NCBI RefSeq assembly: GCF_032050975.1
Contig: NZ_CP116967.1
Location: 1,609,001-1,673,000, forward strand
Length of the DNA stretch: 64,000 nt
Reading direction: 5' to 3'
Origin: Candidatus Nitrospira allomarina
GTDB lineage: Bacteria > Nitrospirota > Nitrospiria > Nitrospirales > UBA8639
Each line of letters opens with the position of its first letter. Position 1 is the stretch's first letter. Position numbers and translations under genes: made by a program. Below are positions 1-64,000 of the stretch, piece after piece. Under the pieces are notes generated by a model. It did no database searches. It saw nothing but the letters and a program-made list of their open reading frames with translations, and was not told the DNA's origin.

Positions 1-50
1 TATCTCCATATGACCTGACTCGTGGACGGATTACCTATCGGTTTAAATAG
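1..50 (+). CDS. infA: Translation initiation factor IF-1, 3' end only
   Basis: The first 50 bases read in frame as the last 15 residues of IF-1, ending YRFK and a TAG stop, with the typical [10 protein letters not shown] tail of the S1-like OB fold. IF-1 binds the ribosomal A site during initiation. The 5' part lies outside the window. Its position 11 bases before rpmJ is the usual infA-rpmJ-rpsM order, which supports the call despite the short length. Confidence 0.85.
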
Positions 51-61
51 AGGTTGTTATC

Positions 62-175
62 GTGAAAGTCAAATCATCAGTAAAACCTATTTGTGTTAAA
101 TGTAAGGTCATTCGCCGCAAAGGGGTTGTAAGGGTGCTGTGCACAAATCCCAAACACAAGCAGCGACAAGGCTGA
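62..175 (+). CDS. rpmJ: Large ribosomal subunit protein bL36
   Basis: This 37-residue frame starts with GTG and encodes the complete small basic protein L36. The zinc-ribbon ligands are present: Cys11, Cys14, Cys27 and the following His (CVKC, LCTNPKH), so this is the zinc-binding form. It packs into 23S rRNA near the peptidyl transferase region. It sits between infA and rpsM as in most bacteria. The gene is too short for most ORF cut-offs but is unmistakable by sequence and place. Confidence 0.95.
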
Positions 176-238
176 GATGCGTTGATGTTCGGTAGGGATT
201 GATTAATTTAATCCCCAAAGAAGAGAGGAAAGTAAGCA

Positions 239-610
239 ATGGCTCGAATTGCAGGCGTAGAGTTGCCGGTAGGAAAACGGATTGACGTCGGATTAACTTA
301 TATTTTTGGGATTGGTCCGGCCAGTTCGCGAGATATATTACGAAAGACAGGAGTGGCTCCTGAAACAAGGGTAAAGGACCTGCATGAAGATGAGGTCGTC
401 CGTTTACGTGAGACAATTGATAAGGATTATGACGTAGAGGGTGACCTAAGGAAAGAAGTCACGATGAGTATTAAGCGTTTGATGGATATTGGCACTTATC
501 GAGGGCTACGACATCGGAAGGGTCTGCCTGTAAGAGGCCAAAGAACGAAAACTAATTCACGAACGAGAAAAGGACGACGTGGAGCGATTGGCGGAAAAGT
601 CAGGAAATAA
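239..610 (+). CDS. rpsM: Small ribosomal subunit protein uS13
   Basis: The 123-residue product begins [10 protein letters not shown] and has the normal S13 length. The helix-two-turn-helix core ([13 protein letters not shown]) and the basic tail ([17 protein letters not shown]) that reaches the P-site tRNA are both visible. S13 forms part of the 30S head and bridges to the 50S subunit. An AGAGAGGAAAG Shine-Dalgarno stretch lies about 5-9 bases before the ATG. It is followed 20 bases later by rpsK in the alpha operon. Confidence 0.98.
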
Positions 611-630
611 GCTGCTGAAAGGGATCTTTC

Positions 631-1014
631 ATGAGTGTTAAAAAGGGAAAAAAGAAGGAAAGAAAAGTTTTACAAGTTGGGATCGTGCATATCATGGCCT
701 CTTTTAATAATACTATCGTGACGATCACGGATATGACCGGTGGGGCTGTAACTTGGGCTAGTGCAGGTAGCCAGGGATTTAAGGGATCGAGAAAGAGTAC
801 CCCTTTTGCCGCTACGCGTGCCGGTGAAGTGGCTGCAAAAAAGGCCATGGAGTTTGGCCTTCGACAAGTGGATGTCTATGTGAATGGCCCTGGATCTGGA
901 CGAGAAGCCGCAGTGAGGGCACTTCAGTCCGCTGGCTTGCGGGTCAATCTTATTCGTGATGTGACACCGATACCCCATAATGGGTGTCGGCCTCCAAAAC
1001 GAAGACGGGTCTAA
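631..1014 (+). CDS. rpsK: Small ribosomal subunit protein uS11
   Basis: The 127-residue protein has the S11 core ([25 protein letters not shown]) and the conserved C-terminus ([16 protein letters not shown]). S11 lines the mRNA exit platform of the 30S subunit with S7 and S18. The N-terminal KKGKKKERK extension is basic, as expected for rRNA contact. Length and order match other bacteria. Confidence 0.98.
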
Positions 1015-1078
1015 TTTCATAGAGGGATCTTTTTAAATTATCGGTTTTTCGTGAACTGGAGATAGGGGGAGAAAGTCC

Positions 1079-1708
1079 ATGGCCAAATATACTGGTCCTG
1101 TATGTCGGTTATGTCGGCGTGAAGGGGTAAAGCTATTTTTAAAAGGAACCAGGTGTATGACTGAGAAATGCGCAATTGAGCGCCGAAGTTATCCACCTGG
1201 ACAGCATGGGCAATCGCGCCGAGGGCGTGCGACGGAATACGGCACTCAGCTTAGGGAAAAACAAAAGCTTCGACGTGTGTATGGTATGCAGGAGCGACAA
1301 TTCCTCAATACTTACCACCGAGCGGTTCGCCGGAAGGGAATTACGGGCGAACATTTGTTGAGCTTGCTTGAACGCAGACTTGATAACGTTGTCTATCGCC
1401 TAGGTTTTGCCTCATCACGTGGCCAAGCGAGACAGTTGGTCAATCACGGGCATGTGATGTTAAATGGTCGAAAAGTCACAATTGCTTCGGTAACTGTGAA
1501 CATTGGGGATATTGTCGAAATTAAGGAAAAGAGTCGTCAGCTTGTACCGGTCCAAGCCGCTCTAGAAATTACTAGTGGCCGGGGAGTGCCGAATTGGTTA
1601 GAGATGGAGCGAAATATATTGAAGGGTACCGTCCAAGCCATTCCCACTAAGCAGGACATTGATGTATTGGTCAATGAACAAATTGTAGTGGAGCTGTACT
1701 CACGGTAA
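1079..1708 (+). CDS. rpsD: Small ribosomal subunit protein uS4, zinc-binding form
   Basis: The 209-residue protein has an N-terminal domain with four cysteines (C9, C12, C26, C31: CRLCR then GTRCMTEKC), the zinc-carrying variant of S4. The S4 RNA-binding domain follows (LERRLDNVVYRLGFA, RQLVNHGHVMLNG). S4 nucleates 30S assembly on 16S rRNA and in some bacteria represses the alpha operon. The start follows a GATAGGGGGAG ribosome binding site. It lies between rpsK and rpoA as expected. Confidence 0.98.
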   Translation: MAKYTGPVCRLCRREGVKLFLKGTRCMTEKCAIERRSYPPGQHGQSRRGRATEYGTQLREKQKLRRVYGMQERQFLNTYHRAVRRKGITGEHLLSLLERRLDNVVYRLGFASSRGQARQLVNHGHVMLNGRKVTIASVTVNIGDIVEIKEKSRQLVPVQAALEITSGRGVPNWLEMERNILKGTVQAIPTKQDIDVLVNEQIVVELYSR

Positions 1709-1789
1709 TTGTATTGCCGGAGATAGAGCGGATGTTGCGAATTGATCACTTACATGGCCTTGGGACCAAGAAAGGGAGACGCGATCCTT

Positions 1790-2776
1790 ATGATAAATAG
1801 CATGAAGGATTTCCAAATACCAACGAAGCTGGAATTGGAAAAGGACAGTGCTTCACCTACTTATGGCAAGTTTACAGCTGAGCCATTTGAACGAGGGTTT
1901 GGGACCACGATGGGGAATTCCCTTAGGCGGGTTTTACTTTCTTCGCTACCTGGGGCGGCTGTCACCTCCGTAAAAATTGAGGGGGTATATCATGAGTTTT
2001 CGACCATTCCAGGTGTGACCGAGGATGTAACGATTCTCATTTTAAACATTAAAGCATTGCGGTTGCGTTTACATTCCGATAAGGCGAAGGCTATCCGTTT
2101 GAAAAAGAAGGGGCCTGGCGAAGTGTTAGCCGCAGATTTGTCTGTAGACCCGGACGTGGTAATCCTGAATCCAGATTTTCATATTGCTACTTTAGATAAA
2201 GATGGAATGTTAGATATTGAACTTATTGTGAAGCCCGGGCGAGGATATGTCCCCGCAGAACGAAATAAAGAAGAGGGATTGCCAATAGGAGTCATTCCGG
2301 TAGACTCAGTCTTTTCTCCCATTAAACGCGTTAATTTCAGTGTGGAAAGTGCTCGGGTTGGTCGGATTACGGATTACGATAAACTGATTTTGGAAGTGTG
2401 GACCGACGGAAGCATATCTCCACAGGAAGCTGTTACTTCCGCAGCAGGAATTCTTCGCGACCATTTGGATATTTGCCTCCCATCTGAAGAGAGGGGTGAA
2501 CCAGCTCAAGAAGAGGGCGGGGATGAGAGCAAGATGTTGATTAATCAACATCTGTTTCGAAGTGTGAATGAATTGGAACTTTCGGTTCGCGCTGCAAATT
2601 GCCTAAAAAATGCTAATATTAAATCTATAGGTGATTTAGTTCAAAAAAGCGAAAATGAAATGTTGAAGACCAAAAACTTTGGTAAAAAATCCTTAAATGA
2701 AATTAAAGAGGTCCTAGCGGAAATGGGGTTGGCCTTAGGAACCAAAGTGAGCGAAGTAACAGAATCCCATATCTAA
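1790..2776 (+). CDS. rpoA: DNA-directed RNA polymerase subunit alpha
   Basis: The product is 328 residues from the preferred ATG ([11 protein letters not shown]). The frame is open further upstream to 1742, but that extension has no family counterpart. The N-terminal dimerisation domain is marked by [17 protein letters not shown]. The C-terminal domain, which contacts UP elements and activators, is marked by [13 protein letters not shown] and the helix-hairpin-helix [11 protein letters not shown]. An acidic linker ([15 protein letters not shown]) joins them. A second in-frame ATG at 1802 could also serve. The gene sits between rpsD and rplQ. Confidence 0.96.
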
Positions 2777-2798
2777 CTTTTTTCAAAGGACGTGTATT

Positions 2799-3197
2799 GT
2801 GCGTCATCGAAAACGCGGAAGACAATTAGGACGAAATAGTAAGCATCGGTTGGCATTATTCAGAAATTTGGTGACATCACTCATGGAGCATGAGCGAATT
2901 GAAACCACGGAGGCCAAAGCGAAAGAGCTACGTGGTATCACCGATAAATTAATTACGCTGGGAAAGCAGGGAACTCTTCAAGCCCGAAGGGGGGCCTTGC
3001 GTGTGTTACGGACCAAGCAAACTGTTCAAAAACTTTTTGATGATGTTGCTAAGCGTTTTCCTGAGCGGAACGGTGGGTATACAAGGATTATAAAAACTCG
3101 CCAACGGCCAGGTGATGCTGCAAAACTGGTGGCTATTGAATTGGTCGAAAAAGGGAATGAATCTGAGAAAGAGGTAGTTCCTTCTCCGTCCAGTTAG
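2799..3197 (+). CDS. rplQ: Large ribosomal subunit protein bL17
   Basis: The 132-residue protein starts with GTG ([17 protein letters not shown]), the canonical L17 beginning. The core includes [24 protein letters not shown] in shorter conserved blocks, and [17 protein letters not shown]. The last 15 or so residues form an acidic, probably disordered tail. L17 binds near the polypeptide exit tunnel. It closes the alpha operon. The next gene is an Lpt gene, so ribosomal genes end here. Confidence 0.97.
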
Positions 3198-3380
3198 GAA
3201 TAAAACTTCGTCTTTTAAAATTAAATTTCTCACTGCTTCCGTTTCTCCAACATAGTTTCTTCTCTCCGCATTCGATTCTTCACAGGGTTAAGGTCTTTTA
3301 TTTACTTGGCCTGGACCCTGTGCTATTCTTTTTTATGGGTTTTTTACCCTAAGGGTGGTCTTTCGACCGAGCACGTATTA

Positions 3381-3959
3381 ATGCAATTTTATGGTACGAG
3401 GGCCATTTTAACTCTCCTTGTTTTAGGTATGGCCGTATTTATCGGATATCGTGTGGTGAATCATATGCAAACGCGAAGCCAAGAAACCACATCCGTAACT
3501 TTAGAGGAACAGCAAGGCGCGGATGCATGGATTCATGGGTTTACTTACCGCCAAACTCGATCTGGATCTACAAAATGGGTCGTAAATGCGGATCAGGCAA
3601 AGGTATTTGACAAAGAGCATGTGGCTAAGTTGGAGACGGTTCAGGTGCGGCTTTTCGATAGTGCATTTCAAAAAGAACAATTGCGAATCACCTCTGAAGA
3701 AGGTGTCATGAATACTTCCAATAATGACTTTGAGCTAGTGAGCAAAAATGAGAAAACCGTAATCACCTTTGAGTCTGGTTTTCAAGTATTTTCAGATAAA
3801 CTGACCTGGAACGAACAAGCACGACAGATTTATACCACGGACCAAGTGACGATTAAGGGAGATGGGTTAATCATTACTGGAACAGGATTGGAGGGAGACG
3901 TGGATAAGAATGAATTTCATTTGCTCAAGGATGTTCGTGCTGAGGTGGTGTCGCCATAA
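3381..3959 (+). CDS. lptC: LPS export ABC transporter periplasmic protein LptC
   Basis: From the ATG at 3381 the protein has 192 residues: a single N-terminal membrane anchor (ILTLLVLGMAVFIGY), then a beta-jellyroll type periplasmic domain typical of LptC/YrbK. LptC receives lipopolysaccharide from the LptBFG transporter and passes it to LptA. The frame is open back to a TTG at 3306, but that would put extra residues before the anchor. The call is strengthened by lptA and lptB downstream. Sequence conservation in LptC is weak, so the name rests partly on context. Confidence 0.8.
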   Translation: MQFYGTRAILTLLVLGMAVFIGYRVVNHMQTRSQETTSVTLEEQQGADAWIHGFTYRQTRSGSTKWVVNADQAKVFDKEHVAKLETVQVRLFDSAFQKEQLRITSEEGVMNTSNNDFELVSKNEKTVITFESGFQVFSDKLTWNEQARQIYTTDQVTIKGDGLIITGTGLEGDVDKNEFHLLKDVRAEVVSP

Positions 3960-3988
3960 AAGTTTCGTCGCCGATCTCACTTGGGTGG

Positions 3989-4483
3989 TTGATATTCTTG
4001 CTAATTTTGGTTTTTGGTCCTATCGTAGGAAGAGGAGAAGGGCCGAAAACCTCTACGGTCATTACTTCCAATACGATGACGGCCAGTAGCGAAAAAAACC
4101 AAGCCATTTTTAAGGGATCGGTCAAAATGGTTCAAGGTGAATTAGTAGTACATTCTGATGTGATGATCGTGTACTTTAAGGAAAAGTCAGCCTCAGATCT
4201 CTCTTCGTCCACACCTTCAGGAGCCCAATCAGAATCGGGGAAAGAAATTGGTTATATTGAAGCGAAGGGTAAGGTTAGAATTGAAAAAGGAGAAAGTCGG
4301 GCTACTAGTCAACATGCTTTGTATTACAAGGCAGAGGAAAAGGTTATCTTGACTGGATCTCCAGTGGCCTGGCAGGCCGGGACTAGGATTAGTGGTCCAA
4401 AGATGACCATGTTTTTAAAAGAAAACCGGAGCGTGGTGGAAGGTGGCACCCAAGTGATTATTGAAGAATCAGAGAAAAATTAA
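3989..4483 (+). CDS. lptA: LptA-like lipopolysaccharide transport periplasmic protein (OstA domain)
   Basis: This 164-residue exported protein has a hydrophobic leader (IFLLILVFGPIVG) and an OstA/LptA-type beta fold. Repeats such as FKGSVKMVQGELVVHSDVM and YIEAKGKVRIEKGE are the usual signature of strands that polymerise into the periplasmic LPS bridge. No ATG or GTG start is available. TTG at 3989 is the likely start, 30 bases after lptC. A Ser/Pro-rich insert (SASDLSSSTPSGAQSESG) interrupts the fold. The order lptC-lptA-lptB supports the assignment. Confidence 0.82.
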   Translation: MIFLLILVFGPIVGRGEGPKTSTVITSNTMTASSEKNQAIFKGSVKMVQGELVVHSDVMIVYFKEKSASDLSSSTPSGAQSESGKEIGYIEAKGKVRIEKGESRATSQHALYYKAEEKVILTGSPVAWQAGTRISGPKMTMFLKENRSVVEGGTQVIIEESEKN

Positions 4484-4692
4484 AAATTGTAGGAGTGTCA
4501 AATTGGATTGATAGGGTCGTTTAGAGTATTTCAAAGTGCTCACAAAAAAATGTCTTTTAGATTGTGACTGAAAATGGTTGGCCCACGAATTCATGGTGTA
4601 ATCGAACAGTAAAATGCCTGATAGTTGTTCATTAAGTTGATCCCCAGTACTCGCCATGGTCAGTAACAGCACGAGTGAATTAGGAAACTCCA

Positions 4693-5445
4693 ATGCCTGA
4701 AGCAGTAGCGAAGTCTCTTCACAAAATTTTCGCCAAAGATTTAAAAAAGAGTTTTAAGGGTCGTCAAGTCGTTAGAGGCGTCAGTTTGGAGTTGTTGGGA
4801 GGAGAAGTTGTTGGCCTTCTTGGACCTAATGGTGCTGGTAAGACTACAATTTTCGATATGGTCGTAGGGCTCTGTCAACCAGATCATGGGGAAATATTTC
4901 TCAACAACCATGAAATCACTGCCCTGCCGATGTACAAGCGAGCAAGGCAAGGAATTGGTTACCTGCCCCAAGAAGCCTCAATTTTTCGGCGGCTTTCTGT
5001 TGAGGACAATGTGTTAGCTGTATTGGAGACCTTAGATCTTTCCACCTCTTCCCGAAAAACCAGATTAGATGAATTGTTAGAGGAATTGGATCTGACTCGG
5101 CTTCGTACGCATGGTTCCTTTACTCTCTCAGGTGGAGAACGTCGACGATTGGAGATTACGCGAGCCTTAGCTACGAACCCAAAATTTTTACTCCTAGATG
5201 AACCATTTGCCGGTATTGATCCAATTGCGGTGGGAGATATTCAAGATATTTTGACCAATTTAAAAAAGAAAAATATCGGCATTCTGATTACAGACCACAA
5301 TGTCCAAGACACGCTTTCCATTACCGACCGAGCCTATATAATAAGCGAAGGAACCATTTTAGAAAGTGGTCCACCTGATGTCATTGTCAATAGTCCAAAA
5401 GCCAGGGCTGTCTACCTGGGCGAGCGCTTCAAAATGTTCCAATAA
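4693..5445 (+). CDS. lptB: LPS export ABC transporter ATP-binding protein
   Basis: The 250-residue ATPase has a Walker A motif (GPNGAGKTT, about residues 44-52), Q-loop (YLPQEASIF), ABC signature (LSGGERRRLE), Walker B (LLLDEPFAGID) and H-loop (ITDHN). The FRRLSVEDN segment is typical of LptB rather than of other ABC ATPases. It powers lipopolysaccharide extraction from the inner membrane with LptFG, which are not in this window. A 209-base gap separates it from lptA; I see no gene in that gap. rpoN follows 20 bases later, as in many bacteria. Confidence 0.95.
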   Translation: MPEAVAKSLHKIFAKDLKKSFKGRQVVRGVSLELLGGEVVGLLGPNGAGKTTIFDMVVGLCQPDHGEIFLNNHEITALPMYKRARQGIGYLPQEASIFRRLSVEDNVLAVLETLDLSTSSRKTRLDELLEELDLTRLRTHGSFTLSGGERRRLEITRALATNPKFLLLDEPFAGIDPIAVGDIQDILTNLKKKNIGILITDHNVQDTLSITDRAYIISEGTILESGPPDVIVNSPKARAVYLGERFKMFQ

Positions 5446-5465
5446 CGAGGAAGTGGGTTTCTGCA

Positions 5466-6983
5466 ATGGATCTTCGGTTAGACCTTCGGTTATCTCAAAA
5501 GTTGGTGATGACCCCCCAACTGCAACAGGCGATTAAGCTGTTGCAACTCTCTCGGTTAGAGCTTCAGCAGGTGTTGGCTCAACACTTAGTAGAAAATCCT
5601 CTCTTAGAAGATTTGGCATTGGAATCCCTGGAGGAAGAAGCTTCGGTAGGGGAGGAGCACTCAGAGCCGGCGAAAGTGTCTGATGCCGAAAGTGAGGCTT
5701 CAGGTGAGGGCGCAGAAATCCAACCCACCGTCAAGGAAGGTGAGCCATTGTCCTCGGAAGAATGGGACAATATTTTAGGGAATGACTGGCGGCCTGCTCA
5801 GCGGGATGAAGCTTACTCGGGAGATGAAGAATTTCCTTCATATGAGCAAACGCTCACCAAACCAACTTCTCTTGAAGAGCATCTAGATTGGCAACTCCGG
5901 CTCTCTTCTCTCGCAGGTGATGACCGGGATATTGGCAGAATGATTATTGGCAATTTGGATGAAGACGGGTATATGCGCGTGCCCCTTCCCGAATTAGCTG
6001 AAGACGCCAAATGCTCTGTTGAACATGTTGAAGAAGTGCTCCGCCAGATTCAGCAATTTGATCCTCCAGGAGTGGCGGCACGGGATTTAGCAGAATGTTT
6101 ATTGATCCAACTGGATCATCTGCAACATGATGAGACTGAATTCACCTCTCATCTGCATACGGCGGTACCGATGAATGTGGTGGCTGCTATTCTGAAAGAT
6201 CATTTAGTCGATCTTCAGAAAAAACGGTATCTGTCTGTGGCCAAGACATTGAACGTAACTCTGGATGAAGTCTATGAAGCTGTCCGGGTGATAGAGAGTT
6301 TAGAGCCGAAGCCAGGGCGCCCCTATTTTTCGGATAGTAACTCGATTATTATTCCGGATGTCTACGTCGTCAAGTATGAAGGGGAGTGGGTCGTGTTGTT
6401 GAATGATGATGGTCTCCCTCGATTGAGAATTAGTCCATATTATCGGAGACTCCTTTCCCATTCAGGAGAAGATGCTGGGAACACGAAAAACTATCTTGAG
6501 GAGAAATTGAAAGGCGCACAATGGATTATTCGGAGCATTGATCAGCGTAACAAAACGATTGTGAAAGTCGTCAAAAGCCTGGTCAAGTTTCAAGAAGCGT
6601 TTTTGGAAAAAGGCGTTCAGTATCTTCGGCCATTGGTCTTGAAGCAGGTGGCCGAAGATGTGGGTATGCATGAGTCCACAATAAGCCGGGTGACGACCAA
6701 TAAATATTTGCATTGCCCTCAGGGCATTCTTGAACTGAAATTCTTTTTTAATGCAGGGATTCAACGGGCTGACAACCGTGGAGAGGATATGTCCTCCGTC
6801 ACTGTTCGTGAGATGATTCGGGAGATGGTGGCACAAGAAGATGCAGCCAATCCGTTGAAAGATCAAGAGATCGTCTCCAGGCTTCGTCACAAAAATATCT
6901 TGATTGCTCGTCGAACTGTAGCTAAATATCGAGCTGAATTACATATTGCTTCTGCTAGCCAACGAAAGCGAATTCCCACATAA
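5466..6983 (+). CDS. rpoN: RNA polymerase sigma-54 factor
   Basis: The 505-residue protein shows all regions of sigma-54. The Gln/Leu-rich activator-interacting region I is MTPQLQQAIKLLQLSRLELQQ. An acidic region II follows at about residues 55-110. The core-binding domain comes next, and the C-terminal RpoN box is ARRTVAKYR. The helix-turn-helix that reads the -12 element is near HESTISRVTTNKY. Sigma-54 transcribes genes that need an AAA+ enhancer-binding activator. None is encoded here. Linkage to lptB is widespread. Confidence 0.97.
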   Translation: MDLRLDLRLSQKLVMTPQLQQAIKLLQLSRLELQQVLAQHLVENPLLEDLALESLEEEASVGEEHSEPAKVSDAESEASGEGAEIQPTVKEGEPLSSEEWDNILGNDWRPAQRDEAYSGDEEFPSYEQTLTKPTSLEEHLDWQLRLSSLAGDDRDIGRMIIGNLDEDGYMRVPLPELAEDAKCSVEHVEEVLRQIQQFDPPGVAARDLAECLLIQLDHLQHDETEFTSHLHTAVPMNVVAAILKDHLVDLQKKRYLSVAKTLNVTLDEVYEAVRVIESLEPKPGRPYFSDSNSIIIPDVYVVKYEGEWVVLLNDDGLPRLRISPYYRRLLSHSGEDAGNTKNYLEEKLKGAQWIIRSIDQRNKTIVKVVKSLVKFQEAFLEKGVQYLRPLVLKQVAEDVGMHESTISRVTTNKYLHCPQGILELKFFFNAGIQRADNRGEDMSSVTVREMIREMVAQEDAANPLKDQEIVSRLRHKNILIARRTVAKYRAELHIASASQRKRIPT

Positions 6984-7083
6984 TTTTATACAGCGGACTT
7001 CAGGCCCTAGACCCAATTGTGAAATTTTCAGATAATTGTTCTCATTGAGTTCCTGCTAACCTGAAGGGTCAAAGAGTAGGCCC

Positions 7084-8028
7084 ATGCCCGATGATTGTGA
7101 AAGCGTCATGATGCCGAAGGAAATTCCTGAATCTTCTTTGAAAAGTGATCCGTTGCCTCTTCAATTGATGATGGTGACGGGGACATCGGGATCTGGCAAG
7201 ACCCAAGCCTTGAAGTGTTTGGAAGATTTAGGCTTTTTCTGTGTGGATAATCTTCCGCCGGCCTTATTTCAAAAATTCACTGAATTGTGTATCCAGCCAG
7301 ACAAAGACGTGAAGAAGGTGGCCTTGGGGATTGATATTCGTGAGCGGGCTTTCTTTGAAGATTTATTAAGCAATCTCGAAGCCTTGCAAAGTGATGGCTG
7401 TCACGTTGAATTGCTCTTTTTAGAGGCACAGGATGATATATTAGTCAGGCGTTTTTCTGAATCACGGCGTCCGCATCCTTTACTCCCACATCGGCCGATT
7501 ATTGAGGGAATTCAATTAGAGCGTGAACGGCTACAAAGCCTTCGGGCTAGGGCCCATCGCGTTCTGGATACGTCAGAATTTTCCGTCCACGACCTTAAAG
7601 CCTGGATCATTAAACATTATCGAGAACGGGGTGAAGGACAAGCCCTGAAAATTAGTCTCATGAGTTTTGGCTATAAATTCGGGGTGCCCTTCGATGTGGA
7701 CATGGTATTTGATGTTCGATTCCTTCGCAATCCTCATTTCGTGCCCGACCTTCAGCCATTAACGGGTGAACACGCCGATATTCAACGCTTTGTCTTGGAC
7801 ACGAGGGAGGCTAAGGTCTTTCTCGAGCACTTGAAGGAATTATTTACTTTTTTGTTGCCATTGTTCGAAAGGGAACAACGAAGTTATGTCACCGTTGCTT
7901 TTGGGTGTACGGGCGGGCGGCATCGGTCGGTGGCGATCGTCCTAAGCATGAAAGATACTTTGAAAACATTGGGCTATGACGTCACGATTCACCATCGAGA
8001 AATTTCAAAAGAGGCTACACCAGGGTAG
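7084..8028 (+). CDS. rapZ: RNase adapter protein RapZ / nucleotide-binding protein YvcJ family
   Basis: The 314-residue protein has a P-loop (GTSGSGKTQALKCLED), the FCVDNLPP motif, and the conserved C-terminal block (FGCTGGRHRSVAI) with the preceding FGYKFGVPFDVDM. In E. coli RapZ directs RNase E to the GlmZ small RNA to control glucosamine-6-phosphate synthase; in other phyla it is a nucleotide-binding protein of less certain role. A 25-residue N-terminal extension before the P-loop is longer than usual, so an internal start is possible. Linkage to rpoN is conserved, but hpf and ptsN are missing here. Confidence 0.95.
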   Translation: MPDDCESVMMPKEIPESSLKSDPLPLQLMMVTGTSGSGKTQALKCLEDLGFFCVDNLPPALFQKFTELCIQPDKDVKKVALGIDIRERAFFEDLLSNLEALQSDGCHVELLFLEAQDDILVRRFSESRRPHPLLPHRPIIEGIQLERERLQSLRARAHRVLDTSEFSVHDLKAWIIKHYRERGEGQALKISLMSFGYKFGVPFDVDMVFDVRFLRNPHFVPDLQPLTGEHADIQRFVLDTREAKVFLEHLKELFTFLLPLFEREQRSYVTVAFGCTGGRHRSVAIVLSMKDTLKTLGYDVTIHHREISKEATPG

Positions 8029-8359
8029 TTCCCCTTCTTCCTTAAGTAGACTTTTCGCCAGAATCAGATCCTACAAGTTCAAAGTTTTCTGTATTTAACC
8101 TCTGCTTTTTGGAATCTTTATCTGAAATAAGATTCTGACCCATCATCATGCAGTATTGAATCATTGAGCCATTTCCAATATAAGGGGAATGGAACTCGTG
8201 GTGTCCTGCAGACATATGGTGAGTGCCTCCAGTTAAAACGATTCACAAATCTAGGTAAAAATATGACATCATATTGGGGGATGGCATATAAAGGGAAAAT
8301 CCCGATAAAACCCAATTGAGGTCAAGAGCCCTTTGCCGATTATTGTTGGACTGAAAAGG
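8029..8359 (+). other. Intergenic region between rapZ and the pil operon
   Basis: About 300 bases without a convincing gene. It is AT-rich toward the pilM side, as expected for the promoter of the pilMNOP operon, but I could not fix a clear -35/-10 pair or sigma-54 site. A TGAGG at 8317-8321 could be a ribosome binding site for an upstream TTG start of pilM at 8333. Confidence 0.4.
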
Positions 8360-9430
8360 ATGAACAAAATCTGGGGAGGCATTGTAGAAAGGGTCAGAGG
8401 ATTTTCGTGGAAAAGCCAGAATGTAACAGGCGTGGATGTGGGGTCTCGAGTGTTGAAGGCGGTGACTCTACAGCCGGGCCATACCTCCCCTATCCTAAAA
8501 GGTATTGTGCTTGAATCTCTTCCCTACACACTTAATCCAAATCCTCAAACTGATCTGGAGGATGACCGACGTCTAGTCCAATTTCTTCGAAGACAGTTAT
8601 CTCCTTTTCCTCGTGCGGTGGGTATAACAATTTCGAGTCCCCACGTCTTGTTGAAGAGACTGACGCTTCCCTATATGTCGGAAAAGGATCTTCGAGAACA
8701 CCTAGCTTTGGAGCTTGACCGGTATATCCCTCTTGATGTTCAAGGTGCAGTGTGGGACGTGTATCGACACAAAGATTCTGAGGTCCTGGGCAACGAACAA
8801 AATCAGACAGTTCTCGTTGTAGCAAAAAAGGAATTCATAGAGGCGCGAATGCAACAATTTGAAGGGCAAGGGATGCACGTCCGTTTTGTCGATGTGGATG
8901 CCTTTTCACTTGTGAATATGGTTGCCTACAACTATGGACGTGAGGAAACGTGGATGATTATTCATCTCGGACCAACCGGCATTCTTTCGGTGATGATGGA
9001 AGAAGGGCGCCTTGTGCATATGCATCAAGTATCCTACGAGGTCGAGTGGTATGGAGACCTGCTTGACGGGGTGCAAGCGGCTGTAGCATCGGCGGGTGAT
9101 GGGTTTAAGTTAGGGGCCTCGGAAACTTTACTCCTTGAACAATTTTTCAACGAAATAATTAAGCAGGTCATCGAAAGTATCAAGTATGCTTCAGAAGGAA
9201 CTGACATGGGAATGGTGCAGGGCGTGTTCCTGTCAGGAGGATATTCGATGCTGGAGGGACTTCAATCCAGACTCGCTGATTCCTTGCACGTCTCTGTAAC
9301 CCTGGTTAACCCGTTTAAAAAAATCACGGTTCCTCAGGAGATGCAACAGGATTCTCGCTTTCAGAAAGCTTTGCCGTTATTTGGTGTTGCGGTTGGAGCG
9401 GCATTGCGTGGGGCAATCCCTCATGATTGA
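8360..9430 (+). CDS. pilM: Type IV pilus assembly protein PilM
   Basis: The protein is 356 residues from the ATG at 8360 (a TTG at 8333 would add nine). It has the FtsA/actin-like fold of PilM: phosphate-1 loop GVDVGSRVLKAV and the later GVFLSGGYSMLEGL adenosine motif. PilM is cytoplasmic and binds the short N-terminal tail of PilN, connecting the pilus motor to the inner-membrane alignment complex. It opens a tightly packed operon; its stop overlaps the pilN start by 8 bases. Confidence 0.93.
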   Translation: MNKIWGGIVERVRGFSWKSQNVTGVDVGSRVLKAVTLQPGHTSPILKGIVLESLPYTLNPNPQTDLEDDRRLVQFLRRQLSPFPRAVGITISSPHVLLKRLTLPYMSEKDLREHLALELDRYIPLDVQGAVWDVYRHKDSEVLGNEQNQTVLVVAKKEFIEARMQQFEGQGMHVRFVDVDAFSLVNMVAYNYGREETWMIIHLGPTGILSVMMEEGRLVHMHQVSYEVEWYGDLLDGVQAAVASAGDGFKLGASETLLLEQFFNEIIKQVIESIKYASEGTDMGMVQGVFLSGGYSMLEGLQSRLADSLHVSVTLVNPFKKITVPQEMQQDSRFQKALPLFGVAVGAALRGAIPHD

Positions 9431-9986
9431 AATTAATTTGGCTCGTTCACTTCAGCGGCAAGCAAATCCCCAAGAGAAATCAAGACTGTTATGTTGGCTA
9501 GTGGGTGTGGCGGTATTTGTGGGATTTGGAGTGGCGAGTTGGTGGTGGACGCAATCTTTGCAAGAACAAGTTGATGCATTGATTCAAGAAAAAACAATCA
9601 AAATGCAGGATCTTGCTCAGATAAAGGAAAGCCTCGATAAACTGCAGCTTTTTCATGAACAAAAAGTCCTCCTTAGGACCTTCATTGAGCAGTTCAGTGA
9701 TCAGGAGAGAGAAAAGGCTTGGCCGGTGAAATTGCTGGATGGAGTCAGTCGAAATGTTGAAAAGCTTGATATCTGGTTGGAGCGGGTACAACTTGAATCA
9801 CGGGTGGTGGAATTGCGGGGACAATCATTGGCATTAGAAGATATCGGTAAATTTATGGAGGGGTTGGAGAACGATGGAATTATCGTGCGTTTACCTGTAG
9901 TGGAAATTCTTGATCACCCAGGAGGAGAATCAGACGTCTTTCCCTTTTTGATCCGTTTTGTCTGGGATCAACAGGTGACTACATGA
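9423..9986 (+). CDS. pilN: Type IV pilus assembly protein PilN
   Basis: The 187-residue protein begins MIEINLARSLQ, the short cytoplasmic motif that docks on PilM. One membrane segment follows (LVGVAVFVGFGVASWWW), then a periplasmic coiled coil and a ferredoxin-like domain. With PilO it forms the inner-membrane alignment subcomplex. The start overlaps pilM by 8 bases, and its stop overlaps the pilO start in an ATGA, so the genes are translationally coupled. The frame is open upstream to 9381, but the INL motif fixes the start. Confidence 0.92.
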   Translation: MIEINLARSLQRQANPQEKSRLLCWLVGVAVFVGFGVASWWWTQSLQEQVDALIQEKTIKMQDLAQIKESLDKLQLFHEQKVLLRTFIEQFSDQEREKAWPVKLLDGVSRNVEKLDIWLERVQLESRVVELRGQSLALEDIGKFMEGLENDGIIVRLPVVEILDHPGGESDVFPFLIRFVWDQQVTT

Positions 9987-10576
9987 TGGCACAGTGGAAG
10001 TCATTATCCCTTTGGTGTCGATTCGGTCTCCTGTTTGGGGTGATGCTGGTCTGTCTTTTGGGTATGCACCTCGTGGTGTGGGATCCGATGAATGACTCGA
10101 TTAAGCAGTTGCAAGAGGAAGTTTCTCGCCTAGCTCAGGAGAGTCGAGGACTCAACAAAAAAACAGAATCACTAAATATCATAGAGAAGGAAGTCAACAG
10201 CTTGCGTGATAATTTAGCCACTCGAGTTCATCACTTTCCAGAAAACATAGAATCAAAGATTTTTCGAAGGGATGTCATCGAAATTGCGAAACGAAGAAAT
10301 GTGACCGTTCGGGTGTGGAAACCTGAACGTCCTTTGACCGAGCTTCAGCATTCTGAATTTTCGATACCCATTGCCCTCAGAGTAGAAGGGAATTTCCAGG
10401 GGACCGTTCAATTTTTGGATGACTTGCGACAGCTTGCATGGGTTGAACGTATTTCTTCTATTACCCTGGCAGGAAGGCCAGACAACGAAAATTCACCTCT
10501 CGTCAGCACGAATCTGGTGATGCACGGGTTAACTCCCTTAGGTATTGAACATGTTCAGCAGCTGCTTAAAGCTTAA
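9983..10576 (+). CDS. pilO: Type IV pilus assembly protein PilO
   Basis: The 197-residue protein has one N-terminal membrane span (CRFGLLFGVMLVCLLGMHLVV), a periplasmic coiled coil with heptad-like leucines (IKQLQEEVSRLAQESRGLN), and a C-terminal ferredoxin-like domain including GNFQGTVQFLDDL. PilO pairs with PilN and contacts PilP. It starts inside the pilN stop (ATGA). Confidence 0.92.
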   Translation: MMAQWKSLSLWCRFGLLFGVMLVCLLGMHLVVWDPMNDSIKQLQEEVSRLAQESRGLNKKTESLNIIEKEVNSLRDNLATRVHHFPENIESKIFRRDVIEIAKRRNVTVRVWKPERPLTELQHSEFSIPIALRVEGNFQGTVQFLDDLRQLAWVERISSITLAGRPDNENSPLVSTNLVMHGLTPLGIEHVQQLLKA

Positions 10577-10646
10577 TCCAACCGATCAATGTCAGACGGG
10601 ATTGCGAGATTCTGGAGTCATAGACATTCGATGCAGGGTCTCCACA

Positions 10647-11162
10647 ATGTCTGCCTACTTGAGAGGGTTCGTGTGCTACTCGATCTGTGTTGGGATTGTG
10701 CTAAATTGGGGGGGGGTAATGTGTGTGGTGGCCGCGGAAGGCGCCTCCTCATCGACTTCTTACCTAAATCGGCAAGTTAGCTCCAGCCTCATTGAGGACA
10801 ATTCCCGACGAAATAAGGGGACTCGTCGAGACCCTTTCAAGCGGATACCTCAGCCTCGTCTGTCAAAACCTAAAGTTACGGCGCCATCAGAAAAGGACTC
10901 GAAAATTGTTCCCTTGCCGAATAATCCAGATTGGAGACTTCTCGGTGTGATACATGGCCGTGATGGGCACCAGGCGATCATTCAAATATCTCCATCGAAG
11001 CGAGTGCTGGTCCAAACGGGATCTGAACTCGCTCGATCAGGATGGACGATTAAGACCATAAGTAGGGAGGAGGTGCTACTTGAGTACCTCTCCTCAGCCG
11101 CTTCATTGAAGGGGGCTTCCTCGCGAAGAACCTTCATTCTTTCCTTTCCCACCATCAAATAA
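10647..11162 (+). CDS. pilP: PilP-like pilus assembly lipoprotein/periplasmic protein
   Basis: From the ATG at 10647 the protein has 171 residues with a hydrophobic leader (VCYSICVGIVLNWGGVMCVV). A disordered Ser/Arg-rich stretch with the typical RRDPF motif follows, then a small beta-sandwich (NPDWRLLGVIHG, QISPSKRVLVQTGSEL) of the PilP C-terminal type. PilP connects PilNO to the secretin PilQ. It lies 70 bases after pilO. No pilQ follows: the next gene is aroC. Homology is modest, so context carries part of the call. Confidence 0.78.
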   Translation: MSAYLRGFVCYSICVGIVLNWGGVMCVVAAEGASSSTSYLNRQVSSSLIEDNSRRNKGTRRDPFKRIPQPRLSKPKVTAPSEKDSKIVPLPNNPDWRLLGVIHGRDGHQAIIQISPSKRVLVQTGSELARSGWTIKTISREEVLLEYLSSAASLKGASSRRTFILSFPTIK

Positions 11163-11330
11163 TCATTATGAATATTCTGGTTGAGAAAGCCTGAAAAAAC
11201 CTTCATAATCTGTACTCTGAGAGTCCGGCGGAGGTTTGGTTCCGCAATGGGAGCTGGTGATTGATGATTACCCGTGTTAAGTGGGACTTGTTTACCGGCA
11301 TGAGTATTTAATGCGCCAAAAAGGAATGCC

Positions 11331-12491
11331 ATGTTGCGATATTTAAATGCAGGGGAATCTCATGGAAGAGGTCTAATGGCTGTGGTAGAAGGGGTTCCGT
11401 CTGGATTACCGGTCACGGCCGAAGGAATTAATGTGGATTTGATTCGCCGACAGGGGGGATATGGGCGTGGCGGTCGGATGCGAATTGAAAAGGACCGGAT
11501 TGAATTTATTTGTGGAGTTCGAAAAGGGAAAACTTTGGGAAATCCGCTAGGACTGTTGATCTGGAATAAAGATTGGGAAAACTGGAAAGACATCATGGCG
11601 TCCGAACCTGGTCCCCCTTCCACTGAACGAGTGGTGACTCGTCCACGGCCGGGCCATGCAGATTTGGTCGGAGCCATCAAATATGGTCATAGCGATATCC
11701 GCAATGTGCTGGAAAAGGCCAGTGCCAGAGAAACAGCGATTAGGGTTGCCATTGGTGGCGTGGCGAAATCATTGCTGGCCGAGTTTGGCATGCGAGTGGT
11801 CAGTTATACCATGGACATTGGAGGGGTTGCAGCTCCCCGTCCGAATGATCCGTTGTTGGCGTATGAGCATGCAGAACAATCTGAGGTGCGATGCCATGAC
11901 CCTGAGACGGCAAAAAAAATGGTTGAACAGATTCGGGCAGCCAAGCATAAAGGAGATTCCTTAGGCGGCATTTTTGAGGTTGTGGTCACGAACGTTCCGA
12001 TCGGGTTGGGAACCTATGCTCAATGGGATCGCCGCCTAAGTGCTCGCTTGGCATTTGCTGCGATGAGTATTCAAGCGATGAAGGGCGTAGAAATTGGAAT
12101 GGGATTTGAGTCTGCCCGCCGTTTTGGATCTGAAGTGCATGACGATATTTATTTCGACAAAGCCAGAGGACAATTTACCAGAAAATCGAACAATGCCGGT
12201 GGGTTGGAAGGCGGCATTACGAATGGCCAACCGATCGTTCTACGAGTGGCCATGAAACCCATCGCGACTCTCTATACTCCCAAAGACAGCGTGGACATCG
12301 AAACAAAAGAACCGTTTGAGGCCACGGTAGAGCGCTCAGATATTTGCACTGTTCCGGCTGCCGGCGTCGTGGGCGAAGCGGTGATTGCCTATGAAATGGC
12401 CAATGCCCTGATTGAAAAATTTGGTGGAGATACGTTGGATGAAATGAAAAGAAACTTTGAGGCTTACCAAGAGTATGTCCGCACGTTTTAA
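11331..12491 (+). CDS. aroC: Chorismate synthase
   Basis: The 386-residue enzyme converts 5-enolpyruvylshikimate-3-phosphate to chorismate using reduced FMN, the last shikimate pathway step. The family signatures are clear: GESHGRGLMAVVEGVP at the N-terminus, RRQGGYGRGGRM, ARETAIRVAIGGVAK and SNNAGGLEGGITNG near the C-terminus. Length is normal for the family. It lies 168 bases after pilP and 80 before aroB, in the place where aroK stands in many proteobacterial pil-aro clusters. Confidence 0.97.
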   Translation: MLRYLNAGESHGRGLMAVVEGVPSGLPVTAEGINVDLIRRQGGYGRGGRMRIEKDRIEFICGVRKGKTLGNPLGLLIWNKDWENWKDIMASEPGPPSTERVVTRPRPGHADLVGAIKYGHSDIRNVLEKASARETAIRVAIGGVAKSLLAEFGMRVVSYTMDIGGVAAPRPNDPLLAYEHAEQSEVRCHDPETAKKMVEQIRAAKHKGDSLGGIFEVVVTNVPIGLGTYAQWDRRLSARLAFAAMSIQAMKGVEIGMGFESARRFGSEVHDDIYFDKARGQFTRKSNNAGGLEGGITNGQPIVLRVAMKPIATLYTPKDSVDIETKEPFEATVERSDICTVPAAGVVGEAVIAYEMANALIEKFGGDTLDEMKRNFEAYQEYVRTF

Positions 12492-12571
12492 TCCTTTTGC
12501 CTTGCACTCCTCTCGTGGCAGGTTTCTATCCTTATCTTGGAATAAAACTGCTTTGTGGTGATTTCCGATAG

Positions 12572-13738
12572 ATGAAGACCTCTGAATTCTCGAAACATGT
12601 TCCGGTTTCATTGGGAGATCGGAGTTATCAAGTCCTTATTCAATCTCATATTCTGTCTCAAATAGGCCGTGTGCTTCAGGATGTTGGATTGTCAGGGCGA
12701 GTTGCCGTTGTGACCAATCCAGTCGTCAATAAACTCTATGGGCGGCAAGTTTTCCGTGCCTTAAAACGTTGTGGATTTTCTCCATTTCTTGTGGTGATAC
12801 CCGATGGAGAAAAGGCCAAATCCATGCATTGGCTATCAAAGATACTGGATGAACTGGTTACCCAACGACTTGAACGCCAGGAAGTGGTGTTAGCGTTAGG
12901 TGGAGGGGTCGTGGGAGATGTGGCGGGGTTTGCGGCCTCAGTTTATCTGCGTGGCGTTTCATTTGTCCAAGTGCCGACGACATTGGTGGCTCAAGTAGAT
13001 TCAAGCGTGGGTGGGAAAACAGGGGTCAACCATCCAATGGGGAAAAATTTGATCGGGGCGTTTTATCAGCCACGTGTCGTGGTTATTGATCCGCAGACTT
13101 TGCAATCTCTTCCAAAACGTGAATGGGTAGCAGGGTTAGCGGAGGTGATTAAGTACGGCATGATTGCGGATCCGAATTTTTTTGAATATTTAGAACAACA
13201 CGTCGATGCCTTACGCGAACAAGCAGAGGATGTCATCCCGACCGTCATTCGGCGGTGTTGTGAAATTAAAGCTGAAGTCGTGGGTGGAGATGAACGGGAA
13301 TCAGGACGCAGACGCATTTTGAATTATGGCCACACCGTAGGGCATGCACTGGAAACCTGGGGTCGTTATAGAACATGGATTCATGGAGAAGCGGTGGGGA
13401 TTGGCATGGTGCAGGAAGCCGCCATGGCACATTTTTTAGGTTTGTGTACGAAGGAGCTGGTTGAGCGGCAACGCGACTTGATTCAGGATGTTGGGTTGCC
13501 GGTTGCCATGCCTTCCATGACGTTTATAGATCTCTGGGGGGCCATGCAACACGACAAAAAGGTCGTAAAGGGACAAATCAATTGTGTGGTACCCACCACA
13601 ATCGGGAAGGTCAAGATCGTTCCCCTGGTTCGACAACGTATTCGCCAATGGTTTACTGCCAGTCAGTCCTCTCGTGGGAAACGATTGGAACCTGTTCCAC
13701 AGGCAGTGAACCGTCCACATCTATCCAAGAAAAAATAG
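12572..13738 (+). CDS. aroB: 3-dehydroquinate synthase
   Basis: The 388-residue protein converts DAHP to 3-dehydroquinate with NAD and a divalent metal. Visible motifs are the nucleotide-binding ALGGGVVGDVAGFAAS, the substrate loop DSSVGGKTGVNHPMGKN, and metal ligands in GHTVGHALE and the HGEAVGIGM histidine. About 25 extra residues trail the family's usual end. The GAF-ANTAR gene starts one base after the stop, suggesting co-transcription. Confidence 0.97.
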   Translation: MKTSEFSKHVPVSLGDRSYQVLIQSHILSQIGRVLQDVGLSGRVAVVTNPVVNKLYGRQVFRALKRCGFSPFLVVIPDGEKAKSMHWLSKILDELVTQRLERQEVVLALGGGVVGDVAGFAASVYLRGVSFVQVPTTLVAQVDSSVGGKTGVNHPMGKNLIGAFYQPRVVVIDPQTLQSLPKREWVAGLAEVIKYGMIADPNFFEYLEQHVDALREQAEDVIPTVIRRCCEIKAEVVGGDERESGRRRILNYGHTVGHALETWGRYRTWIHGEAVGIGMVQEAAMAHFLGLCTKELVERQRDLIQDVGLPVAMPSMTFIDLWGAMQHDKKVVKGQINCVVPTTIGKVKIVPLVRQRIRQWFTASQSSRGKRLEPVPQAVNRPHLSKKK

Positions 13739-13739
13739 C

Positions 13740-14993
13740 ATGGCTCCGATCCGTCCTTCGACTATGGAAGACCTCAAGCACCTTGTTCGGGAGCGGACCC
13801 GTGAAGTGCAGATTCTTCACCGAATCAGCGAATCCATCAGTAGTACTTTGGAGCTGGAAACGGTATTAAAGCAAATCGTGGAAGTGGTTGTGGAAGTGAC
13901 GAAGGGGGATGCCTGTCTATTGTATTTGATCTCTGAAACAACAGACGAGCTTATTTTGCGTGCATCGAAAAATCCTCATCCCCGTCTTATCGGGCGTATA
14001 TCCATCGGTTTGGGAGAAGGGATTACCGGGTGGGTGGCACGGGAAAAAATTCCCGTGGTGATTCCTCGCAATGCAAGTGATGACGCCAGATTTAAGTTTT
14101 TTCATCGTCTCCCGGAAGACCGCTATCAGGCGTTTGTGTCCGTTCCCATTACAAGTAAGGGGAAAATGGTCGGTGTCATCAATGTTCAGCATAAGCGGTC
14201 AAAGCGGTATGCGGAAGAGACGCTCGCGCTCTTACTGACCATCGCTAATCAAGTCGGCGGCGCCATTGCCAATGCCAGATTGTACGATGATATGCGCCAA
14301 AAAGCGCGTCGACTTGAAACGCTTTCACAAGTATCGGAAACGGTGGCTTCTAATCGACTGATCGAGGATGTGCTGCAATTAATTGTCACCATGACGGCTC
14401 AGCTGATGAATTCAAAAATTTGCTCGATCATGCTTGTCGACCAGGATTCGGGAGAATTGCGTATTGCAGCCACTCAAAGCCTGAGTGATGCGTACCGGCG
14501 GAAGCCACCGTTGAAAGTTGGGCAGAGCATGAGCGGTCGAGCGGTGCAGGATCACCATCCGGTGTATGTCCCGGATGTGAAGGCAGAAGATGGATATTTT
14601 TATCGGGATTTGGCGAAACAGGAAGGATTGCATTCATTATTGTCCATTCCCATGCTCATGAAGGAAAATCCGATTGGGGTTATCAATGTCTACACTTCCA
14701 GTTATCATGCGTTTTCAGATGAAGAGGTTACCACGCTTCAAGCCATTGCGAATCAATCTGCCGTCGCCATTGAGCACACTCGGCTTATGGAAAAGTCGTT
14801 TGAGATGCAAGAGGCTTTAGAAGTGCGAAAATTGGTAGAGCGTGCTAAAGGGTTTTTAATGGCGTCTAGGGGATTGTCAGAGCCTGAAGCATTTCGCCTT
14901 ATGCAACGACAAAGCATGAATCTTCGAAAATCCATGAGGGAAATTGCCGATGCGATTATTCTCGCGGAGGAACTTCAACGGGCGACTCAATAA
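13740..14993 (+). CDS. GAF-GAF-ANTAR domain regulator
   Basis: The 417-residue cytoplasmic protein begins with a short coiled coil (about 10-40), then GAF domain 1 (about 40-185, GLGEGITGWVA, VSVPITSKGKMVGVIN) and GAF domain 2 (about 205-350, GQSMSGRAVQ, SIPMLMKENPIGVIN). The last 60 residues match the ANTAR fold: RKLVERAKGFLMASRG, then SEPEAFRLMQRQSMNLRKS and MREIADAII. ANTAR domains bind paired RNA hairpins and prevent transcription termination, with GAF domains as the sensor. It is joined to aroB and precedes nadE, whose leader contains a terminator-like hairpin. The ligand is unknown. Confidence 0.88.
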   Translation: MAPIRPSTMEDLKHLVRERTREVQILHRISESISSTLELETVLKQIVEVVVEVTKGDACLLYLISETTDELILRASKNPHPRLIGRISIGLGEGITGWVAREKIPVVIPRNASDDARFKFFHRLPEDRYQAFVSVPITSKGKMVGVINVQHKRSKRYAEETLALLLTIANQVGGAIANARLYDDMRQKARRLETLSQVSETVASNRLIEDVLQLIVTMTAQLMNSKICSIMLVDQDSGELRIAATQSLSDAYRRKPPLKVGQSMSGRAVQDHHPVYVPDVKAEDGYFYRDLAKQEGLHSLLSIPMLMKENPIGVINVYTSSYHAFSDEEVTTLQAIANQSAVAIEHTRLMEKSFEMQEALEVRKLVERAKGFLMASRGLSEPEAFRLMQRQSMNLRKSMREIADAIILAEELQRATQ

Positions 14994-15043
14994 GCCTCCC
15001 TAGGAAGATTTATCATTGAAATAGGCATTTGAGGAGACATTCT

Positions 15044-15072
15044 TTGAACGGATTCTTCATTGCTTGTATAAT
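15044..15072 (+). promoter_or_regulatory. Sigma-70-type promoter upstream of nadE
   Basis: TTGAAC (15044-15049) and TATAAT (15067-15072) are separated by exactly 17 bases, a near-consensus housekeeping promoter. Transcription should begin near 15079, giving a leader of about 90 bases before nadE that contains the hairpin at 15128-15164. Confidence 0.75.
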
Positions 15073-15127
15073 ATTTTGAGGGGCGGCAACGGCGTCTTCC
15101 CGTATATGTTAGCTTAAGGGACAATGG

Positions 15128-15164
15128 CGTCCTCGGTTCCGATGGGACAGAGGACGTTTTTTTT
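15128..15164 (+). terminator. Terminator-like hairpin in the nadE leader
   Basis: CGTCCTC (15128-15134) pairs with GAGGACG (15150-15156). An inner GTTCC/GGGAC helix is possible, and eight T follow directly. This has the form of a strong intrinsic terminator, yet it ends only three bases before the nadE ATG and its 3' arm holds the only GAGG available as a ribosome binding site. It may be an attenuator, or the end of a short RNA starting at the promoter 50 bases upstream. Confidence 0.7.
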
Positions 15165-15167
15165 AAC

Positions 15168-16958
15168 ATGATGATTCGATTAGCGATGGTGCAGATGAAT
15201 GCGGTGGTTGGGGATCTTGAGGGGAATACCCGCACCATTTGCGAATGGATCCGCGAGGCGAAGAAAGCCAAAGCGGATGTGGTTGTCTTTCCGGAGTTGG
15301 CCGTGTGTGGGTATCCTCCAGAAGATCTGCTCCTCATGCCGAAGTTTCTATTCGATATTAGTCGGATGCGGGACCGTATCACCAAAGTCACGACGGGAAT
15401 TATGGCGGTAGTGGGAAGCGTGATTGAATCTGATCGTCCTGCTCAACATCCCCTCCGGGATCACGTACAAAATCGAAGGAAGCCCCTGAATGCGGCGTGG
15501 GTCCTGGTCAATGGTCAGGCGAAAAGATCGTATGCCAAATGCAAGCTCCCCAACTATGGGGTGTTTGACGAAGAACGGTATTTTCAACCGGGACAAACCA
15601 GTCCGGTCTACTGTCTGGGCCCGGTACGAATTGGAATCAATATTTGTGAAGACATATGGTTTGCTGATGGTCCGGCCAGTCGGCAGGCAGTATATGGTGG
15701 CGCTCACCTGGTTCTCAACATTAATGCCTCTCCTTATCACGTCGGAAAAACCCAAAATCGTGAACGCATGTTAGCCATTCGGGCGAAAGCTAACAATGTC
15801 ATGGTCAGTTATACCAATATGGTCGGAGGACAGGATGAATTGGTCTTTGATGGGAATAGTCTCGTCATGGATTCCACCGGGGTGGTCCTTGCGCGGGCAA
15901 AAGCCTTTAAAGAAGATCTCTTGCTGACCGACCTTCAGATCCCTTCAACACCAAAGGGGAAATTGAAAAGGACTGGAAAAGCATCCGAAGTTGATGGTGA
16001 AGATATTCGGGTTCCGATGATCCGCATGGGGTGGACGCCGAGGTGGCCGAAGTCCGGCGCTCCAGGTGTCAGAAGGCTCACACCGGTGCTGGGTGAGTTA
16101 GAGGAGATATACCGGGCACTCGTGCTAGGAGTACAAGATTATGTGAGGAAGAATGCCTTCTCAAGGGTTCTTGTCGGTATCAGCGGAGGGATTGATTCGG
16201 CTTTGACGGCATTGATTGCCCGAGATGCCTTGGGTGCGTCCAATGTGATGGGTGTAATGATGCCATCCCCCTATACTTCTAGGGAAAGTCGTGTGGATGC
16301 TCGTCAGCTAGGGAGAAAATTGGAAATCGAGATGCGGCATCTTTCAATAACGAGAGTGTTCAGGGTTTTGCTTGGGGTGCTGGGCAAGTCCATGCAGGGT
16401 TTTCAGGCTGACACGACGGAAGAAAATTTGCAAGCTCGCATCCGAGGAACACTGCTGATGGCTCTTTCCAATAAATTTGGGTATTTAGTATTGACCACGG
16501 GAAATAAAAGCGAAATGAGTGTGGGATATGCCACGCTCTACGGCGATATGGCTGGTGGGTTTGCCGTGATCAAAGACATTCCCAAAACGAAGGTGTATGA
16601 GCTTTCCCGCTGGCGAAGTGAGTATAAAGGCCCTGATTTTGACCGGGTGATTATTCCTGAAAGAATTCAGGTGCGTGCTCCTTCGGCTGAGTTGAGGCCC
16701 GATCAGACGGATCAGGATACCCTCCCTCCCTATCCGGTCTTAGATGCAATCCTACAAGCCTATGTTGAGGACAATGAGTCAGTGGGCAGAATTGTGAAGA
16801 TGGGCTATGATTCTCATATTGTGCGAACGGTCATGGGGATGGTAGATCGGAGCGAATACAAGCGTCGACAAGCGCCAGTGGGCATTAAAATTACCTCGAG
16901 AGCGTTAGGAAAGGATCGGCGCATGCCGATTACGAACCGATATTTTTCTGGAGCTTAA
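15168..16958 (+). CDS. nadE: Glutamine-dependent NAD+ synthetase
   Basis: The 596-residue enzyme amidates nicotinic acid adenine dinucleotide to NAD+. The N-terminal nitrilase-type glutaminase domain shows its Glu (VVFPELAVCGYPPED), Lys (YAKCKLPNYGVF) and Cys (INICEDIWF). The C-terminal synthetase domain has the PP-loop GISGGIDSALTAL and KSEMSVGYATLYGDMAGGFA region. The domain order is that of long, glutamine-using NadE. The start follows a T-tract with little ribosome binding site, so translation may depend on leader structure. ATG 15171 is an equal alternative. Confidence 0.95.
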   Translation: MMIRLAMVQMNAVVGDLEGNTRTICEWIREAKKAKADVVVFPELAVCGYPPEDLLLMPKFLFDISRMRDRITKVTTGIMAVVGSVIESDRPAQHPLRDHVQNRRKPLNAAWVLVNGQAKRSYAKCKLPNYGVFDEERYFQPGQTSPVYCLGPVRIGINICEDIWFADGPASRQAVYGGAHLVLNINASPYHVGKTQNRERMLAIRAKANNVMVSYTNMVGGQDELVFDGNSLVMDSTGVVLARAKAFKEDLLLTDLQIPSTPKGKLKRTGKASEVDGEDIRVPMIRMGWTPRWPKSGAPGVRRLTPVLGELEEIYRALVLGVQDYVRKNAFSRVLVGISGGIDSALTALIARDALGASNVMGVMMPSPYTSRESRVDARQLGRKLEIEMRHLSITRVFRVLLGVLGKSMQGFQADTTEENLQARIRGTLLMALSNKFGYLVLTTGNKSEMSVGYATLYGDMAGGFAVIKDIPKTKVYELSRWRSEYKGPDFDRVIIPERIQVRAPSAELRPDQTDQDTLPPYPVLDAILQAYVEDNESVGRIVKMGYDSHIVRTVMGMVDRSEYKRRQAPVGIKITSRALGKDRRMPITNRYFSGA

Positions 16959-17001
16959 CCTGAATGTGTGACATGGTGAGTGCTTGCGGGATTTGCCCTC
17001 G

Positions 17002-19647
17002 ATGAGTGAAGGGATGTCTTTGCCCCCAACCGGTTTGACGGAACACAAGGACTCCTCTCTGGGGCTTCATGTTCTCCAGTCCCAGCGCGAGGTTCTGCGA
17101 CAACGCTTAATTGAAGGGGCGACCGGCAGTGAGATCACCCAGAATTTTTCGGATTTCATGGATGCTTTACTGATCGCGCGATTTCGGGAGGTCATTCAGC
17201 AAGGCAATGCAGGCGTGCGAGCTGGATGGCAGCAATGCTGTTTAGTGGCCATGGGGGGGTATGGGCGGCGGGAGTTAGCTCCCTATTCCGACATTGATGT
17301 GATGATTCTCACTCTGGGCAATCAAAGTGAAGTTGCTGAGGCACTGTCTACCGGAGTCTTTCACCGGCTTTGGGATCTTGGGTTTCAAGTTGGGCATAGT
17401 GTGCGGTCCATAGCAGAATGTCTGACGATTGCGGAAGTCGATCTGGCGGTATGTACCTCACTGATGGAATCACGATTTCTTATCGGCAGTGCTTTAGTGT
17501 TTCAGGAATTTCAACGAAAATTTGAACGTCGGATCATTAAGAAACGGGCGCAACGGTTTGTTCTGGATAAAATTCACGAGCGTGAAAGAGAGTATGCCAA
17601 ATTTGGTGAGACTGTCTTTATGCTGGAACCGAATATTAAAAAAAGTAAGGGTGGGCTTCGGGATCTGCATTTGCTGCAGTGGGTTGGGCAGGCCCGGTAT
17701 GGAGCGGGGACGATTCAAGAACTCTCGAATCGGGGAATAATTGCTATTCAGGATTATCAGGTTCTGCAAGAAGCACAGGAATTTCTTTGGCGAGTTCGGT
17801 GTTTTTTACATTTTGAAGCGGGACGGGCTCAAGATATCCTCACGTTCGACGATCAGGTTCGGCTCTCTGCACTTTGGGGTTTTGTGGATCATCCCCATTT
17901 GTTAGCCGTTGAGCAATTTATGCAAGTGTATTTCCGTCATACGACCGGGTTGTTTGACCGTGGTCGGCGATTTCTTGATCAAGCCAGGGAGGGATCCTGG
18001 TTGGATCGGGTTCGACAATGGTGGCCTCCGCCATTAATTGAAGGGCACTTCCGTATTCTGGAGAATCGCCTGACAATTCAAACGGATAAACTCCTTGAGG
18101 TGATGGAGAGCCCCATGTTGCTTCTGAGGTTATTTGAAATCTCTCATCGTCAAGCAGTCCCCATCGATTCCCGCATTCTCAATGAATTGTCTCAGCACAT
18201 GGGAACCCTACCCAATGAGTTGTTTCATACCAAGCCTGTGAGTCGGCTTTTTCGGCATATTCTGTCAAACCCTGGTCGGATAGCTCAAATTCTTGAGGCC
18301 ATGCATCAGGCTAGTCTACTGGAAAAACTTGTTCCCGCTTTCTCCCGAGTACGTGGCCTCATGCAGTTCAATCAATATCATAAATACACGGTCGATGAGC
18401 ACAGTCTGCTCGCAGTGAGGGAAGCGGAGCGGCTTCAACATCATCAAGGGGTCATAGGAGAGGTTTACCGAAACATCGTTGATAAAGACATTTTGCATCT
18501 GGCGCTCTTGCTGCATGATTTAGGCAAAGGGCGTCCTGGGGATCATAGTGAAGTCGGTCAGGAGATTGCCCATTTAACAGCTGATCGGTTGGATTTATCT
18601 GAGAAGGAACGGCAGACTCTCGCTTTCCTGGTTCGCCATCACTTGCAGATGTCTCATACGGCTTTTCGTCGAGATCTTAACGATCCTAAAACCATTGTCA
18701 CATTTGCCCGGTTGGTAAAGACTGTCGGGATGCTTCAAAAGCTGTTTATTCTGACTATTGCAGATATATCAGCGGTGGGACCAGAGGTGATGACGAAATG
18801 GAAAGAGTCCTTATTAGGGGAATTGTATTCCCTGACTTACGCAGAGCTTGCCGGGGATGCGGGTCCATCGTATGCCGGTGATGGGAATAAGAATATTTCG
18901 CCAGAAGATCGGGACCAACTTATCAAGATTTTAAAGGCCGATCGAAGCGAGGGACATTCTCCGGAACCCGACTGGTCGGAATGGGTGAATGCCAAACTTC
19001 AACAACTCCCCAGCCGGTACGTTCAGTCGACACCGGTTGACCAAATGGCGGCGTACCTCCTAGCCATTCGTTCTCTCCCTGTCAAGCCGACTCATGTGGA
19101 AGCCCGTTTCAATAAGGCATCGGGTGTTACGGAGTATGTGCTGATCACCCGTGAACAGACCAAACCAGGTGTTTTTATGCAGGTGGCCGGAGTGTTAGCG
19201 GCCATGGGTTTGCAGGTATTGGAAGCGCAAATTATGACACTGAAGGATGGCACGGTATGGGATGTGTTCTCGGTACATGATTCAGATTATGAAGGGCCGC
19301 CATCTGTCGAACGCCTAGAGGAGGTGGCAAATGAAATTCAAGAGGTCGTGGAGGGAAGGCAATCAGTTCACCAAATGATTGAACGACGACGGCGCATGGC
19401 CTTTGGTCGTCCGTTTCCTACAGGCCGGCATCCCACGGAAGTTCATATTGATCATGGGGTCTCAGATGCCTTTACGGTGATTGACCTCTTTGCCGATGAC
19501 AAGCAAGGGTTGCTCTTTGTGATTGCCAAAACGCTGGTTCAATTTGGGTCTTTCAATTCATATGGCCAGAATCGGGACCAGGTTAGATCAGGTGGCCGAT
19601 GTTTTTTATGTGACCAATTTTCAGGGAGAAAAAATTCTTTCCGGTGA
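17002..19647 (+). CDS. glnD: Bifunctional [protein-PII] uridylyltransferase/uridylyl-removing enzyme, frameshifted near the C-terminus
   Basis: This long frame encodes GlnD, which senses glutamine and uridylylates or deuridylylates PII. The order is a nucleotidyltransferase domain (GGYGRRELAPYSDIDV), GlnD linker, HD phosphohydrolase domain (LLHDLGKGRPGDHSEVG) and ACT domain 1 (TKPGVFMQVAGVLAAMG). ACT domain 2 starts (VIDLFADDKQGLLFVIAKTLVQ) but then runs into an unrelated tail ending NSFR. The genuine end is in the +1 frame (separate entry). One extra T in TTT at 19543-19545 explains it. TTG at 16984 is an alternative start. As sequenced, glutamine sensing would be damaged. Confidence 0.93.
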   Translation: MSEGMSLPPTGLTEHKDSSLGLHVLQSQREVLRQRLIEGATGSEITQNFSDFMDALLIARFREVIQQGNAGVRAGWQQCCLVAMGGYGRRELAPYSDIDVMILTLGNQSEVAEALSTGVFHRLWDLGFQVGHSVRSIAECLTIAEVDLAVCTSLMESRFLIGSALVFQEFQRKFERRIIKKRAQRFVLDKIHEREREYAKFGETVFMLEPNIKKSKGGLRDLHLLQWVGQARYGAGTIQELSNRGIIAIQDYQVLQEAQEFLWRVRCFLHFEAGRAQDILTFDDQVRLSALWGFVDHPHLLAVEQFMQVYFRHTTGLFDRGRRFLDQAREGSWLDRVRQWWPPPLIEGHFRILENRLTIQTDKLLEVMESPMLLLRLFEISHRQAVPIDSRILNELSQHMGTLPNELFHTKPVSRLFRHILSNPGRIAQILEAMHQASLLEKLVPAFSRVRGLMQFNQYHKYTVDEHSLLAVREAERLQHHQGVIGEVYRNIVDKDILHLALLLHDLGKGRPGDHSEVGQEIAHLTADRLDLSEKERQTLAFLVRHHLQMSHTAFRRDLNDPKTIVTFARLVKTVGMLQKLFILTIADISAVGPEVMTKWKESLLGELYSLTYAELAGDAGPSYAGDGNKNISPEDRDQLIKILKADRSEGHSPEPDWSEWVNAKLQQLPSRYVQSTPVDQMAAYLLAIRSLPVKPTHVEARFNKASGVTEYVLITREQTKPGVFMQVAGVLAAMGLQVLEAQIMTLKDGTVWDVFSVHDSDYEGPPSVERLEEVANEIQEVVEGRQSVHQMIERRRRMAFGRPFPTGRHPTEVHIDHGVSDAFTVIDLFADDKQGLLFVIAKTLVQFGSFNSYGQNRDQVRSGGRCFLCDQFSGRKNSFR

Positions 19648-19708
19648 GGACTGTGAGCAAATTCAACGTACTCTTCACGCCGCGGTTGATCTTTTTCTGG
19701 ATGAATAG
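19544..19708 (+). pseudogene. glnD: Displaced 3' end of glnD (second half of ACT domain 2)
   Basis: Read from TTG at 19544, this frame gives 54 residues beginning LGLSIHMARIGTRLDQ and containing DVFYVTNF, which is the standard end of GlnD. Removing one T restores a continuous reading frame from the main gene with no other change. It is therefore the out-of-frame remainder of glnD, caused by either a real mutation or a sequencing indel. Confidence 0.88.
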
Positions 19709-20296
19709 TTTAGGTCGTTCGTTCGTAGATGCACTATTTGCCGGGGTGGGGAGAGGAGCATTTGGCATAGATTAGATTTTTTAGCCACAAACCAGCTATA
19801 GACCACTACGCATTGTCACAAATTCTTCAGAAGGTTTAAATGCACGGGAGAGTGTTTTCGGAAATTCCCTGATCGTCAGGGTTGTGAATTAATGATTGGC
19901 CACACTGCCTGGTATGTTCCTCCAATTCCCCTGGTTGATAACTAGATGTAGCCGCAAACATTTGAAGTGTGCAATTGGACAATAGAGGATGAATGCAGAA
20001 AGAATTTCTCTACGTGAGAAGAAGTGTGTGAGGAATTCCCGCAGATTAACCTTCATAACAAATAGGCCATTGTGGAAAAATGACGCCTCATCCAAGAGAT
20101 CAGAAGGTAGAGCCTTGGCTTTGATCCGGATCGGTAGTTATGCCACGAGCGCATTCGTGGCGACATGGGCAAAGATGAGACTGGTCAGGTCCAGGTATTG
20201 GCTCATTCCGTACGGGGTACCAGGGGTCTGCCGTGGCACAGTGGTTGCGATGAACTCACCCTCTCTGAAAAATAACCTATTTTCTCCAATAGAGCA
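19709..20296. other. Intergenic region after glnD, no convincing gene
   Basis: Nearly 590 bases with only low-quality frames that lack ribosome binding sites and recognisable domains. One perfect hairpin is present: GCCACGA (20142-20148) and TCGTGGC (20155-20161) around a six-base loop, with no T-tract. I assign no function. Confidence 0.5.
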
Positions 20297-20470
20297 TTAG
20301 ACGATCTCATGGATGACGTGGGCGTGCCGATGGCCTCTGGTTTTGACCGTTTCCCTTAGGGCGGCTAAGGCCTGGGAAGTAATGGCAGATCCGCAATTCG
20401 TACAGCACCAAAAGGCTCCGGTGGGTGCAAGTGTACTGTTCTGGCATTGGGGACAACGTTGGAATGACAT
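20297..20470 (-). CDS. Small zinc-ribbon protein
   Basis: This 57-residue protein starts at an ATG preceded by AAGAAAGGAA at good spacing. It has two knuckles, CPQC near residue 6 and CTNC near residue 29, an arrangement typical of a zinc ribbon, and a His-rich end (RGHRHAHVIHEIV). The role is unknown; such proteins often act as nucleic-acid-binding or metal-binding accessories. It lies downstream of the PIN/TRAM gene on the same strand, 214 bases away. A longer upstream start exists but has no ribosome binding site. Confidence 0.65.
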   Translation of the reverse strand: MSFQRCPQCQNSTLAPTGAFWCCTNCGSAITSQALAALRETVKTRGHRHAHVIHEIV

Positions 20471-20683
20471 TGTTGATTCCTTTCTTAAAGTAATTCGTGT
20501 CAAAAGTCAGCATCAAAGAAAGTAGGGGACCCAGGAGTGCGGGTGGGCCCCCCACTAGCTTGGAGAGGAGAAGAGCCCTCTCCGGGATAGACCGACAGTT
20601 TGGTTAATGTAGACCTCATGGTAAATAAATATTGATGTCGTATGATAAAATCGTGGTTGCGTAATTGTGCCATCTGTCCGTCC

Positions 20684-21844
20684 TCATCCAAGATCTTCCC
20701 CGAGGCTGCGAGAGTATCCCGAAGCCACCTTGAGAGGTGGTTGAAGATTGACAAACATAGGAGAGTTTTTGGACTGAGGAGTTGAGAAAATCATTCGCCC
20801 CGTGTTCGTTTGCATAAAACGGGTTACCACCACCTCAACCGCTTGACCAACCAGAGTCGCACCGTGGTCGACGACGACCATCGTTCCATCATCTAGATGG
20901 GCAATACCCTGCTCCTGCCCCTGGCCCTCTTTGTGAATGAAGACACGTATGGTTTCCCCAGGCAATACCAAAGGGCGTAATTGGTAGGTTAAATCGTTCA
21001 CGTTGAGTGAGAACACACCTTGAACTGATGCGACTTTTGCCAGATTCCAATCGTTGGTCACGATCTTGGCTTCACGGTTTTTGGCTATGGCGATGAGTTG
21101 ATGGTCAACCGCTAATATGTCGGGTTCCCAATCCTCGATTATCACCACGTCCAGATTGGGCAGTTTCTGCAGTTGGGATAAGATATCCAGCCCACGCTTC
21201 CCCTTAATTCGTTTAGAGGGGTGAGCGGAGTCGGCTAATGTTTGGAGCTCATGCAGAATACTTTTGGGAACCAAGAAAGGACCTTCCAAAAAGCCTGTGG
21301 TGCAGAGAGGTAGTATTCGGCCATCGATTATGGCGCTAGAATCCAGCAATTTTTGAACGGTGTTCGATGGGATTAGCGAACCGTGAGGAGAGGAATTTCT
21401 TTGTAGTTCAGCTTTTGGGGTCAGTGACAGGATGTTGGAGATGTGGATACCAACCATCATTCCGATGTACGGACAGAGAAGAAAGACAGGGAGCCCGATC
21501 CACGGGGTAAGAGAAGACATCACGAGCAGCCCTGTTCCCATTCCCATGATCAATACAAAACCGATCCCCGCCAAGGCAACGATGAGGCCAATACTACCAC
21601 CAATCAAGGTAGAGCGGTGACATGCGGTCAAATGTCGTTCTAACCATAGAGCCAGGCAGCCGACTGCTAAGCCTGTGGCTCCCCAGAGAACAATGTTTGG
21701 AAGGGCATCGGTCCACTGAGACGGAGCATGACCAAGGCCACCATACATTCCCACGCTTAGACAAAAAAGGAGATACATCCATTGATGAATGGAAAGAGAT
21801 TGGGATTTTGAAAAGGAGGCAAACGCAGAGTCTGGCGCAATCAT
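20684..21844 (-). CDS. PIN/TRAM domain membrane protein (YacL family)
   Basis: The 386-residue protein has about four N-terminal membrane segments (residues 20-145). A PIN nuclease-like domain follows, with DSSAIIDGRI, then acidic residues near DHQLIA and IVTNDWNLAKVA. A TRAM domain (GETIRVFIHKEGQGQEQGIAHLDDGTMVVVDHG in its core) follows. This is the YacL architecture, a presumed membrane-bound RNA-cleaving or RNA-binding protein. The start has an AGGAGAAA site. The last 25 residues after TRAM are not conserved. Targets are unknown. Confidence 0.9.
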   Translation of the reverse strand: MIAPDSAFASFSKSQSLSIHQWMYLLFCLSVGMYGGLGHAPSQWTDALPNIVLWGATGLAVGCLALWLERHLTACHRSTLIGGSIGLIVALAGIGFVLIMGMGTGLLVMSSLTPWIGLPVFLLCPYIGMMVGIHISNILSLTPKAELQRNSSPHGSLIPSNTVQKLLDSSAIIDGRILPLCTTGFLEGPFLVPKSILHELQTLADSAHPSKRIKGKRGLDILSQLQKLPNLDVVIIEDWEPDILAVDHQLIAIAKNREAKIVTNDWNLAKVASVQGVFSLNVNDLTYQLRPLVLPGETIRVFIHKEGQGQEQGIAHLDDGTMVVVDHGATLVGQAVEVVVTRFMQTNTGRMIFSTPQSKNSPMFVNLQPPLKVASGYSRSLGEDLG

Positions 21845-21899
21845 TTAAAAGTTTCTCCTTCAAGGGTCGGTACAAAATTCACTCGTTGGGGGAGGAGTT

Positions 21900-22430
21900 T
21901 CAGCCTGTTGGAGCCTCAAATGATGAACAGTGCTGCAGAAGATGGTCGGAGTTAAGCCTCGACTTAGGATCAGCTTGGGCGGATCTCCGACAGAATTCAC
22001 TTTCTGCAACCTCCAGCACGGTGGTGATACCTCGAAGGTTCAGGTCATGGAACAAGCGAAATTGTAGGCAGCAGCGATGGTCAAAAAATAATGTTTCGCA
22101 TCGATGGGGCGGTAGAGAGGCTGCGAGGTGTAGGATACGTCCCAAACGATTGATTGGATCAGTCAAAAAGGGGAGACCAAAAGTCTGAGGAGGACGACAC
22201 CAGGAATTCCCAAGAAACGCGTTGTTCGGTACTAAGGCCGCGAGCATGACCTTTTCTGCATGAAACCGGTTGAGCTGTTGTTCCAGCAACCATGCATCGT
22301 TTTCAGTACAGGCAGGTAAGGAGCAGAGCACAAATTGGGTTCCCTGAAAGGCTGTCAGGGGAAGATACTCCCATCTGCCATTTAGCAAGCATGGGGTTTT
22401 CCACATTGGTGCCCGTGTTCCGATCTTCAT
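21900..22430 (-). CDS. Divergent redoxin (AhpC/TSA-like) protein, copy A
   Basis: The 176-residue protein starts after AGGAGGG and begins MKIGTRAPMWKTP, the usual opening of thioredoxin-fold peroxiredoxins. LCSLPACTEND sits where the peroxidatic cysteine loop would be, and FGLPFLTDPINRLGRIL resembles the late peroxiredoxin core. The canonical P-xxx-T/S-xx-C signature is not intact, so catalysis is uncertain. The C-terminal 35 residues (about 140-176) are variable. It shares layout with copy B at 23544-24080 and has a Fur-box-like site 126 bases upstream. It may be a metal- or oxidant-linked redoxin. Confidence 0.65.
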   Translation of the reverse strand: MKIGTRAPMWKTPCLLNGRWEYLPLTAFQGTQFVLCSLPACTENDAWLLEQQLNRFHAEKVMLAALVPNNAFLGNSWCRPPQTFGLPFLTDPINRLGRILHLAASLPPHRCETLFFDHRCCLQFRLFHDLNLRGITTVLEVAESEFCRRSAQADPKSRLNSDHLLQHCSSFEAPTG

Positions 22431-22555
22431 GCTGTTCCCTCCTTTACAATCAGTAAAAACATTCTGGGTCCGAGTCAATTAGGCATTGCAATGTTGCGTC
22501 CGGACATTCGTGAGCATTCGGGTTGGAGTGCCAAAATTGGATTTTTTATGATTTT

Positions 22556-22574
22556 GATATCAAATATCATTATC
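22556..22574 (-). promoter_or_regulatory. Putative Fur box upstream of redoxin copy A
   Basis: On the - strand this reads GATAATGATATTTGATATC, 15 of 19 matches by eye to the Fur consensus GATAATGATAATCATTATC. It sits in a very AT-rich stretch upstream of the gene at 21900-22430. The rest of the 22431-22846 gap shows no gene. Confidence 0.65.
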
Positions 22575-22846
22575 ATTTAATGATACATAAAAACAAAAAG
22601 ATTTGTCAATTTTGTTGATTTTCATTTGAGCAAGAAGCAAGGATTAAAATTTTTTCGGCCAGGTTTAACGGGTTGTAACGGCTGTCATTCTCTATTCCAT
22701 CCGGTCACAATATTCTGCTTGCATAAAAAGCTTCCTCTTCTTTTTTGAAACGTTTGGTTAGAGGGGACGTCTTAATTCTGGTCATACCTACCTTGCTCAT
22801 CCTCGCCGGCTTGACGTTCAATTTCTCCCATCTCTGTTATTGGCCC

Positions 22847-23077
22847 TCACGACCATTTAAAAGGGTGAAGAAAAAAATAATCAGGAATACCATCTTTCGT
22901 ACGATCATTAGGTAATGGACGTGAGGTCATTGGGAAGGAATCGCAAAACATGGCATGAATCGGATCTCCCGCTTGAACATTGGCCATGATTAAGCTTTGC
23001 CAACCAAAACCGATCAAATTCATTAAACAGATCTGCAGCCAACTTTCCCATTCTTCAGTCCATCCAACTGGTCTCAT
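22847..23077 (-). CDS. Hypothetical protein, 76 residues, coupled to the upstream microprotein
   Basis: The frame starts MRPVGWTEEWESWLQ at an ATG that overlaps the stop codon of the preceding 44-residue gene (ATGA), a typical sign of translational coupling. The middle is hydrophobic (ICLMNLIGFGWQSLIMA). I do not recognise the family. A longer start at 23113 would overlap the upstream gene more. Position within a - strand run behind a Fur box suggests iron-linked expression. Confidence 0.5.
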   Translation of the reverse strand: MRPVGWTEEWESWLQICLMNLIGFGWQSLIMANVQAGDPIHAMFCDSFPMTSRPLPNDRTKDGIPDYFFLHPFKWS

Positions 23078-23208
23078 TGGCTTATGAGCAGTATGATTCG
23101 GGGCCATGCCCACAGACCAATGATGCTGAGAAAAACGATTCCCAAGGATACCGACAAACTGATGAACACGGGCTTTTCCCCTTCGACGATAAATGAGTCT
23201 CGTTTCAT
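23074..23208 (-). CDS. Single-span membrane microprotein, 44 residues
   Basis: This short frame has a strong ribosome binding site (AAGGAA, six bases before ATG). It encodes MKRDSFIVEGEKP followed by one membrane helix (VFISLSVSLGIVFLSIIGL) and a short WAWPR-containing tail. Its stop overlaps the next start as ATGA. The function is unknown. The ribosome binding site, the clear hydrophobic segment and coupling argue that it is translated. Confidence 0.6.
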   Translation of the reverse strand: MKRDSFIVEGEKPVFISLSVSLGIVFLSIIGLWAWPRIILLISQ

Positions 23209-23244
23209 GAGATGTTCCTTGGATTCCATTACCAGATTAAGAGT

Positions 23245-23277
23245 CATCAAGTACGTTCTCTTTGAACGTACTTGATG
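23245..23277. repeat. Perfect 14-bp inverted repeat between small genes
   Basis: CATCAAGTACGTTC (23245-23258) and its exact complement (23264-23277) surround a five-base loop. There is no T-tract on either side, so it is not an ordinary terminator. It lies between the 68-residue and 44-residue genes. It could be an mRNA stability or processing hairpin, or a protein-binding site. Confidence 0.8.
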
Positions 23278-23294
23278 GATGGCGAATGTTTAAC

Positions 23295-23501
23295 TCAATG
23301 ACAAGTAGTAGCTTTTGCGTCAGCGAGGCTGGGTGCTCTTCGAAACCCAGTGGTATTTGATACCTGAGCCGCCATTCTGGTTAATTGCGTTGCATAGGCG
23401 AGGAACTCTTCTTTCTGGAAATGAAGGGTAATCGATCCATAGGTGAGATGAACACGACTACAGTCACAGACGCTCAGCTTGAGTTGTTGACTTGATGCCA
23501 T
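23295..23501 (-). CDS. Small conserved hypothetical protein with CxC motif
   Basis: The 68-residue protein follows a CAGGAGA ribosome binding site at good spacing. Near residues 12-40 it has CDCSRVHLTYGSITLHF then EEFLAYATQL, a pattern I associate with small conserved proteins found in several diderm phyla, but I cannot name the family. The CxC pair and histidines could bind metal. It is 42 bases downstream of redoxin copy B and probably shares its transcript. Confidence 0.6.
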   Translation of the reverse strand: MASSQQLKLSVCDCSRVHLTYGSITLHFQKEEFLAYATQLTRMAAQVSNTTGFRRAPSLADAKATTCH

Positions 23502-23543
23502 AAGTGTCTCCTGAGTGGTATGAGGTTAATTTGCAAGTGCGTA

Positions 23544-24080
23544 TCAGCAAAGGGTTGGGTTCAGATCCTGTTTGGCAAACATGAAATTGGTGGTAGCAGG
23601 ATTATCGTTTTGTTCTTGAGCAGGCTGAAACGAAAAATTCTGACATTTTTTCAACATGCCCAAAAGGCGGGTCATGCCATGCCAATTGAACAAATGGCTC
23701 CGTCGGTCTCTGATTACTCCCTCTGGGTCAAAGATGAAGGTCTGGCATTGATTAAAGGGAGGTCCACTCCATAAGCCCAGGGCTCGACCTAAACGTTGTG
23801 TTGAGTCAATTAACAAGGGGATGGAAAGGATTTTAATTGTGTGGAGGTGCGATCCGCGAAACAAGTGGGCGGGGTGTTGCATACCCAATAAAAGGGCGCC
23901 CTGTTTTTGGACGGTTCTGCGAAACTGATTGAGAAACACGGCATCGCAAAATTCAAGTTTGGGAGGGCAACACAATATGCCCCATTGTCCTTCTAAGCTC
24001 GCTAGATCCAAATCAATCATATTTCCCTTCAGCAGTGCAGGAACTCTCATGTGTGGCAGGGTGGAATGTCCTATGTTCAT
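23544..24080 (-). CDS. Divergent redoxin (AhpC/TSA-like) protein, copy B
   Basis: The 178-residue protein starts MNIGHSTLPHMRVP eight bases after GGAGG. It has a peroxiredoxin-like layout: ILCCPPKLEFCDAVFLNQF at the place of the active-site loop and helix, IPLLIDSTQRLGRALGLW, and FIFDPEGVIRDRR. It is clearly related to copy A in length and order of blocks but low in identity. The active-site proline-threonine-cysteine signature is not standard. A good Fur-box-like site is about 200 bases upstream. It likely heads the small-gene operon to 22847. Confidence 0.65.
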   Translation of the reverse strand: MNIGHSTLPHMRVPALLKGNMIDLDLASLEGQWGILCCPPKLEFCDAVFLNQFRRTVQKQGALLLGMQHPAHLFRGSHLHTIKILSIPLLIDSTQRLGRALGLWSGPPFNQCQTFIFDPEGVIRDRRSHLFNWHGMTRLLGMLKKCQNFSFQPAQEQNDNPATTNFMFAKQDLNPTLC

Positions 24081-24281
24081 GGGGATAGCCTCCATTGTTT
24101 GTGTCCTCCGACTAAATTTAGGGTTGGGTGCCCCGGAGGAGGAAAAGAGACCCAACCTTTTTGTGTACTGGGTAGTTCGCTCGCCCTGAAACTTTTTTCG
24201 TATGTATGATTGTTTGCGTTCATCGGCATTTTGTCTGGGCTGGATTTCACCGAATGGAAACAGATTGTCGTAATATATAAT

Positions 24282-24300
24282 GATAATGAAAATCATTTAT
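24282..24300 (+). promoter_or_regulatory. Putative Fur box upstream of redoxin copy B
   Basis: GATAATGAAAATCATTTAT matches 15 of 19 positions of the Fur consensus by eye, within an AT-rich promoter-like stretch. It is placed to control the - strand genes 24080-22847 and possibly something divergent on the + strand. Confidence 0.7.
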
Positions 24301-25348
24301 ATTTTCAATAAAAAAATTAAAATTACTATTTCAGCTTTTCTCCAAAGGGCAGAAAAGCCATGTATTGGATCTATAAACTAAATGAAGCGATTCTCTTTAA
24401 GTCAGAAGGTTTTTTGCGGTGGGGTTCTTCATCTGTTGCTGCAGGATATTTGGCCAGGTGTTTTGCCCGGATGGAAGGACGAGGGGATTTTATGAGGCTG
24501 GTGGCATTTTAAATTGGTGGAAATCGGTATGGCCCATGACTTTTCAAGATACCCAAGTCTCCTGTGCGAAACAGCTGGTCACGATGTGAACCACTTAGGA
24601 CCGAATGAAAATCAGGCAATTGTACCGGGAACACCTTGGCCATCCTCCTTAAAAGTCCATAAGGAAAAAAGGCGACCCAACCCGGAGGAATAACCAAGGG
24701 CCGGGAACATATTCCATCGTAACCTCCGGATGGGTAGCTTGATCAAGAGCGAGACACCACAAGAAAGTTCCTAGCCGGATTTCGTCGCGCGGTGGTTTCC
24801 AGGGCCTTGCTGCCGAACCTAGTGATTGAATCGGCCATAGTTCTTTCAGTTCATATAGAGGGTTCAGGAAAACACATCGCATTCGTTAGCCCGCAACAAA
24901 CCATGAGTTCGGTGAGAACGATATTTGTGGTTGGGTTTTTACCGTGTTGATATGTATGTACTCTGTCGGAACCAATAAACATCCTTCTTATGGAGAAGGG
25001 CTATCCATCGGGCTCTTCTTCTCCCGGGAATGGGCGGTCACTTGATTATTCATATTGCCAACACCGCGCCAACCCGTCGCCAATGCTTCAAGCCTTTTCC
25101 CACTAATGGGCACAACCTCCCTGAGTGTCTTGTAATCGGCCTCTAGGTGAAGGTTATTCGGGCCATTTATTGAAAACCAAGTCACGTAAATGATGAACAG
25201 AGGACTGAATCGGATTGGGAAGAGGAAAGAATCAGGGCGAATCTTCTTCAAAGAAACGTTCCTACCGGTGTATGGCTTTAGGTGATTTTCTGCTCTAGGC
25301 TATCCGAGTGGTGGAAGCGATAGAAGCTTCCTGCAAGATGAAGGGGGC
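24301..25348. other. Region of about 1 kb without a secure gene
   Basis: Several short frames exist but none is convincing. On the - strand, frames at 24649-24882 and 24509-24697 overlap in different registers and both read through similar Pro/Gly/aromatic-rich text (PGPWLFLRVG versus PPGWVAFFPYGLL), as if one gene had been broken by an indel. A - strand frame at 24988-25251 has a hydrophobic start but no good ribosome binding site. A + strand frame from 24360 (50 residues, MYWIYKLNEA) has AAAGGG upstream. All are weak. Confidence 0.35.
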
Positions 25349-25386
25349 AAAAAACAAGCCCACGTTGAATGACTCACCGTGGGCTT
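25349..25386 (-). terminator. Intrinsic terminator after the di-heme peroxidase gene
   Basis: On the - strand AAGCCCACG and CGTGGGCTT form a nine-base stem (25356-25364 with 25378-25386) followed by a T-rich run (25349-25354). It lies 72 bases beyond the stop of the cytochrome gene. Confidence 0.8.
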
Positions 25387-25458
25387 AAGAAAGTTCAGTT
25401 TCTTCCAGCTGGAAGAGTACCGTGTGAAAGGTTTTGTTTGAGGCGAAATGTTTGTCGT

Positions 25459-27294
25459 TTACTCGTAGTCTTCGTTTAAGGATCGTAGGAATGCCGTTAA
25501 AGCCGGGATGTCCTCTTGAATTAAGGCAATGTTTTTCAGGTGGGAATCACCATTGCGAAGCATGCCCTTTCGCGCTAAATCCGAATTTGTAATATACCCC
25601 TGAATCACATCTTCAAGCGTATCGGCGATACCGGTGTGACTATAGGGAGCCGAATGGCTCAAATCCCGGAGGCCGGGAGTTTTGAAAGCCCCAATAGCTC
25701 TCGGCAGGAGTCGATCTGGTTGACAGGCCCGGAACCCACGAAATACCCCAAAGTGTTCATTGAGGGCGTCCTCGCAAAGGATGGACCAAATTGGGAGCTG
25801 GGATTCGGGGAAATCAGAATTCCAGAAAATGTTCCAAATTCCCAGATCGGTCCATTGGGGGTTGTCTGGCGAGGGAATAGCGCGGAATGGTTCTTGAGCA
25901 TGAGGATGCTTTGCTGTGGCAGGAAGGTAGGCTTCGATATTCTTATTTCGTTGATGCAATCCAGGAATATCCAGTATGGAAAAAGTTCCTGGCCCGTGAA
26001 TTCGTTCATACTCCGTTTGGGCAATTCCCGTGTTGTGAAATCGGAAGTCGGTGAAATTTGGTGGCGTATGACATGCAATGCAATTCCCAATTCCTCCCTG
26101 GGCTTGGTCACTGGGCCGAATGTGACGGCCTTTATGACGATGCTTGTGTCCACCCTGTTGAGCAAAAAATATTTTCAACCCTTGTAGTTCCTGAGGTCCA
26201 AAGGTGAAGGGTTGGTCGTGGAACTGAAACTTGCCATCTGCCGTGTGAGGATTTTTCTCAACAAATCGAAGGGTCGGGCCATCGTGAGAAGATGTTGAGG
26301 GCCATCGGGAATAATCTTGCGGATCGTATGACTCGAGAAATTTAATCTGTTGAAGCAATCGACGAGCATATGAACTGGGAGATTCCCACTTATCGGGTTG
26401 ACGAGGGAAACTGTTGATTTCCAGAAAGACATCATAAGGAGAAAGATTGAATCCTCCCTCGCCATCCTGTGAGAAGAGAAGTTGGTCCGTATAAGCGGCG
26501 ATAAGTTGTGAAACCGCCTGGACAAGTTGTAGGTCGGTGGCTTGAGAAACCTCTATGCGAAAATCTTCAGGGATCAGAAATTCTTGAGGAATAGATGAGT
26601 CGGTTCCGGTGAAAAGAACACGATAGGATAGCCCGCCAAACTCCTGCGCCAGATCTCCGGTTCCCGAGTCTTCTCGAATAATCCTGGCAATATGGGAGAT
26701 GGCGGCTTCCTGCTCGTCGGAAAGCCATCCATAGTTCCGGCCGGTCAGGGTCCCTTTGACCAAATCCACCATGGTCGGAAATTCAGCATCGGCGTGTAGA
26801 AAAAACATTTGTCGAGGGAGAGCAGAATTGACAAGCGGTGGCACGTTTCGAACTGCGGTGGATTTTCCATCTTCCCGGGCTGGAATAGGACTCCGTCGTG
26901 CAAAATCCGAATAGGTATTCATTCCGTAGTTCGGAACATCGAGGAGTTCATCGACAAAATGGCAACTCCGGCAGTTCATAGATTGACCGGCAAACGGGCC
27001 ATCGGCATATTGATCTGGCTGGAGTTGCCAATTCGCCACTTTGTCGAGAGCGGGATCGCCTTGGGGCATGGGATCATTCACATCGCCTCCGTCATCCAGA
27101 AAGATTTTAAATAATTGAGCAAATCGAGTTTCCAGAAACAACCGTTCTCCGTTGGTGACTTCCGGTGGATCAGCTTCTTCGGCCTCCTGAGCTGACACCA
27201 GAGGGACATTGACGGAAAAGGATAGAGTTGATGTGAGTAATGCAATACAAAAGATCTGCACGCAAGAGAATAAAATAAATCGATGGACGTTCAT
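25459..27294 (-). CDS. Di-heme cytochrome c peroxidase/MauG-like exported protein
   Basis: The 611-residue protein starts after GAGGTG and has a signal peptide ending near VSAQEAEE. Two heme sites are seen: CRSCH (about residue 120) and CIACH (about 405). The family end KTPGLRDLSHSAPYSHTG is intact. Such proteins reduce peroxide or oxidise cofactors and partners in the periplasm with two c-type hemes. At 611 residues it is far longer than classical cytochrome c peroxidase (near 330); the extra sequence lies between the hemes. A His/Lys-rich segment (GGHKHRHKGRH) precedes the second heme and may bind metal. It is flanked by iron-regulated genes. Confidence 0.88.
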   Translation of the reverse strand: MNVHRFILFSCVQIFCIALLTSTLSFSVNVPLVSAQEAEEADPPEVTNGERLFLETRFAQLFKIFLDDGGDVNDPMPQGDPALDKVANWQLQPDQYADGPFAGQSMNCRSCHFVDELLDVPNYGMNTYSDFARRSPIPAREDGKSTAVRNVPPLVNSALPRQMFFLHADAEFPTMVDLVKGTLTGRNYGWLSDEQEAAISHIARIIREDSGTGDLAQEFGGLSYRVLFTGTDSSIPQEFLIPEDFRIEVSQATDLQLVQAVSQLIAAYTDQLLFSQDGEGGFNLSPYDVFLEINSFPRQPDKWESPSSYARRLLQQIKFLESYDPQDYSRWPSTSSHDGPTLRFVEKNPHTADGKFQFHDQPFTFGPQELQGLKIFFAQQGGHKHRHKGRHIRPSDQAQGGIGNCIACHTPPNFTDFRFHNTGIAQTEYERIHGPGTFSILDIPGLHQRNKNIEAYLPATAKHPHAQEPFRAIPSPDNPQWTDLGIWNIFWNSDFPESQLPIWSILCEDALNEHFGVFRGFRACQPDRLLPRAIGAFKTPGLRDLSHSAPYSHTGIADTLEDVIQGYITNSDLARKGMLRNGDSHLKNIALIQEDIPALTAFLRSLNEDYE

Positions 27295-27512
27295 GGGTGC
27301 ACCTCGCATTAAAATGAATCCCTCTTCGGAGAAATCCTCCCTGATCTCTCTTTTGGGATAAATTGTGAATGTATCCTCACACGTCATGTGTTGAGGCGGA
27401 GTGAGGCGAGGGGGACAGGAGGAGACCCACCCCCTCGCCCGCATGAGGATGAATAGAAAAGTATTCATCCTCGGGATTTATGAAGAATCAGCCCAATACC
27501 ATCCTTGGACAC

Positions 27513-27551
27513 AAAAAAAGCCCATGAGCAGACAATGACCGCTCATGGGCT
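27513..27551 (-). terminator. Intrinsic terminator downstream of the 27765-28079 lipoprotein gene
   Basis: AGCCCATGAGC and GCTCATGGGCT pair over 11 bases with a short loop, followed on the - strand by seven T (27513-27519). It separates the FMN-binding gene group from the di-heme gene. The remaining sequence between 27295 and 27764 shows no gene. Confidence 0.88.
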
Positions 27552-27764
27552 CTGGACTCAAAAAGTCTCGGGCCTTAGGAATATGGTGAGACGTACTTAG
27601 TCGTCAAACTCTGGCATCATCAATGCCCTCATTCAGCAGCGAATTTCATTTATGCGGTGTGAAGAACATCCATGGGAATCTGCCGCTTATTGGAAGATCT
27701 TCAGAAAACAAGTTAAGGCAAACACGGGGATATCGGGGAAATAAGTCATGGCAAAAGTCAGAAT

Positions 27765-28079
27765 TTATGGTTTTTCAGCCAAAAACCAACCCTTGCTGTT
27801 CATGCATTGTGCCAAGGAATCATCAGTTATTCCTTTGCTGAATGGGTTCAATGAATTCTCGGAATGTACTTCGTTGATCAGGATTTGCCGACATGAGCGC
27901 AGATCATGTTCAAATTCCCCCTCGCCTGCGTCTGGTTTGGCCCAATACAAATCTGGTGCGCAGGCAGAAAGGAATATCGAAAAGAGGCTGATGCCTATCC
28001 ATTTCCCAAAGCCATGATACAAAGGAACCCTTGACCAGGCCCATGTAGGATGTGGAGGAAGAATCTGTTCCTCTTTCAT
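27765..28079 (-). CDS. Small lipoprotein of unknown function
   Basis: The 104-residue protein has a hydrophobic segment ending in a lipobox (IFLSAC, Cys near residue 40). The mature domain has two more cysteines (RSCRQ and AQCMNSKGW). That spacing is often seen in small envelope proteins with a disulfide. The start is uncertain because no clear ribosome binding site precedes it; an internal start nearer the signal peptide is possible. It follows the 4-span membrane protein gene on the same strand and may be in its operon. Confidence 0.6.
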   Translation of the reverse strand: MKEEQILPPHPTWAWSRVPLYHGFGKWIGISLFSIFLSACAPDLYWAKPDAGEGEFEHDLRSCRQILINEVHSENSLNPFSKGITDDSLAQCMNSKGWFLAEKP

Positions 28080-28238
28080 GAATGTATGGCTGTCTGATTC
28101 GATGGAGTGAGAAAATTATTATCGCATTCCATCATAAAATCCAGTAGCCGTTTGAAGCCAACTAGTGGTTGAAATGACCCGCCTCCAGGCATCGGTTCGG
28201 GTAAAGAATCTTCCTCCAATCGAGGAAAATGGCAAAAG

Positions 28239-28751
28239 TTAGTCATCCGACTCCGGCATCATAAAGGCGGATTTTTGCCACCACATTTCATACATGGGTA
28301 TAACGAACATGATGAGAAATCCCACAACCATCAGGATGTCTCCGGTCAACATGGCGATGGTGAAGATTGGGGATACATAGGCAATCAGCCAAGGTGAAAC
28401 CAGATCCAGGGTGACTCCGACAAACGCCATCCATGTCGTAACCACTTTTAGTGTGGGGCTTACCATCGTGAGATAGAGGACATGGACCAAAATCATAAAT
28501 GTGACCGGCATGGTAAACAGATGGAAGTGTGTGGTCTCGGCCAGTTGACCAAACGGCATGGGTTCACCAAAAGTTGCATCCGATCCCCGATAATGTTCGG
28601 CGAGGCCTTTAAGGCTTAACTCCGTCATGCTATGAGCCCAAAAGAAGGTGAAAATGAATCCAGCGAGCATCAGCAGGAGAAACCAGGTATAGACTAAGCG
28701 GATATGTCGGTCGGTATCACGAAGCCGAAAGCGGGCATTAAAATTTCGCAT
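28239..28751 (-). CDS. Four-span inner membrane protein next to the FMN-binding protein
   Basis: The 170-residue protein has about four membrane segments (around 20-42, 75-96, 100-122, 128-155). Histidines occur at membrane-face positions: FFWAHS in segment 1, and HFHLF and LVHVLYL in segment 2, which could ligate heme, though this is only a suggestion. I do not recognise the family. Its start is 17 bases after the FMN-binding gene, so they are probably co-transcribed and act together, perhaps as the membrane electron donor to the flavoprotein. Confidence 0.7.
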   Translation of the reverse strand: MRNFNARFRLRDTDRHIRLVYTWFLLLMLAGFIFTFFWAHSMTELSLKGLAEHYRGSDATFGEPMPFGQLAETTHFHLFTMPVTFMILVHVLYLTMVSPTLKVVTTWMAFVGVTLDLVSPWLIAYVSPIFTIAMLTGDILMVVGFLIMFVIPMYEMWWQKSAFMMPESDD

Positions 28752-28768
28752 TCCATTCTTGCAGGAAG

Positions 28769-29458
28769 TTAGAACCCCAGCAGGGACTCTAAAAAACCTT
28801 TGTTCGCTCGACTGGCTGTATTGATGGGGGGGCTTTGACTCTGGGATTGCAGATAAAGTTCATGGGCCAGGACGAGGGCGCGTTTAACGCCGGCACTCAT
28901 GGATCGCACGGACATGGTGGCGCCGGAAATGTTGATGACATCCCGGTTAATCCGAATGGGGTCGTCAATCGTTTTTCCTTGGTATTGGTAATTAAAGCGT
29001 TTCTTTCCAACTTCGCTCCCCCGTGATTCCCGGTAGACCAATACTTCAACGTTGGTGATTTCTCCATCGGGGTCAACGCCAACCATATAGGTCATCGGCT
29101 TATGCTTACCGATGGTATGTTGGACAAAAGCCCATCCATCGATCCTTCCATTCGTTTCTCCAATATAACAATCAAAGGTCGATTCCGGAAATTGCCATCC
29201 GATTCGCTCTTCGATAATTCGTTTCTGGTTTTCGTTGAGGGTGATGACCTCTAAGCGGATGGAATCGGAATCAGGAAGTGTTAATTTAGCAGCCTCTTCC
29301 GGTGTCAGGTAAACGTCTTCCTGAACCATTTCCTGTGGAGTCAAATACCGCTTCAATTCATTATCCCAGATCTGGTCATTTTCGGCATTGGAGGGTTGAG
29401 GGGCATACGCCAGTAAAAGACTCCCGAAAATAGCGATGTTTAAGATTCGATGAAACAT
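28769..29458 (-). CDS. FMN-binding-domain protein, extracytoplasmic (NqrC/RnfG-type flavinylation motif)
   Basis: The 229-residue protein has an N-terminal signal peptide (IAIFGSLLLAYAPQPSNA) and a C-terminal FMN-binding domain. DGEITNVEVLVYRESRG is followed by SGATMS around residue 180, where the threonine is the expected site of covalent FMN attachment by ApbE. An ApbE homologue is encoded 3.3 kb away. The middle part (about 70-120) resembles the lead-in of similar proteins but has no name. The start overlaps the upstream lipoprotein gene by 20 bases. It likely carries electrons in the periplasm. Confidence 0.87.
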   Translation of the reverse strand: MFHRILNIAIFGSLLLAYAPQPSNAENDQIWDNELKRYLTPQEMVQEDVYLTPEEAAKLTLPDSDSIRLEVITLNENQKRIIEERIGWQFPESTFDCYIGETNGRIDGWAFVQHTIGKHKPMTYMVGVDPDGEITNVEVLVYRESRGSEVGKKRFNYQYQGKTIDDPIRINRDVINISGATMSVRSMSAGVKRALVLAHELYLQSQSQSPPINTASRANKGFLESLLGF

Positions 29459-29931
29459 CCTTCAGCCTCAAGTTTTTCGGTTAAGTTGTTTAAAATGAGA
29501 TTCACGGCTTGTTGTGATGGTTCGACCGGATACCAATCATAAAGCCTGGCGCCCCCACGGAATCCCCAATGTTGCCGCCGTTCGGCAATTTGGAGTCGCA
29601 CGGCATTGGAATCGAGGGGCCTCAGGGTCAGGGTCAGTTGCGATCGCTCCTTGTCCCCCATGCCTTCCCGTTGGAAAAGGCCATACTTAGCGCCTTCCAC
29701 ATATTCCACCCGCCATCCGGTTTCGATCACCCCGTTGGACTTGTCTTTCTTAGTCACGGGATAGGCCCTGAGGGTTTCAAGGGAGGAATTCCATACGGAA
29801 TCAATTGGACAGGCCATGTATCGATCGACAATCATGTCCTGACCGGAAAGGAAAGCGCAGCTCAGAAAAAACATGGGGCATGTAAAAATCGAGATTCCAC
29901 GAATCAGGGAAGAAAAAGAAAGGGTCAACAT
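29440..29931 (-). CDS. Lipoprotein of unknown function, first gene of the FMN operon
   Basis: From the ATG at 29931 the protein has 163 residues with a signal peptide and a likely lipobox (FFLSC, Cys near residue 25). The mature part is mixed alpha/beta with VIETGWRVEY, LTLTLRPLDS and a cysteine near the end. A TTG at 29940 is an alternative start and there is no strong ribosome binding site. It overlaps the FMN-binding gene, and a Fur-box-like site lies about 70 bases upstream. The family is not recognised. Confidence 0.65.
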   Translation of the reverse strand: MLTLSFSSLIRGISIFTCPMFFLSCAFLSGQDMIVDRYMACPIDSVWNSSLETLRAYPVTKKDKSNGVIETGWRVEYVEGAKYGLFQREGMGDKERSQLTLTLRPLDSNAVRLQIAERRQHWGFRGGARLYDWYPVEPSQQAVNLILNNLTEKLEAEGCFIES

Positions 29932-29998
29932 AAAAAACAATATGAGAGAAAGATCGAGATGGATGAATTGAAAAACGAGAATGATTTTCGATTTATTT

Positions 29999-30017
29999 GA
30001 ATATGATTCTCATTATG
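29999..30017 (+). promoter_or_regulatory. Putative Fur box for the FMN-binding operon
   Basis: GAATATGATTCTCATTATG matches 14 of 19 consensus positions by eye; a weaker, half-overlapping site (GAGAATGATTTTCGATTTA) is just before it. It lies upstream of the - strand operon 29931-28239. Confidence 0.65.
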
Positions 30018-30121
30018 ATAAATAATATCGAATTGTATCACCCGATGTTCAAGGCGGTCAACCAGGAAGTTATTGATCTCTGGTCTGATGCGGACCATTT
30101 ATTTCGATACTGGTTAAAAAT

Positions 30122-30162
30122 AAAAAACAGAGAGAAAAGGCTTAGCCTTTTCTCTCTGTTTT
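30122..30162. terminator. Perfect 18-bp bidirectional terminator
   Basis: AAAACAGAGAGAAAAGGC (30124-30141) and its exact complement (30145-30162) surround TTA. A-runs on one side and T-runs on the other allow use in both directions. It lies 25 bases beyond the porin stop and insulates the FMN operon from it. Confidence 0.85.
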
Positions 30163-30186
30163 CCTGTCCCCCCTTAAAGAAAACTC

Positions 30187-31584
30187 TTAGAAATACGTGG
30201 CCATGGATGCCACGAACGCCGTGTCGTGTATACGTTCATTCCCACTTCGACCGACCGGAGTGTATTGGAAGTCGGCTTTAAAGACCGTATCTTCGGTGGG
30301 ACGGAAGTTTAGGCCGAAGGTCCAGCGCTGCCATTCCCCCAATTTCCCGGCTTCGGTGTTATCATTTAAGTCCTGTCCCAGATTCATTTGTTCCCAGCGG
30401 ACTACAGCAGTGAATGTAGAGACCTCCTGTTTGAAGAAGGTGGGGGCCATTCTGGTTAAAAATTCCGGAAGGAAATGGTAATTTCCTTGTATGTAATACC
30501 CTTGCATTCTGCGTGGATTGCCGTTCCGGGTTCCGTCTTGATTGAGGTCATTGTCCTTGACGTAAGCCCACGCACTTTCCCCGATGAGTTCAAATGGGCC
30601 TCGTTGGAAGGTCCAATCCAGAGCCCAAATGGCCAATTGGTCATCCTTATTCGTGCCATAATTCCCGTAAAATCCGGAACCACCAACTTCCACCCCCAAA
30701 ACGGGGCTGAACGCGACACGTCCCATGATGGATTTGCCGTTGTTATTGTCAAAGCTCGTACTATCTGATCTCGCACTGCGTATTCCGTTTGTTTGATTGA
30801 TATTCGACGTGTTATTAGGATTTCCATTCCCTCCAAAGGCATTGGTGAATCCGTTGGTGACGTAGAATTCGTAATCCAGCTTTGAGAGAGCCGTGGGATA
30901 GAATGTGCCGTAGGCTCCAACACCAGGTTGGTGAAGCGTTGTCGGGATAATCCGTTGGTTCACGAGTGGCCGTTCGGTGAGATCACGGAGTGGGGCGTCA
31001 TGCAGGAGATTGAATTTTCCAAGAGGAACCAGGATGATGCCCGCCCGCACATTAAAGGGTTCTTGTACAAGATAGTCGATAGTGGCAAATTCCACCTTTA
31101 TGTCGTTGGTTCCATGCTCGAATTCAATTTCCGCCGCGAATTTCACACGCTCGCTGATGTCCCCGTATATGAAGGGTACCAACCGGTGTTGATCAAAATA
31201 ACTGTTTCCTTGATTGGCCCGGTTGAAGTATTCGATGTCCATGTAACCGCCGACGATGGCCTTGGGAGAAGAGACGAATGGACGGGCATAGATCAGACCT
31301 CCTGACCCTTGCATGGAGGAATCGGCTTTTTGACGCTTCCCTTTAATGGCGCCAAGGTCCTGAAGGTTTTTCCCAGAATCTGGTGGGTCCGGGGCGGTTC
31401 CTGGTTGGGGCATCGGTGGCCTGGCTGCCTCTGGGGTCCCTTGTCCTTGCAGATAGTCTTGGACTGCTTGCCGAACCGCTTCCTGTTGAGCCGGCGTCAG
31501 TGCTTCATCACCTGAAGCGGAGAAGGCCGGAGAAATTGAAAACACAGAGAGGGCCATGAGGACCCCGATTGTGAACTTTTTCAT
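30187..31584 (-). CDS. Outer membrane porin (OprO/OprP-like)
   Basis: The 465-residue protein starts after TAGGAGG and has a signal peptide (VLMALSVFSISPAFSASG). A short helical region (EAVRQAVQDYLQGQG) and a Pro-rich linker follow. The rest is a beta-barrel with many alternating strands ending in aromatic ATYF, as outer membrane proteins require. The barrel resembles the phosphate-selective porin type (FAAEIEFEHG, VRAGIILVPLGKFN), but substrate specificity cannot be read. It lies among iron-regulated genes, divergent from the apbE group. Confidence 0.8.
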   Translation of the reverse strand: MKKFTIGVLMALSVFSISPAFSASGDEALTPAQQEAVRQAVQDYLQGQGTPEAARPPMPQPGTAPDPPDSGKNLQDLGAIKGKRQKADSSMQGSGGLIYARPFVSSPKAIVGGYMDIEYFNRANQGNSYFDQHRLVPFIYGDISERVKFAAEIEFEHGTNDIKVEFATIDYLVQEPFNVRAGIILVPLGKFNLLHDAPLRDLTERPLVNQRIIPTTLHQPGVGAYGTFYPTALSKLDYEFYVTNGFTNAFGGNGNPNNTSNINQTNGIRSARSDSTSFDNNNGKSIMGRVAFSPVLGVEVGGSGFYGNYGTNKDDQLAIWALDWTFQRGPFELIGESAWAYVKDNDLNQDGTRNGNPRRMQGYYIQGNYHFLPEFLTRMAPTFFKQEVSTFTAVVRWEQMNLGQDLNDNTEAGKLGEWQRWTFGLNFRPTEDTVFKADFQYTPVGRSGNERIHDTAFVASMATYF

Positions 31585-31731
31585 GAATGAAAACCTCCTA
31601 ATATAGGATTGGGACGCGGAGGTCCTCAGGAAAAGAGTAGGGGACTCTGGGTCCTCAATGGAAGGAACTCATGAAAAACCGGGAATCGGAGCACACCGCA
31701 TATTCAGGAGCGAAGAGGATCAGCCTCCTCA

Positions 31732-31893
31732 TTAGTCACTCAATACGGTAAAGGGAATGAAAACAAGACGTTTGCAGCGTTTGCATTTCAATTCCACTCC
31801 ATCTTTTTTTAAGATGGCCATCAGTTGCCCGCAATGACAGCGTGCTTCTGAGGTGGTGGTGCATGGAGAAGCTATTTCAGTTCCTTGAGTCAT
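31732..31893 (-). CDS. Com-like zinc-finger microprotein, 53 residues
   Basis: The 53-residue frame contains CHCGQLMAI near residue 19 and CKRCKRLV near residue 37, the two-knuckle layout of the Mu-type Com zinc finger, which in phage Mu acts on mRNA structure to allow translation. The last residues are hydrophobic (VFIPFTVLSD). Translation signals are weak. It sits 147 bases upstream of the porin start on the same strand and just downstream of a Fur-box-like site, so it may precede the porin in one transcript. Confidence 0.6.
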   Translation of the reverse strand: MTQGTEIASPCTTTSEARCHCGQLMAILKKDGVELKCKRCKRLVFIPFTVLSD

Positions 31894-31929
31894 CTTGATG
31901 TTGAATGTAATTATTGTTAATTTTGAAAT

Positions 31930-31944
31930 TGATAACTGTTATTA
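31930..31944. promoter_or_regulatory. Weak Fur-box-like palindrome between divergent genes
   Basis: TGATAACTGTTATTA is a near-perfect 7-1-7 inverted repeat matching the Fur pattern TGATAAT-N-ATTATCA at 11-12 positions. It is between the - strand zinc finger/porin genes and the + strand lipoprotein/apbE genes and could control both. Confidence 0.45.
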
Positions 31945-32058
31945 ATAAGGTCCTTAAATACCCCATGAGTTTGGTTTCTGTCAAGACGGCCCCATTTTTT
32001 TCGTAATTTTTTTTAGTCTGTGTCAGTTTGTGGAGAAGATAGGCGGTATGATGACGGG

Positions 32059-32670
32059 ATGGCCATGCTGAATGTTCGTGCTTGTTTTCTAGCGGTTCTA
32101 GGGTTGCTTGTTGGAATGAGTATGGGATGCGCGTATCAGCTCCCGTCTCATCCTTCTCAAGAAGATCTCACAGAGCCCCTGGTTTTCGGACACATTCACG
32201 TATGGCAGGAAGAGCCATCCGGAAGAATTTATATTCCGGAATTAGCTTCCCTTGAATTGAGTTCCAGGGATGGTCAAAGGCGGTATCGTATCGATATTGA
32301 GGCGTCTTCCTCCTATTTTTTTCTGTCCTTGAAGCCAGGGCGGTATCAAGTGACCCGGGTATTTATTCAGGAAGGCGTATTTCGATCCAGTGCGGAAGTT
32401 CCGTTAACCTTCGAGGTTCCTGACCAGGGAGTGGTGTATCTCGGCGGTTGGCGATTCCAGGTTGACCCTCCGAATTACACAAGAGAGTTAGAGGTAACCA
32501 TTGTCTCCGAATCAGTAAAAGCCATCGTGGAATTGACGGTTCGCTATCCCTCTCTTTCTCCCACTGTGGTCCTGTCCTCCCTGGCGGAACCTTCCCTGTT
32601 ACGGGCACGATTGTTCGAAGTCACGCCCTACCCCAGATTCCGATACTTCAATCGCCATAATTCCACATAA
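32059..32670 (+). CDS. Lipoprotein of unknown function upstream of apbE
   Basis: The 203-residue protein has a signal peptide with lipobox (VGMSMGCAYQ). The mature part is mainly beta, with a block GRYQVTRVFIQEG that resembles small carbohydrate-binding or transthyretin-like folds; the family is not recognised. The ATG at 32059 is chosen because it leaves a normal signal length; ATG 32065 also fits. apbE follows 65 bases later, so the pair probably forms an operon. Confidence 0.65.
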   Translation: MAMLNVRACFLAVLGLLVGMSMGCAYQLPSHPSQEDLTEPLVFGHIHVWQEEPSGRIYIPELASLELSSRDGQRRYRIDIEASSSYFFLSLKPGRYQVTRVFIQEGVFRSSAEVPLTFEVPDQGVVYLGGWRFQVDPPNYTRELEVTIVSESVKAIVELTVRYPSLSPTVVLSSLAEPSLLRARLFEVTPYPRFRYFNRHNST

Positions 32671-32735
32671 ATTCTCTCAAGCGGTATTCCGGCTGGTCTG
32701 TCATCAACGTTATTGTTAAAGATAGGAGATTTACC

Positions 32736-33740
32736 ATGGGGCGACTGCAGAATATCCTTGGACTCTGCTTTTTGATTCTCTTCCTGGCGGGCTGCCAGGG
32801 CACGCCTCACTTGGTGAAGCGCAGTCAGATGCTGATGGGAACCGTGGTGTTTGTCACGGCGGTTGGAGCAGATGAGAGGATTGCGCAGAGGGCGGTTAAA
32901 GCGGGGCTTGATGAAATCCGGCGATTAGAAGAGTTGCTGAGCACCTGGATTCCAACCAGTGAATTATCACAGGTAAATGCTGCGGCGGGACGGGAATCCA
33001 TACAGGTGAGTCAGGAAACCTTTGAAGTCCTCACGCGATCGCTGGAGGTGGCGAAACTCACGCAGGGAGGGTTCAATATCGCCCTTGGTCCGGCGGTGAA
33101 TGCATGGGATGTCAGTCGGGAAGGGCATGTTCCGTCCCAGGAAGATCTGGAAGCGCTTCGCCCGCAAATAGAGTTATCAAACGTGCAATTGGATGAAACA
33201 ACGCGAAGTGTGTGGTTGAGGCGTCCTGGAATGTCCATTGATGTTGGAGGGATCGGGAAAGGGTATGCGGCCGATCTCGCTGCCCGAGTGATGCGTACGG
33301 CAGGCGCGACGGCAGGCGTGGTTGCTTTGTCGGGGGATATTAAGACCTTCGGACGGATGCCGGATACGCAACGCTTCGTGTTTGGTATCCAGCATCCCCG
33401 AAAGGAGCAGGGTCACGTTTTAGGGCGGATTGAGTTGGAAGATGAAGCGGTCTCCACTGCGGGAGATTATCAACGGTATTTTATGAAAGACGGGGTTCGC
33501 TTTCACCATATCCTTGATCCCAAGACCCTTTATCCGGCTCAGGGTTGTCAAAGTGTCACAGTCATAGCCAAGGATGGTGTCATGGCCGATGGGTTGGACA
33601 CCGGCATATTTGTCATGGGTCCTGACCAGGGAATGGCCCTCATTGAGTCTTTGCCGGATGTTGAAGGAGTGATTGTCAATCAGGAAGGCACCGTGTTTGT
33701 CTCATCGGGTCTGAAGAACCGCTTAAGCCTCGAGCCGTAA
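32736..33740 (+). CDS. apbE: FAD:protein FMN transferase, lipoprotein form
   Basis: The 334-residue enzyme attaches FMN from FAD to a threonine of FMN-binding domains outside the cytoplasm. Motifs run in family order: QMLMGTVVFVTA, IDVGGIGKGYAADLAARV, LSGDIKTFG, EAVSTAGDYQRYF, HHILDPKT and ADGLDTGIFVMG. A signal peptide with lipobox (FLAGCQG) places it on a membrane surface. An AGGAG site precedes the ATG. Its likely substrate is the SGATMS protein at 28769-29458. The canonical TG after DPKT is TL here, a small deviation. Confidence 0.92.
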   Translation: MGRLQNILGLCFLILFLAGCQGTPHLVKRSQMLMGTVVFVTAVGADERIAQRAVKAGLDEIRRLEELLSTWIPTSELSQVNAAAGRESIQVSQETFEVLTRSLEVAKLTQGGFNIALGPAVNAWDVSREGHVPSQEDLEALRPQIELSNVQLDETTRSVWLRRPGMSIDVGGIGKGYAADLAARVMRTAGATAGVVALSGDIKTFGRMPDTQRFVFGIQHPRKEQGHVLGRIELEDEAVSTAGDYQRYFMKDGVRFHHILDPKTLYPAQGCQSVTVIAKDGVMADGLDTGIFVMGPDQGMALIESLPDVEGVIVNQEGTVFVSSGLKNRLSLEP

Positions 33741-33763
33741 CAACGTCTTCAACATTCAATCAA

Positions 33764-33790
33764 AAAAAGGAGGCATGAAGCCTCCTTTTT
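33764..33790. terminator. Bidirectional terminator between apbE and the Spy-like gene
   Basis: AAAAAGGAGGC and GCCTCCTTTTT pair over 11 bases around ATGAA; A and T runs make it usable on both strands. It ends the + strand apbE unit and the convergent - strand gene. Confidence 0.9.
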
Positions 33791-33814
33791 GTTTTGCGCA
33801 TAGACGTGGGCTGC

Positions 33815-34474
33815 TTAGCCTTGTTTGTCCTTGGAATGGTGGGAATACCCGCCTGGATGACCTTTCGTCATTCCGCCATCCTGATGGGCATTGATGCGAT
33901 CATGGACCGCTTTCATGCGGGAGCGTTGCTCGTCCGTTAATACGGCCTTGGCGTCCCGCCCGGCTTTTACTGATGCCAGGTAAAGGCCTGCACGAATCTC
34001 ATAGAGACTCTTTAGCTTCGATTCAACAGCGCCCAAGTCCCCTTGGTCATTCCGCAATAATTCGTGCAAATCCAAGCTGGTCAATTGCATGTCAGCTTTC
34101 ATTTTAATTTTGTTTTTTTCGAAATCGGTTTTAATCGTCTGAAGTTTGGTGACCTGATCCTCGGTAAGGGCCATGCCTTCTTTGAATTTCAATATGTGTT
34201 CGATAAATTCAGAGGCACTTTGATGAGGCCCATGTCCTGATTTGTGGGCACTTCCTCCTGTGCCATAGCCTCCCGACATGCTCGTGCCATGATGAACCTG
34301 GCCATGGCCATAGGCTCCTGCTCCGTGGGGGGATGTGCTGGACCCGGATGGGTGGTGCGCATCTCCTCCATATCCCGTAGCTAATCCCATAGCAGGGAAT
34401 CCTAGAATTAAGGACAAGACACCGGACCAGAGTGGAATCATTCGTTTGTGTGTGGTGTTGCCGGTAATGGTCAT
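33815..34474 (-). CDS. Periplasmic Spy/CpxP-like protein with His/Gly-rich N-terminal region
   Basis: The 219-residue protein starts after AAAGGAGG and has a signal peptide (LWSGVLSLILGFPAMGLA). Residues 35-85 are rich in Gly, His and Ser (HHPSGSSTSPHGAGAYGHG), suggesting metal binding. The C-terminal helical half has the LTXXQ-like pattern (MALTEDQVTKLQTIK and AVLTDEQRSRMK) found in Spy, CpxP and heavy-metal-resistance proteins such as CnrX. Likely role: periplasmic chaperone or metal sensor. It lies between apbE and fur. Confidence 0.72.
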   Translation of the reverse strand: MTITGNTTHKRMIPLWSGVLSLILGFPAMGLATGYGGDAHHPSGSSTSPHGAGAYGHGQVHHGTSMSGGYGTGGSAHKSGHGPHQSASEFIEHILKFKEGMALTEDQVTKLQTIKTDFEKNKIKMKADMQLTSLDLHELLRNDQGDLGAVESKLKSLYEIRAGLYLASVKAGRDAKAVLTDEQRSRMKAVHDRINAHQDGGMTKGHPGGYSHHSKDKQG

Positions 34475-34807
34475 GTGAACAGCCTCCTTTCGCGAAGAGA
34501 AAAACGCTATGGTGATAGAAAAAATGAGGGGACAAATCATGATAATCTGTGAGTTCCCTGACTCATTCGTATTATACACGGGAATGCCGGAAATGTAGCA
34601 CGTGCGTGTCTATCTTATCTCAAAAATTCAAGAGGTTACACAACCCCCATTGAACTGAGGCTCTGCTTCGGTTGACAGGGAAGGGAGATGAGCCCGCGGG
34701 TGAGGTAGTTTTTGGTTCGATAAGGGGTCGAACCAATCTCAATTTGAAAAGTATTCGTTATCAAAAGGAAAAAGCTGTGGACGAAGGAAAAGCGAGAGCC
34801 AGCCTCA
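34475..34807. other. Intergenic region between the Spy-like gene and fur
   Basis: About 330 bases with no convincing gene. I see no clear Fur box here, so Fur autoregulation is not supported on this side. Confidence 0.5.
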
Positions 34808-35242
34808 TCAGTCCTTTTGGCAGGTATTGCAAAGACCGTACAGTTCCAGCTTATGAGTTTGAATGATAAAGCCGTTTTTTCTCGCCACCTCTTCTTGTAA
34901 ATTTTCGATTTGGCAATTTTGAAATTCGACTATTTTTCCGCAGGAGGTGCAAATGAGGTGATCATGATGACCCTTATGAGACACATTATCGAATTGCGTT
35001 TGTGAGCCGAAATGGCGTTCCTGTGCCAGGTCGGTTTCACAGAACAATTTGAGCGTGCGATAGATAGTGGCCAGGCCAATATGCGGGTCTTTTTTGGCGA
35101 GGATATGATATAACTGCTCGGCAGTGACATGCTCCATTTTGAGAAAGGTCGTCAGAATTAACTCGCGTTGACGAGTCAGTTTGAGGCTGTTTTTTTGGAG
35201 ATGATTCTTGAGTGTTTCGAGTTCTTTGACCGGTTTAGACAT
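34808..35242 (-). CDS. fur: Ferric uptake regulator Fur
   Basis: The 144-residue protein begins MSKPVKELETLKN. Its winged-helix domain is typical (LKLTRQRELILTTF, IGLATIYRTLKLF). The metal-binding region carries HKGHHDHLIC, the CTSC and CNTC pairs for structural zinc, and His/Glu ligands. Fur represses iron acquisition genes by binding GATAAT-type boxes when loaded with iron. Boxes of this kind occur at 22556, 24282 and 29999. A PerR or Zur role cannot be excluded by sequence alone, but the target sites favour Fur. Confidence 0.9.
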   Translation of the reverse strand: MSKPVKELETLKNHLQKNSLKLTRQRELILTTFLKMEHVTAEQLYHILAKKDPHIGLATIYRTLKLFCETDLAQERHFGSQTQFDNVSHKGHHDHLICTSCGKIVEFQNCQIENLQEEVARKNGFIIQTHKLELYGLCNTCQKD

Positions 35243-35353
35243 GGTGAAATCTTTCGTAAGATGAAGAAGAAATATATTAAACCCCAATCATCCTGGGTAA
35301 TCAAGAATTATTTTTTCTGTTTGGGTGTTGGTAGAGAAATTTAGGGAGTACCT

Positions 35354-35914
35354 ATGAGAAAACCCTCAGAAGTGACCGGTGACCGCGCTTTGCTGATTTA
35401 TACGTTGCATTTGACCGAATCCATGGGTCTGATGAGTGACGTGAAGCTTCAACAATTATTATTCCTCTGTGAATTGCAAATGTTGGGGAAAGGATTGAAA
35501 GGGTTGCATTTTGAATTTGTCCGATTTCCCTATGGGGCCTTTAGCAAAGATGTGGATAATGATTTGCTCTTTTTGCGTAGAAAGGAACGGATAGAGAATT
35601 TTGATGTGACGGAACAGGCTGAGAGGGTTGTGGGCTTGGTTGAGAAGATTATGAAGGAACCCGAATCCAATCAACAGGTCATGGAAATTATTCACACGGT
35701 GGTTGAGAAATATGGGCCTATGGATACCAGCGCCATCATGAGTGCCGTGGAGGCAGTGGAATTAGGTCCTGCTGATAATCCCGAGCAAAAACTTGCCATC
35801 CGAGATATTTCATTCCACACCATTATGCTGGTGCCCTCCCGAATTGAAGCGACCGAAACCATCACGCTTTCCTCCGCCCAGGTAAAATCCTTAAATACGG
35901 CGATGGGCTATTAA
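35354..35914 (+). CDS. Panacea (DUF4065)-like protein
   Basis: The 186-residue protein has LLIYTLHLTESMG, then KLQQLLFLCELQM and FVRFPYGAFSKDVDND, a pattern like the Panacea/SocA/GepA domain. Panacea domains act as antitoxins in many toxin-antitoxin pairs. No partner toxin gene is adjacent: the neighbours are fur (divergent) and comEA (convergent). A regulator unrelated to toxins is also possible. It ends at a clear terminator. Confidence 0.55.
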   Translation: MRKPSEVTGDRALLIYTLHLTESMGLMSDVKLQQLLFLCELQMLGKGLKGLHFEFVRFPYGAFSKDVDNDLLFLRRKERIENFDVTEQAERVVGLVEKIMKEPESNQQVMEIIHTVVEKYGPMDTSAIMSAVEAVELGPADNPEQKLAIRDISFHTIMLVPSRIEATETITLSSAQVKSLNTAMGY

Positions 35915-35988
35915 GGCTCCGCCGACATCCGGATGACGGGGTATCCTGGCTGTGCAATTTATTAAAGGTAAGGAGAGCATAAGAGGTC

Positions 35989-36020
35989 CCGAGGCCGAAC
36001 AAGGGTCCGGCCTCGGTTTT
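35989..36020 (+). terminator. Terminator after the Panacea-like gene
   Basis: CCGAGGCCG (35989-35997) pairs exactly with CGGCCTCGG (36008-36016), followed by TTTT. It lies 75 bases after the stop. Confidence 0.85.
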
Positions 36021-36040
36021 GTGAATTGAAAATTCTGAGA

Positions 36041-36367
36041 TTACTTGGTGGACGAGGCTTCTTCAGGAGAAGCTGTTGAGCCGACGGTAAAGGTATCCCG
36101 TAGCGCTTCCAGTCTGACCTTCCCCACGCCCTTCACTTTCCCCAGATCATCGAATGATTTAAAGGCGCCATGATCTTTTTTGTAGGCGAGGATGTTGTGG
36201 GCGATATCCTGTCCCACGCCTTTGACGGCTTCGAGTTGTTCAAGACTGGCAGTGTTAATGTCAATCTTGTTCACGGTAGCTTCTGCCCAGGACATGGGGA
36301 ACAACAGGCCAACGGAAAGAACCAGAGCAAACATGAAGACCGAAACTTGTTGTAAATGAAGCCTCAC
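36041..36367 (-). CDS. ComEA-like helix-hairpin-helix protein
   Basis: The 108-residue exported protein starts at a GTG eight bases after AAAGGAG. It has a signal peptide (VFMFALVLSVGLLFPMSWA) followed by two HhH motifs: NTASLEQLEAVKGVGQDIA and LGKVKGVGKVRLEAL. These bind DNA without sequence preference. In naturally competent bacteria ComEA pulls incoming DNA through the periplasm. A pil gene set at 8.3-11.2 kb makes DNA uptake plausible, though soluble ComEA-like proteins are widespread without competence. Confidence 0.85.
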   Translation of the reverse strand: MRLHLQQVSVFMFALVLSVGLLFPMSWAEATVNKIDINTASLEQLEAVKGVGQDIAHNILAYKKDHGAFKSFDDLGKVKGVGKVRLEALRDTFTVGSTASPEEASSTK

Positions 36368-36532
36368 GGCACACGCTCCTTTGAAAATGGTTGAAACGCG
36401 TCGTTGCTGTTCTTCCCTTTCACGGGGAGAAGGCCACGAATGAATGAGTGAGGCTAGGGAGAAGTACGATTGAAGGGCAATCTGTCGAAGGTGGTATCTT
36501 GGAAGCGTCAAAAGTCCAATAAATGTGAAAAT

Positions 36533-38095
36533 TTATTGAGGTGAAGACGGAGGAACGGTTGTCGGAAATTGATACAAGGTGCCGAATTTCTGTCTGAGGT
36601 CTTGAATAAAGGGTTCAGGAGTCAGGGCCTGCCCAGTCACACGGGTGATTAAATCGGCTGCCGTATACTGTCGTCCCCAACGATGCACCTTATCATTCAG
36701 CCAGCCTTTCAATGGAAGCAAGTTACCTTGGCTGATGGCCTGGTCGAGGTCCGGAAGATCCTTGTGTGCCTGCTGAAATAGCATGGCCGCATACAGATTC
36801 CCAAGCGTATATGTGGGGAAATAGCCAAAGGTCCCAAAGGACCAGTGCACGTCCTGCAGCACACCCTCTGCATCGGAGGAAGGCGCGATCCCCAGGTATT
36901 CCTGAATTTTGGCATTCCAGATTTCCGGCAGATCATCAACGTACAAACGGCCTTCAATGATATCCAGCTCAATTTCAAATCGCACCATGATGTGCAGGTT
37001 GTACGTCAGTTCATCGGCTTCGACCCGAATAAACGACGGGGCCACCCGGTTGATCGCCAGATAGAAATCTTCTGCACTGACTTGCCCCAACTGTGTGGGA
37101 AACACCTCTTGAAGTTTCGGGTAAAAATATTGCCAAAACGCGCGAGACCGTCCTACGCAATTTTCCCATAAACGGGATTGGCTTTCATGAATACCCAGAG
37201 AAATGGCTTCACCCAATGGAGTGCCATATTGTTTTGCGGGTAACCCTTGTTCGTAGAGGCCATGCCCTCCTTCGTGGATACAGCTAAAGAGGCAGGAGGG
37301 GAGATCCGTTTCGAAGACGCGGGTAGTCACCCGCACATCGGTTGGATGAAACGCCGTCGTAAACGGATGCTCCGACAAATCCAGGCGTCCATGTTGAAAA
37401 TCATAGCCCATGTGCTTGAGCACAAGCCGGCCAAAGTCCATCTGTGGGGTGTGCTCATACGATTGTGTCAGGAGTTGGGTATTGGGTTGGACAGGGGACT
37501 GTCGTATGTGGTCCAGCAAACGAATCAGCTCCGTCCGCAAGGTGGCAAAGAGTGGACGTAATTGGGCCACGGTCGATCCCGGTTCGTAGGTGTCGAGTAA
37601 CGCATTATAGGGAGAATCCGCGTAACCCAAATAGTCCGCCTCTTGTTGCTTGAGTTTCACGACTCGTTGCAGATTCGGCAGAAACCGTTGGAAGTCATTC
37701 GTCTTCCTGGCCTCCGCCCATACTTGTTGCGCCAAAGAACATTCCCGCTCAAGCTGGTTGACGAAGGCCGACGGCAATTTTTTCGCACGGGAAAAGTCCC
37801 GCCAGGTCTCGCGAAGAAGAGCTTGCGAGGGTTCGTCCATGGCGGACGCATGCTGAGAATGAAGCGTGCCGGTGGAGAGATCCACAAACGTTCCAAGCAG
37901 GGATTCCATCTCAGGCGAAACAAACTGGTCATGGGCCAGCGTTTGAAGAGTGGCCAGTTGCTCCGCGCGAACCGCTCCTCCTCCTGGAGGCATATAGGTC
38001 TCCTGATCCCAGGAGAGCACGGCTGCGGCATCATGCAGGTGATGGATCTGTCGCAAGGTCTGTTTCAGGGGATCAAGAGCAACGTCAGCGGACAT
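36533..38095 (-). CDS. Carboxypeptidase Taq (M32) metallopeptidase
   Basis: The 520-residue cytoplasmic enzyme removes C-terminal residues from peptides. The zinc motif HEGGHGLYEQ (HEXXH) and the downstream HESQSRLWEN, which carries the next ligand, are intact, and LSWDQETYMPPGG near the N-terminus is the M32 signature. Length matches the family (near 500). ATG 38095 is chosen because a GAGG lies nine bases upstream; ATG 38110 is possible. It is a stand-alone gene. Confidence 0.95.
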   Translation of the reverse strand: MSADVALDPLKQTLRQIHHLHDAAAVLSWDQETYMPPGGGAVRAEQLATLQTLAHDQFVSPEMESLLGTFVDLSTGTLHSQHASAMDEPSQALLRETWRDFSRAKKLPSAFVNQLERECSLAQQVWAEARKTNDFQRFLPNLQRVVKLKQQEADYLGYADSPYNALLDTYEPGSTVAQLRPLFATLRTELIRLLDHIRQSPVQPNTQLLTQSYEHTPQMDFGRLVLKHMGYDFQHGRLDLSEHPFTTAFHPTDVRVTTRVFETDLPSCLFSCIHEGGHGLYEQGLPAKQYGTPLGEAISLGIHESQSRLWENCVGRSRAFWQYFYPKLQEVFPTQLGQVSAEDFYLAINRVAPSFIRVEADELTYNLHIMVRFEIELDIIEGRLYVDDLPEIWNAKIQEYLGIAPSSDAEGVLQDVHWSFGTFGYFPTYTLGNLYAAMLFQQAHKDLPDLDQAISQGNLLPLKGWLNDKVHRWGRQYTAADLITRVTGQALTPEPFIQDLRQKFGTLYQFPTTVPPSSPQ

Positions 38096-38380
38096 GGGCG
38101 GGTACCTCAAAAAGTGGTAACAATTTCAGCGGATAACCGGACCACTGTAAGGTAGCTCTTAAGAAATTGGCAAGAAGCATTCGCTGATGAGTGAAAAGAC
38201 CCGGCCGGGCGTGGAAGCCTGTGACCATTGGCCCGGACACAGAAAGACGGACCAAGCAAGAGAGAGGAAAAATTAAGAGAATGGAGGGGATGGCTTGCGG
38301 CAGGAGGATGAAGGGAAGGACAATGTGGGTCATTGAAAATCAATCGTGAGGCGATGAGTTGACTGCAAAGGGGGTACAAC

Positions 38381-39067
38381 ATGAAATCCTTGGTGCTGCC
38401 GGACATTGAAGCTTATGCCGAAGCGCACTCCTTGCCGGAATCGGAGGTGTGTCGGCGACTTCGTGAGGAAACGTATCGAAACATGGACTGCCCCCAGATG
38501 GTGGTCGGTCCATTGGAAGGCGCATTTTTAAAGGTCATGGCGTTGAGTGTGGGAGCCAGGCGGGTGTTGGAAATCGGTACCTTTACGGGCTACAGCGCCC
38601 TCTGTATGGCGGAATGTCTTCCGGATGATGGGATGGTGATTACCTGCGACATCGACCCTGATTCCACGGCTATGGCCAAACGGTATTGGGCTCAGAGCGC
38701 TCATGGGACGAAGATTCACCTTCGCCTCGGCCCCGCCCTGGAAACGATGGCGACAGTGACTGGAACGTTTGACCTGATCTTCATCGATGCCGACAAGGCC
38801 AACTATGTGAATTATTTTCGTCAGGCATTGGAGTTGATATCGGATCATGGCGTCATTCTCATTGATAATGTTCTGTGGAATGGAGATGTGCTGACACATC
38901 CTGCTCCGGATACCAATACGGCGGCCATTCAGGAACTCAATCGAGTGGTGCATGCCGAGCCGCGGGTCTCAGCAGTTCTGTTGACCATTCGCGATGGGAT
39001 ATTCCTGATTAAGCCGCAATCCTTTTTAAGAGGAAACCGTCAGACGCAACAGCAAGTTCAACAATAA
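38381..39067 (+). CDS. Class I SAM-dependent O-methyltransferase
   Basis: The 228-residue protein has the caffeoyl-CoA O-methyltransferase type fold: VLEIGTFTGYSAL (SAM loop), then IFIDADKANY and LIDNVLWNGDV, the metal and substrate region. Such enzymes methylate catechol-like hydroxyls using a divalent metal. Bacterial members act on diverse small molecules, so the substrate cannot be read. The gene stands alone between convergent and unrelated genes. Confidence 0.88.
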   Translation: MKSLVLPDIEAYAEAHSLPESEVCRRLREETYRNMDCPQMVVGPLEGAFLKVMALSVGARRVLEIGTFTGYSALCMAECLPDDGMVITCDIDPDSTAMAKRYWAQSAHGTKIHLRLGPALETMATVTGTFDLIFIDADKANYVNYFRQALELISDHGVILIDNVLWNGDVLTHPAPDTNTAAIQELNRVVHAEPRVSAVLLTIRDGIFLIKPQSFLRGNRQTQQQVQQ

Positions 39068-39158
39068 AACATTTCTCAGAAATGCTTCTCGCACTGACAG
39101 GTTTCTCAGCGAATCCGATCCAGCGGCAATCACACAGGACAAGGTAAATCAGACAAAC

Positions 39159-39779
39159 ATGGGTAAAACAAACCTTGACCCCGCAAGACACCGGATTGTG
39201 GAGCCTGAAGATCAGTGGCAACCCCGGCAGGTTTTGCTCTTTAGCGGTCATATGATCGATGCCCCGGGAAGACAGCCTCCGCGTTTTCCAAGGGATAAAG
39301 AAGCCGTGGCGGCACAGAAAATTGCCGAGGTCTTAGACCAACTGGGCGCAGGCCCTGATGATCTTGCGCTCACGCAAGGGGCCTGTGGAGGCGACCTTTT
39401 GTTCACGGAGGCCTGTCAGCAACGCAAGGTGATTATTCAGTGGATGCAACCGTTCCACGAGCCGGAGTTTATTCAAAAGTCTGTCATTTGTAGGGGCGAA
39501 GCCTGGCGCGATCGGTATGTGGCCGCCAAAGCCAAGCTCACGACCGCAATCCGCTCGGCCCCTGAGCACCTTGGCTCACTACCCGAAGGTGTCGATCCAT
39601 ATGAACGGTGTAATCTATGGCTGCTTCACACCGCATTGGGGTACGGGGTGGAGAAGGTGCACTTCATCTGTTTGTGGGATGGAGGCGGAGGTGATGGAAA
39701 GGGCGGTACGGCGCACATGTATGCAGAAGTGAAACGCCGATCCGGAAAGGTCACATGGATCGACATCCGGACTCTTTAA
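39159..39779 (+). CDS. Rossmann-like (SLOG-type) hypothetical protein
   Basis: The 206-residue protein has VLLFSGHMIDAPGR near residue 26, LTQGACGGDLLFTEAC near 70, and a Trp/Glu-containing run. The strand-loop patterns resemble SLOG/LOG-like nucleotide-binding Rossmann folds that often occur next to signalling domains, but I cannot name the family with confidence. The C-terminal part includes LWDGGGGDGKGGTAHM, a glycine-rich loop. No partner genes are obvious. It lies at the edge of the repeat-rich segment. Confidence 0.5.
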   Translation: MGKTNLDPARHRIVEPEDQWQPRQVLLFSGHMIDAPGRQPPRFPRDKEAVAAQKIAEVLDQLGAGPDDLALTQGACGGDLLFTEACQQRKVIIQWMQPFHEPEFIQKSVICRGEAWRDRYVAAKAKLTTAIRSAPEHLGSLPEGVDPYERCNLWLLHTALGYGVEKVHFICLWDGGGGDGKGGTAHMYAEVKRRSGKVTWIDIRTL

Positions 39780-40427
39780 CCGACGCGCCTCATGTGATCG
39801 TAACGGAAAACAGTATACCTGCCCGCAATAAAACAAATCACAGAATCAACGAACGACGGGATGTGTGGGGAAGTTCAGAATGATGAAGAGGGCGAACCTA
39901 CAAAATCCAATACATTTTCGCTTTACACGAACCCAAATATTCAGGGTTGTGCTCACATTCACTAACCGTGTATTCGTTGATTAACCGAGACATTCCGGGT
40001 TTCGGCCCGGCAGCCGAGCCACTTTTCTTTCGGGAAAAGCGGCCAAACAAGGGTCGCGCTCCTCGAGACGCACCTTGCAAAACGACGCCCCGTCCGGCCT
40101 TAGGAGAGAACGGACGCCAGTCTGAAGAGGGCGGTCCAACTCGCAGGGCTCAAACAAGGCCCGCCCGCCGAGCAGAGCGTCCCTTCCTCGGGCCAGTCGG
40201 CAGGCGTCGGTCAGGAACGAAAGCCGTGCGAAGTGTGTGTCACGTTCAGACCAAGGTCTGAAAAAGTTGTCATCCTGAGTGAAACGAAGGATCTCGCAGA
40301 ACAGTGGGATTTTCAACCTGGGCGCCGATTCTCCTTTGTGGACTGAAGGTTGAGGACCGGGTGTCCATCCAATATCTTCCACCAATGTCTGAATGGTGAA
40401 GTGTAGATCTTTCTCCTATAACGGTTT
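39780..40427. other. Repeat-bearing intergenic region
   Basis: Besides repeat copy A it carries a short dispersed motif, GTCATCCTGAGTGAAACGAA with following GGATC (40268-40297), that recurs inverted at 42327-42354. No gene is convincing here. Confidence 0.6.
39995..40211 (+). repeat. Interspersed repeat, copy A
   Basis: Starts CCGGGTTTCGGCCCGG and continues with an ACTTTTCTTTCGGGAAAAG hairpin. A conserved block follows (CCGTCCGGCC, GAGGGCGGTCCAAC, CTCAAACAAGG), ending CAGGCGTCGG. It is homologous along its length to copies B (41974-42192, inverted) and C (44465-44654). No transposase is present. Frames within it translate into Arg/Pro/Gly-rich text and are not genes. Confidence 0.8.
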
Positions 40428-41321
40428 CTAACGCCCCTGTCGGATTGTTTTGTCCCCTGCCGCCGGTTTGGCAAACTCGAACTTCAACTCATTGATGCGT
40501 GCCAGATAATCGCTGACATCGTGATCGCCGCACCGTTGATGACGGGTCAACTTGAGTCCGCGTGCGGCATAGGCGCGGCCCGCTCCCGCTCCACAGAGAT
40601 GAATCACGGCGGCCAGATCCTGCTTCCGCTGGAGTGAGACCTTTCCGATCCGCTTCGGTCCTAGCGTCTGGGTGACTTGGCGATCGAGCAAGGCGGCAGT
40701 CAACTCGATGGCATGGCTCGGGAGGATGCGGGTATAAAGGCTGTTGAACCAGCACGATTCCCAATCGTGCCACGGGCCGGCCTCGACTACCTCGTGGTCG
40801 TGAATGCAATAGCGCTTCGCCTCGCTGAAGGTCCCGTCGGTAATCTGGTACATGCCAACCGCGCTCGAGGCTGGTTTGAACAGCTCCAAGGGATTCCACG
40901 TCAGTTGCCATCGCCAGTAGGTCCGTGCCACAGGATTCCCTCCGCCTTCGACTTGTGCCAGCGCGGCGAGAAACTCCGGAGTGATGACGGCGGTCGCATG
41001 CTCGCGGAAAAGTGATTCGTATTCTTTCCAGGTCTGGACCGGGCTCTTATTGAGTGATTGGTCTAAGGGAAAGAAGATCTCGGTGGGTTTATGGAACGTA
41101 TGAAAAGCCCAGTTGAGGCCAAGCCATAGCAGAAAAAGGAGGGTAGGAATTACGACGACCCGAACGATCGGGTGGGAGGCCAGCACCGCCCTCATGATCG
41201 CACGGAGCACACGCCAACCCTGGCCCACAAAACCCCAGAGCGTACTGAGCGTCGTTCGACGTTTGTGTCTCTTGGATCGTTGAGGTTGTTTGGCAGTCGG
41301 TCGAGTGAATCTCAACGCCAT
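40428..41321 (-). CDS. Membrane-anchored lytic transglycosylase-like protein
   Basis: The 297-residue protein has a basic cytoplasmic start, one membrane anchor (VVVIPTLLFLLWLGLNWAF), then an SLT-like domain. LAALAQVEGGGNPVA supplies the expected catalytic glutamate and SAVGMYQITDGTF matches the GxYQI-type motif. Such enzymes cleave the glycan strands of peptidoglycan from the periplasmic face. The cysteines in YCIH, ESCW, HLCG and RCGDHD are unusual for the family and may form disulfides. The start has no clear ribosome binding site; a longer frame reaches 41513. Confidence 0.72.
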   Translation of the reverse strand: MALRFTRPTAKQPQRSKRHKRRTTLSTLWGFVGQGWRVLRAIMRAVLASHPIVRVVVIPTLLFLLWLGLNWAFHTFHKPTEIFFPLDQSLNKSPVQTWKEYESLFREHATAVITPEFLAALAQVEGGGNPVARTYWRWQLTWNPLELFKPASSAVGMYQITDGTFSEAKRYCIHDHEVVEAGPWHDWESCWFNSLYTRILPSHAIELTAALLDRQVTQTLGPKRIGKVSLQRKQDLAAVIHLCGAGAGRAYAARGLKLTRHQRCGDHDVSDYLARINELKFEFAKPAAGDKTIRQGR

Positions 41322-41589
41322 AAATTCACTATACCGGAAAAAAAGAAGGAGGGAAGGGTCGTTCGTTAGTTCCGGTCGCGGACCGCAAATGCTCGGTAGT
41401 TGGCAAGGGAGTAGGCAGCTATCATTCTTGCAAACAGCGCACCGATAAAGAACGTGATCGGCTGGTGACCTGTACTTTGCGGGTCCGTAGATAAGGCTCG
41501 GATATGGCAGCATGAATAACCGGTAAGGCCGAGGTCGGTTGCGTAAATAAAAATAGTTTGGCTTTGGGAGGGTGTAAGACTTAACAAAC

Positions 41590-41700
41590 CGTTAGGCCAT
41601 TCAATATTTCTAAATGATCTTTGTCGGTTCCGGCCAAAGCGTTCCTTATGCGATGCCCTTTCTTGAGTTGATAGAACCCAGGAAGGCTCCTGACTGGCAA
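41590..41700 (-). pseudogene. Fragment of a second CocE/NonD hydrolase C-terminus
   Basis: The stretch contains blocks such as GATCTTTGTCGGTTCCGGCC and TATGCGATGCCCTTTCTTGA, which align without gaps to 42450-42520 of the intact hydrolase 3' end (GATCCTTGTCGGCTCCGGCC and GATGCGATGCCC). It covers only about 110 bases and has diverged by roughly a fifth of positions by eye, so it is the remnant of a paralogue or partial duplication. Confidence 0.65.
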
Positions 41701-41786
41701 GGTCTTAAGGGCAGTTCTCCCAACTCTAGGTCCAGAAAATTGGTCGAGAGCAGTGCCGATTTTTTTTCGCGCAATATGACTTAGGA

Positions 41787-41963
41787 CTAGTATTTTGCGG
41801 TGACGGCGAGGCGGAATCCTAACGCGTGAAGGAGTGCATCGAGGCTTTTGGGTTCAGGATTGCCTCGATCAGAAAGAGTCTTGTACAACCTTTCGCGGTT
41901 GAGCCTAGCCTTTTCCGCAAGTTGTGCCACCTCGCCCTAAGCTTCTGGCTGTTTTTGGGTCAT
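41787..41963 (-). pseudogene. Decayed addiction-module antitoxin (HigA2-like) gene
   Basis: On the - strand an ATG (41961-41963) gives MTQKQPEA and then a TAG stop (41937-41939). The same frame continues with GEVAQLAEKARLNRERLYK, SDRGNPEPKSLDALLHALG and FRLAVTAKY. This is the helix-turn-helix core and end of antitoxins of the probable addiction module antidote family. The early stop and lack of a toxin partner mark it as inactive, unless a downstream start is used. Confidence 0.65.
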
Positions 41964-41973
41964 TGGCTCTGCT

Positions 41974-42192
41974 CCGACGTCTTCCGTCTGCCCCGACGGA
42001 AGGACGCTCTCCTTATCTGGCGGGCCTTGTTTGAGCCCTGCGAGTTGGATCGCCCTCCTAAAACTGGCGTCCCTCCGCTCTGAATGAAGCCAGACGGGGC
42101 GTCCATGGTTTTGGGGCCTTTTGCCTCCACAACAAAGGTTGCGCCCTTTGGGACGCGCCAAGCAAAACCTCGTCTGCCGGGGCGAAACCCGG
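41974..42192 (-). repeat. Interspersed repeat, copy B (inverted)
   Basis: On the - strand it begins CCGGGTTTCGCCCCGGCAGAC and follows the order of copy A to its end. The 3' end abuts the decayed antitoxin gene. Confidence 0.8.
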
Positions 42193-42374
42193 CAACTTGG
42201 AACATCACGAGGACACGAGAGTGGGATCACACGTGGATTGCGTGCATCTGCCAACACGTTTTACGTTCAACCTCTAAGAGGGATTCTCGACGATGTAAAA
42301 CGCGAGTGTGAGTTTGCCTGGGCACGGATCTTTCGTTTCACTCAAGATGACAACTCGATAAGACTAATGCAGCC

Positions 42375-43049
42375 TCAACGAACTACAGGCAGTTGAATAT
42401 GAGATGGCCTATTGGGTGTGTGCCAGATTTCCCATGTGGGTGCCGGGCCATCCAGGTTTTGGAAATGATCCTTGTCGGCTCCGGCCAGGGCGATCCGGAT
42501 GCGATGCCCTTTTTTGAATTGATAGGAGGTGGGAAGCAATTCAACCAACAGTGGCGCTACTTCCCCCGGAATGAGTGGGGCGACATCAGCCCGACGAAAC
42601 GTGTGAACGGGAAGAGGACCGGTGGAGGTGAAGATGGTGTCGTTTGGTTGCCATTGCCGATGGATGGCGCGCAATTCGCCTTCGGTGACGTAATATACGT
42701 CTCCTTCCGGTGTGACATCTTCCAGGTAGACAAAGAGGTTCGTGTCCTGAGTGGTAGCAGAAAGGTAGACGGTGGCTATGGGATGCCCTGTGACTTCGAC
42801 CGCCTCTGATAGCGGCTCAGATGTATAGACCAACAAAACTTGGTCTTGTTCTTTCCGGTTGGGGTAGGGATTGTTCAGAGAAATACCCACCAGAGTGTTC
42901 CACCGGGAATGCTTGCCGGTTCCCGTGGTGAGATCCACCTGGTATCGATCCGGATTGTTCGTTGCTGGTGGAGCATTCATCGAGAGCCCACCTTCTTGTT
43001 GGAAATACATCGAAAGTGGAGAGGAGTCAGGCGGCCAGCGAGTAGAATG
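42375..43049 (-). pseudogene. CocE/NonD-family hydrolase, displaced C-terminal part
   Basis: Read from 43049 this frame gives STRWPPDSSPLSMYFQQEGG and then the beta jelly-roll domain typical of X-Pro dipeptidyl-peptidase/CocE enzymes (GHPIATVYLSATTQDTNLF, GHRIRIALAGADKDHF). It is in a different frame from the catalytic part at 43027-44316. One surplus A on the - strand (T-run 43050-43053 on the +) accounts for the break, as dropping it joins MGEERWK directly to HSTRWPPDSS. Confidence 0.85.
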
Positions 43050-44316
43050 TTTTCCATCGTTCCTCGCCCATGGTGTAGTAGCGGATTGGTGGATCATTCG
43101 CGTTTTCCGTGGTCACGCCCTTCAGATGGACATCGAAAAATTTGAGCAGTTCTGCCGCATGGTCAAACTGCGCGGGTCCAAGCGCGTAGGGGCTGATCCG
43201 GCGTTTCCCTCCGTGGTCCCATGGCCCGAGGATGAGCCGATGTGACGGCTGTTGGTGGTGGAGATACCGTTTGATGGCGGCCAGTTGATATCCCCCGTCG
43301 AACCATCCGCTGTAGTTGTAGATGGCTGCGCCTGATTTGGCAATGTCGCCGGCATAGGTTTGCGTGCTGAGCGCGTCAATGTTGGCAGCCTGTCTTGATG
43401 GTGGAGGGTCATCCCGAAAAACAATGCCCGCGGCTTCCCGGTACGGACTCCAATTGGTCTCGTGGTCCTGCAGGGCGAGTGATAAGAGGTCAAGGCTCGT
43501 ATCGCCATCCACCGGCCGTACTCCACGAATAAAGAAATTCGCGGTAACACCACCGTGGGGTAATCGGTTGCGGTCAAGACGATGAGTAATCGCACTCCAG
43601 GTTTCGGTAAACCAGTTGAGATGGATGCCACCTGGAAAGATAATTTCGGAATAGAGATCGAAGCCTGAAAACATCGGGGCAATCGCTTTAACGGCCGGAT
43701 GCTGATTGACGAGTAACATTTCAGCGGTCCCGCCGCTGTATGAAATTCCTATGGCCCCGACGTTTCCGTTCGACCAGGGTTGGGCGATAATCCAGTCCAC
43801 AATTTCTGCGCCGTCTTTGATTTCCTCAGGGGAATAGGCAATCGGGCGTGTCCCAAATGACGCCCCCGAACCACGCACATCTACATCGACCCACGCATAG
43901 CCCTGTTGAAGGAATCGTTTGGCATAGGACCCGATTAGCCCGCGTGGACCGTCCTCTTTGAAGACGGAGACCAGCCATCGATATTCGATCGCCCGCCAAT
44001 ACCGGGTTTGGTGTAAGAGGGTGGGAATGGTGTGGCCTGGCTTAAGGTCGGCGGGGAGATAGACATCCACCGCAATCTTGACCCCGTCCCGCATCGTGAG
44101 ATACTGCGAAGTACGGTGAAATTTCCCGTCAGGCTCTACAACGCTGATACCTGAAGAAGATGGACTGGCTGCCGCCGGGTCAGAATGCTCAATTGAATTT
44201 GGCGCACAACCTGTGAAGAAAGGGAGTGCCAGCCAAAACAGGATGAAGGTCCATAAGCGGAAAAATCGGGAGAAATAGCTGGCAGATTGAAAACGGAGAT
44301 TGGTTTGTCTGAACAT
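43027..44316 (-). CDS. CocE/NonD-family alpha/beta hydrolase, lipoprotein, N-terminal part (frameshifted gene)
   Basis: The 429-residue frame begins MFRQTNLRF and has a signal peptide with lipobox (FFTGCAPN). The alpha/beta-hydrolase domain shows GYAWVDVDVRGSG, the nucleophile elbow GISYSGG with the catalytic serine, and the late acid/base region with FDGGYQLAA and GPWDHGG. These enzymes hydrolyse acyl or peptide bonds (X-Pro peptidase, cocaine esterase type); the substrate is unknown. As sequenced it stops early (FYSLAA) and lacks the jelly-roll domain, which follows in another frame. Confidence 0.85.
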   Translation of the reverse strand: MFRQTNLRFQSASYFSRFFRLWTFILFWLALPFFTGCAPNSIEHSDPAAASPSSSGISVVEPDGKFHRTSQYLTMRDGVKIAVDVYLPADLKPGHTIPTLLHQTRYWRAIEYRWLVSVFKEDGPRGLIGSYAKRFLQQGYAWVDVDVRGSGASFGTRPIAYSPEEIKDGAEIVDWIIAQPWSNGNVGAIGISYSGGTAEMLLVNQHPAVKAIAPMFSGFDLYSEIIFPGGIHLNWFTETWSAITHRLDRNRLPHGGVTANFFIRGVRPVDGDTSLDLLSLALQDHETNWSPYREAAGIVFRDDPPPSRQAANIDALSTQTYAGDIAKSGAAIYNYSGWFDGGYQLAAIKRYLHHQQPSHRLILGPWDHGGKRRISPYALGPAQFDHAAELLKFFDVHLKGVTTENANDPPIRYYTMGEERWKTFYSLAA

Positions 44317-44464
44317 ATGGAGTGGACGATTATGGGTTCTGGTCTTACAGCTTGATGGCTTGTATCGGGGATCCAACTTGGAGTTTACCAGTAAAAACGC
44401 GTCGTGAGGAGAAGGCTTCGTATTAGTTTTTCCAATTCTGGTGTCAATATGATGTTCTGTGTGG

Positions 44465-44654
44465 CCGGGTTTCGCCCCGGCAGGCGACCTACTTTTGTTT
44501 TGGCAAAAGTAGGCAAAACCATGGACGCTCCGTCTGGCCTCATAAGAAGCGGAGGAACGCTAGTTTTAGGAGGGCGGACCAACTCGCTCCGCTCAAACAA
44601 GGTCCGCCAGCTGATGAGAGCGTTCCTCCTTTGAGCCAGACGACAAGCGTCGGA
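44465..44654 (+). repeat. Interspersed repeat, copy C
   Basis: Starts CCGGGTTTCGCCCCGG, contains the perfect hairpin CCTACTTTTG/CAAAAGTAGG around a TTTTGG loop, and runs to AAGCGTCGG. It is the best preserved copy. The stretch after it holds a separate inverted repeat (next entry). Confidence 0.8.
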
Positions 44655-44655
44655 C

Positions 44656-44709
44656 TATGGGAGGGGGCTGTTGAAAAAATCGCTGGCGGCATTTTTCAAC
44701 GCTCCCATA
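44656..44709. repeat. Long imperfect inverted repeat upstream of the YdjM-like gene
   Basis: TATGGGAG pairs with CTCCCATA at the outside, and GTTGAAAAA pairs with TTTTTCAAC inside. The gene at 44741 starts 31 bases later, so this hairpin would lie in its leader or act as a terminator for anything upstream. Its pairing to the repeat family is unclear. Confidence 0.6.
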
Positions 44710-44740
44710 ATAGCAAGAGGCTGAATAGAAGGAGAAGGTG

Positions 44741-45292
44741 ATGGCTTCAGCGTTTGCACATGTGGCCGTGGCCTATGCCCTGGGCAAAAGTCTTTCCGCC
44801 CAATTCCACACCTCAAGGTTTTGGTGGTTCACCATGGCCTGTTGCCTCTTGCCGGATGCGGATGTGCTGGGATTGGTGATTGGGATTCCGTATGAGCATA
44901 TGTTGGGACATCGTGGTCTGACACATTCCATTGTGTTTGCCATGCTGCTGGGATGGGTGGTGCCCAGGTTGGCTGCTCCCACGATCCGGTATGGAACCCG
45001 ACGGTATTGGCTGTTTGCCGTGTATTTCTTTCTTGTCACCCTGTCCCATGGGTTCCTGGATGCGCTGACCAATGGGGGGCTCGGCATTGCCTTTTTTGCG
45101 CCATTCGACTCGACCAGGTATTTCTTTCCTTTTAGACCGGTAGCCGTTTCGCCAATTGGAATCTCGGTCTTTATCTCCCATGAAGGATTTCGGGTGCTCC
45201 TCAGTGAACTGGTGTGGATTGGGATACCTGTTGGGATCTGGTTGTTGTGCGTAGCCGTCATGAGGAAAGCGGGAAGGAAGGGAGTCCAGTGA
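44741..45292 (+). CDS. YdjM-family metal-dependent hydrolase, inner membrane
   Basis: The 183-residue protein starts after AGGAGAAGG and has about four membrane segments. The family signature is clear: FAHVAVAYALG near the start, LLPDADVLGL, and HRGLTHSIVFA, with conserved His and Asp that should bind metal, plus TLSHGFLDALTNGG. This is the LexA-binding, inner-membrane-associated putative hydrolase family (YdjM). The biochemical substrate is unknown; it may be a phospholipid phosphatase-like enzyme. Confidence 0.9.
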   Translation: MASAFAHVAVAYALGKSLSAQFHTSRFWWFTMACCLLPDADVLGLVIGIPYEHMLGHRGLTHSIVFAMLLGWVVPRLAAPTIRYGTRRYWLFAVYFFLVTLSHGFLDALTNGGLGIAFFAPFDSTRYFFPFRPVAVSPIGISVFISHEGFRVLLSELVWIGIPVGIWLLCVAVMRKAGRKGVQ

Positions 45293-45380
45293 GACAACAC
45301 AGACCGGACTTTTATCCTGGATATCAGGTAACATTGCGCATTCTCTCGCTGGAAATGCTTTTCGTATCATTTCAGGTCTG

Positions 45381-46304
45381 ATGGCGTCATCTTCTAAAAA
45401 AGTTATTTACGCAGCGTTGATCGGCAATGGCTTAATTGCCATCACCAAATTCGCGGCTTCGGCGATGACCGGCAGTTCGGTGATGTTGGCCGAAGGTATC
45501 CATTCACTGGTGGACACCGGCAATCAAGGGCTTCTGCTCTATGGACTCCATCGAGCCAAACGTCCGGCCGATGAGCGCTATCCATTCGGGTATGGGAAGG
45601 AAATCTATTTTTGGAGTTTTGCGGTGGCCATTCTGGTCTTTGCCTTGGGCGCGGGAATTTCTCTCTATGAGGGCGTCTTGCACATTCTCTATCCCCAACC
45701 GATTACCAACCCCATGGTCAACTATATCGTCTTGAGTCTCTCCCTCGTCTTTGAGGGTGCCGCCTGGTATATGGCTTTCCGGGAATTTTCCCGTGCCAAG
45801 GGAAAGTGGTCCTATTTGGAAGCGGTTCAACGAGGCAAAGATCCGACCATTTTTATGGTCCTCTTTGAAGATTCGGCGGCGGTGTTGGGCTTGGCGGTGG
45901 CCTTTATCGGCATCTGGTTGGGACAGGTCACCGGTATTGTTTACATTGACGGCATTGCCACCTGTATTATCGGATTGATTTTGGCGGGGATCGCCATGTG
46001 GCTTGCCTATGAAACCAAGGGATTGTTGATTGGCGAAAGCGCCAATAAGGAAGTGGTTCAGAGCATTCGCGACATGGCCAGACAGCTTCCCGGTGTGGAG
46101 CATGTAAATGAAGTGTTAACCATGCACATGGGGCCGAATTTTATTTTGGTGAATCTGAGTGTGGATTTTCGGGATGGCGTGACGTCGGAGGAGGTCGAGC
46201 GTGGGGTGGCCGGCCTGGATAGGGACATCAAGGCCAAGCATCCCCTTGTAAAACGGGTCTTTGTGGAAGCTGAAGCCAGGCGGGTCACCAAGATTCCGGA
46301 TTAA
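45381..46304 (+). CDS. Cation diffusion facilitator family transporter
   Basis: The 307-residue protein has six membrane segments and a C-terminal cytoplasmic metal-sensing domain. Segment 2 carries EGIHSLVDTGNQ and segment 5 carries LFEDSAAVLG, the metal-site positions. Here FEDSAA replaces the HxxxD-type site of zinc CDFs, the pattern seen in the SLC30A9-like subgroup. Likely a proton-driven exporter of a divalent metal; the metal cannot be fixed from sequence. It lies 88 bases after the YdjM-like gene, possibly in the same unit. Confidence 0.9.
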   Translation: MASSSKKVIYAALIGNGLIAITKFAASAMTGSSVMLAEGIHSLVDTGNQGLLLYGLHRAKRPADERYPFGYGKEIYFWSFAVAILVFALGAGISLYEGVLHILYPQPITNPMVNYIVLSLSLVFEGAAWYMAFREFSRAKGKWSYLEAVQRGKDPTIFMVLFEDSAAVLGLAVAFIGIWLGQVTGIVYIDGIATCIIGLILAGIAMWLAYETKGLLIGESANKEVVQSIRDMARQLPGVEHVNEVLTMHMGPNFILVNLSVDFRDGVTSEEVERGVAGLDRDIKAKHPLVKRVFVEAEARRVTKIPD

Positions 46305-46389
46305 TGCATCTTGGTTTTCTGTGCGGGAGGTCGTGCACGGATGGGGCATGTGCTCCGTGGATGCCGGCTTGCCCCTTCACTTTATCCGC

Positions 46390-47703
46390 TTAATCTTTAT
46401 CGGTGTTTTCGATTTCCAACACGACGGGGCAATGATCGGAGAGAAAGCGGTAGGCCAGGGGATAGTTCCCTTGTATGCGTTCACATCCTGCCACGGCGCA
46501 ATAGCCGGTGACCTGAACGGTGGTGACCGTGACTTCCTGCATCTCTTGAGGGACGAGCACATGATCCAGCCAGCCACCGCGACCGCGAAAATAGTGGGAA
46601 CATTGCGGATGTAAGGTCAGGTCAGTAAAGCCGGGTTTTTCTTTGGCAACTTTTCTACGCAAATTTTTCAGCTCGGAGTCCCGTGATTGCCGGTCGCCCG
46701 CACCCATCGTATTGAAGTCCCCGAGAATGATCACATCCCGATCGCGAGCGAGGAGGGGATCGATCGCTTCATCAATCCGGTTTAAGGCGTGATGCCGATC
46801 CTCCACGGCAAACACCGTGGGACCGGATTTTAAATGCAGTCCGATCAGATGAAAATCAACGCCATGGGGTTCCCTGGCTTGTACCCACGCATATTGCCCT
46901 GGGCGTAATCCAAAGGTGCAGGCGTGATTAGCCGATTTTGCTCTCGCGTTAAACTGCCACAGGCTTTCAAACTGAGACAAGGACACGCGGGTGTCGTTCC
47001 ACAACAGGCCGACATGATGGTCCTCGGGCCGGCCGCACGGTTGGCGATACCACCGCCATGTATCCCCCGTCTGTTGATTTAGCGAAGCGATGATCCTGTC
47101 CCAGGCCTTGGTGGCCTCCGGGGTCGCGAGACTTTCCTGAACCGCGAGAATCTCAATTTGCATCCAACGGATGGCACAGATCAGCCAGTCGAGATCGGTT
47201 GGATCGGCATGATTCTCCCTTTGGTCTGTGGGCTGACCAATGGGAAACCATCGGATATTCCATGTGGCCAGCCGGATCTTGGCGGAAGATTCCTCAGCCA
47301 TACGGCTGCCTTGCTTGACGGCGGTCTCGCACTGATCCCGGCTGGCCCATACTTCGTGCTCTCCTCCCTCGGCGGTGAGAGGAGGGTCGGGTTTGGAAGT
47401 TAATTTTGGGGGCGGTGAACCGGCTTTGAGATATTTTTTATGGACCCAGGCCTTGTCATCATTGGGCAGGCGAAGGAAAAGCCATTGGCCGTTCTGTGCG
47501 GTCTGTTCAATGGTGGCCGAAGTGCCTGTCGGGATATGTTTCAGATAGCTGGGGGCCGGTTTACGATGGAGAGGGACTCCAATGGGTTTCGTGGCCTCAA
47601 GAATCACCGATTGCCCAACCTCAAAATCCTGGGCGAAGGTGCTGGTCCAGCCACACATGGTGATCCAGAATATAAAGCCGAATGTAGAGAAAAGTTTATG
47701 CAT
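46390..47703 (-). CDS. Exported endonuclease/exonuclease/phosphatase-family protein with SH3-like domain
   Basis: The 437-residue protein has a signal peptide (IFWITMCGWTSTFAQ) and an SH3b-like domain (about 28-92: VPLHRKPAPS, GTSATIEQTAQNGQWLFLRL). An EEP domain follows from about 145, with ATWNIRWFP, LAVQESLA, GLHLKSG, GDFNTMG and SDHCPVV, the metal-binding and catalytic set. It would cut phosphodiester bonds outside the cytoplasm, in DNA or lipids. The combination with SH3 suggests cell-wall attachment. The stop lies 85 bases from the CDF gene stop (convergent). Confidence 0.88.
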   Translation of the reverse strand: MHKLFSTFGFIFWITMCGWTSTFAQDFEVGQSVILEATKPIGVPLHRKPAPSYLKHIPTGTSATIEQTAQNGQWLFLRLPNDDKAWVHKKYLKAGSPPPKLTSKPDPPLTAEGGEHEVWASRDQCETAVKQGSRMAEESSAKIRLATWNIRWFPIGQPTDQRENHADPTDLDWLICAIRWMQIEILAVQESLATPEATKAWDRIIASLNQQTGDTWRWYRQPCGRPEDHHVGLLWNDTRVSLSQFESLWQFNARAKSANHACTFGLRPGQYAWVQAREPHGVDFHLIGLHLKSGPTVFAVEDRHHALNRIDEAIDPLLARDRDVIILGDFNTMGAGDRQSRDSELKNLRRKVAKEKPGFTDLTLHPQCSHYFRGRGGWLDHVLVPQEMQEVTVTTVQVTGYCAVAGCERIQGNYPLAYRFLSDHCPVVLEIENTDKD

Positions 47704-48037
47704 GTTCTTTACTTAACAAAACCTGGGATAGAATACCAAGTGGGACCCGAGTGGCTGTGATTCGGGAATAGACCTTGAGACGACCTTCCTTCTTGTTGCC
47801 TCCGGGTCAAAGCCCATCATGCTCATCGGGAAAGGACCTGCTGCTTTTTCGGTATCGTTCGGAGGTCCCCCCGGCACCATACCGGGATGGCATGCTTAAA
47901 TGCCCAAACGAGGTTAGGGCCTCGGGCTGGCAGGCGCCGAGGGGGGGAAGAAAGGGCCCACCGTCCGCTTCGAGTATGCGATAATGAATACAACATCCAG
48001 ACCGAAACCCCATGCACGTTTTTGAGGAGTCAGCCTG
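47704..48037. other. Divergent intergenic region between the nuclease-like gene and fhs
   Basis: About 330 bases with no convincing gene. It is GC-rich near 47930-47960. It must hold promoters for both divergent genes, but no exact site is clear. Confidence 0.45.
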
Positions 48038-49720
48038 ATGAGCCATTCTTCCATTAACCTCGACATCGCCAATCGTATCCCCTTGCAACCCATTGCCGAA
48101 GTGGCAAGGGAAAAACTTCAACTGGATGGGAGTCAAATCGAATTGTATGGGCGGTATAAGGCCAAAATTCCCTTAGCGTCCCTCCCGCCATTTCCTAACA
48201 AGCCGGAGAGCAAGCTTATTTTGGTGACCGCCATGAGTCCGACAACGGCTGGAGAAGGCAAGACCACGACGCTCATCGGTCTGGTGGATGGCTTGAATAA
48301 GATCGGGAAACGGGCTGTGGCGGCCGTTCGAGAGCCAAGCCTGGGGCCCTGTTTCGGGATGAAAGGCGGTGGATGTGGGGGAGGGTATGCCCAGGTCGTC
48401 CCTATGACCGACATCAATTTGCATTTCACGGGGGACTTTCATGCGATCACGTCTGCGCACAATATGTTGGCGGCCCTGGTAGACAATCATTTGTATTGGG
48501 GGCACAAACCCCAGATTGATCCCCGTCGGGTCACGTGGGGCCGGGTGCTGGATGTGAATGATCGGTCCCTGCGATCCGTGGTCACGGGACTTGGGGGAAA
48601 ATCCAACGGGTTTACAAGAGAAGCCCGGTTTGACATCACCGCAGCATCGGAGGTCATGGCCATTCTGTGTCTGGCGACCGACCTCCAGGATCTTCAACAA
48701 CGCTTAGGCAATATCAAAGTGGGACGGACCGTTAACAAAGAGATGGTCTTTGCGAAAGATATCCAGGCGGAGGGAGCCATGACCGTGTTACTCAAGGAGG
48801 CCCTCAATCCCAATCTTGTGCAGACCCTGGAACATAACCCAGCCCTGGTGCATGGTGGTCCCTTTGGGAACATTGCCCATGGGTGTAGTTCCGTCGTGGC
48901 GACCAAGGCGGCGCTAACACTTGCGGACTATGTGGTGACAGAAGGTGGGTTTGGCGCGGATCTCGGGGCGGAGAAGTTTTTTGACATTAAATGTCGACGA
49001 TCCGGCCTCAAGCCGGCATGTGCTGTGATGGTCGGGACCATTAGGGCGTTGAAACTTCATGGTGGGGCCAAGGAAAAGGAACTCGAACAGGAAGATCTGG
49101 AGGCACTGCGTCAGGGGTTGCCGAATTTATTACGTCATTTGGAAAATGTGAAGAAATTCGGGGTTCCGACGGTCGTGGCCATTAACCAATTCACGAGTGA
49201 TACCAAGCAGGAACTGGAACTCGTGGAACAGGCTTGCGCGGATCATGGGGTTAAAATGGCTCTGGCGAATCATTGGGCTGAAGGCGGCGCGGGTGCCGTA
49301 GGTTTGGCCGAAACCGTTCGTGATGTCATCGAAAAGGAGCCCGCCGATTTTCGCGTGCTGTATCCTGATACGATGCCGCTGGCAGAAAAAGTGCAAATTA
49401 TCGCCAGGGAGATTTACCGGGCTGAGGATGTAGAGATTCCGCCGGCTGTCCATGCCCGTTTTGCTGAACTCGAAAACAACGGGTTCGGACATTTCCCCGT
49501 TTGTATGGCGAAAACGCAGTACAGTTTTTCCACTGACCCAGCCAAAAAAGGAGCCCCGACCGGATTTACCCTTCCCGTGCGAGAGGTTCGCCTCGCAATG
49601 GGCGCAGGATTTGTGGTGGTCATTACCGGGGATATGATGACGATGCCCGGCCTTCCGCGTGTCCCTGCGGCTCAATCAATCGGCATCGACGCAAAAGGGA
49701 ATATTGTGGGGTTGTTTTAG
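48038..49720 (+). CDS. fhs: Formate-tetrahydrofolate ligase
   Basis: The 560-residue enzyme makes 10-formyl-tetrahydrofolate from formate, ATP and tetrahydrofolate. The ATP loop SPTTAGEGKTTT, the signature EPSLGPCFGMKGGGCGGGYA, TDINLHFTGDFHAI and EGGFGADLGAEKFFD are present, and length matches the family. In autotrophs with the reductive TCA cycle it still feeds one-carbon metabolism. A GAGGAG site precedes the ATG. It stands alone. Confidence 0.97.
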   Translation: MSHSSINLDIANRIPLQPIAEVAREKLQLDGSQIELYGRYKAKIPLASLPPFPNKPESKLILVTAMSPTTAGEGKTTTLIGLVDGLNKIGKRAVAAVREPSLGPCFGMKGGGCGGGYAQVVPMTDINLHFTGDFHAITSAHNMLAALVDNHLYWGHKPQIDPRRVTWGRVLDVNDRSLRSVVTGLGGKSNGFTREARFDITAASEVMAILCLATDLQDLQQRLGNIKVGRTVNKEMVFAKDIQAEGAMTVLLKEALNPNLVQTLEHNPALVHGGPFGNIAHGCSSVVATKAALTLADYVVTEGGFGADLGAEKFFDIKCRRSGLKPACAVMVGTIRALKLHGGAKEKELEQEDLEALRQGLPNLLRHLENVKKFGVPTVVAINQFTSDTKQELELVEQACADHGVKMALANHWAEGGAGAVGLAETVRDVIEKEPADFRVLYPDTMPLAEKVQIIAREIYRAEDVEIPPAVHARFAELENNGFGHFPVCMAKTQYSFSTDPAKKGAPTGFTLPVREVRLAMGAGFVVVITGDMMTMPGLPRVPAAQSIGIDAKGNIVGLF

Positions 49721-49775
49721 AAAGAAGCACGTGAACGTGACTGGCCGCAGGGGGAGGTGTGCCGGTCGGCGGAGT

Positions 49776-50216
49776 TCAGTTTCCCATCCGGGCGAGCAGG
49801 GAGGCCCGCTCTTCGTCGCGGACGCAATTGTCAATCCACGGATAGAGGATTTTTTCTTCCTTCACACTGTGTGCAGTTAAAACCTGGAGCAAACCTACTT
49901 CCGCTTCCTCAGTGGCAAAGTCTCCTTCTGCGATTTTTGCCTGAATCTGTTCCAGAAAGTCCTTGATCTGCCGATGTTCAATTCGCATGACTCCGGTCGG
50001 TCCATGGTCTCTGACCATTTCCGCTTGAGTCTCAAAGACCGGAAAAAGAATTTCCTCTTCCCACCTGATATGTCGGTGCAGTCCGGTGAACAATTCTTGA
50101 AATAGTAATCGGGCTTTTTGAGAATCCTGCTTCTTGAATGCCTGAAACCGGGTGAATATTTCATCCAGGCGGTCATGATCATGTCCCATAAACTCCGCAA
50201 TGGTGTTTGTGGCCAT
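49776..50216 (-). CDS. Hemerythrin HHE domain protein
   Basis: The 146-residue four-helix protein carries the expected iron ligands: MGHDHDRL, HRHIRWEEEILFP, EHRQIKDFL and AHSVKEEKILYP. Such proteins bind a di-iron site and serve in oxygen or NO sensing, storage or iron homeostasis. No partner domain is present, so it is a single-domain member. The stop is 56 bases after fhs (convergent). Confidence 0.9.
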   Translation of the reverse strand: MATNTIAEFMGHDHDRLDEIFTRFQAFKKQDSQKARLLFQELFTGLHRHIRWEEEILFPVFETQAEMVRDHGPTGVMRIEHRQIKDFLEQIQAKIAEGDFATEEAEVGLLQVLTAHSVKEEKILYPWIDNCVRDEERASLLARMGN

Positions 50217-50348
50217 ACGTCCTCTTCTTATGTGGGCTGGGTCACGCGGGTGTTCTCGGATGATCCTGGCCTGATCAGCCCACGAGCGTCAAGAGGATCA
50301 ACGGACACCATCGACCTGCCTCCCACATTCCCCTTGTGATACATTGGC

Positions 50349-52358
<2,010 letters not shown>

Positions 52359-52545
52359 ATCCAAACCACCGCCTTCTCTTATTGAAATCCGGGATAGTGA
52401 CCCGCTCCCTTTCCTTTTTTCCCTATGGTAGTAAACGGTGATCTATCCGCAACAAACCCACCGTGGATTCACAATACCGACTGTCGGGAATGACCACGCT
52501 GGCAAGAGCGTGTTTCGAGAGGTACGGTCGGGTGTTTGAATTTCT

Positions 52546-52809
52546 CTATATGTGTTTATAGACGTACGCGCCGAGGAACATGCCCAAAACGGTGAGGAGG
52601 TTCATTTTTAGGAGGAACCCGAGTGTGAATTTTATCAAGACTAAATTGACGGTCACGGGTGGGTCTAAGCCTAAGTTTAACGCCTGAACGAAAATATTTT
52701 GCACCGTGCCCTGAGGAGCCACGACCTGAAGAATTTCCCCTAAAATACTGCCTAACAGTCCGCCAATAAAAATAAATAAGAGTAAGTAGCTTCCACTCTT
52801 TTTTAACAC
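52546..52809 (-). CDS. DUF4321 membrane protein
   Basis: The 87-residue protein starts at a GTG after GGGAGG. It has two membrane segments (LLLFIFIGGLLGSILGEIL and FTLGFLLKMNLLTVLGMFLGA) separated by a loop with NIFVQALNLGLDPPVTVNL. This is the DUF4321 pattern. The function is unknown; homologues are common near cell shape or division genes, but here the neighbours are uvrB and an unknown gene. Confidence 0.75.
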   Translation of the reverse strand: MLKKSGSYLLLFIFIGGLLGSILGEILQVVAPQGTVQNIFVQALNLGLDPPVTVNLVLIKFTLGFLLKMNLLTVLGMFLGAYVYKHI

Positions 52810-53008
52810 CCGTTGCCTCCCGGCGCATGGTTGGAGATCAGGGAATTGTATGTATGCGGTCTCTGGAATGTATCAGAAATTTGCACGAAATGATGGCTGG
52901 AATGGCCCAAAAATATGCTTAGGGTAAACTGCTGAATACCTTACAAGAAACATGGATTTGAGTCAAGAAATAGCCCGGCGCAAAAGGTCTGTGGTCACAA
53001 GAGAGTAC

Positions 53009-53680
53009 TTAGGGTAAAGCGGGTGCGGCAGGGTGTGGAGCAATGGTAAATCGCATGGTGCCCAACTTATTGACGTCACTGGCGATATACCCCACGAAGA
53101 TTTCGACACGGTATGGCCCTGGTTGCCAGGTCCCGTCCGGCGGGAAAAATTTCAGAAATCCGCTCTCGTCTTCCGTGGCCAGATCGACGATGTCTTCGTC
53201 GAGCCATTGGGGAGCAGGCCTTCCGGTTTCTGATTCAGAGAACAGGCGGCCGATGATTTGATAGGATGACAAATGTTCATGGACGGTAAACACCAGATAC
53301 ACTGCTTTGACGTCTGGAAGGAAGGTCTCAGTTGGCCTGACGGGTATGTGTGTATGACCGCCCCTGGTGGTCGGTTTGACCTCGAAACTTTCAGCAAATT
53401 CTAAACCCAGAAATACTCCCCCCGGTTTTTTATCCAATGAGGGAATAAGAGGAGATTGGGAGTAATTATCATAAAGGGATGGAGCATCGGAAAAATGATC
53501 GGGCGGAGTATCATATTGGGAAAACCCGTGTTGGGTATCTTTCGGTTGAAATACGGAAGGGGGGTCCGTCTGAACGGGAGAATCACCGCCCCAAGCGGTG
53601 CCGGTTATCGTAAAGACCATGATCGACATCAAGATGGCCCAAAGAAGGTTGCGCGGCATGACGGGCAAAGGATGATTCAT
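53009..53680 (-). CDS. Secreted protein of unknown function
   Basis: The 223-residue protein has a signal peptide (LLWAILMSIMVFTITGTAWG) and a Pro/Ser/Gln-rich low-complexity segment (about 35-80). A beta-rich domain then ends in WQPGPYRVEIFVG, ASDVNKLGTMRFTI and a short Ala/Pro tail. Similar C-terminal strands occur in proteins with a carbohydrate-binding-like sandwich, but I cannot name the family. The start at 53680 has no clear ribosome binding site; ATG at residue 8 is possible. Confidence 0.6.
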   Translation of the reverse strand: MNHPLPVMPRNLLWAILMSIMVFTITGTAWGGDSPVQTDPPSVFQPKDTQHGFSQYDTPPDHFSDAPSLYDNYSQSPLIPSLDKKPGGVFLGLEFAESFEVKPTTRGGHTHIPVRPTETFLPDVKAVYLVFTVHEHLSSYQIIGRLFSESETGRPAPQWLDEDIVDLATEDESGFLKFFPPDGTWQPGPYRVEIFVGYIASDVNKLGTMRFTIAPHPAAPALP

Positions 53681-53919
53681 TTAGGTTTGTATAGAGTTGG
53701 CGTGACTCGACTATCGTGATTTCCAAAAATCTTTTCCCGCTCTTTTGAAAGATTCCACGTTCTCTACCTTCGATGGCGTCAATGAGTCAAGGACTTTCGA
53801 TCTTGCCTTGCAGCACCATGAGGTGTTTGTTAAGATTCCGCCCGGTTCTACGCATTTTCATCTACTTTGTTACCATTGGCATTTTCATTCATTCTTTCTA
53901 AGGAATATAGGTTAGAACT

Positions 53920-55356
53920 ATGGGTGCTACATCAAGTATGGATCCCGATGCATTGCCGCAACTCGTAGGGGATTTTCAACCGGTCGATATGTGGCAAGCC
54001 CACATTAATCGTCTATTTTACGGATTGAGGGGAGGTCGTGTTCGAGAATATTACCAAACGGTGGCCGCGGCCGATTTCCGGTTAGGCTTTGCCTTGGCCG
54101 AAGACTATTGGCGTCGGTGTGAACAACGAGCGAAAACTCAGGATGCCGATCAAGCGACCACACCATTAACCGTGATGGAATGGGGCGCCGGGAATGGGAA
54201 TCTCGCAGCTTGTTTCCTGGATCGTCTTCAGGAGTTGGATCAAGAACAACGGATATTTCCAAGAATCACCTATCGTTGTATAGAGCGTGAGCCGGTCTTG
54301 TTGGAGCAGGCCAAAGCCAACACGGATCTGGCTAAGCATCGTGATCGGGTCACGTTTGACCTTGTGTCTATTGAGAGTCTGTCGGACTTTCCGGATGGGA
54401 GTATTGATCGGATTATCTGCAATGAACTCTGGAGCGAGTTGCCAACCAAACTCATTCTGCGAAAAGGCGGTGAGATTCATGAGGAACAGCTTCGTCCCAA
54501 TCTGAACGAAAAGCGGTTGGCGGATTTCCCGGATTGGCCAAAGTTTATTGAAGCCTTTGGGCAGCAGGATATTGAATCTCTCACCGCGTTACCCCCGTTT
54601 CTCGAAGATCTTGTCTGGGAGCGGGAATATCGGCTCATCGAGACCAAGGACTTTCCATTTCGCCGCACGGTCGTCGAGTTTCTCAAACAGATCGACGAAG
54701 AAGTCCTCGTACCCTACAACGTGGGCGCGTGTCAGAGCCTAAAGGAAGCCAAACGATTGTTGTCCCGGAACGCAATCGGATTTAGCGGTTTTGACGCAGG
54801 GACGGTTGATCCGCATGTGCTGAATGACCCGGAAAAGCCCTGTTATACGGTGCAGGGTGGCCAATTCAGCTTTATGGTTAACTTTCAGTTGATGCAAGAC
54901 GTGGCCAGGCATTTGAATATTCACACGGGCGTGATTGAATCGCAACGGGATTTTGTGGGACGGAGTTTGTCAACCAATGTGATCACGGTCATGGATCTGC
55001 TGGCATCGCATCCTTCGCCGCCGGAAGGTCAGGCCTGGCAATTGGACGCGTTGATTCTACGAACCCTTGAGGCATTGAACCGCACGTACCGGAGTCCATA
55101 CCAACGTCCTATCGAATTTCCGCTTTCCGATAGTACTCCCGCTCACGAACGCGCCGAACTAGAAAAACTGGTGCAATCCTTACCTCTGAATGGTGTGCCG
55201 GATACCATCGCCTTTCTCACGGAATCGGAAATTTGGAAGGCCATGCCCGATTTGCAAAAATTGGGATACGATTCAGAAGGCATCAAAGGTATGTTGGAAC
55301 TTCCCCTACAGCCGGTGGATTACATCCACATGTTTTTTGCCTTGAAGGATTCTTAG
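53920..55356 (+). CDS. MidA-like SAM-dependent methyltransferase
   Basis: The 478-residue protein has VMEWGAGNGNLAACFLDRL near residue 88 (SAM motif I), YRCIEREPVLLEQA (motif post I), and ICNELWSELPTK, which resembles the NELxDALP block of the MidA/NDUFAF7 family. That family methylates protein arginine or related residues in respiratory complex assembly in mitochondria. The bacterial substrate is not known. The long N-terminal and C-terminal regions are not conserved in my recollection, so the family assignment is moderate. Confidence 0.65.
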   Translation: MGATSSMDPDALPQLVGDFQPVDMWQAHINRLFYGLRGGRVREYYQTVAAADFRLGFALAEDYWRRCEQRAKTQDADQATTPLTVMEWGAGNGNLAACFLDRLQELDQEQRIFPRITYRCIEREPVLLEQAKANTDLAKHRDRVTFDLVSIESLSDFPDGSIDRIICNELWSELPTKLILRKGGEIHEEQLRPNLNEKRLADFPDWPKFIEAFGQQDIESLTALPPFLEDLVWEREYRLIETKDFPFRRTVVEFLKQIDEEVLVPYNVGACQSLKEAKRLLSRNAIGFSGFDAGTVDPHVLNDPEKPCYTVQGGQFSFMVNFQLMQDVARHLNIHTGVIESQRDFVGRSLSTNVITVMDLLASHPSPPEGQAWQLDALILRTLEALNRTYRSPYQRPIEFPLSDSTPAHERAELEKLVQSLPLNGVPDTIAFLTESEIWKAMPDLQKLGYDSEGIKGMLELPLQPVDYIHMFFALKDS

Positions 55357-55609
55357 TCAATCTGATGGTTGCGGGATGCGTTGTGTTGTGTGCCCATGAT
55401 TTAAGGCGGAACACGGTCAGAATGATTGTGAGAGTTGGAAGTTTTTCGAAGGGGGAGTGGATCCTGTGAAGGCAACACCTCATTCTGAAAAAAGTCCTTA
55501 CCGAATGCAAGAAATTTGCAATCAGGTAGATTTTTTGAAAAGGGTTGTGTATACTGCGGCGGATTTTTCCAATAACGTAGACACTCTTTCACAATAAGAC
55601 GAGGTAGCT

Positions 55610-55915
55610 GTGTTTGGATCGTTTGGATGGATGGAGCTTATGCTCATCCTCATCATTGTGCTCATCATTTTCGGTGCAGGAAAAATCCCGCAGCTTGGAG
55701 AGGGCTTAGGCAAAGCGATCAAGGGCTTTAAAAAGTCCGTTGCCGAAGCGGATGCGCTGGATGTAACGCCGAATGAGCAAGGCGAAGGCGGTCAGGCCCC
55801 ACCGCCCCAACCGGAACAATTGGCGAGCCAACACCAGACAGCAGAGGTTCCTCCTCCGCCACCGGCGCAAGGGGTGCCGCAGCCAACGGAATCCACGCAA
55901 TCCAAACAGGGATAA
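55610..55915 (+). CDS. tatA: Twin-arginine translocase TatA/TatE-like protein, Pro-rich tail
   Basis: The 101-residue protein begins MFGSFGWMELMLILIIVLIIFGAGK, the TatA membrane helix, then an amphipathic helix (LGEGLGKAIKGFKKSV) and an acidic Pro/Gln-rich tail. TatA multimers form the channel for folded exported proteins. The start is GTG. The next gene is a second paralogue; no tatC lies nearby. Confidence 0.9.
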   Translation: MFGSFGWMELMLILIIVLIIFGAGKIPQLGEGLGKAIKGFKKSVAEADALDVTPNEQGEGGQAPPPQPEQLASQHQTAEVPPPPPAQGVPQPTESTQSKQG

Positions 55916-56033
55916 TTCGCGGGTGAGATTGATACGGTGAAGACCGCCCACCGAAGAGACAGGCAGCATGGACCTAAGCCTGATCAACGCTCAAGGTGTA
56001 TATTCAGCGGGCAGACTATAGAGGAGTGCGAAG

Positions 56034-56321
56034 ATGTTCGGCTTAGGAGCGATGGAAATTTTGATCATCCTCGTCATCGCGTTTCTGCTCTTTGGTCCTA
56101 AGGAATTACCGGAAATCGGCAAGCAGGTCGGGAGAGCGGTCAAAGGGTTTAAGGAAACAACGGAAGATCTTCGGCAATCGGTTGAGCCGGAAATCAATAT
56201 GATTACTCAGGAATTCAAATCTGTCGAACAAGATTTGGAATCGTCAATCAAAGAAGCCGAAGCAGAGATCAAAGGGGCGACAGAACAAGCCACCGAGTCC
56301 GGTGGATCCAAAATGGGGTAG
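56034..56321 (+). CDS. Second TatA/TatB-like protein
   Basis: The 95-residue protein begins MFGLGAMEILIILVIAFLLFGPKELPEIG, with an FGPKELPEIGK hinge that is closer to TatB/TatA of Gram-negative bacteria than to the upstream copy. A long charged helix follows (TTEDLRQSVEPEINMITQEF). It could act as TatB or as a second TatA. It starts 118 bases after tatA. Without tatC in view the division of labour cannot be fixed. Confidence 0.85.
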   Translation: MFGLGAMEILIILVIAFLLFGPKELPEIGKQVGRAVKGFKETTEDLRQSVEPEINMITQEFKSVEQDLESSIKEAEAEIKGATEQATESGGSKMG

Positions 56322-56353
56322 CCAGGGGAGGTGCGACTCCGTGAGGACGTTGA

Positions 56354-56533
56354 CTGCTGGATCGTTTCGTTGACACCCAAGGCTTATTTCGATTTTTAAA
56401 ATTTATCTGTCATCACGAAATCCTTCCGGACGGTCATCAGACTGTTCATTGTGCGCACTGCGGGCGGGTCTACTGTTCTCTTCTGTCGTGTGGTTTTTGC
56501 AACTATCGTAGCATTCAAGCGATAGGACAATGA
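56354..56533 (+). other. Cysteine-rich frame lacking a standard start codon
   Basis: An in-frame stretch of 59 codons after the tat genes encodes FICHHEILPDGHQTVHCAHC, GRVYC and CGFCNYRS, a zinc-ribbon-like cysteine set. The frame has no ATG, GTG or TTG; the first sense codons are CTG CTG, seven bases after GAGG. It is either a gene using CTG, a gene that lost its start, or a remnant. I can support the cysteine pattern, not its translation. Confidence 0.35.
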
Positions 56534-56816
56534 ACCATAATCATCGAGAAAGTCAGGGAAAAGCCATTACTTTTTAATGATTTACGACAACTAATGTGAC
56601 TTGGCATCTAAATGGCAAACGATAACAGATCGGAAGAGTCGTAGAACAGGGCAACCAAATTGGTTTGTAGAAAACATGTTAGTGCTTGAGATGGCAAAAG
56701 TTACGCAGTCAAGACGGAAGCGGATGAGAGAACCCATCAGCTCTGGATGGTAGTAAATGGGGTACAGGGCGTTGGATCTTGAATCCACAGGGCTATTCAC
56801 CAACAGGAGGAGTGCA
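56534..56816. other. Upstream region of porin copy 1
   Basis: No gene is seen between 56534 and the porin. Its last 70 bases align loosely with the sequence upstream of porin copy 2 (58610-58677), showing shared ancestry with divergence. The AGGAGGAG ribosome binding site is at 56805-56812. Confidence 0.5.
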
Positions 56817-58358
56817 ATGAGGACTTTTTATCGATCCTTTACCAGGTTGACAGCAGCGGCTTTGATTGTCGCCATGTCTGCAGCACCAGGGTTGGCCGCC
56901 AAGACCACTCCGGCGACCGACAAAAACACCAACGTGCCGGCGGTGCCACGGGCCATTCCCGATTTGGTGCCCTATGGCCAGTTTGATCCACCCAAAGGGG
57001 TGTTTGATCCCAGCAAGCTCACGATTTCCGGCGACATGCGTGTTCGGCCTGAGTTCCGGACGAATGGATCATTTGGTAAGAATACAAATGGAACCCCGTT
57101 CTCGAGTGGACAGGGTGACAATGCCTTCTTTACCCAACAGTTGATCCGGTTAGGGTTTAACTACGACCTTTCCCCCGATGTGGTGTTTTTCCTCCAACCT
57201 CAGGTGTCCAATAACTTTGGTGCAATGCCGAACCCACAAAATGTTGGTGGGGCAGGCAACCCTAATTCTACCTCGGCCGACCTGTTTCTTCGCCAAGGGT
57301 TCATGTTGGTCAGAAATTTCTTAATGCCCAATTTGACATTGAAAGCTGGTCGACAACTCATGGTATGGGGAAATCACCGCATCTTCGGTCACTTTGACTG
57401 GAACAACGTCGGGTTCGCCTTCGATGGTGTGACGATGCGATACAACCATGCTACCGTGCCGGTGGAATTGGGCTGGTTGCGGGTGGCGGAAGGCAATTGT
57501 GTGCAAAATGCAGGCGGATGTTCAAACGGGAAGGCCAGTCAGGGTGACGGCGACATTCTGTTCTTACGTCTGCCGATGAAGTTCGGGTCTGTCGCAATCG
57601 AACCCGCCTATATCTATGAAGACGGTGGTTCAACCACGGGAGCCGGTTCACCGGCCTTCGGTACCGGTGGACAGCAATCTAATCAGGAACGAAGCACCGT
57701 CGGTGGCCGTGTGGCGTTCAAGCAGGGAATGTTTGATCTTACGGGAGAAGGCTATTGGCAATTTGGCGAAATTGGACCTGTCGGCGGAGCGAGTGAAACT
57801 CGCATCAATGCGTTGGCCGGACATTTGGACGGTGGTGTGACCTTGCCGGTTCCCATGCAGCCCCGTATCGGTGCGGAAATCAACTACGCCACCGGTAGCA
57901 GCAATAAGGATGGTGGCCATACCTTCAGCCAATTGTTTCCGACGAACCACATTCATTTCGGGTACATGGACTTGATGTCCTGGCAAAATATGTTGACTTA
58001 TGGTGGAAACTTGCAACTGCGTCCGACGCCGGAAAGCCATTTCGAAATTGCCGGGCATATCATGCGGTTGGCGAACAAGAGGGACAACTGGTACACGGCT
58101 TCTCAGGCCACCTTCTTTAGCACTCCTGCAGGAAATAAAGAAAAGTCCCTTGGTGGTGAAATTGACGTGGTGTACACCTTGTTCTTCCAAAATAATAAGG
58201 TGGGATGGCAAGTGGGTTACGGCCACTTCTTCACCGGGGATTATTTGAAGAAGAACGGGTTTGGTACGGCTGATCAGAACTGGGGCTACACCCAGCTCTG
58301 GATCAACTTCTAAGAGTCCTTTTTTTAACAAGGGGATATTACCCTCCCCGTTATCCTG
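56812..58358 (+). repeat. Tandem porin repeat unit 1
   Basis: From the end of the ribosome binding site to 45 bases past the stop, this unit matches unit 2 (58673-60198) base for base as far as I can compare, apart from 51 versus 30 bases at 57069-57119/58930-58959. Outside these limits the flanks diverge. Confidence 0.9.
56817..58313 (+). CDS. Alginate-export-type outer membrane porin, copy 1
   Basis: The 498-residue protein starts after AGGAGGAG and begins MRTFYRSFTRLTAAALIV, with a signal peptide ending near GLAAKT. The beta-barrel carries the Alginate_exp-like LKAGRQLMVWGNHRIFG and DWNNVGFAFDGVTMRY, and ends in WINF. Residues around 85-101 form the variable segment (SFGKNTNGTPFSSGQGD) that differs from copy 2. 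In Nitrospira such porins are abundant; the transported solute is unknown. The terminator at 58361-58393 follows. Confidence 0.88.
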   Translation: MRTFYRSFTRLTAAALIVAMSAAPGLAAKTTPATDKNTNVPAVPRAIPDLVPYGQFDPPKGVFDPSKLTISGDMRVRPEFRTNGSFGKNTNGTPFSSGQGDNAFFTQQLIRLGFNYDLSPDVVFFLQPQVSNNFGAMPNPQNVGGAGNPNSTSADLFLRQGFMLVRNFLMPNLTLKAGRQLMVWGNHRIFGHFDWNNVGFAFDGVTMRYNHATVPVELGWLRVAEGNCVQNAGGCSNGKASQGDGDILFLRLPMKFGSVAIEPAYIYEDGGSTTGAGSPAFGTGGQQSNQERSTVGGRVAFKQGMFDLTGEGYWQFGEIGPVGGASETRINALAGHLDGGVTLPVPMQPRIGAEINYATGSSNKDGGHTFSQLFPTNHIHFGYMDLMSWQNMLTYGGNLQLRPTPESHFEIAGHIMRLANKRDNWYTASQATFFSTPAGNKEKSLGGEIDVVYTLFFQNNKVGWQVGYGHFFTGDYLKKNGFGTADQNWGYTQLWINF

Positions 58359-58360
58359 GA

Positions 58361-58390
58361 AAACCCGGCTTGGCATCCAAGCCGGGTTTT
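58361..58390 (+). terminator. Terminator after porin copy 1
   Basis: AAACCCGGCTTGG (58361-58373) pairs exactly with CCAAGCCGGGTTT (58377-58389), with T following. Confidence 0.88.
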
Positions 58391-58672
58391 TAATTGCTCC
58401 ACCTATTCCTTCAGCTTGGCTTGGATTCCCTTCCTTTGGCAGGCTGACGAAACTCACCCTTGATGAAAACTATTTCACACAACCTATATAGGAACCTATC
58501 TAAAAAAATTTCGAAGAAACTCGTTTGTGCAGACGCTTGATGGAAAAAGCAGGCCGATGCTTAATATGGCCAAATTCCATAATCAAGTAAGAAGGGAAGG
58601 AGTGAGTTGATTAGCTTAAGTTGGGGTAGGCCTTGGACATCGAATCCATGAGCGTTTTTCAGAATTGGAGGG
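58391..58672. other. Spacer between porin copies
   Basis: About 280 bases that hold the promoter region of copy 2. I see no gene. Confidence 0.5.
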
Positions 58673-60198
58673 GTGCAATGAGGACTTTTTATCGATCCTT
58701 TACCAGGTTGACAGCAGCGGCTTTGATTGTCGCCATGTCTGCAGCACCAGGGTTGGCCGCCAAGACCACTCCGGCGACCGACAAAAACACCAACGTGCCG
58801 GCGGTGCCACGGGCCATTCCCGATTTGGTGCCCTATGGCCAGTTTGATCCACCCAAAGGGGTGTTTGATCCCAGCAAGCTCACGATTTCCGGCGACATGC
58901 GTGTTCGGCCTGAGTTCCGGACGAATGGAAATTTTGAAACTATCAATGGTGGTGGAAAAAATGCCTTCTTTACCCAACAGTTGATCCGGTTAGGGTTTAA
59001 CTACGACCTTTCCCCCGATGTGGTGTTTTTCCTCCAACCTCAGGTGTCCAATAACTTTGGTGCAATGCCGAACCCACAAAATGTTGGTGGGGCAGGCAAC
59101 CCTAATTCTACCTCGGCCGACCTGTTTCTTCGCCAAGGGTTCATGTTGGTCAGAAATTTCTTAATGCCCAATTTGACATTGAAAGCTGGTCGACAACTCA
59201 TGGTATGGGGAAATCACCGCATCTTCGGTCACTTTGACTGGAACAACGTCGGGTTCGCCTTCGATGGTGTGACGATGCGATACAACCATGCTACCGTGCC
59301 GGTGGAATTGGGCTGGTTGCGGGTGGCGGAAGGCAATTGTGTGCAAAATGCAGGCGGATGTTCAAACGGGAAGGCCAGTCAGGGTGACGGCGACATTCTG
59401 TTCTTACGTCTGCCGATGAAGTTCGGGTCTGTCGCAATCGAACCCGCCTATATCTATGAAGACGGTGGTTCAACCACGGGAGCCGGTTCACCGGCCTTCG
59501 GTACCGGTGGACAGCAATCTAATCAGGAACGAAGCACCGTCGGTGGCCGTGTGGCGTTCAAGCAGGGAATGTTTGATCTTACGGGAGAAGGCTATTGGCA
59601 ATTTGGCGAAATTGGACCTGTCGGCGGAGCGAGTGAAACTCGCATCAATGCGTTGGCCGGACATTTGGACGGTGGTGTGACCTTGCCGGTTCCCATGCAG
59701 CCCCGTATCGGTGCGGAAATCAACTACGCCACCGGTAGCAGCAATAAGGATGGTGGCCATACCTTCAGCCAATTGTTTCCGACGAACCACATTCATTTCG
59801 GGTACATGGACTTGATGTCCTGGCAAAATATGTTGACTTATGGTGGAAACTTGCAACTGCGTCCGACGCCGGAAAGCCATTTCGAAATTGCCGGGCATAT
59901 CATGCGGTTGGCGAACAAGAGGGACAACTGGTACACGGCTTCTCAGGCCACCTTCTTTAGCACTCCTGCAGGAAATAAAGAAAAGTCCCTTGGTGGTGAA
60001 ATTGACGTGGTGTACACCTTGTTCTTCCAAAATAATAAGGTGGGATGGCAAGTGGGTTACGGCCACTTCTTCACCGGGGATTATTTGAAGAAGAACGGGT
60101 TTGGTACGGCTGATCAGAACTGGGGCTACACCCAGCTCTGGATCAACTTCTAAGAGTCCTTTTTTTAACAAGGGGATATTACCCTCCCCGTTATCCTG
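58673..60198 (+). repeat. Tandem porin repeat unit 2
   Basis: The second unit matches unit 1 apart from the variable segment at 58930-58959. The terminators after the two units are unrelated in sequence, so the identical block stops at 58358 and 60198. Confidence 0.9.
58678..60153 (+). CDS. Alginate-export-type outer membrane porin, copy 2
   Basis: The 491-residue protein is identical to copy 1 except at about residues 84-94, where NFETINGGGK replaces the 17-residue segment of copy 1. Both share the signal peptide, the barrel strands and the WINF end. The variable site lies between two predicted strands near the N-terminus and is probably an exposed loop. A GGAGGGG site precedes the start. 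Identity of synonymous positions with copy 1 suggests very recent exchange. Confidence 0.88.
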   Translation: MRTFYRSFTRLTAAALIVAMSAAPGLAAKTTPATDKNTNVPAVPRAIPDLVPYGQFDPPKGVFDPSKLTISGDMRVRPEFRTNGNFETINGGGKNAFFTQQLIRLGFNYDLSPDVVFFLQPQVSNNFGAMPNPQNVGGAGNPNSTSADLFLRQGFMLVRNFLMPNLTLKAGRQLMVWGNHRIFGHFDWNNVGFAFDGVTMRYNHATVPVELGWLRVAEGNCVQNAGGCSNGKASQGDGDILFLRLPMKFGSVAIEPAYIYEDGGSTTGAGSPAFGTGGQQSNQERSTVGGRVAFKQGMFDLTGEGYWQFGEIGPVGGASETRINALAGHLDGGVTLPVPMQPRIGAEINYATGSSNKDGGHTFSQLFPTNHIHFGYMDLMSWQNMLTYGGNLQLRPTPESHFEIAGHIMRLANKRDNWYTASQATFFSTPAGNKEKSLGGEIDVVYTLFFQNNKVGWQVGYGHFFTGDYLKKNGFGTADQNWGYTQLWINF

Positions 60199-60200
60199 AG

Positions 60201-60238
60201 CGCCCCGGTTGGTATTTTCCCAGCCGGGGCGTTTTTTT
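60201..60238 (+). terminator. Terminator after porin copy 2
   Basis: CGCCCCGGTTGG (60201-60212) pairs with CCAGCCGGGGCG (60220-60231) with one G-T pair, then seven T. Confidence 0.88.
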
Positions 60239-60842
60239 GTCTTCGCTTGGCGGCTGACAAGGTTTGGCTTCTATCAGGCGGCCGAGGTCTTTTCACTGGG
60301 AAAGAAAACCCACAATCATTCATTATCACTCAGATCCAGTACCGGCCTTTACTTTTTCGAAACATGGTACCAAAACTCCACTCTCGGCCATTTTTATTTC
60401 AGCAGGCATCATTGTACCTGGTTCTAACGATCCGCCGGCGTTCAATCCAGGCATTCGAATGCGAGCAAAAATCCCAATTCTTAACAATCCATCCATGAGA
60501 ATCTGGGGCCGAAAGGTATTGTGTTGGCCGCAGTTACGCACCAAGGGTTTGATCACCTTTTGGGGGAAGGCGTTCTCTCACAGTCAAAAGCCGGCCGGTC
60601 TTACCTTCCAATGTTTGAGCCTTCTGTTTCATCTCAAATTCTGTTTCTTTGCCAGATTCGTGGAACAGTATTCTGTGTCACATGATCTCGTCATCCCGGT
60701 GACGACTCGTCCTCAAATTTTATAAGTCTTTGAAAGGTTTAAGATATATAGTGTTCCTTTTCACTGGCATTAGGCTTGTATGGATCAGGAATATGAAAGA
60801 ACCCCCTCTTTCCACAATTTTATCGGAAAGGCTCATCACACA
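60239..60842. other. Intergenic region of about 600 bases
   Basis: Several overlapping frames are open here, but none has a ribosome binding site with a recognisable domain. The part after 60720 is AT-rich and may be the promoter of the DUF3047 gene. Confidence 0.5.
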
Positions 60843-61658
60843 ATGCCAATTCAAAAAATTTCTTTGACCCTCCTTCTGGGAGGAGTGGGTGTTTTGGGCT
60901 GTGCTATTTTTGGGTTTGTACCGACGACTTCTGGTGCCACGACTCAAATTCACTCTTTATATGAACCGACATCATTGTCCCGTTTGGAGACTTTGCCTCA
61001 TAGGTGGTCTATGAAAGTGTGGGAAGGGATCGGACAGGTTCAGGTGGTGCAGGAAGATCATCGAAAAGTCTTGCGTCTTGAAACCGAGCAGGGATGTATT
61101 AGTCTGTTCCGGTCGCTGACGGTAAATCTTGAAGCAAATCCTATCGTTTCCTGGGAATGGAGCGTGCTCACGTTGCCTTCCGCCGCAGCGAGTGGCCAAT
61201 CTTCACGAGACAATCTCGGGGCCGCCTTGTACTTAGTATTTTCATCCAGGGAGGCGCCAAGCAGGAAAACCATTCTCGGATATATTTGGGACAATGCTCG
61301 TCCGGTCGGGACAATCTTTGTGCGGCCCAAGGATCCGTCAGTTCATTATGTGGTCGTGCGCAGCGGGCCTTCCCAGCTAGGAAAGTGGTTCACAGAAGAG
61401 CGGAATGTGCTTGCCGATTATCGCAGTATCTTTGGTGAGGAACCCTCAATTTTAGAGGGCATGTCCTTAGTGGTGGATTCGGATCAGCCAGGGTCGAAAA
61501 CTGCCAGTCTATTCGGCCCAATCGCCTTTCATTCCGAGTTCACGTTAGCCAGGAAGATACAGGATCAGGGGGATGAGCAGTCTCAGGGGACTTCAAAAGA
61601 TAAACTGCTTGGGGCTCTTCTGATGTATTTGGGATTACAGCACTCAGGGAGGAACTAA
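60843..61658 (+). CDS. DUF3047 family exported protein
   Basis: From ATG 60843 the protein has 271 residues with a hydrophobic leader (LTLLLGGVGVLGCAIFGF). The rest matches the DUF3047 layout: WEWSVLTLPS, then RDNLGAALYLVFSS, IWDNARPVG and VVVRSGPSQLGKW, with YRSIFGEEPSILEGMSLVVDSD near the end in shorter blocks. The function is unknown; the fold should be a beta sandwich. An extended frame reaches 60780, but the leader fits the later start. Confidence 0.78.
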   Translation: MPIQKISLTLLLGGVGVLGCAIFGFVPTTSGATTQIHSLYEPTSLSRLETLPHRWSMKVWEGIGQVQVVQEDHRKVLRLETEQGCISLFRSLTVNLEANPIVSWEWSVLTLPSAAASGQSSRDNLGAALYLVFSSREAPSRKTILGYIWDNARPVGTIFVRPKDPSVHYVVVRSGPSQLGKWFTEERNVLADYRSIFGEEPSILEGMSLVVDSDQPGSKTASLFGPIAFHSEFTLARKIQDQGDEQSQGTSKDKLLGALLMYLGLQHSGRN

Positions 61659-61824
61659 TGTCATATCGACATTTATATGAAATTCCATCCCGGTCTTCCT
61701 GTCCATTTGATGATTTGACGGGCTTAGATGTGTGTCTTATCCCACCATCAACGTATTAATCGGTTGTATCTCTCAAACAGGTTACCGTGGCCGGAATTCA
61801 AAAGTTTTGGTGAACGATTGTTGG

Positions 61825-62922
61825 CTACCTGGAGGATGGTTTTCTGGTAGGTCCCGGTTGAATTTCAGCGCGAATGGTATGGGTTCCAGGCGGCAGCCCT
61901 TCAGAGAGGATGATTCCGATGATTAACTCACCTTGGACGTGTTCGGTCACTTGACCCAATCGCCCCCGTATTTCTGCGGTGCGCTTTTCCCCCGGCTTCA
62001 ATGATCCTAGGGGGACGGGAAGAGGGGCTACCCGTTTAAAAGCCTCAACCAAGGTAGGGGTCCCCCGTAACTCCACATAGGCCGATGGAATGGATGTTTC
62101 GCTGGCATTGGTCGTTTCAATTAAAAGGATGATGGCCTCTCCTCCCTCCAACACCAAATTCCGGTTGGCATCAATTAATTTGGTTCTAAATTGAACCGAT
62201 GGGCTTGCAACGGGTGGGGCCGTGGGCGGTACACCTACAGCCGGACCTTGAAGAGCCGGCGCAGGGGAACCTGGTTGCGTGGAGATGGGTTGCTGACCGG
62301 TATTGAGTTGGACCAATTGGGGGAGAACTCCTATCATCTGTTTAGCCAGAGTTTCAGCGGCGTCTTCTACTGTTCCGTCAATTTGACCGGTGTGGCAGGA
62401 GACGGATTGGCTGGTGAGTTCAGGCACCCATAGCCTGACTTTCTGGTGGTAGTTCAGGGGGCTTTGAGCAAGAGAGGTGCCGTTCGCATCTTCATAGACG
62501 GCGTGAAGTTTCAGATCTACAAAGACATCGTACCGATCTTCTTGTCCCGAACGGGTTACTGGATCGAATCCAAATTGCTGGAGACTCAGGACGATTCGAT
62601 AGCCATCGGGAGAAACGCCTTGCGCCTCTCCGACGGGGGGTTCGGCTCTCACACCATTGAATCGGTTTTGGCCGACCTGGAGAAACGTTTTAGATATGAT
62701 TTCGCCAACTGGAATAGTATAAGGCAACCCACACCCACCCACGGTCTGAGTGTAGGTGAGAAGATTGGGTGCAAAGGCGTAGGTGATCGTGACAGGAATT
62801 CTTGGTTCGTGATTATCTTCGTGAGTCAGGCGGGGAATGGAGACTTTGTCGCAGGCGGAAAGGACGGACAGGACAACTACAAGTAAGACGTAATAGAAAA
62901 TTCTTTTAAGCAGTGGGCACAC
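61825..62922 (-). CDS. Lipoprotein with CARDB-like C-terminal domain, function unknown
   Basis: The 365-residue protein starts at GTG with a signal peptide and lipobox (LSVLSACDK). An N-terminal beta-rich half (about 40-190) contains two cysteines (GGCGLP and VSCHTGQ). A Pro-rich linker (about 210-240, PAPALQGPAVGVPPTAPPVA) leads to a C-terminal sandwich with LIDANRNLVLEGGEAIILLIETTN and LGSLKPGEKRTAEIRG that resembles CARDB-type or related adhesion domains. The outer membrane surface is the likely location. The precise role is not known. Confidence 0.6.
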   Translation of the reverse strand: MCPLLKRIFYYVLLVVVLSVLSACDKVSIPRLTHEDNHEPRIPVTITYAFAPNLLTYTQTVGGCGLPYTIPVGEIISKTFLQVGQNRFNGVRAEPPVGEAQGVSPDGYRIVLSLQQFGFDPVTRSGQEDRYDVFVDLKLHAVYEDANGTSLAQSPLNYHQKVRLWVPELTSQSVSCHTGQIDGTVEDAAETLAKQMIGVLPQLVQLNTGQQPISTQPGSPAPALQGPAVGVPPTAPPVASPSVQFRTKLIDANRNLVLEGGEAIILLIETTNASETSIPSAYVELRGTPTLVEAFKRVAPLPVPLGSLKPGEKRTAEIRGRLGQVTEHVQGELIIGIILSEGLPPGTHTIRAEIQPGPTRKPSSR

Positions 62923-63273
62923 CGTCCTACACTACCCCAAGATCCTGAAAGATGGCAACTGGATCACGGGTTTTTCCAGAGTCTTCCCTTTTGCTTGGGC
63001 AGGTCCGATTCTTAGGCGGGCATCCGGTTGGCAGGATAAACCATCAATGGGCTTCGAGGGAAGGACAGTGAAAACTATGGAAGACAGAGAGGAAAATCTG
63101 GGAGCCGACAGTATGGATAATCCAGAGTGGACTATGGATCCCGGTCTTCAGCTTGGCACCACTTGACAGATATCACCTTTACGGTTTCTCCCTTTCTTGA
63201 CGATCCTTGATGAAAGGGGAGAGAATTTGACATTCAGACGGCCATTTTTTTCTTAACCAATGGAGGCTTCATC
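62923..63273. other. Divergent intergenic region before the last gene
   Basis: About 350 bases without a convincing gene. It should contain promoters for the divergent lipoprotein genes on either side. Confidence 0.5.
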
Positions 63274-64000
63274 ATGTGGCGTCACATCTGGTTGATTGTC
63301 GGGATCCTCTCTGCTTTTTCCTTCCTTGGCTGTTCGTTGGATAACACTCCCAAACGGTTGCCGGCTTACCTGCCCCAACCCTCCAATTTGTCTGTCGGTG
63401 ACGGTGCAACAATGGCGCTTCCGGCCGAAGGAGTGACCGCGGTTTTGGTTGTGCTGAACGATTCGGGATTTGAAAAATCAGCTCCTGAACTTCGCCGAGG
63501 GACGTTGGAAAATCTCGGAGAACATCTGAAGGCGGAACTGCAGAAACAATTACCGATTCAAATACATTCCGTCGTGTATCCGGATGATGTGAAACCGAAG
63601 GGCTCCGTGGACCCATTCATCCAATTGGGAAAGGAGCAGAACGTGCCCTATCTGGTGTTGGCGGTATTATCCAGTACCGAGTATGAGGTCTTTGATCGTT
63701 TTCCAATGGGCGGGTTGCAGCAGCCGACAGGTATGCGGGGTGGGGGAATGCCAGGGTACCGTGCGGAAAATTATGCGCGCCTGGAACTCGCCTTGCTGGA
63801 TGCCCGGACAGGGCAACCGGTAGCCTCCACGGATGGTCAAGCCTGGGCGACCCTTGAACGGCTGGTTGTCCCGCTTGAATCGAATGTCTATCCGGTCGTC
63901 CGGCGGGCTCAGACCCAACCTCCCATTTATCCCAATTCAGAGGGTGAGGAGTATGAGACGCTTCGATGGGTTTCCGGGAAGGATGCCATTGCCCAGGCGG
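63274..64000 (+). CDS. Lipoprotein of unknown function, cut by the window end
   Basis: An ATG preceded by TGGAGG opens a frame with no stop to the end of the window (242 codons). The signal peptide ends in a lipobox (SFLGCSLDN). The mature part has a domain with VLVVLNDSGFEKSAP, LGEHLKAELQKQLPIQ and YLVLAVLSSTEYEVFD, then YARLELALLDARTGQ. That pattern resembles lipoproteins of the LptE/GNA1162 or TolB-amino-terminal type that compute outer-membrane assembly, but I cannot name it. The 3' part is missing. Confidence 0.72.
   Translation, partial: MWRHIWLIVGILSAFSFLGCSLDNTPKRLPAYLPQPSNLSVGDGATMALPAEGVTAVLVVLNDSGFEKSAPELRRGTLENLGEHLKAELQKQLPIQIHSVVYPDDVKPKGSVDPFIQLGKEQNVPYLVLAVLSSTEYEVFDRFPMGGLQQPTGMRGGGMPGYRAENYARLELALLDARTGQPVASTDGQAWATLERLVVPLESNVYPVVRRAQTQPPIYPNSEGEEYETLRWVSGKDAIAQA

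Follow-up and report, generated by a model that had tools for sequence, protein, structure and literature searches.

A conserved Fur-linked gene module of Candidatus Nitrospira allomarina that combines a four-helix membrane protein with an FMN-binding protein, a porin and ApbE

Flavinylation-associated systems for extracytosolic electron transfer have been described with NapH-, MsrQ-, PepSY-, DsbD- and NQR/RNF-like membrane partners (Meheust et al. 2021; PMC8238504). Flavinylation-linked iron reduction was proposed for systems other than the one considered here (PMC8238504). The module that we describe resembles these systems in having an extracytosolic ApbE, a predicted flavinylated protein and a membrane partner in one cluster, and it shares with some of them a tie to iron assimilation and Fur (PMC8238504). 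However, its membrane protein, designated TM4, is matched by no Pfam or NCBIfam family and falls in none of the five membrane classes, and the module adds a porin and a Cys4 ribbon; the word "porin" is absent from the text of PMC8238504. The DUF4405/FezC cytochromes (Huang et al. 2024; PMC11334425) are, like TM4, small membrane proteins with conserved histidines, encoded near apbE or iron-storage genes. DUF4405 has six helices and four central histidines (PMC11334425), whereas TM4 has four helices and three invariant histidines, and its binding of heme b is only inferred. The P19-FTR1-FMN_bind iron assimilation clusters (PMC8238504) are comparable in placing FMN_bind beside FTR1 and iron-uptake genes, as in our locus L052, but no P19 protein was seen, and FTR1 accompanies the module in some lineages only and not in the Nitrospira genome studied here.

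The window, by which we mean the whole stretch of DNA analysed, is 64,000 nt of Candidatus Nitrospira allomarina (Nitrospirales; NZ_CP116967.1). The following features, in window positions, are relevant.

28239-28751, minus strand: TM4, four-helix membrane protein
28769-29458, minus strand: periplasmic FMN_bind protein, Sec-like signal (PF04205)
29440-29940, minus strand: small predicted lipoprotein with DUF3576 similarity (PF12100, E 5.4e-7, over the cut-off)
29999-30017: Fur-box-like site (15/19 consensus match)
30032-30061, minus strand: promoter-like TTGACC-18-TACAAT, TG before the second hexamer (consensus match only)
30122-30164, minus strand: terminator-like hairpin after the porin gene (20-pair stem, then a T-run)
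30187-31584, minus strand: 16-strand outer-membrane porin (AlphaFold, Foldseek)
31732-31893, minus strand: 53-aa Cys4 zinc-ribbon-like protein (CxC...CxxC), the operon's first gene (ORF)
31925-31949: weak Fur-box-like site upstream of the Cys4 ribbon gene (12-13/19)
32020-32670, plus strand: predicted accessory lipoprotein upstream of apbE (homologues in Nitrospirales loci)
32736-33740, plus strand: ApbE, lipoprotein FAD:protein FMN transferase (PF02424)
34808-35287, minus strand: Fur-family regulator (PF01475, E 1.4e-35)

As judged by sequence alone, TM4, FMN_bind, the lipoprotein at 29440, the porin, the Cys4 ribbon and the divergent apbE are a conserved module, and this module extends far beyond the window's genome. 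The first-pass annotation, which preceded this analysis, had counted three lipoproteins. That at 29440 belongs to the module, with a distribution covering Nitrospirales and near kin; its lipobox is imperfect in the window and good in the orthologues. The one at 32020, also with an imperfect lipobox in the window, has homologues at the corresponding position of roughly a dozen Nitrospirales loci and is accessory. The third, at 27765, was rejected as a core part, being found in the sister genome only, and a MauG-like gene was rejected because it is present in a minority of loci.

The FMN-binding protein with a flavinylation site and the lipoprotein ApbE, both named in that annotation, were borne out by family matches. 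The protein at 28769-29458, the sole FMN_bind protein of the window's genome, matches PF04205 (E 4.7e-12) and has an SGAT motif at residues 178-181 (28916-28927), with T181 as the predicted FMN site; a [STA]GA[TS] motif is present in nearly all FMN_bind homologues. RnfG and NqrC have the same domain and the same kind of attachment motif. Similarity to RnfG is weak (E 1e-7, far below the cut-off), and, unlike RnfG/NqrC, the single FMN_bind protein and single ApbE of this genome are paired with TM4 and a porin and not with Rnf/Nqr subunits. ApbE (32736-33740) matches PF02424 (E 7.7e-83), has a clear lipobox, LAGC, and is encoded 3.3 kb from the FMN_bind gene on the opposite strand. FMN_bind is very likely the substrate of ApbE, because the two are fused in several lineages and in both domain orders; that FMN is actually attached is inferred. 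L052-L057, L059 and other loci have ApbE ahead of FMN_bind in one fused protein (ApbE::FMN_bind) that contains a twin-arginine-like motif internally, and fusions of the reverse order occur in L122, L125 and L144. Fusion of ApbE to its own substrate via an internal twin-arginine-like signal suggests that the flavin is loaded before export. An apparent fusion in L095 was rejected, as its upstream part resembles a wrong-frame GC-rich ORF.

The four-span membrane protein with intramembrane histidines was likewise recovered. The TM4 model (mean pLDDT 84.7) has four predicted helices, residues 15-43, 67-93, 99-125 and 128-157, and in all 102 distinct TM4 sequences G56, E72, H75, H77 and H90 are invariant, the three histidines being located in the second membrane helix. 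The earlier impression that the membrane partner is unnamed also held, as no match was found in Pfam or NCBIfam. Assignments to DUF4405, PepSY, MsrQ or NapH were rejected for want of a Pfam match, and DUF4405 gave no match at E values up to 1 with the window's protein or 10 with its relatives. No solved relative of TM4 was found: the fold search against the PDB gave no significant match, the profile search of PDB sequences reached a best E of only 0.31, and no known cytochrome was matched by sequence or fold, a point against the explanation that we favour below. VIA-align Z scores reached 7.9 (four-helix bundles, oxidase subunits), no more than the noise that is usual among helical bundles. 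In longer relatives of TM4 the same periplasmic loop carries a CxxCH heme-c insert (profile match 98.8%, E 1e-16); these relatives keep H75 and H77 without E72 and H90, and adjoin cytochrome genes. The insert and these neighbours fit an electron-transfer role.

The AlphaFold model of the porin (pLDDT 81.5) is a 16-strand barrel, like OprO/OprP, which are also its best Foldseek match (4rjw/2o4v, E about 3e-12, 14% identity), in agreement with the porin proposed earlier. By sequence, relatives reach the Porin_O_P family only at E 0.02-0.03, below the cut-off. The small protein at 31732-31893 had been called a Com-like zinc finger; the Cys4 protein stands, but its likeness to Com is weak (an orthologue against PF10122 gave E 0.025, below the cut-off).

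With TM4 alone as bait, FMN_bind was found to neighbour TM4 in 79 of 80 loci, with a porin nearby in 64 and ApbE in 55, and the Cys4 ribbon is kept between the Fur box and the porin in 34. The 80th locus (L139) is without FMN_bind, and its contig ends 177 bases from TM4. TM4 homologues are not scattered, and the refuting conditions set by the first-pass annotation came out in its favour where they could be applied. Adjacent FMN_bind and ApbE were present in 16/16 TM4-positive genomes tested, while none of the TM4-negative genomes (n=14) had a module-type FMN_bind; G189, a TM4-negative genome in one contig, is also without FMN_bind and ApbE. TM4 loci occur in Nitrospirota, Methylomirabilota, Dadabacteria, Planctomycetota and others, although module counts outside Nitrospirota rest on one pattern-limited scan only. 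Literature searches gave nothing specific on the module in Nitrospira, and no expression or biochemical data on the locus were found in the literature searched, which also weighs against the explanation favoured below.

Fur-box-like sites had been suggested at 29999 and, more weakly, at 31930, and both were found. The first (29999-30017) matches 15 of the 19 bases of the E. coli Fur consensus; for sites with at least 15/19 the expectation is 0.175 per 64 kb, against 3 found (4 overlapping positions). It lies just downstream of the promoter-like site (30061-30032) and the strong terminator-like hairpin (30164-30122), and similar sites are at this place in L032, L034, L038, L100, L131, L134, L140 and L145. 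The second (31925-31949), at 12-13/19 in the window, matches 15/19 in the orthologue of the sister genome (L032), and Fur-like sites recur there across the phylum. Homologous modules often keep such sites, a check that the first-pass annotation had proposed: at p<=0.05 they precede the operon's first gene in 36/56 distinct upstream regions, compared with 10/104 in front of TM4 and 5/100 in front of FMN_bind. Within the genome of the window the operon-head site is weak and the 29999 site alone is strong, which counts against the explanation that we favour below.

The fur gene placed beyond the module by the first-pass annotation is present, and in other Nitrospirota the cluster itself includes Fur, adjoining the module. 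Many relatives have FbpABC, FTR1, FeoB, Bfr or TonB-ExbBD nearby; for example, the order in L052 is Fur-cupredoxin-FTR1-ribbon-porin-ApbE::FMN_bind-TM4, FeoB is near the module in L061, and FTR1 in L052/L076, L080, L083 and L147. The iron link of the module is strong; Fur binding and iron-dependent expression are inferred. The commonest transporter neighbour, FbpABC, is classed as a ferric importer, another point against our favoured explanation.

That explanation, to which we give a probability of about 0.58, is Fur-controlled (Fur-repressed) reductive iron assimilation; the module probably moves electrons out of the membrane, helping iron capture. At low iron, Fur would leave its boxes and the operon would be expressed. 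The periplasmic ApbE would load the FMN_bind protein with FMN at Thr181. TM4 would take inner-membrane electrons from menaquinol, or across the membrane via histidine-held cofactors, probably b-type heme on the invariant histidines in a dimer, and pass them to the FMN. The reduced FMN protein would then reduce ferric iron or ferric chelates entering via the dedicated 16-strand porin, and the released iron would be carried inward by the species' own importer, be it FbpABC, FTR1, FeoB or perhaps ZIP. The conserved gene order, the relation of ApbE to FMN_bind, the Fur-like sites and the iron-gene neighbourhood are what can be read from the DNA; FMN attachment, the TM4 cofactor, the direction of electrons, their donor and ferric iron as the substrate are inferred. 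The original suggestion of electron transfer through the flavoprotein to iron is supported by the gene pairing, the Fur-like sites and the iron-gene neighbours, with ferric reduction and the donor still inference.

Could the module instead be a respiratory or protective periplasmic redox chain, acting for example on peroxide with the MauG-like di-heme protein at 25459, and iron-regulated merely as iron-sparing, with FMN replacing heme cytochromes at low iron? In 12/80 loci the gene after TM4 is of the MauG/MbnH-like di-heme kind, the cytochrome-bearing TM4 variants suggest that flavin and heme carriers are interchangeable, and at 22-24 kb there are AhpC/TSA-like genes that have Fur-like sites. 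We consider this unlikely, since most loci lack the di-heme gene and it was not observed in the other phyla, and since the module repeatedly has iron-transport genes of unrelated types as neighbours.

The window's own genome has no FeoB, FTR1, Nramp or close FbpB, so the destination of the reduced iron is open, a further point against the favoured explanation; among Nitrospirales genomes tested, FeoB was absent in 14/14 and FTR1 in 13/14. The lack of importers in the own genome, together with an invariant acid and histidines on one helix, would suit TM4 as a ferrous-iron channel or permease along E72, H75, H77 and H90, with FMN_bind reducing ferric iron by electrons from elsewhere. Such a role appears quite improbable, as TM4 has just four helices, the long heme-c relatives lose two of these residues, FbpABC, FTR1 or FeoB is already close in many TM4 loci, and FMN_bind would be left without an obvious membrane donor. 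Reverse electron flow, in which ferrous iron or another periplasmic donor is oxidised towards the quinone pool, is favoured by the c-type cytochrome and the one-heme porin-like protein, perhaps reminiscent of Cyc2, beside long TM4 variants, but is very improbable given that Fur-type repression implies use at low iron and that the module is co-located with uptake genes.

TM4 would extend flavinylated electron transfer by a new class of membrane protein. We suggest only tentatively, at somewhat short of an even chance, that TM4 founds a novel class of minimal electron donors in the membrane, marked by four helices and an invariant E-x-x-H-x-H...H, whose periplasmic carriers can replace one another: FMN bound covalently in one branch, a c-heme inserted in another. 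Together with a porin and a flavin transferase of its own, TM4 would then be a self-contained module for iron reduction in several phyla. The heme-c relatives offer a natural comparison of flavin and heme carriers on one scaffold. Nitrospira, a lineage central to nitrite oxidation, needs much iron, and its iron acquisition is poorly described; a conserved module that is linked to Fur and brings a porin, a flavin carrier and a membrane protein without a name is a direct and testable candidate for it. In the window's genome, one ZIP over the cut-off is the best candidate for the importer.

The genes that the first-pass annotation had grouped into an extracytoplasmic flavin system are all present in the window of Candidatus Nitrospira allomarina:
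28239-28751, minus strand: four-helix membrane protein (TM4)
28769-29458, minus strand: FMN_bind protein with an SGAT motif
29440-29940, minus strand: DUF3576-like lipoprotein
30187-31584, minus strand: porin, a 16-strand outer-membrane barrel
31732-31893, minus strand: ribbon, a 53-residue Cys4 protein that may bind RNA or metal
32736-33740, plus strand: ApbE, a lipoprotein FAD:protein FMN transferase
34808-35287, minus strand: Fur-family regulator
Matches in Pfam or NCBIfam were obtained for FMN_bind, ApbE and Fur and, in part, for the lipoprotein; TM4 and the porin matched neither database. Within the genome, a single contig of 4.55 Mb of which the window is bases 1609001-1673000, the FMN_bind and ApbE proteins are the only members found of their Pfam families, and for this reason they are very likely substrate and enzyme. 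SGAT occupies residues 178-181, T181 (28916-28918) is the predicted FMN site, and we hold the attachment of FMN to this protein, inferred from sequence, to be very likely. In the porin alignment E152, E156 and E165 are invariant and H157 nearly so, all within the barrel, where they might face the pore and bind cations. A MauG/MbnH-like di-heme protein (25459-27468) follows TM4 here, as it does at a minority of Nitrospirales loci.

Several Nitrospirota lineages encode ApbE and FMN_bind in a single reading frame of about 500 residues (Pfam ApbE 12-285, FMN_bind 416-494), in which ApbE without a signal peptide is followed by a twin-arginine-like RRRFL, a hydrophobic stretch and FMN_bind. Fusions with this internal motif and no N-terminal signal are:
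L052, 7127-8668
L055, 5943-7466
L054, L057, L059, L070 and L079
The reverse fusion, with FMN_bind first, was recognized in L122, L125 and L144 by sequence reading and tblastn, and because both orders occur the functional link is strongly supported. In the ApbE-first fusions the internal motif and the missing N-terminal signal suggest that flavinylation precedes Tat export. Fusion of ApbE to its target flavoenzyme, fumarate reductase, has been described in trypanosomatids (PMC12052999); the literature passages searched contained no case of ApbE joined to an FMN_bind protein through an internal Tat-like signal.

TM4 is present in 109 of 296 Nitrospirota genomes, at 62-98% identity in most genomes of the same order. 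Of 20 Nitrospirales loci read around TM4, 19 have the porin, lipoprotein and FMN_bind genes on the same strand as TM4 (L037 lacks a lipoprotein match), and in 18 each the ribbon and a divergent ApbE flank this group. More distant Nitrospirota have a compact cluster; several loci carry Fur, ribbon, porin, the ApbE::FMN_bind fusion and TM4, all in the same orientation and in an order that varies slightly. All 16 TM4-positive Nitrospirales genomes tested have adjacent FMN_bind and ApbE, and none of the 14 TM4-negative ones tested has the module-type FMN_bind. Four of the latter contain a different FMN_bind of 277 residues with its own ApbE (about 3 kb apart where on the same contig), and two contain ApbE without FMN_bind. 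Contig gaps may explain some absences; G189, a one-contig genome, lacks TM4, FMN_bind and ApbE. A second, longer FMN_bind (about 277-290 residues), accompanied by an ApbE of its own at a distance of about 3 kb, was seen in G105, G224 (ApbE on a separate contig), G237, G281, G043 and G137; this is perhaps an Nqr-like system.

One scan with a TM4 pattern across 84,980 species genomes confirmed 138 loci, of which 80 were kept, under the titles Nitrospirota, Methylomirabilota, Dadabacteria, Latescibacterota, Rokubacteria, Planctomycetes, Oligoflexia, Deltaproteobacteria and Nitrospinota. Titles of metagenome bins are fallible (L130, titled Nitrospinota, resembles Nitrospirales), and many loci are closely related. 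With TM4 as sole bait, FMN_bind adjoins it in 79 of 80; porin occurs in 64, ApbE in 55 and ribbon in 34, many loci without one of these three being short contigs.

Fur-box-like sites were scored by matches to the consensus GATAATGATAATCATTATC, with p from dinucleotide shuffles. Of 56 distinct regions upstream of the ribbon gene, which opens the operon in many loci, 36 have a best site at p<=0.05 and 31 have one that scores at least 14; that score was reached in 0 of 104 regions upstream of TM4 and 2 of 100 upstream of FMN_bind. The regions share descent, so these counts are not an independent-sample test. Across the 64 kb window, four positions (three sites) score at least 15, where 0.175 were expected. 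One is the site at 29999 (score 15); the order of terminator, promoter-like site, Fur site and lipoprotein-FMN_bind-TM4 suggests, from sequence alone, a second Fur-controlled transcript in the genus. We regard iron regulation of the module as highly probable. Fur models give the Fur-family protein its best scores, always below their cut-offs, and PerR-like behaviour is therefore not excluded. The two further sites (15/19; 22556-22574 and 24276-24300) lie near two related redoxin-like genes, which possibly share the regulon:
21900-22478: redoxin-like
23544-24296: redoxin-like, close to the AhpC/TSA cut-off

In relatives the module has as neighbours FbpABC-type transporters, FTR1 with cupredoxin (L052; Pfam E 6e-46 and 4e-31), FeoB (L061), bacterioferritin pairs and ExbB-ExbD-TonB. 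Pfam supports FTR1, cupredoxin, the ABC parts and the binding protein; FeoB, TonB, ExbBD and Bfr were named by sequence reading. The genome under study has six TonB receptors, one adjoined by a strong FecCD-type permease, and one ZIP over cut-off; a search found no FeoB, FTR1 or Nramp, and no close FbpB. Together with 13 Nitrospirales relatives, it yielded no FeoB in any genome, no Nramp over cut-off and FTR1 in one genome.

We propose that low iron would lift Fur from the module, ApbE would load FMN onto the FMN_bind protein, TM4 would hand it membrane electrons, the reduced protein would reduce ferric iron that came through the porin, and a species-variable importer would take the iron in. 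We give this iron-assimilation reading as a whole a probability of roughly 0.6. The module, the ApbE-FMN_bind substrate relation, the Fur-like sites and the iron neighbours are shown at the level of sequence; the cofactor of TM4, the electron donor, the direction and the substrate are inferred. Systems of flavinylated proteins for which iron reduction has been proposed are already known (PMC8238504, PMC11334425), and the present module is of the same kind but differs, by comparison with the text of these papers, in its membrane partner, porin and ribbon. Neither a TM4-type partner, nor porin with ribbon, nor this breadth of cluster was found there; 'Nitrospir' and 'porin' do not occur in the main text of the former, nor 'Nitrospir' in the latter. 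The supplements of both list many clusters and lay outside the comparison.

The AlphaFold model of TM4 (pLDDT 84.7) has four long helices, 15-43, 67-93, 99-125 and 128-157. Among 102 distinct sequences G56, E72, H75, H77 and H90 are invariant, and W121 (101) and Y54 (100) nearly so. The second membrane helix holds the three histidines, H90 lying thirteen residues after H77 and fifteen after H75. Heme ligands of known b-type cytochromes have a similar spacing. Bis-histidine hemes in TM4 would, by inference, need a dimer (one such helix per chain). That TM4 is the electron donor we consider probable, with less confidence than the module's regulation by iron. Longer relatives with CxxCH are:
L064, 6725-7480
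L065, 6317-7048
L066, 6361-7071
L067, 5124-5849
They share helices 2-4 with TM4 (hhalign 98.8%, E 1e-16) and keep HxH, having lost E72 and H90; the heme-c site is inserted in the first periplasmic loop, after helix 1. The L067 relative is preceded by a protein resembling FMN_bind by eye, without attachment motif or Pfam match, and downstream of those in L065 and L066 lie a c-type cytochrome and a porin-like protein with one heme. Given this heme-c site and these carrier-type neighbours, the TM4 scaffold appears to work with a flavin carrier in some cases and a heme carrier in others.
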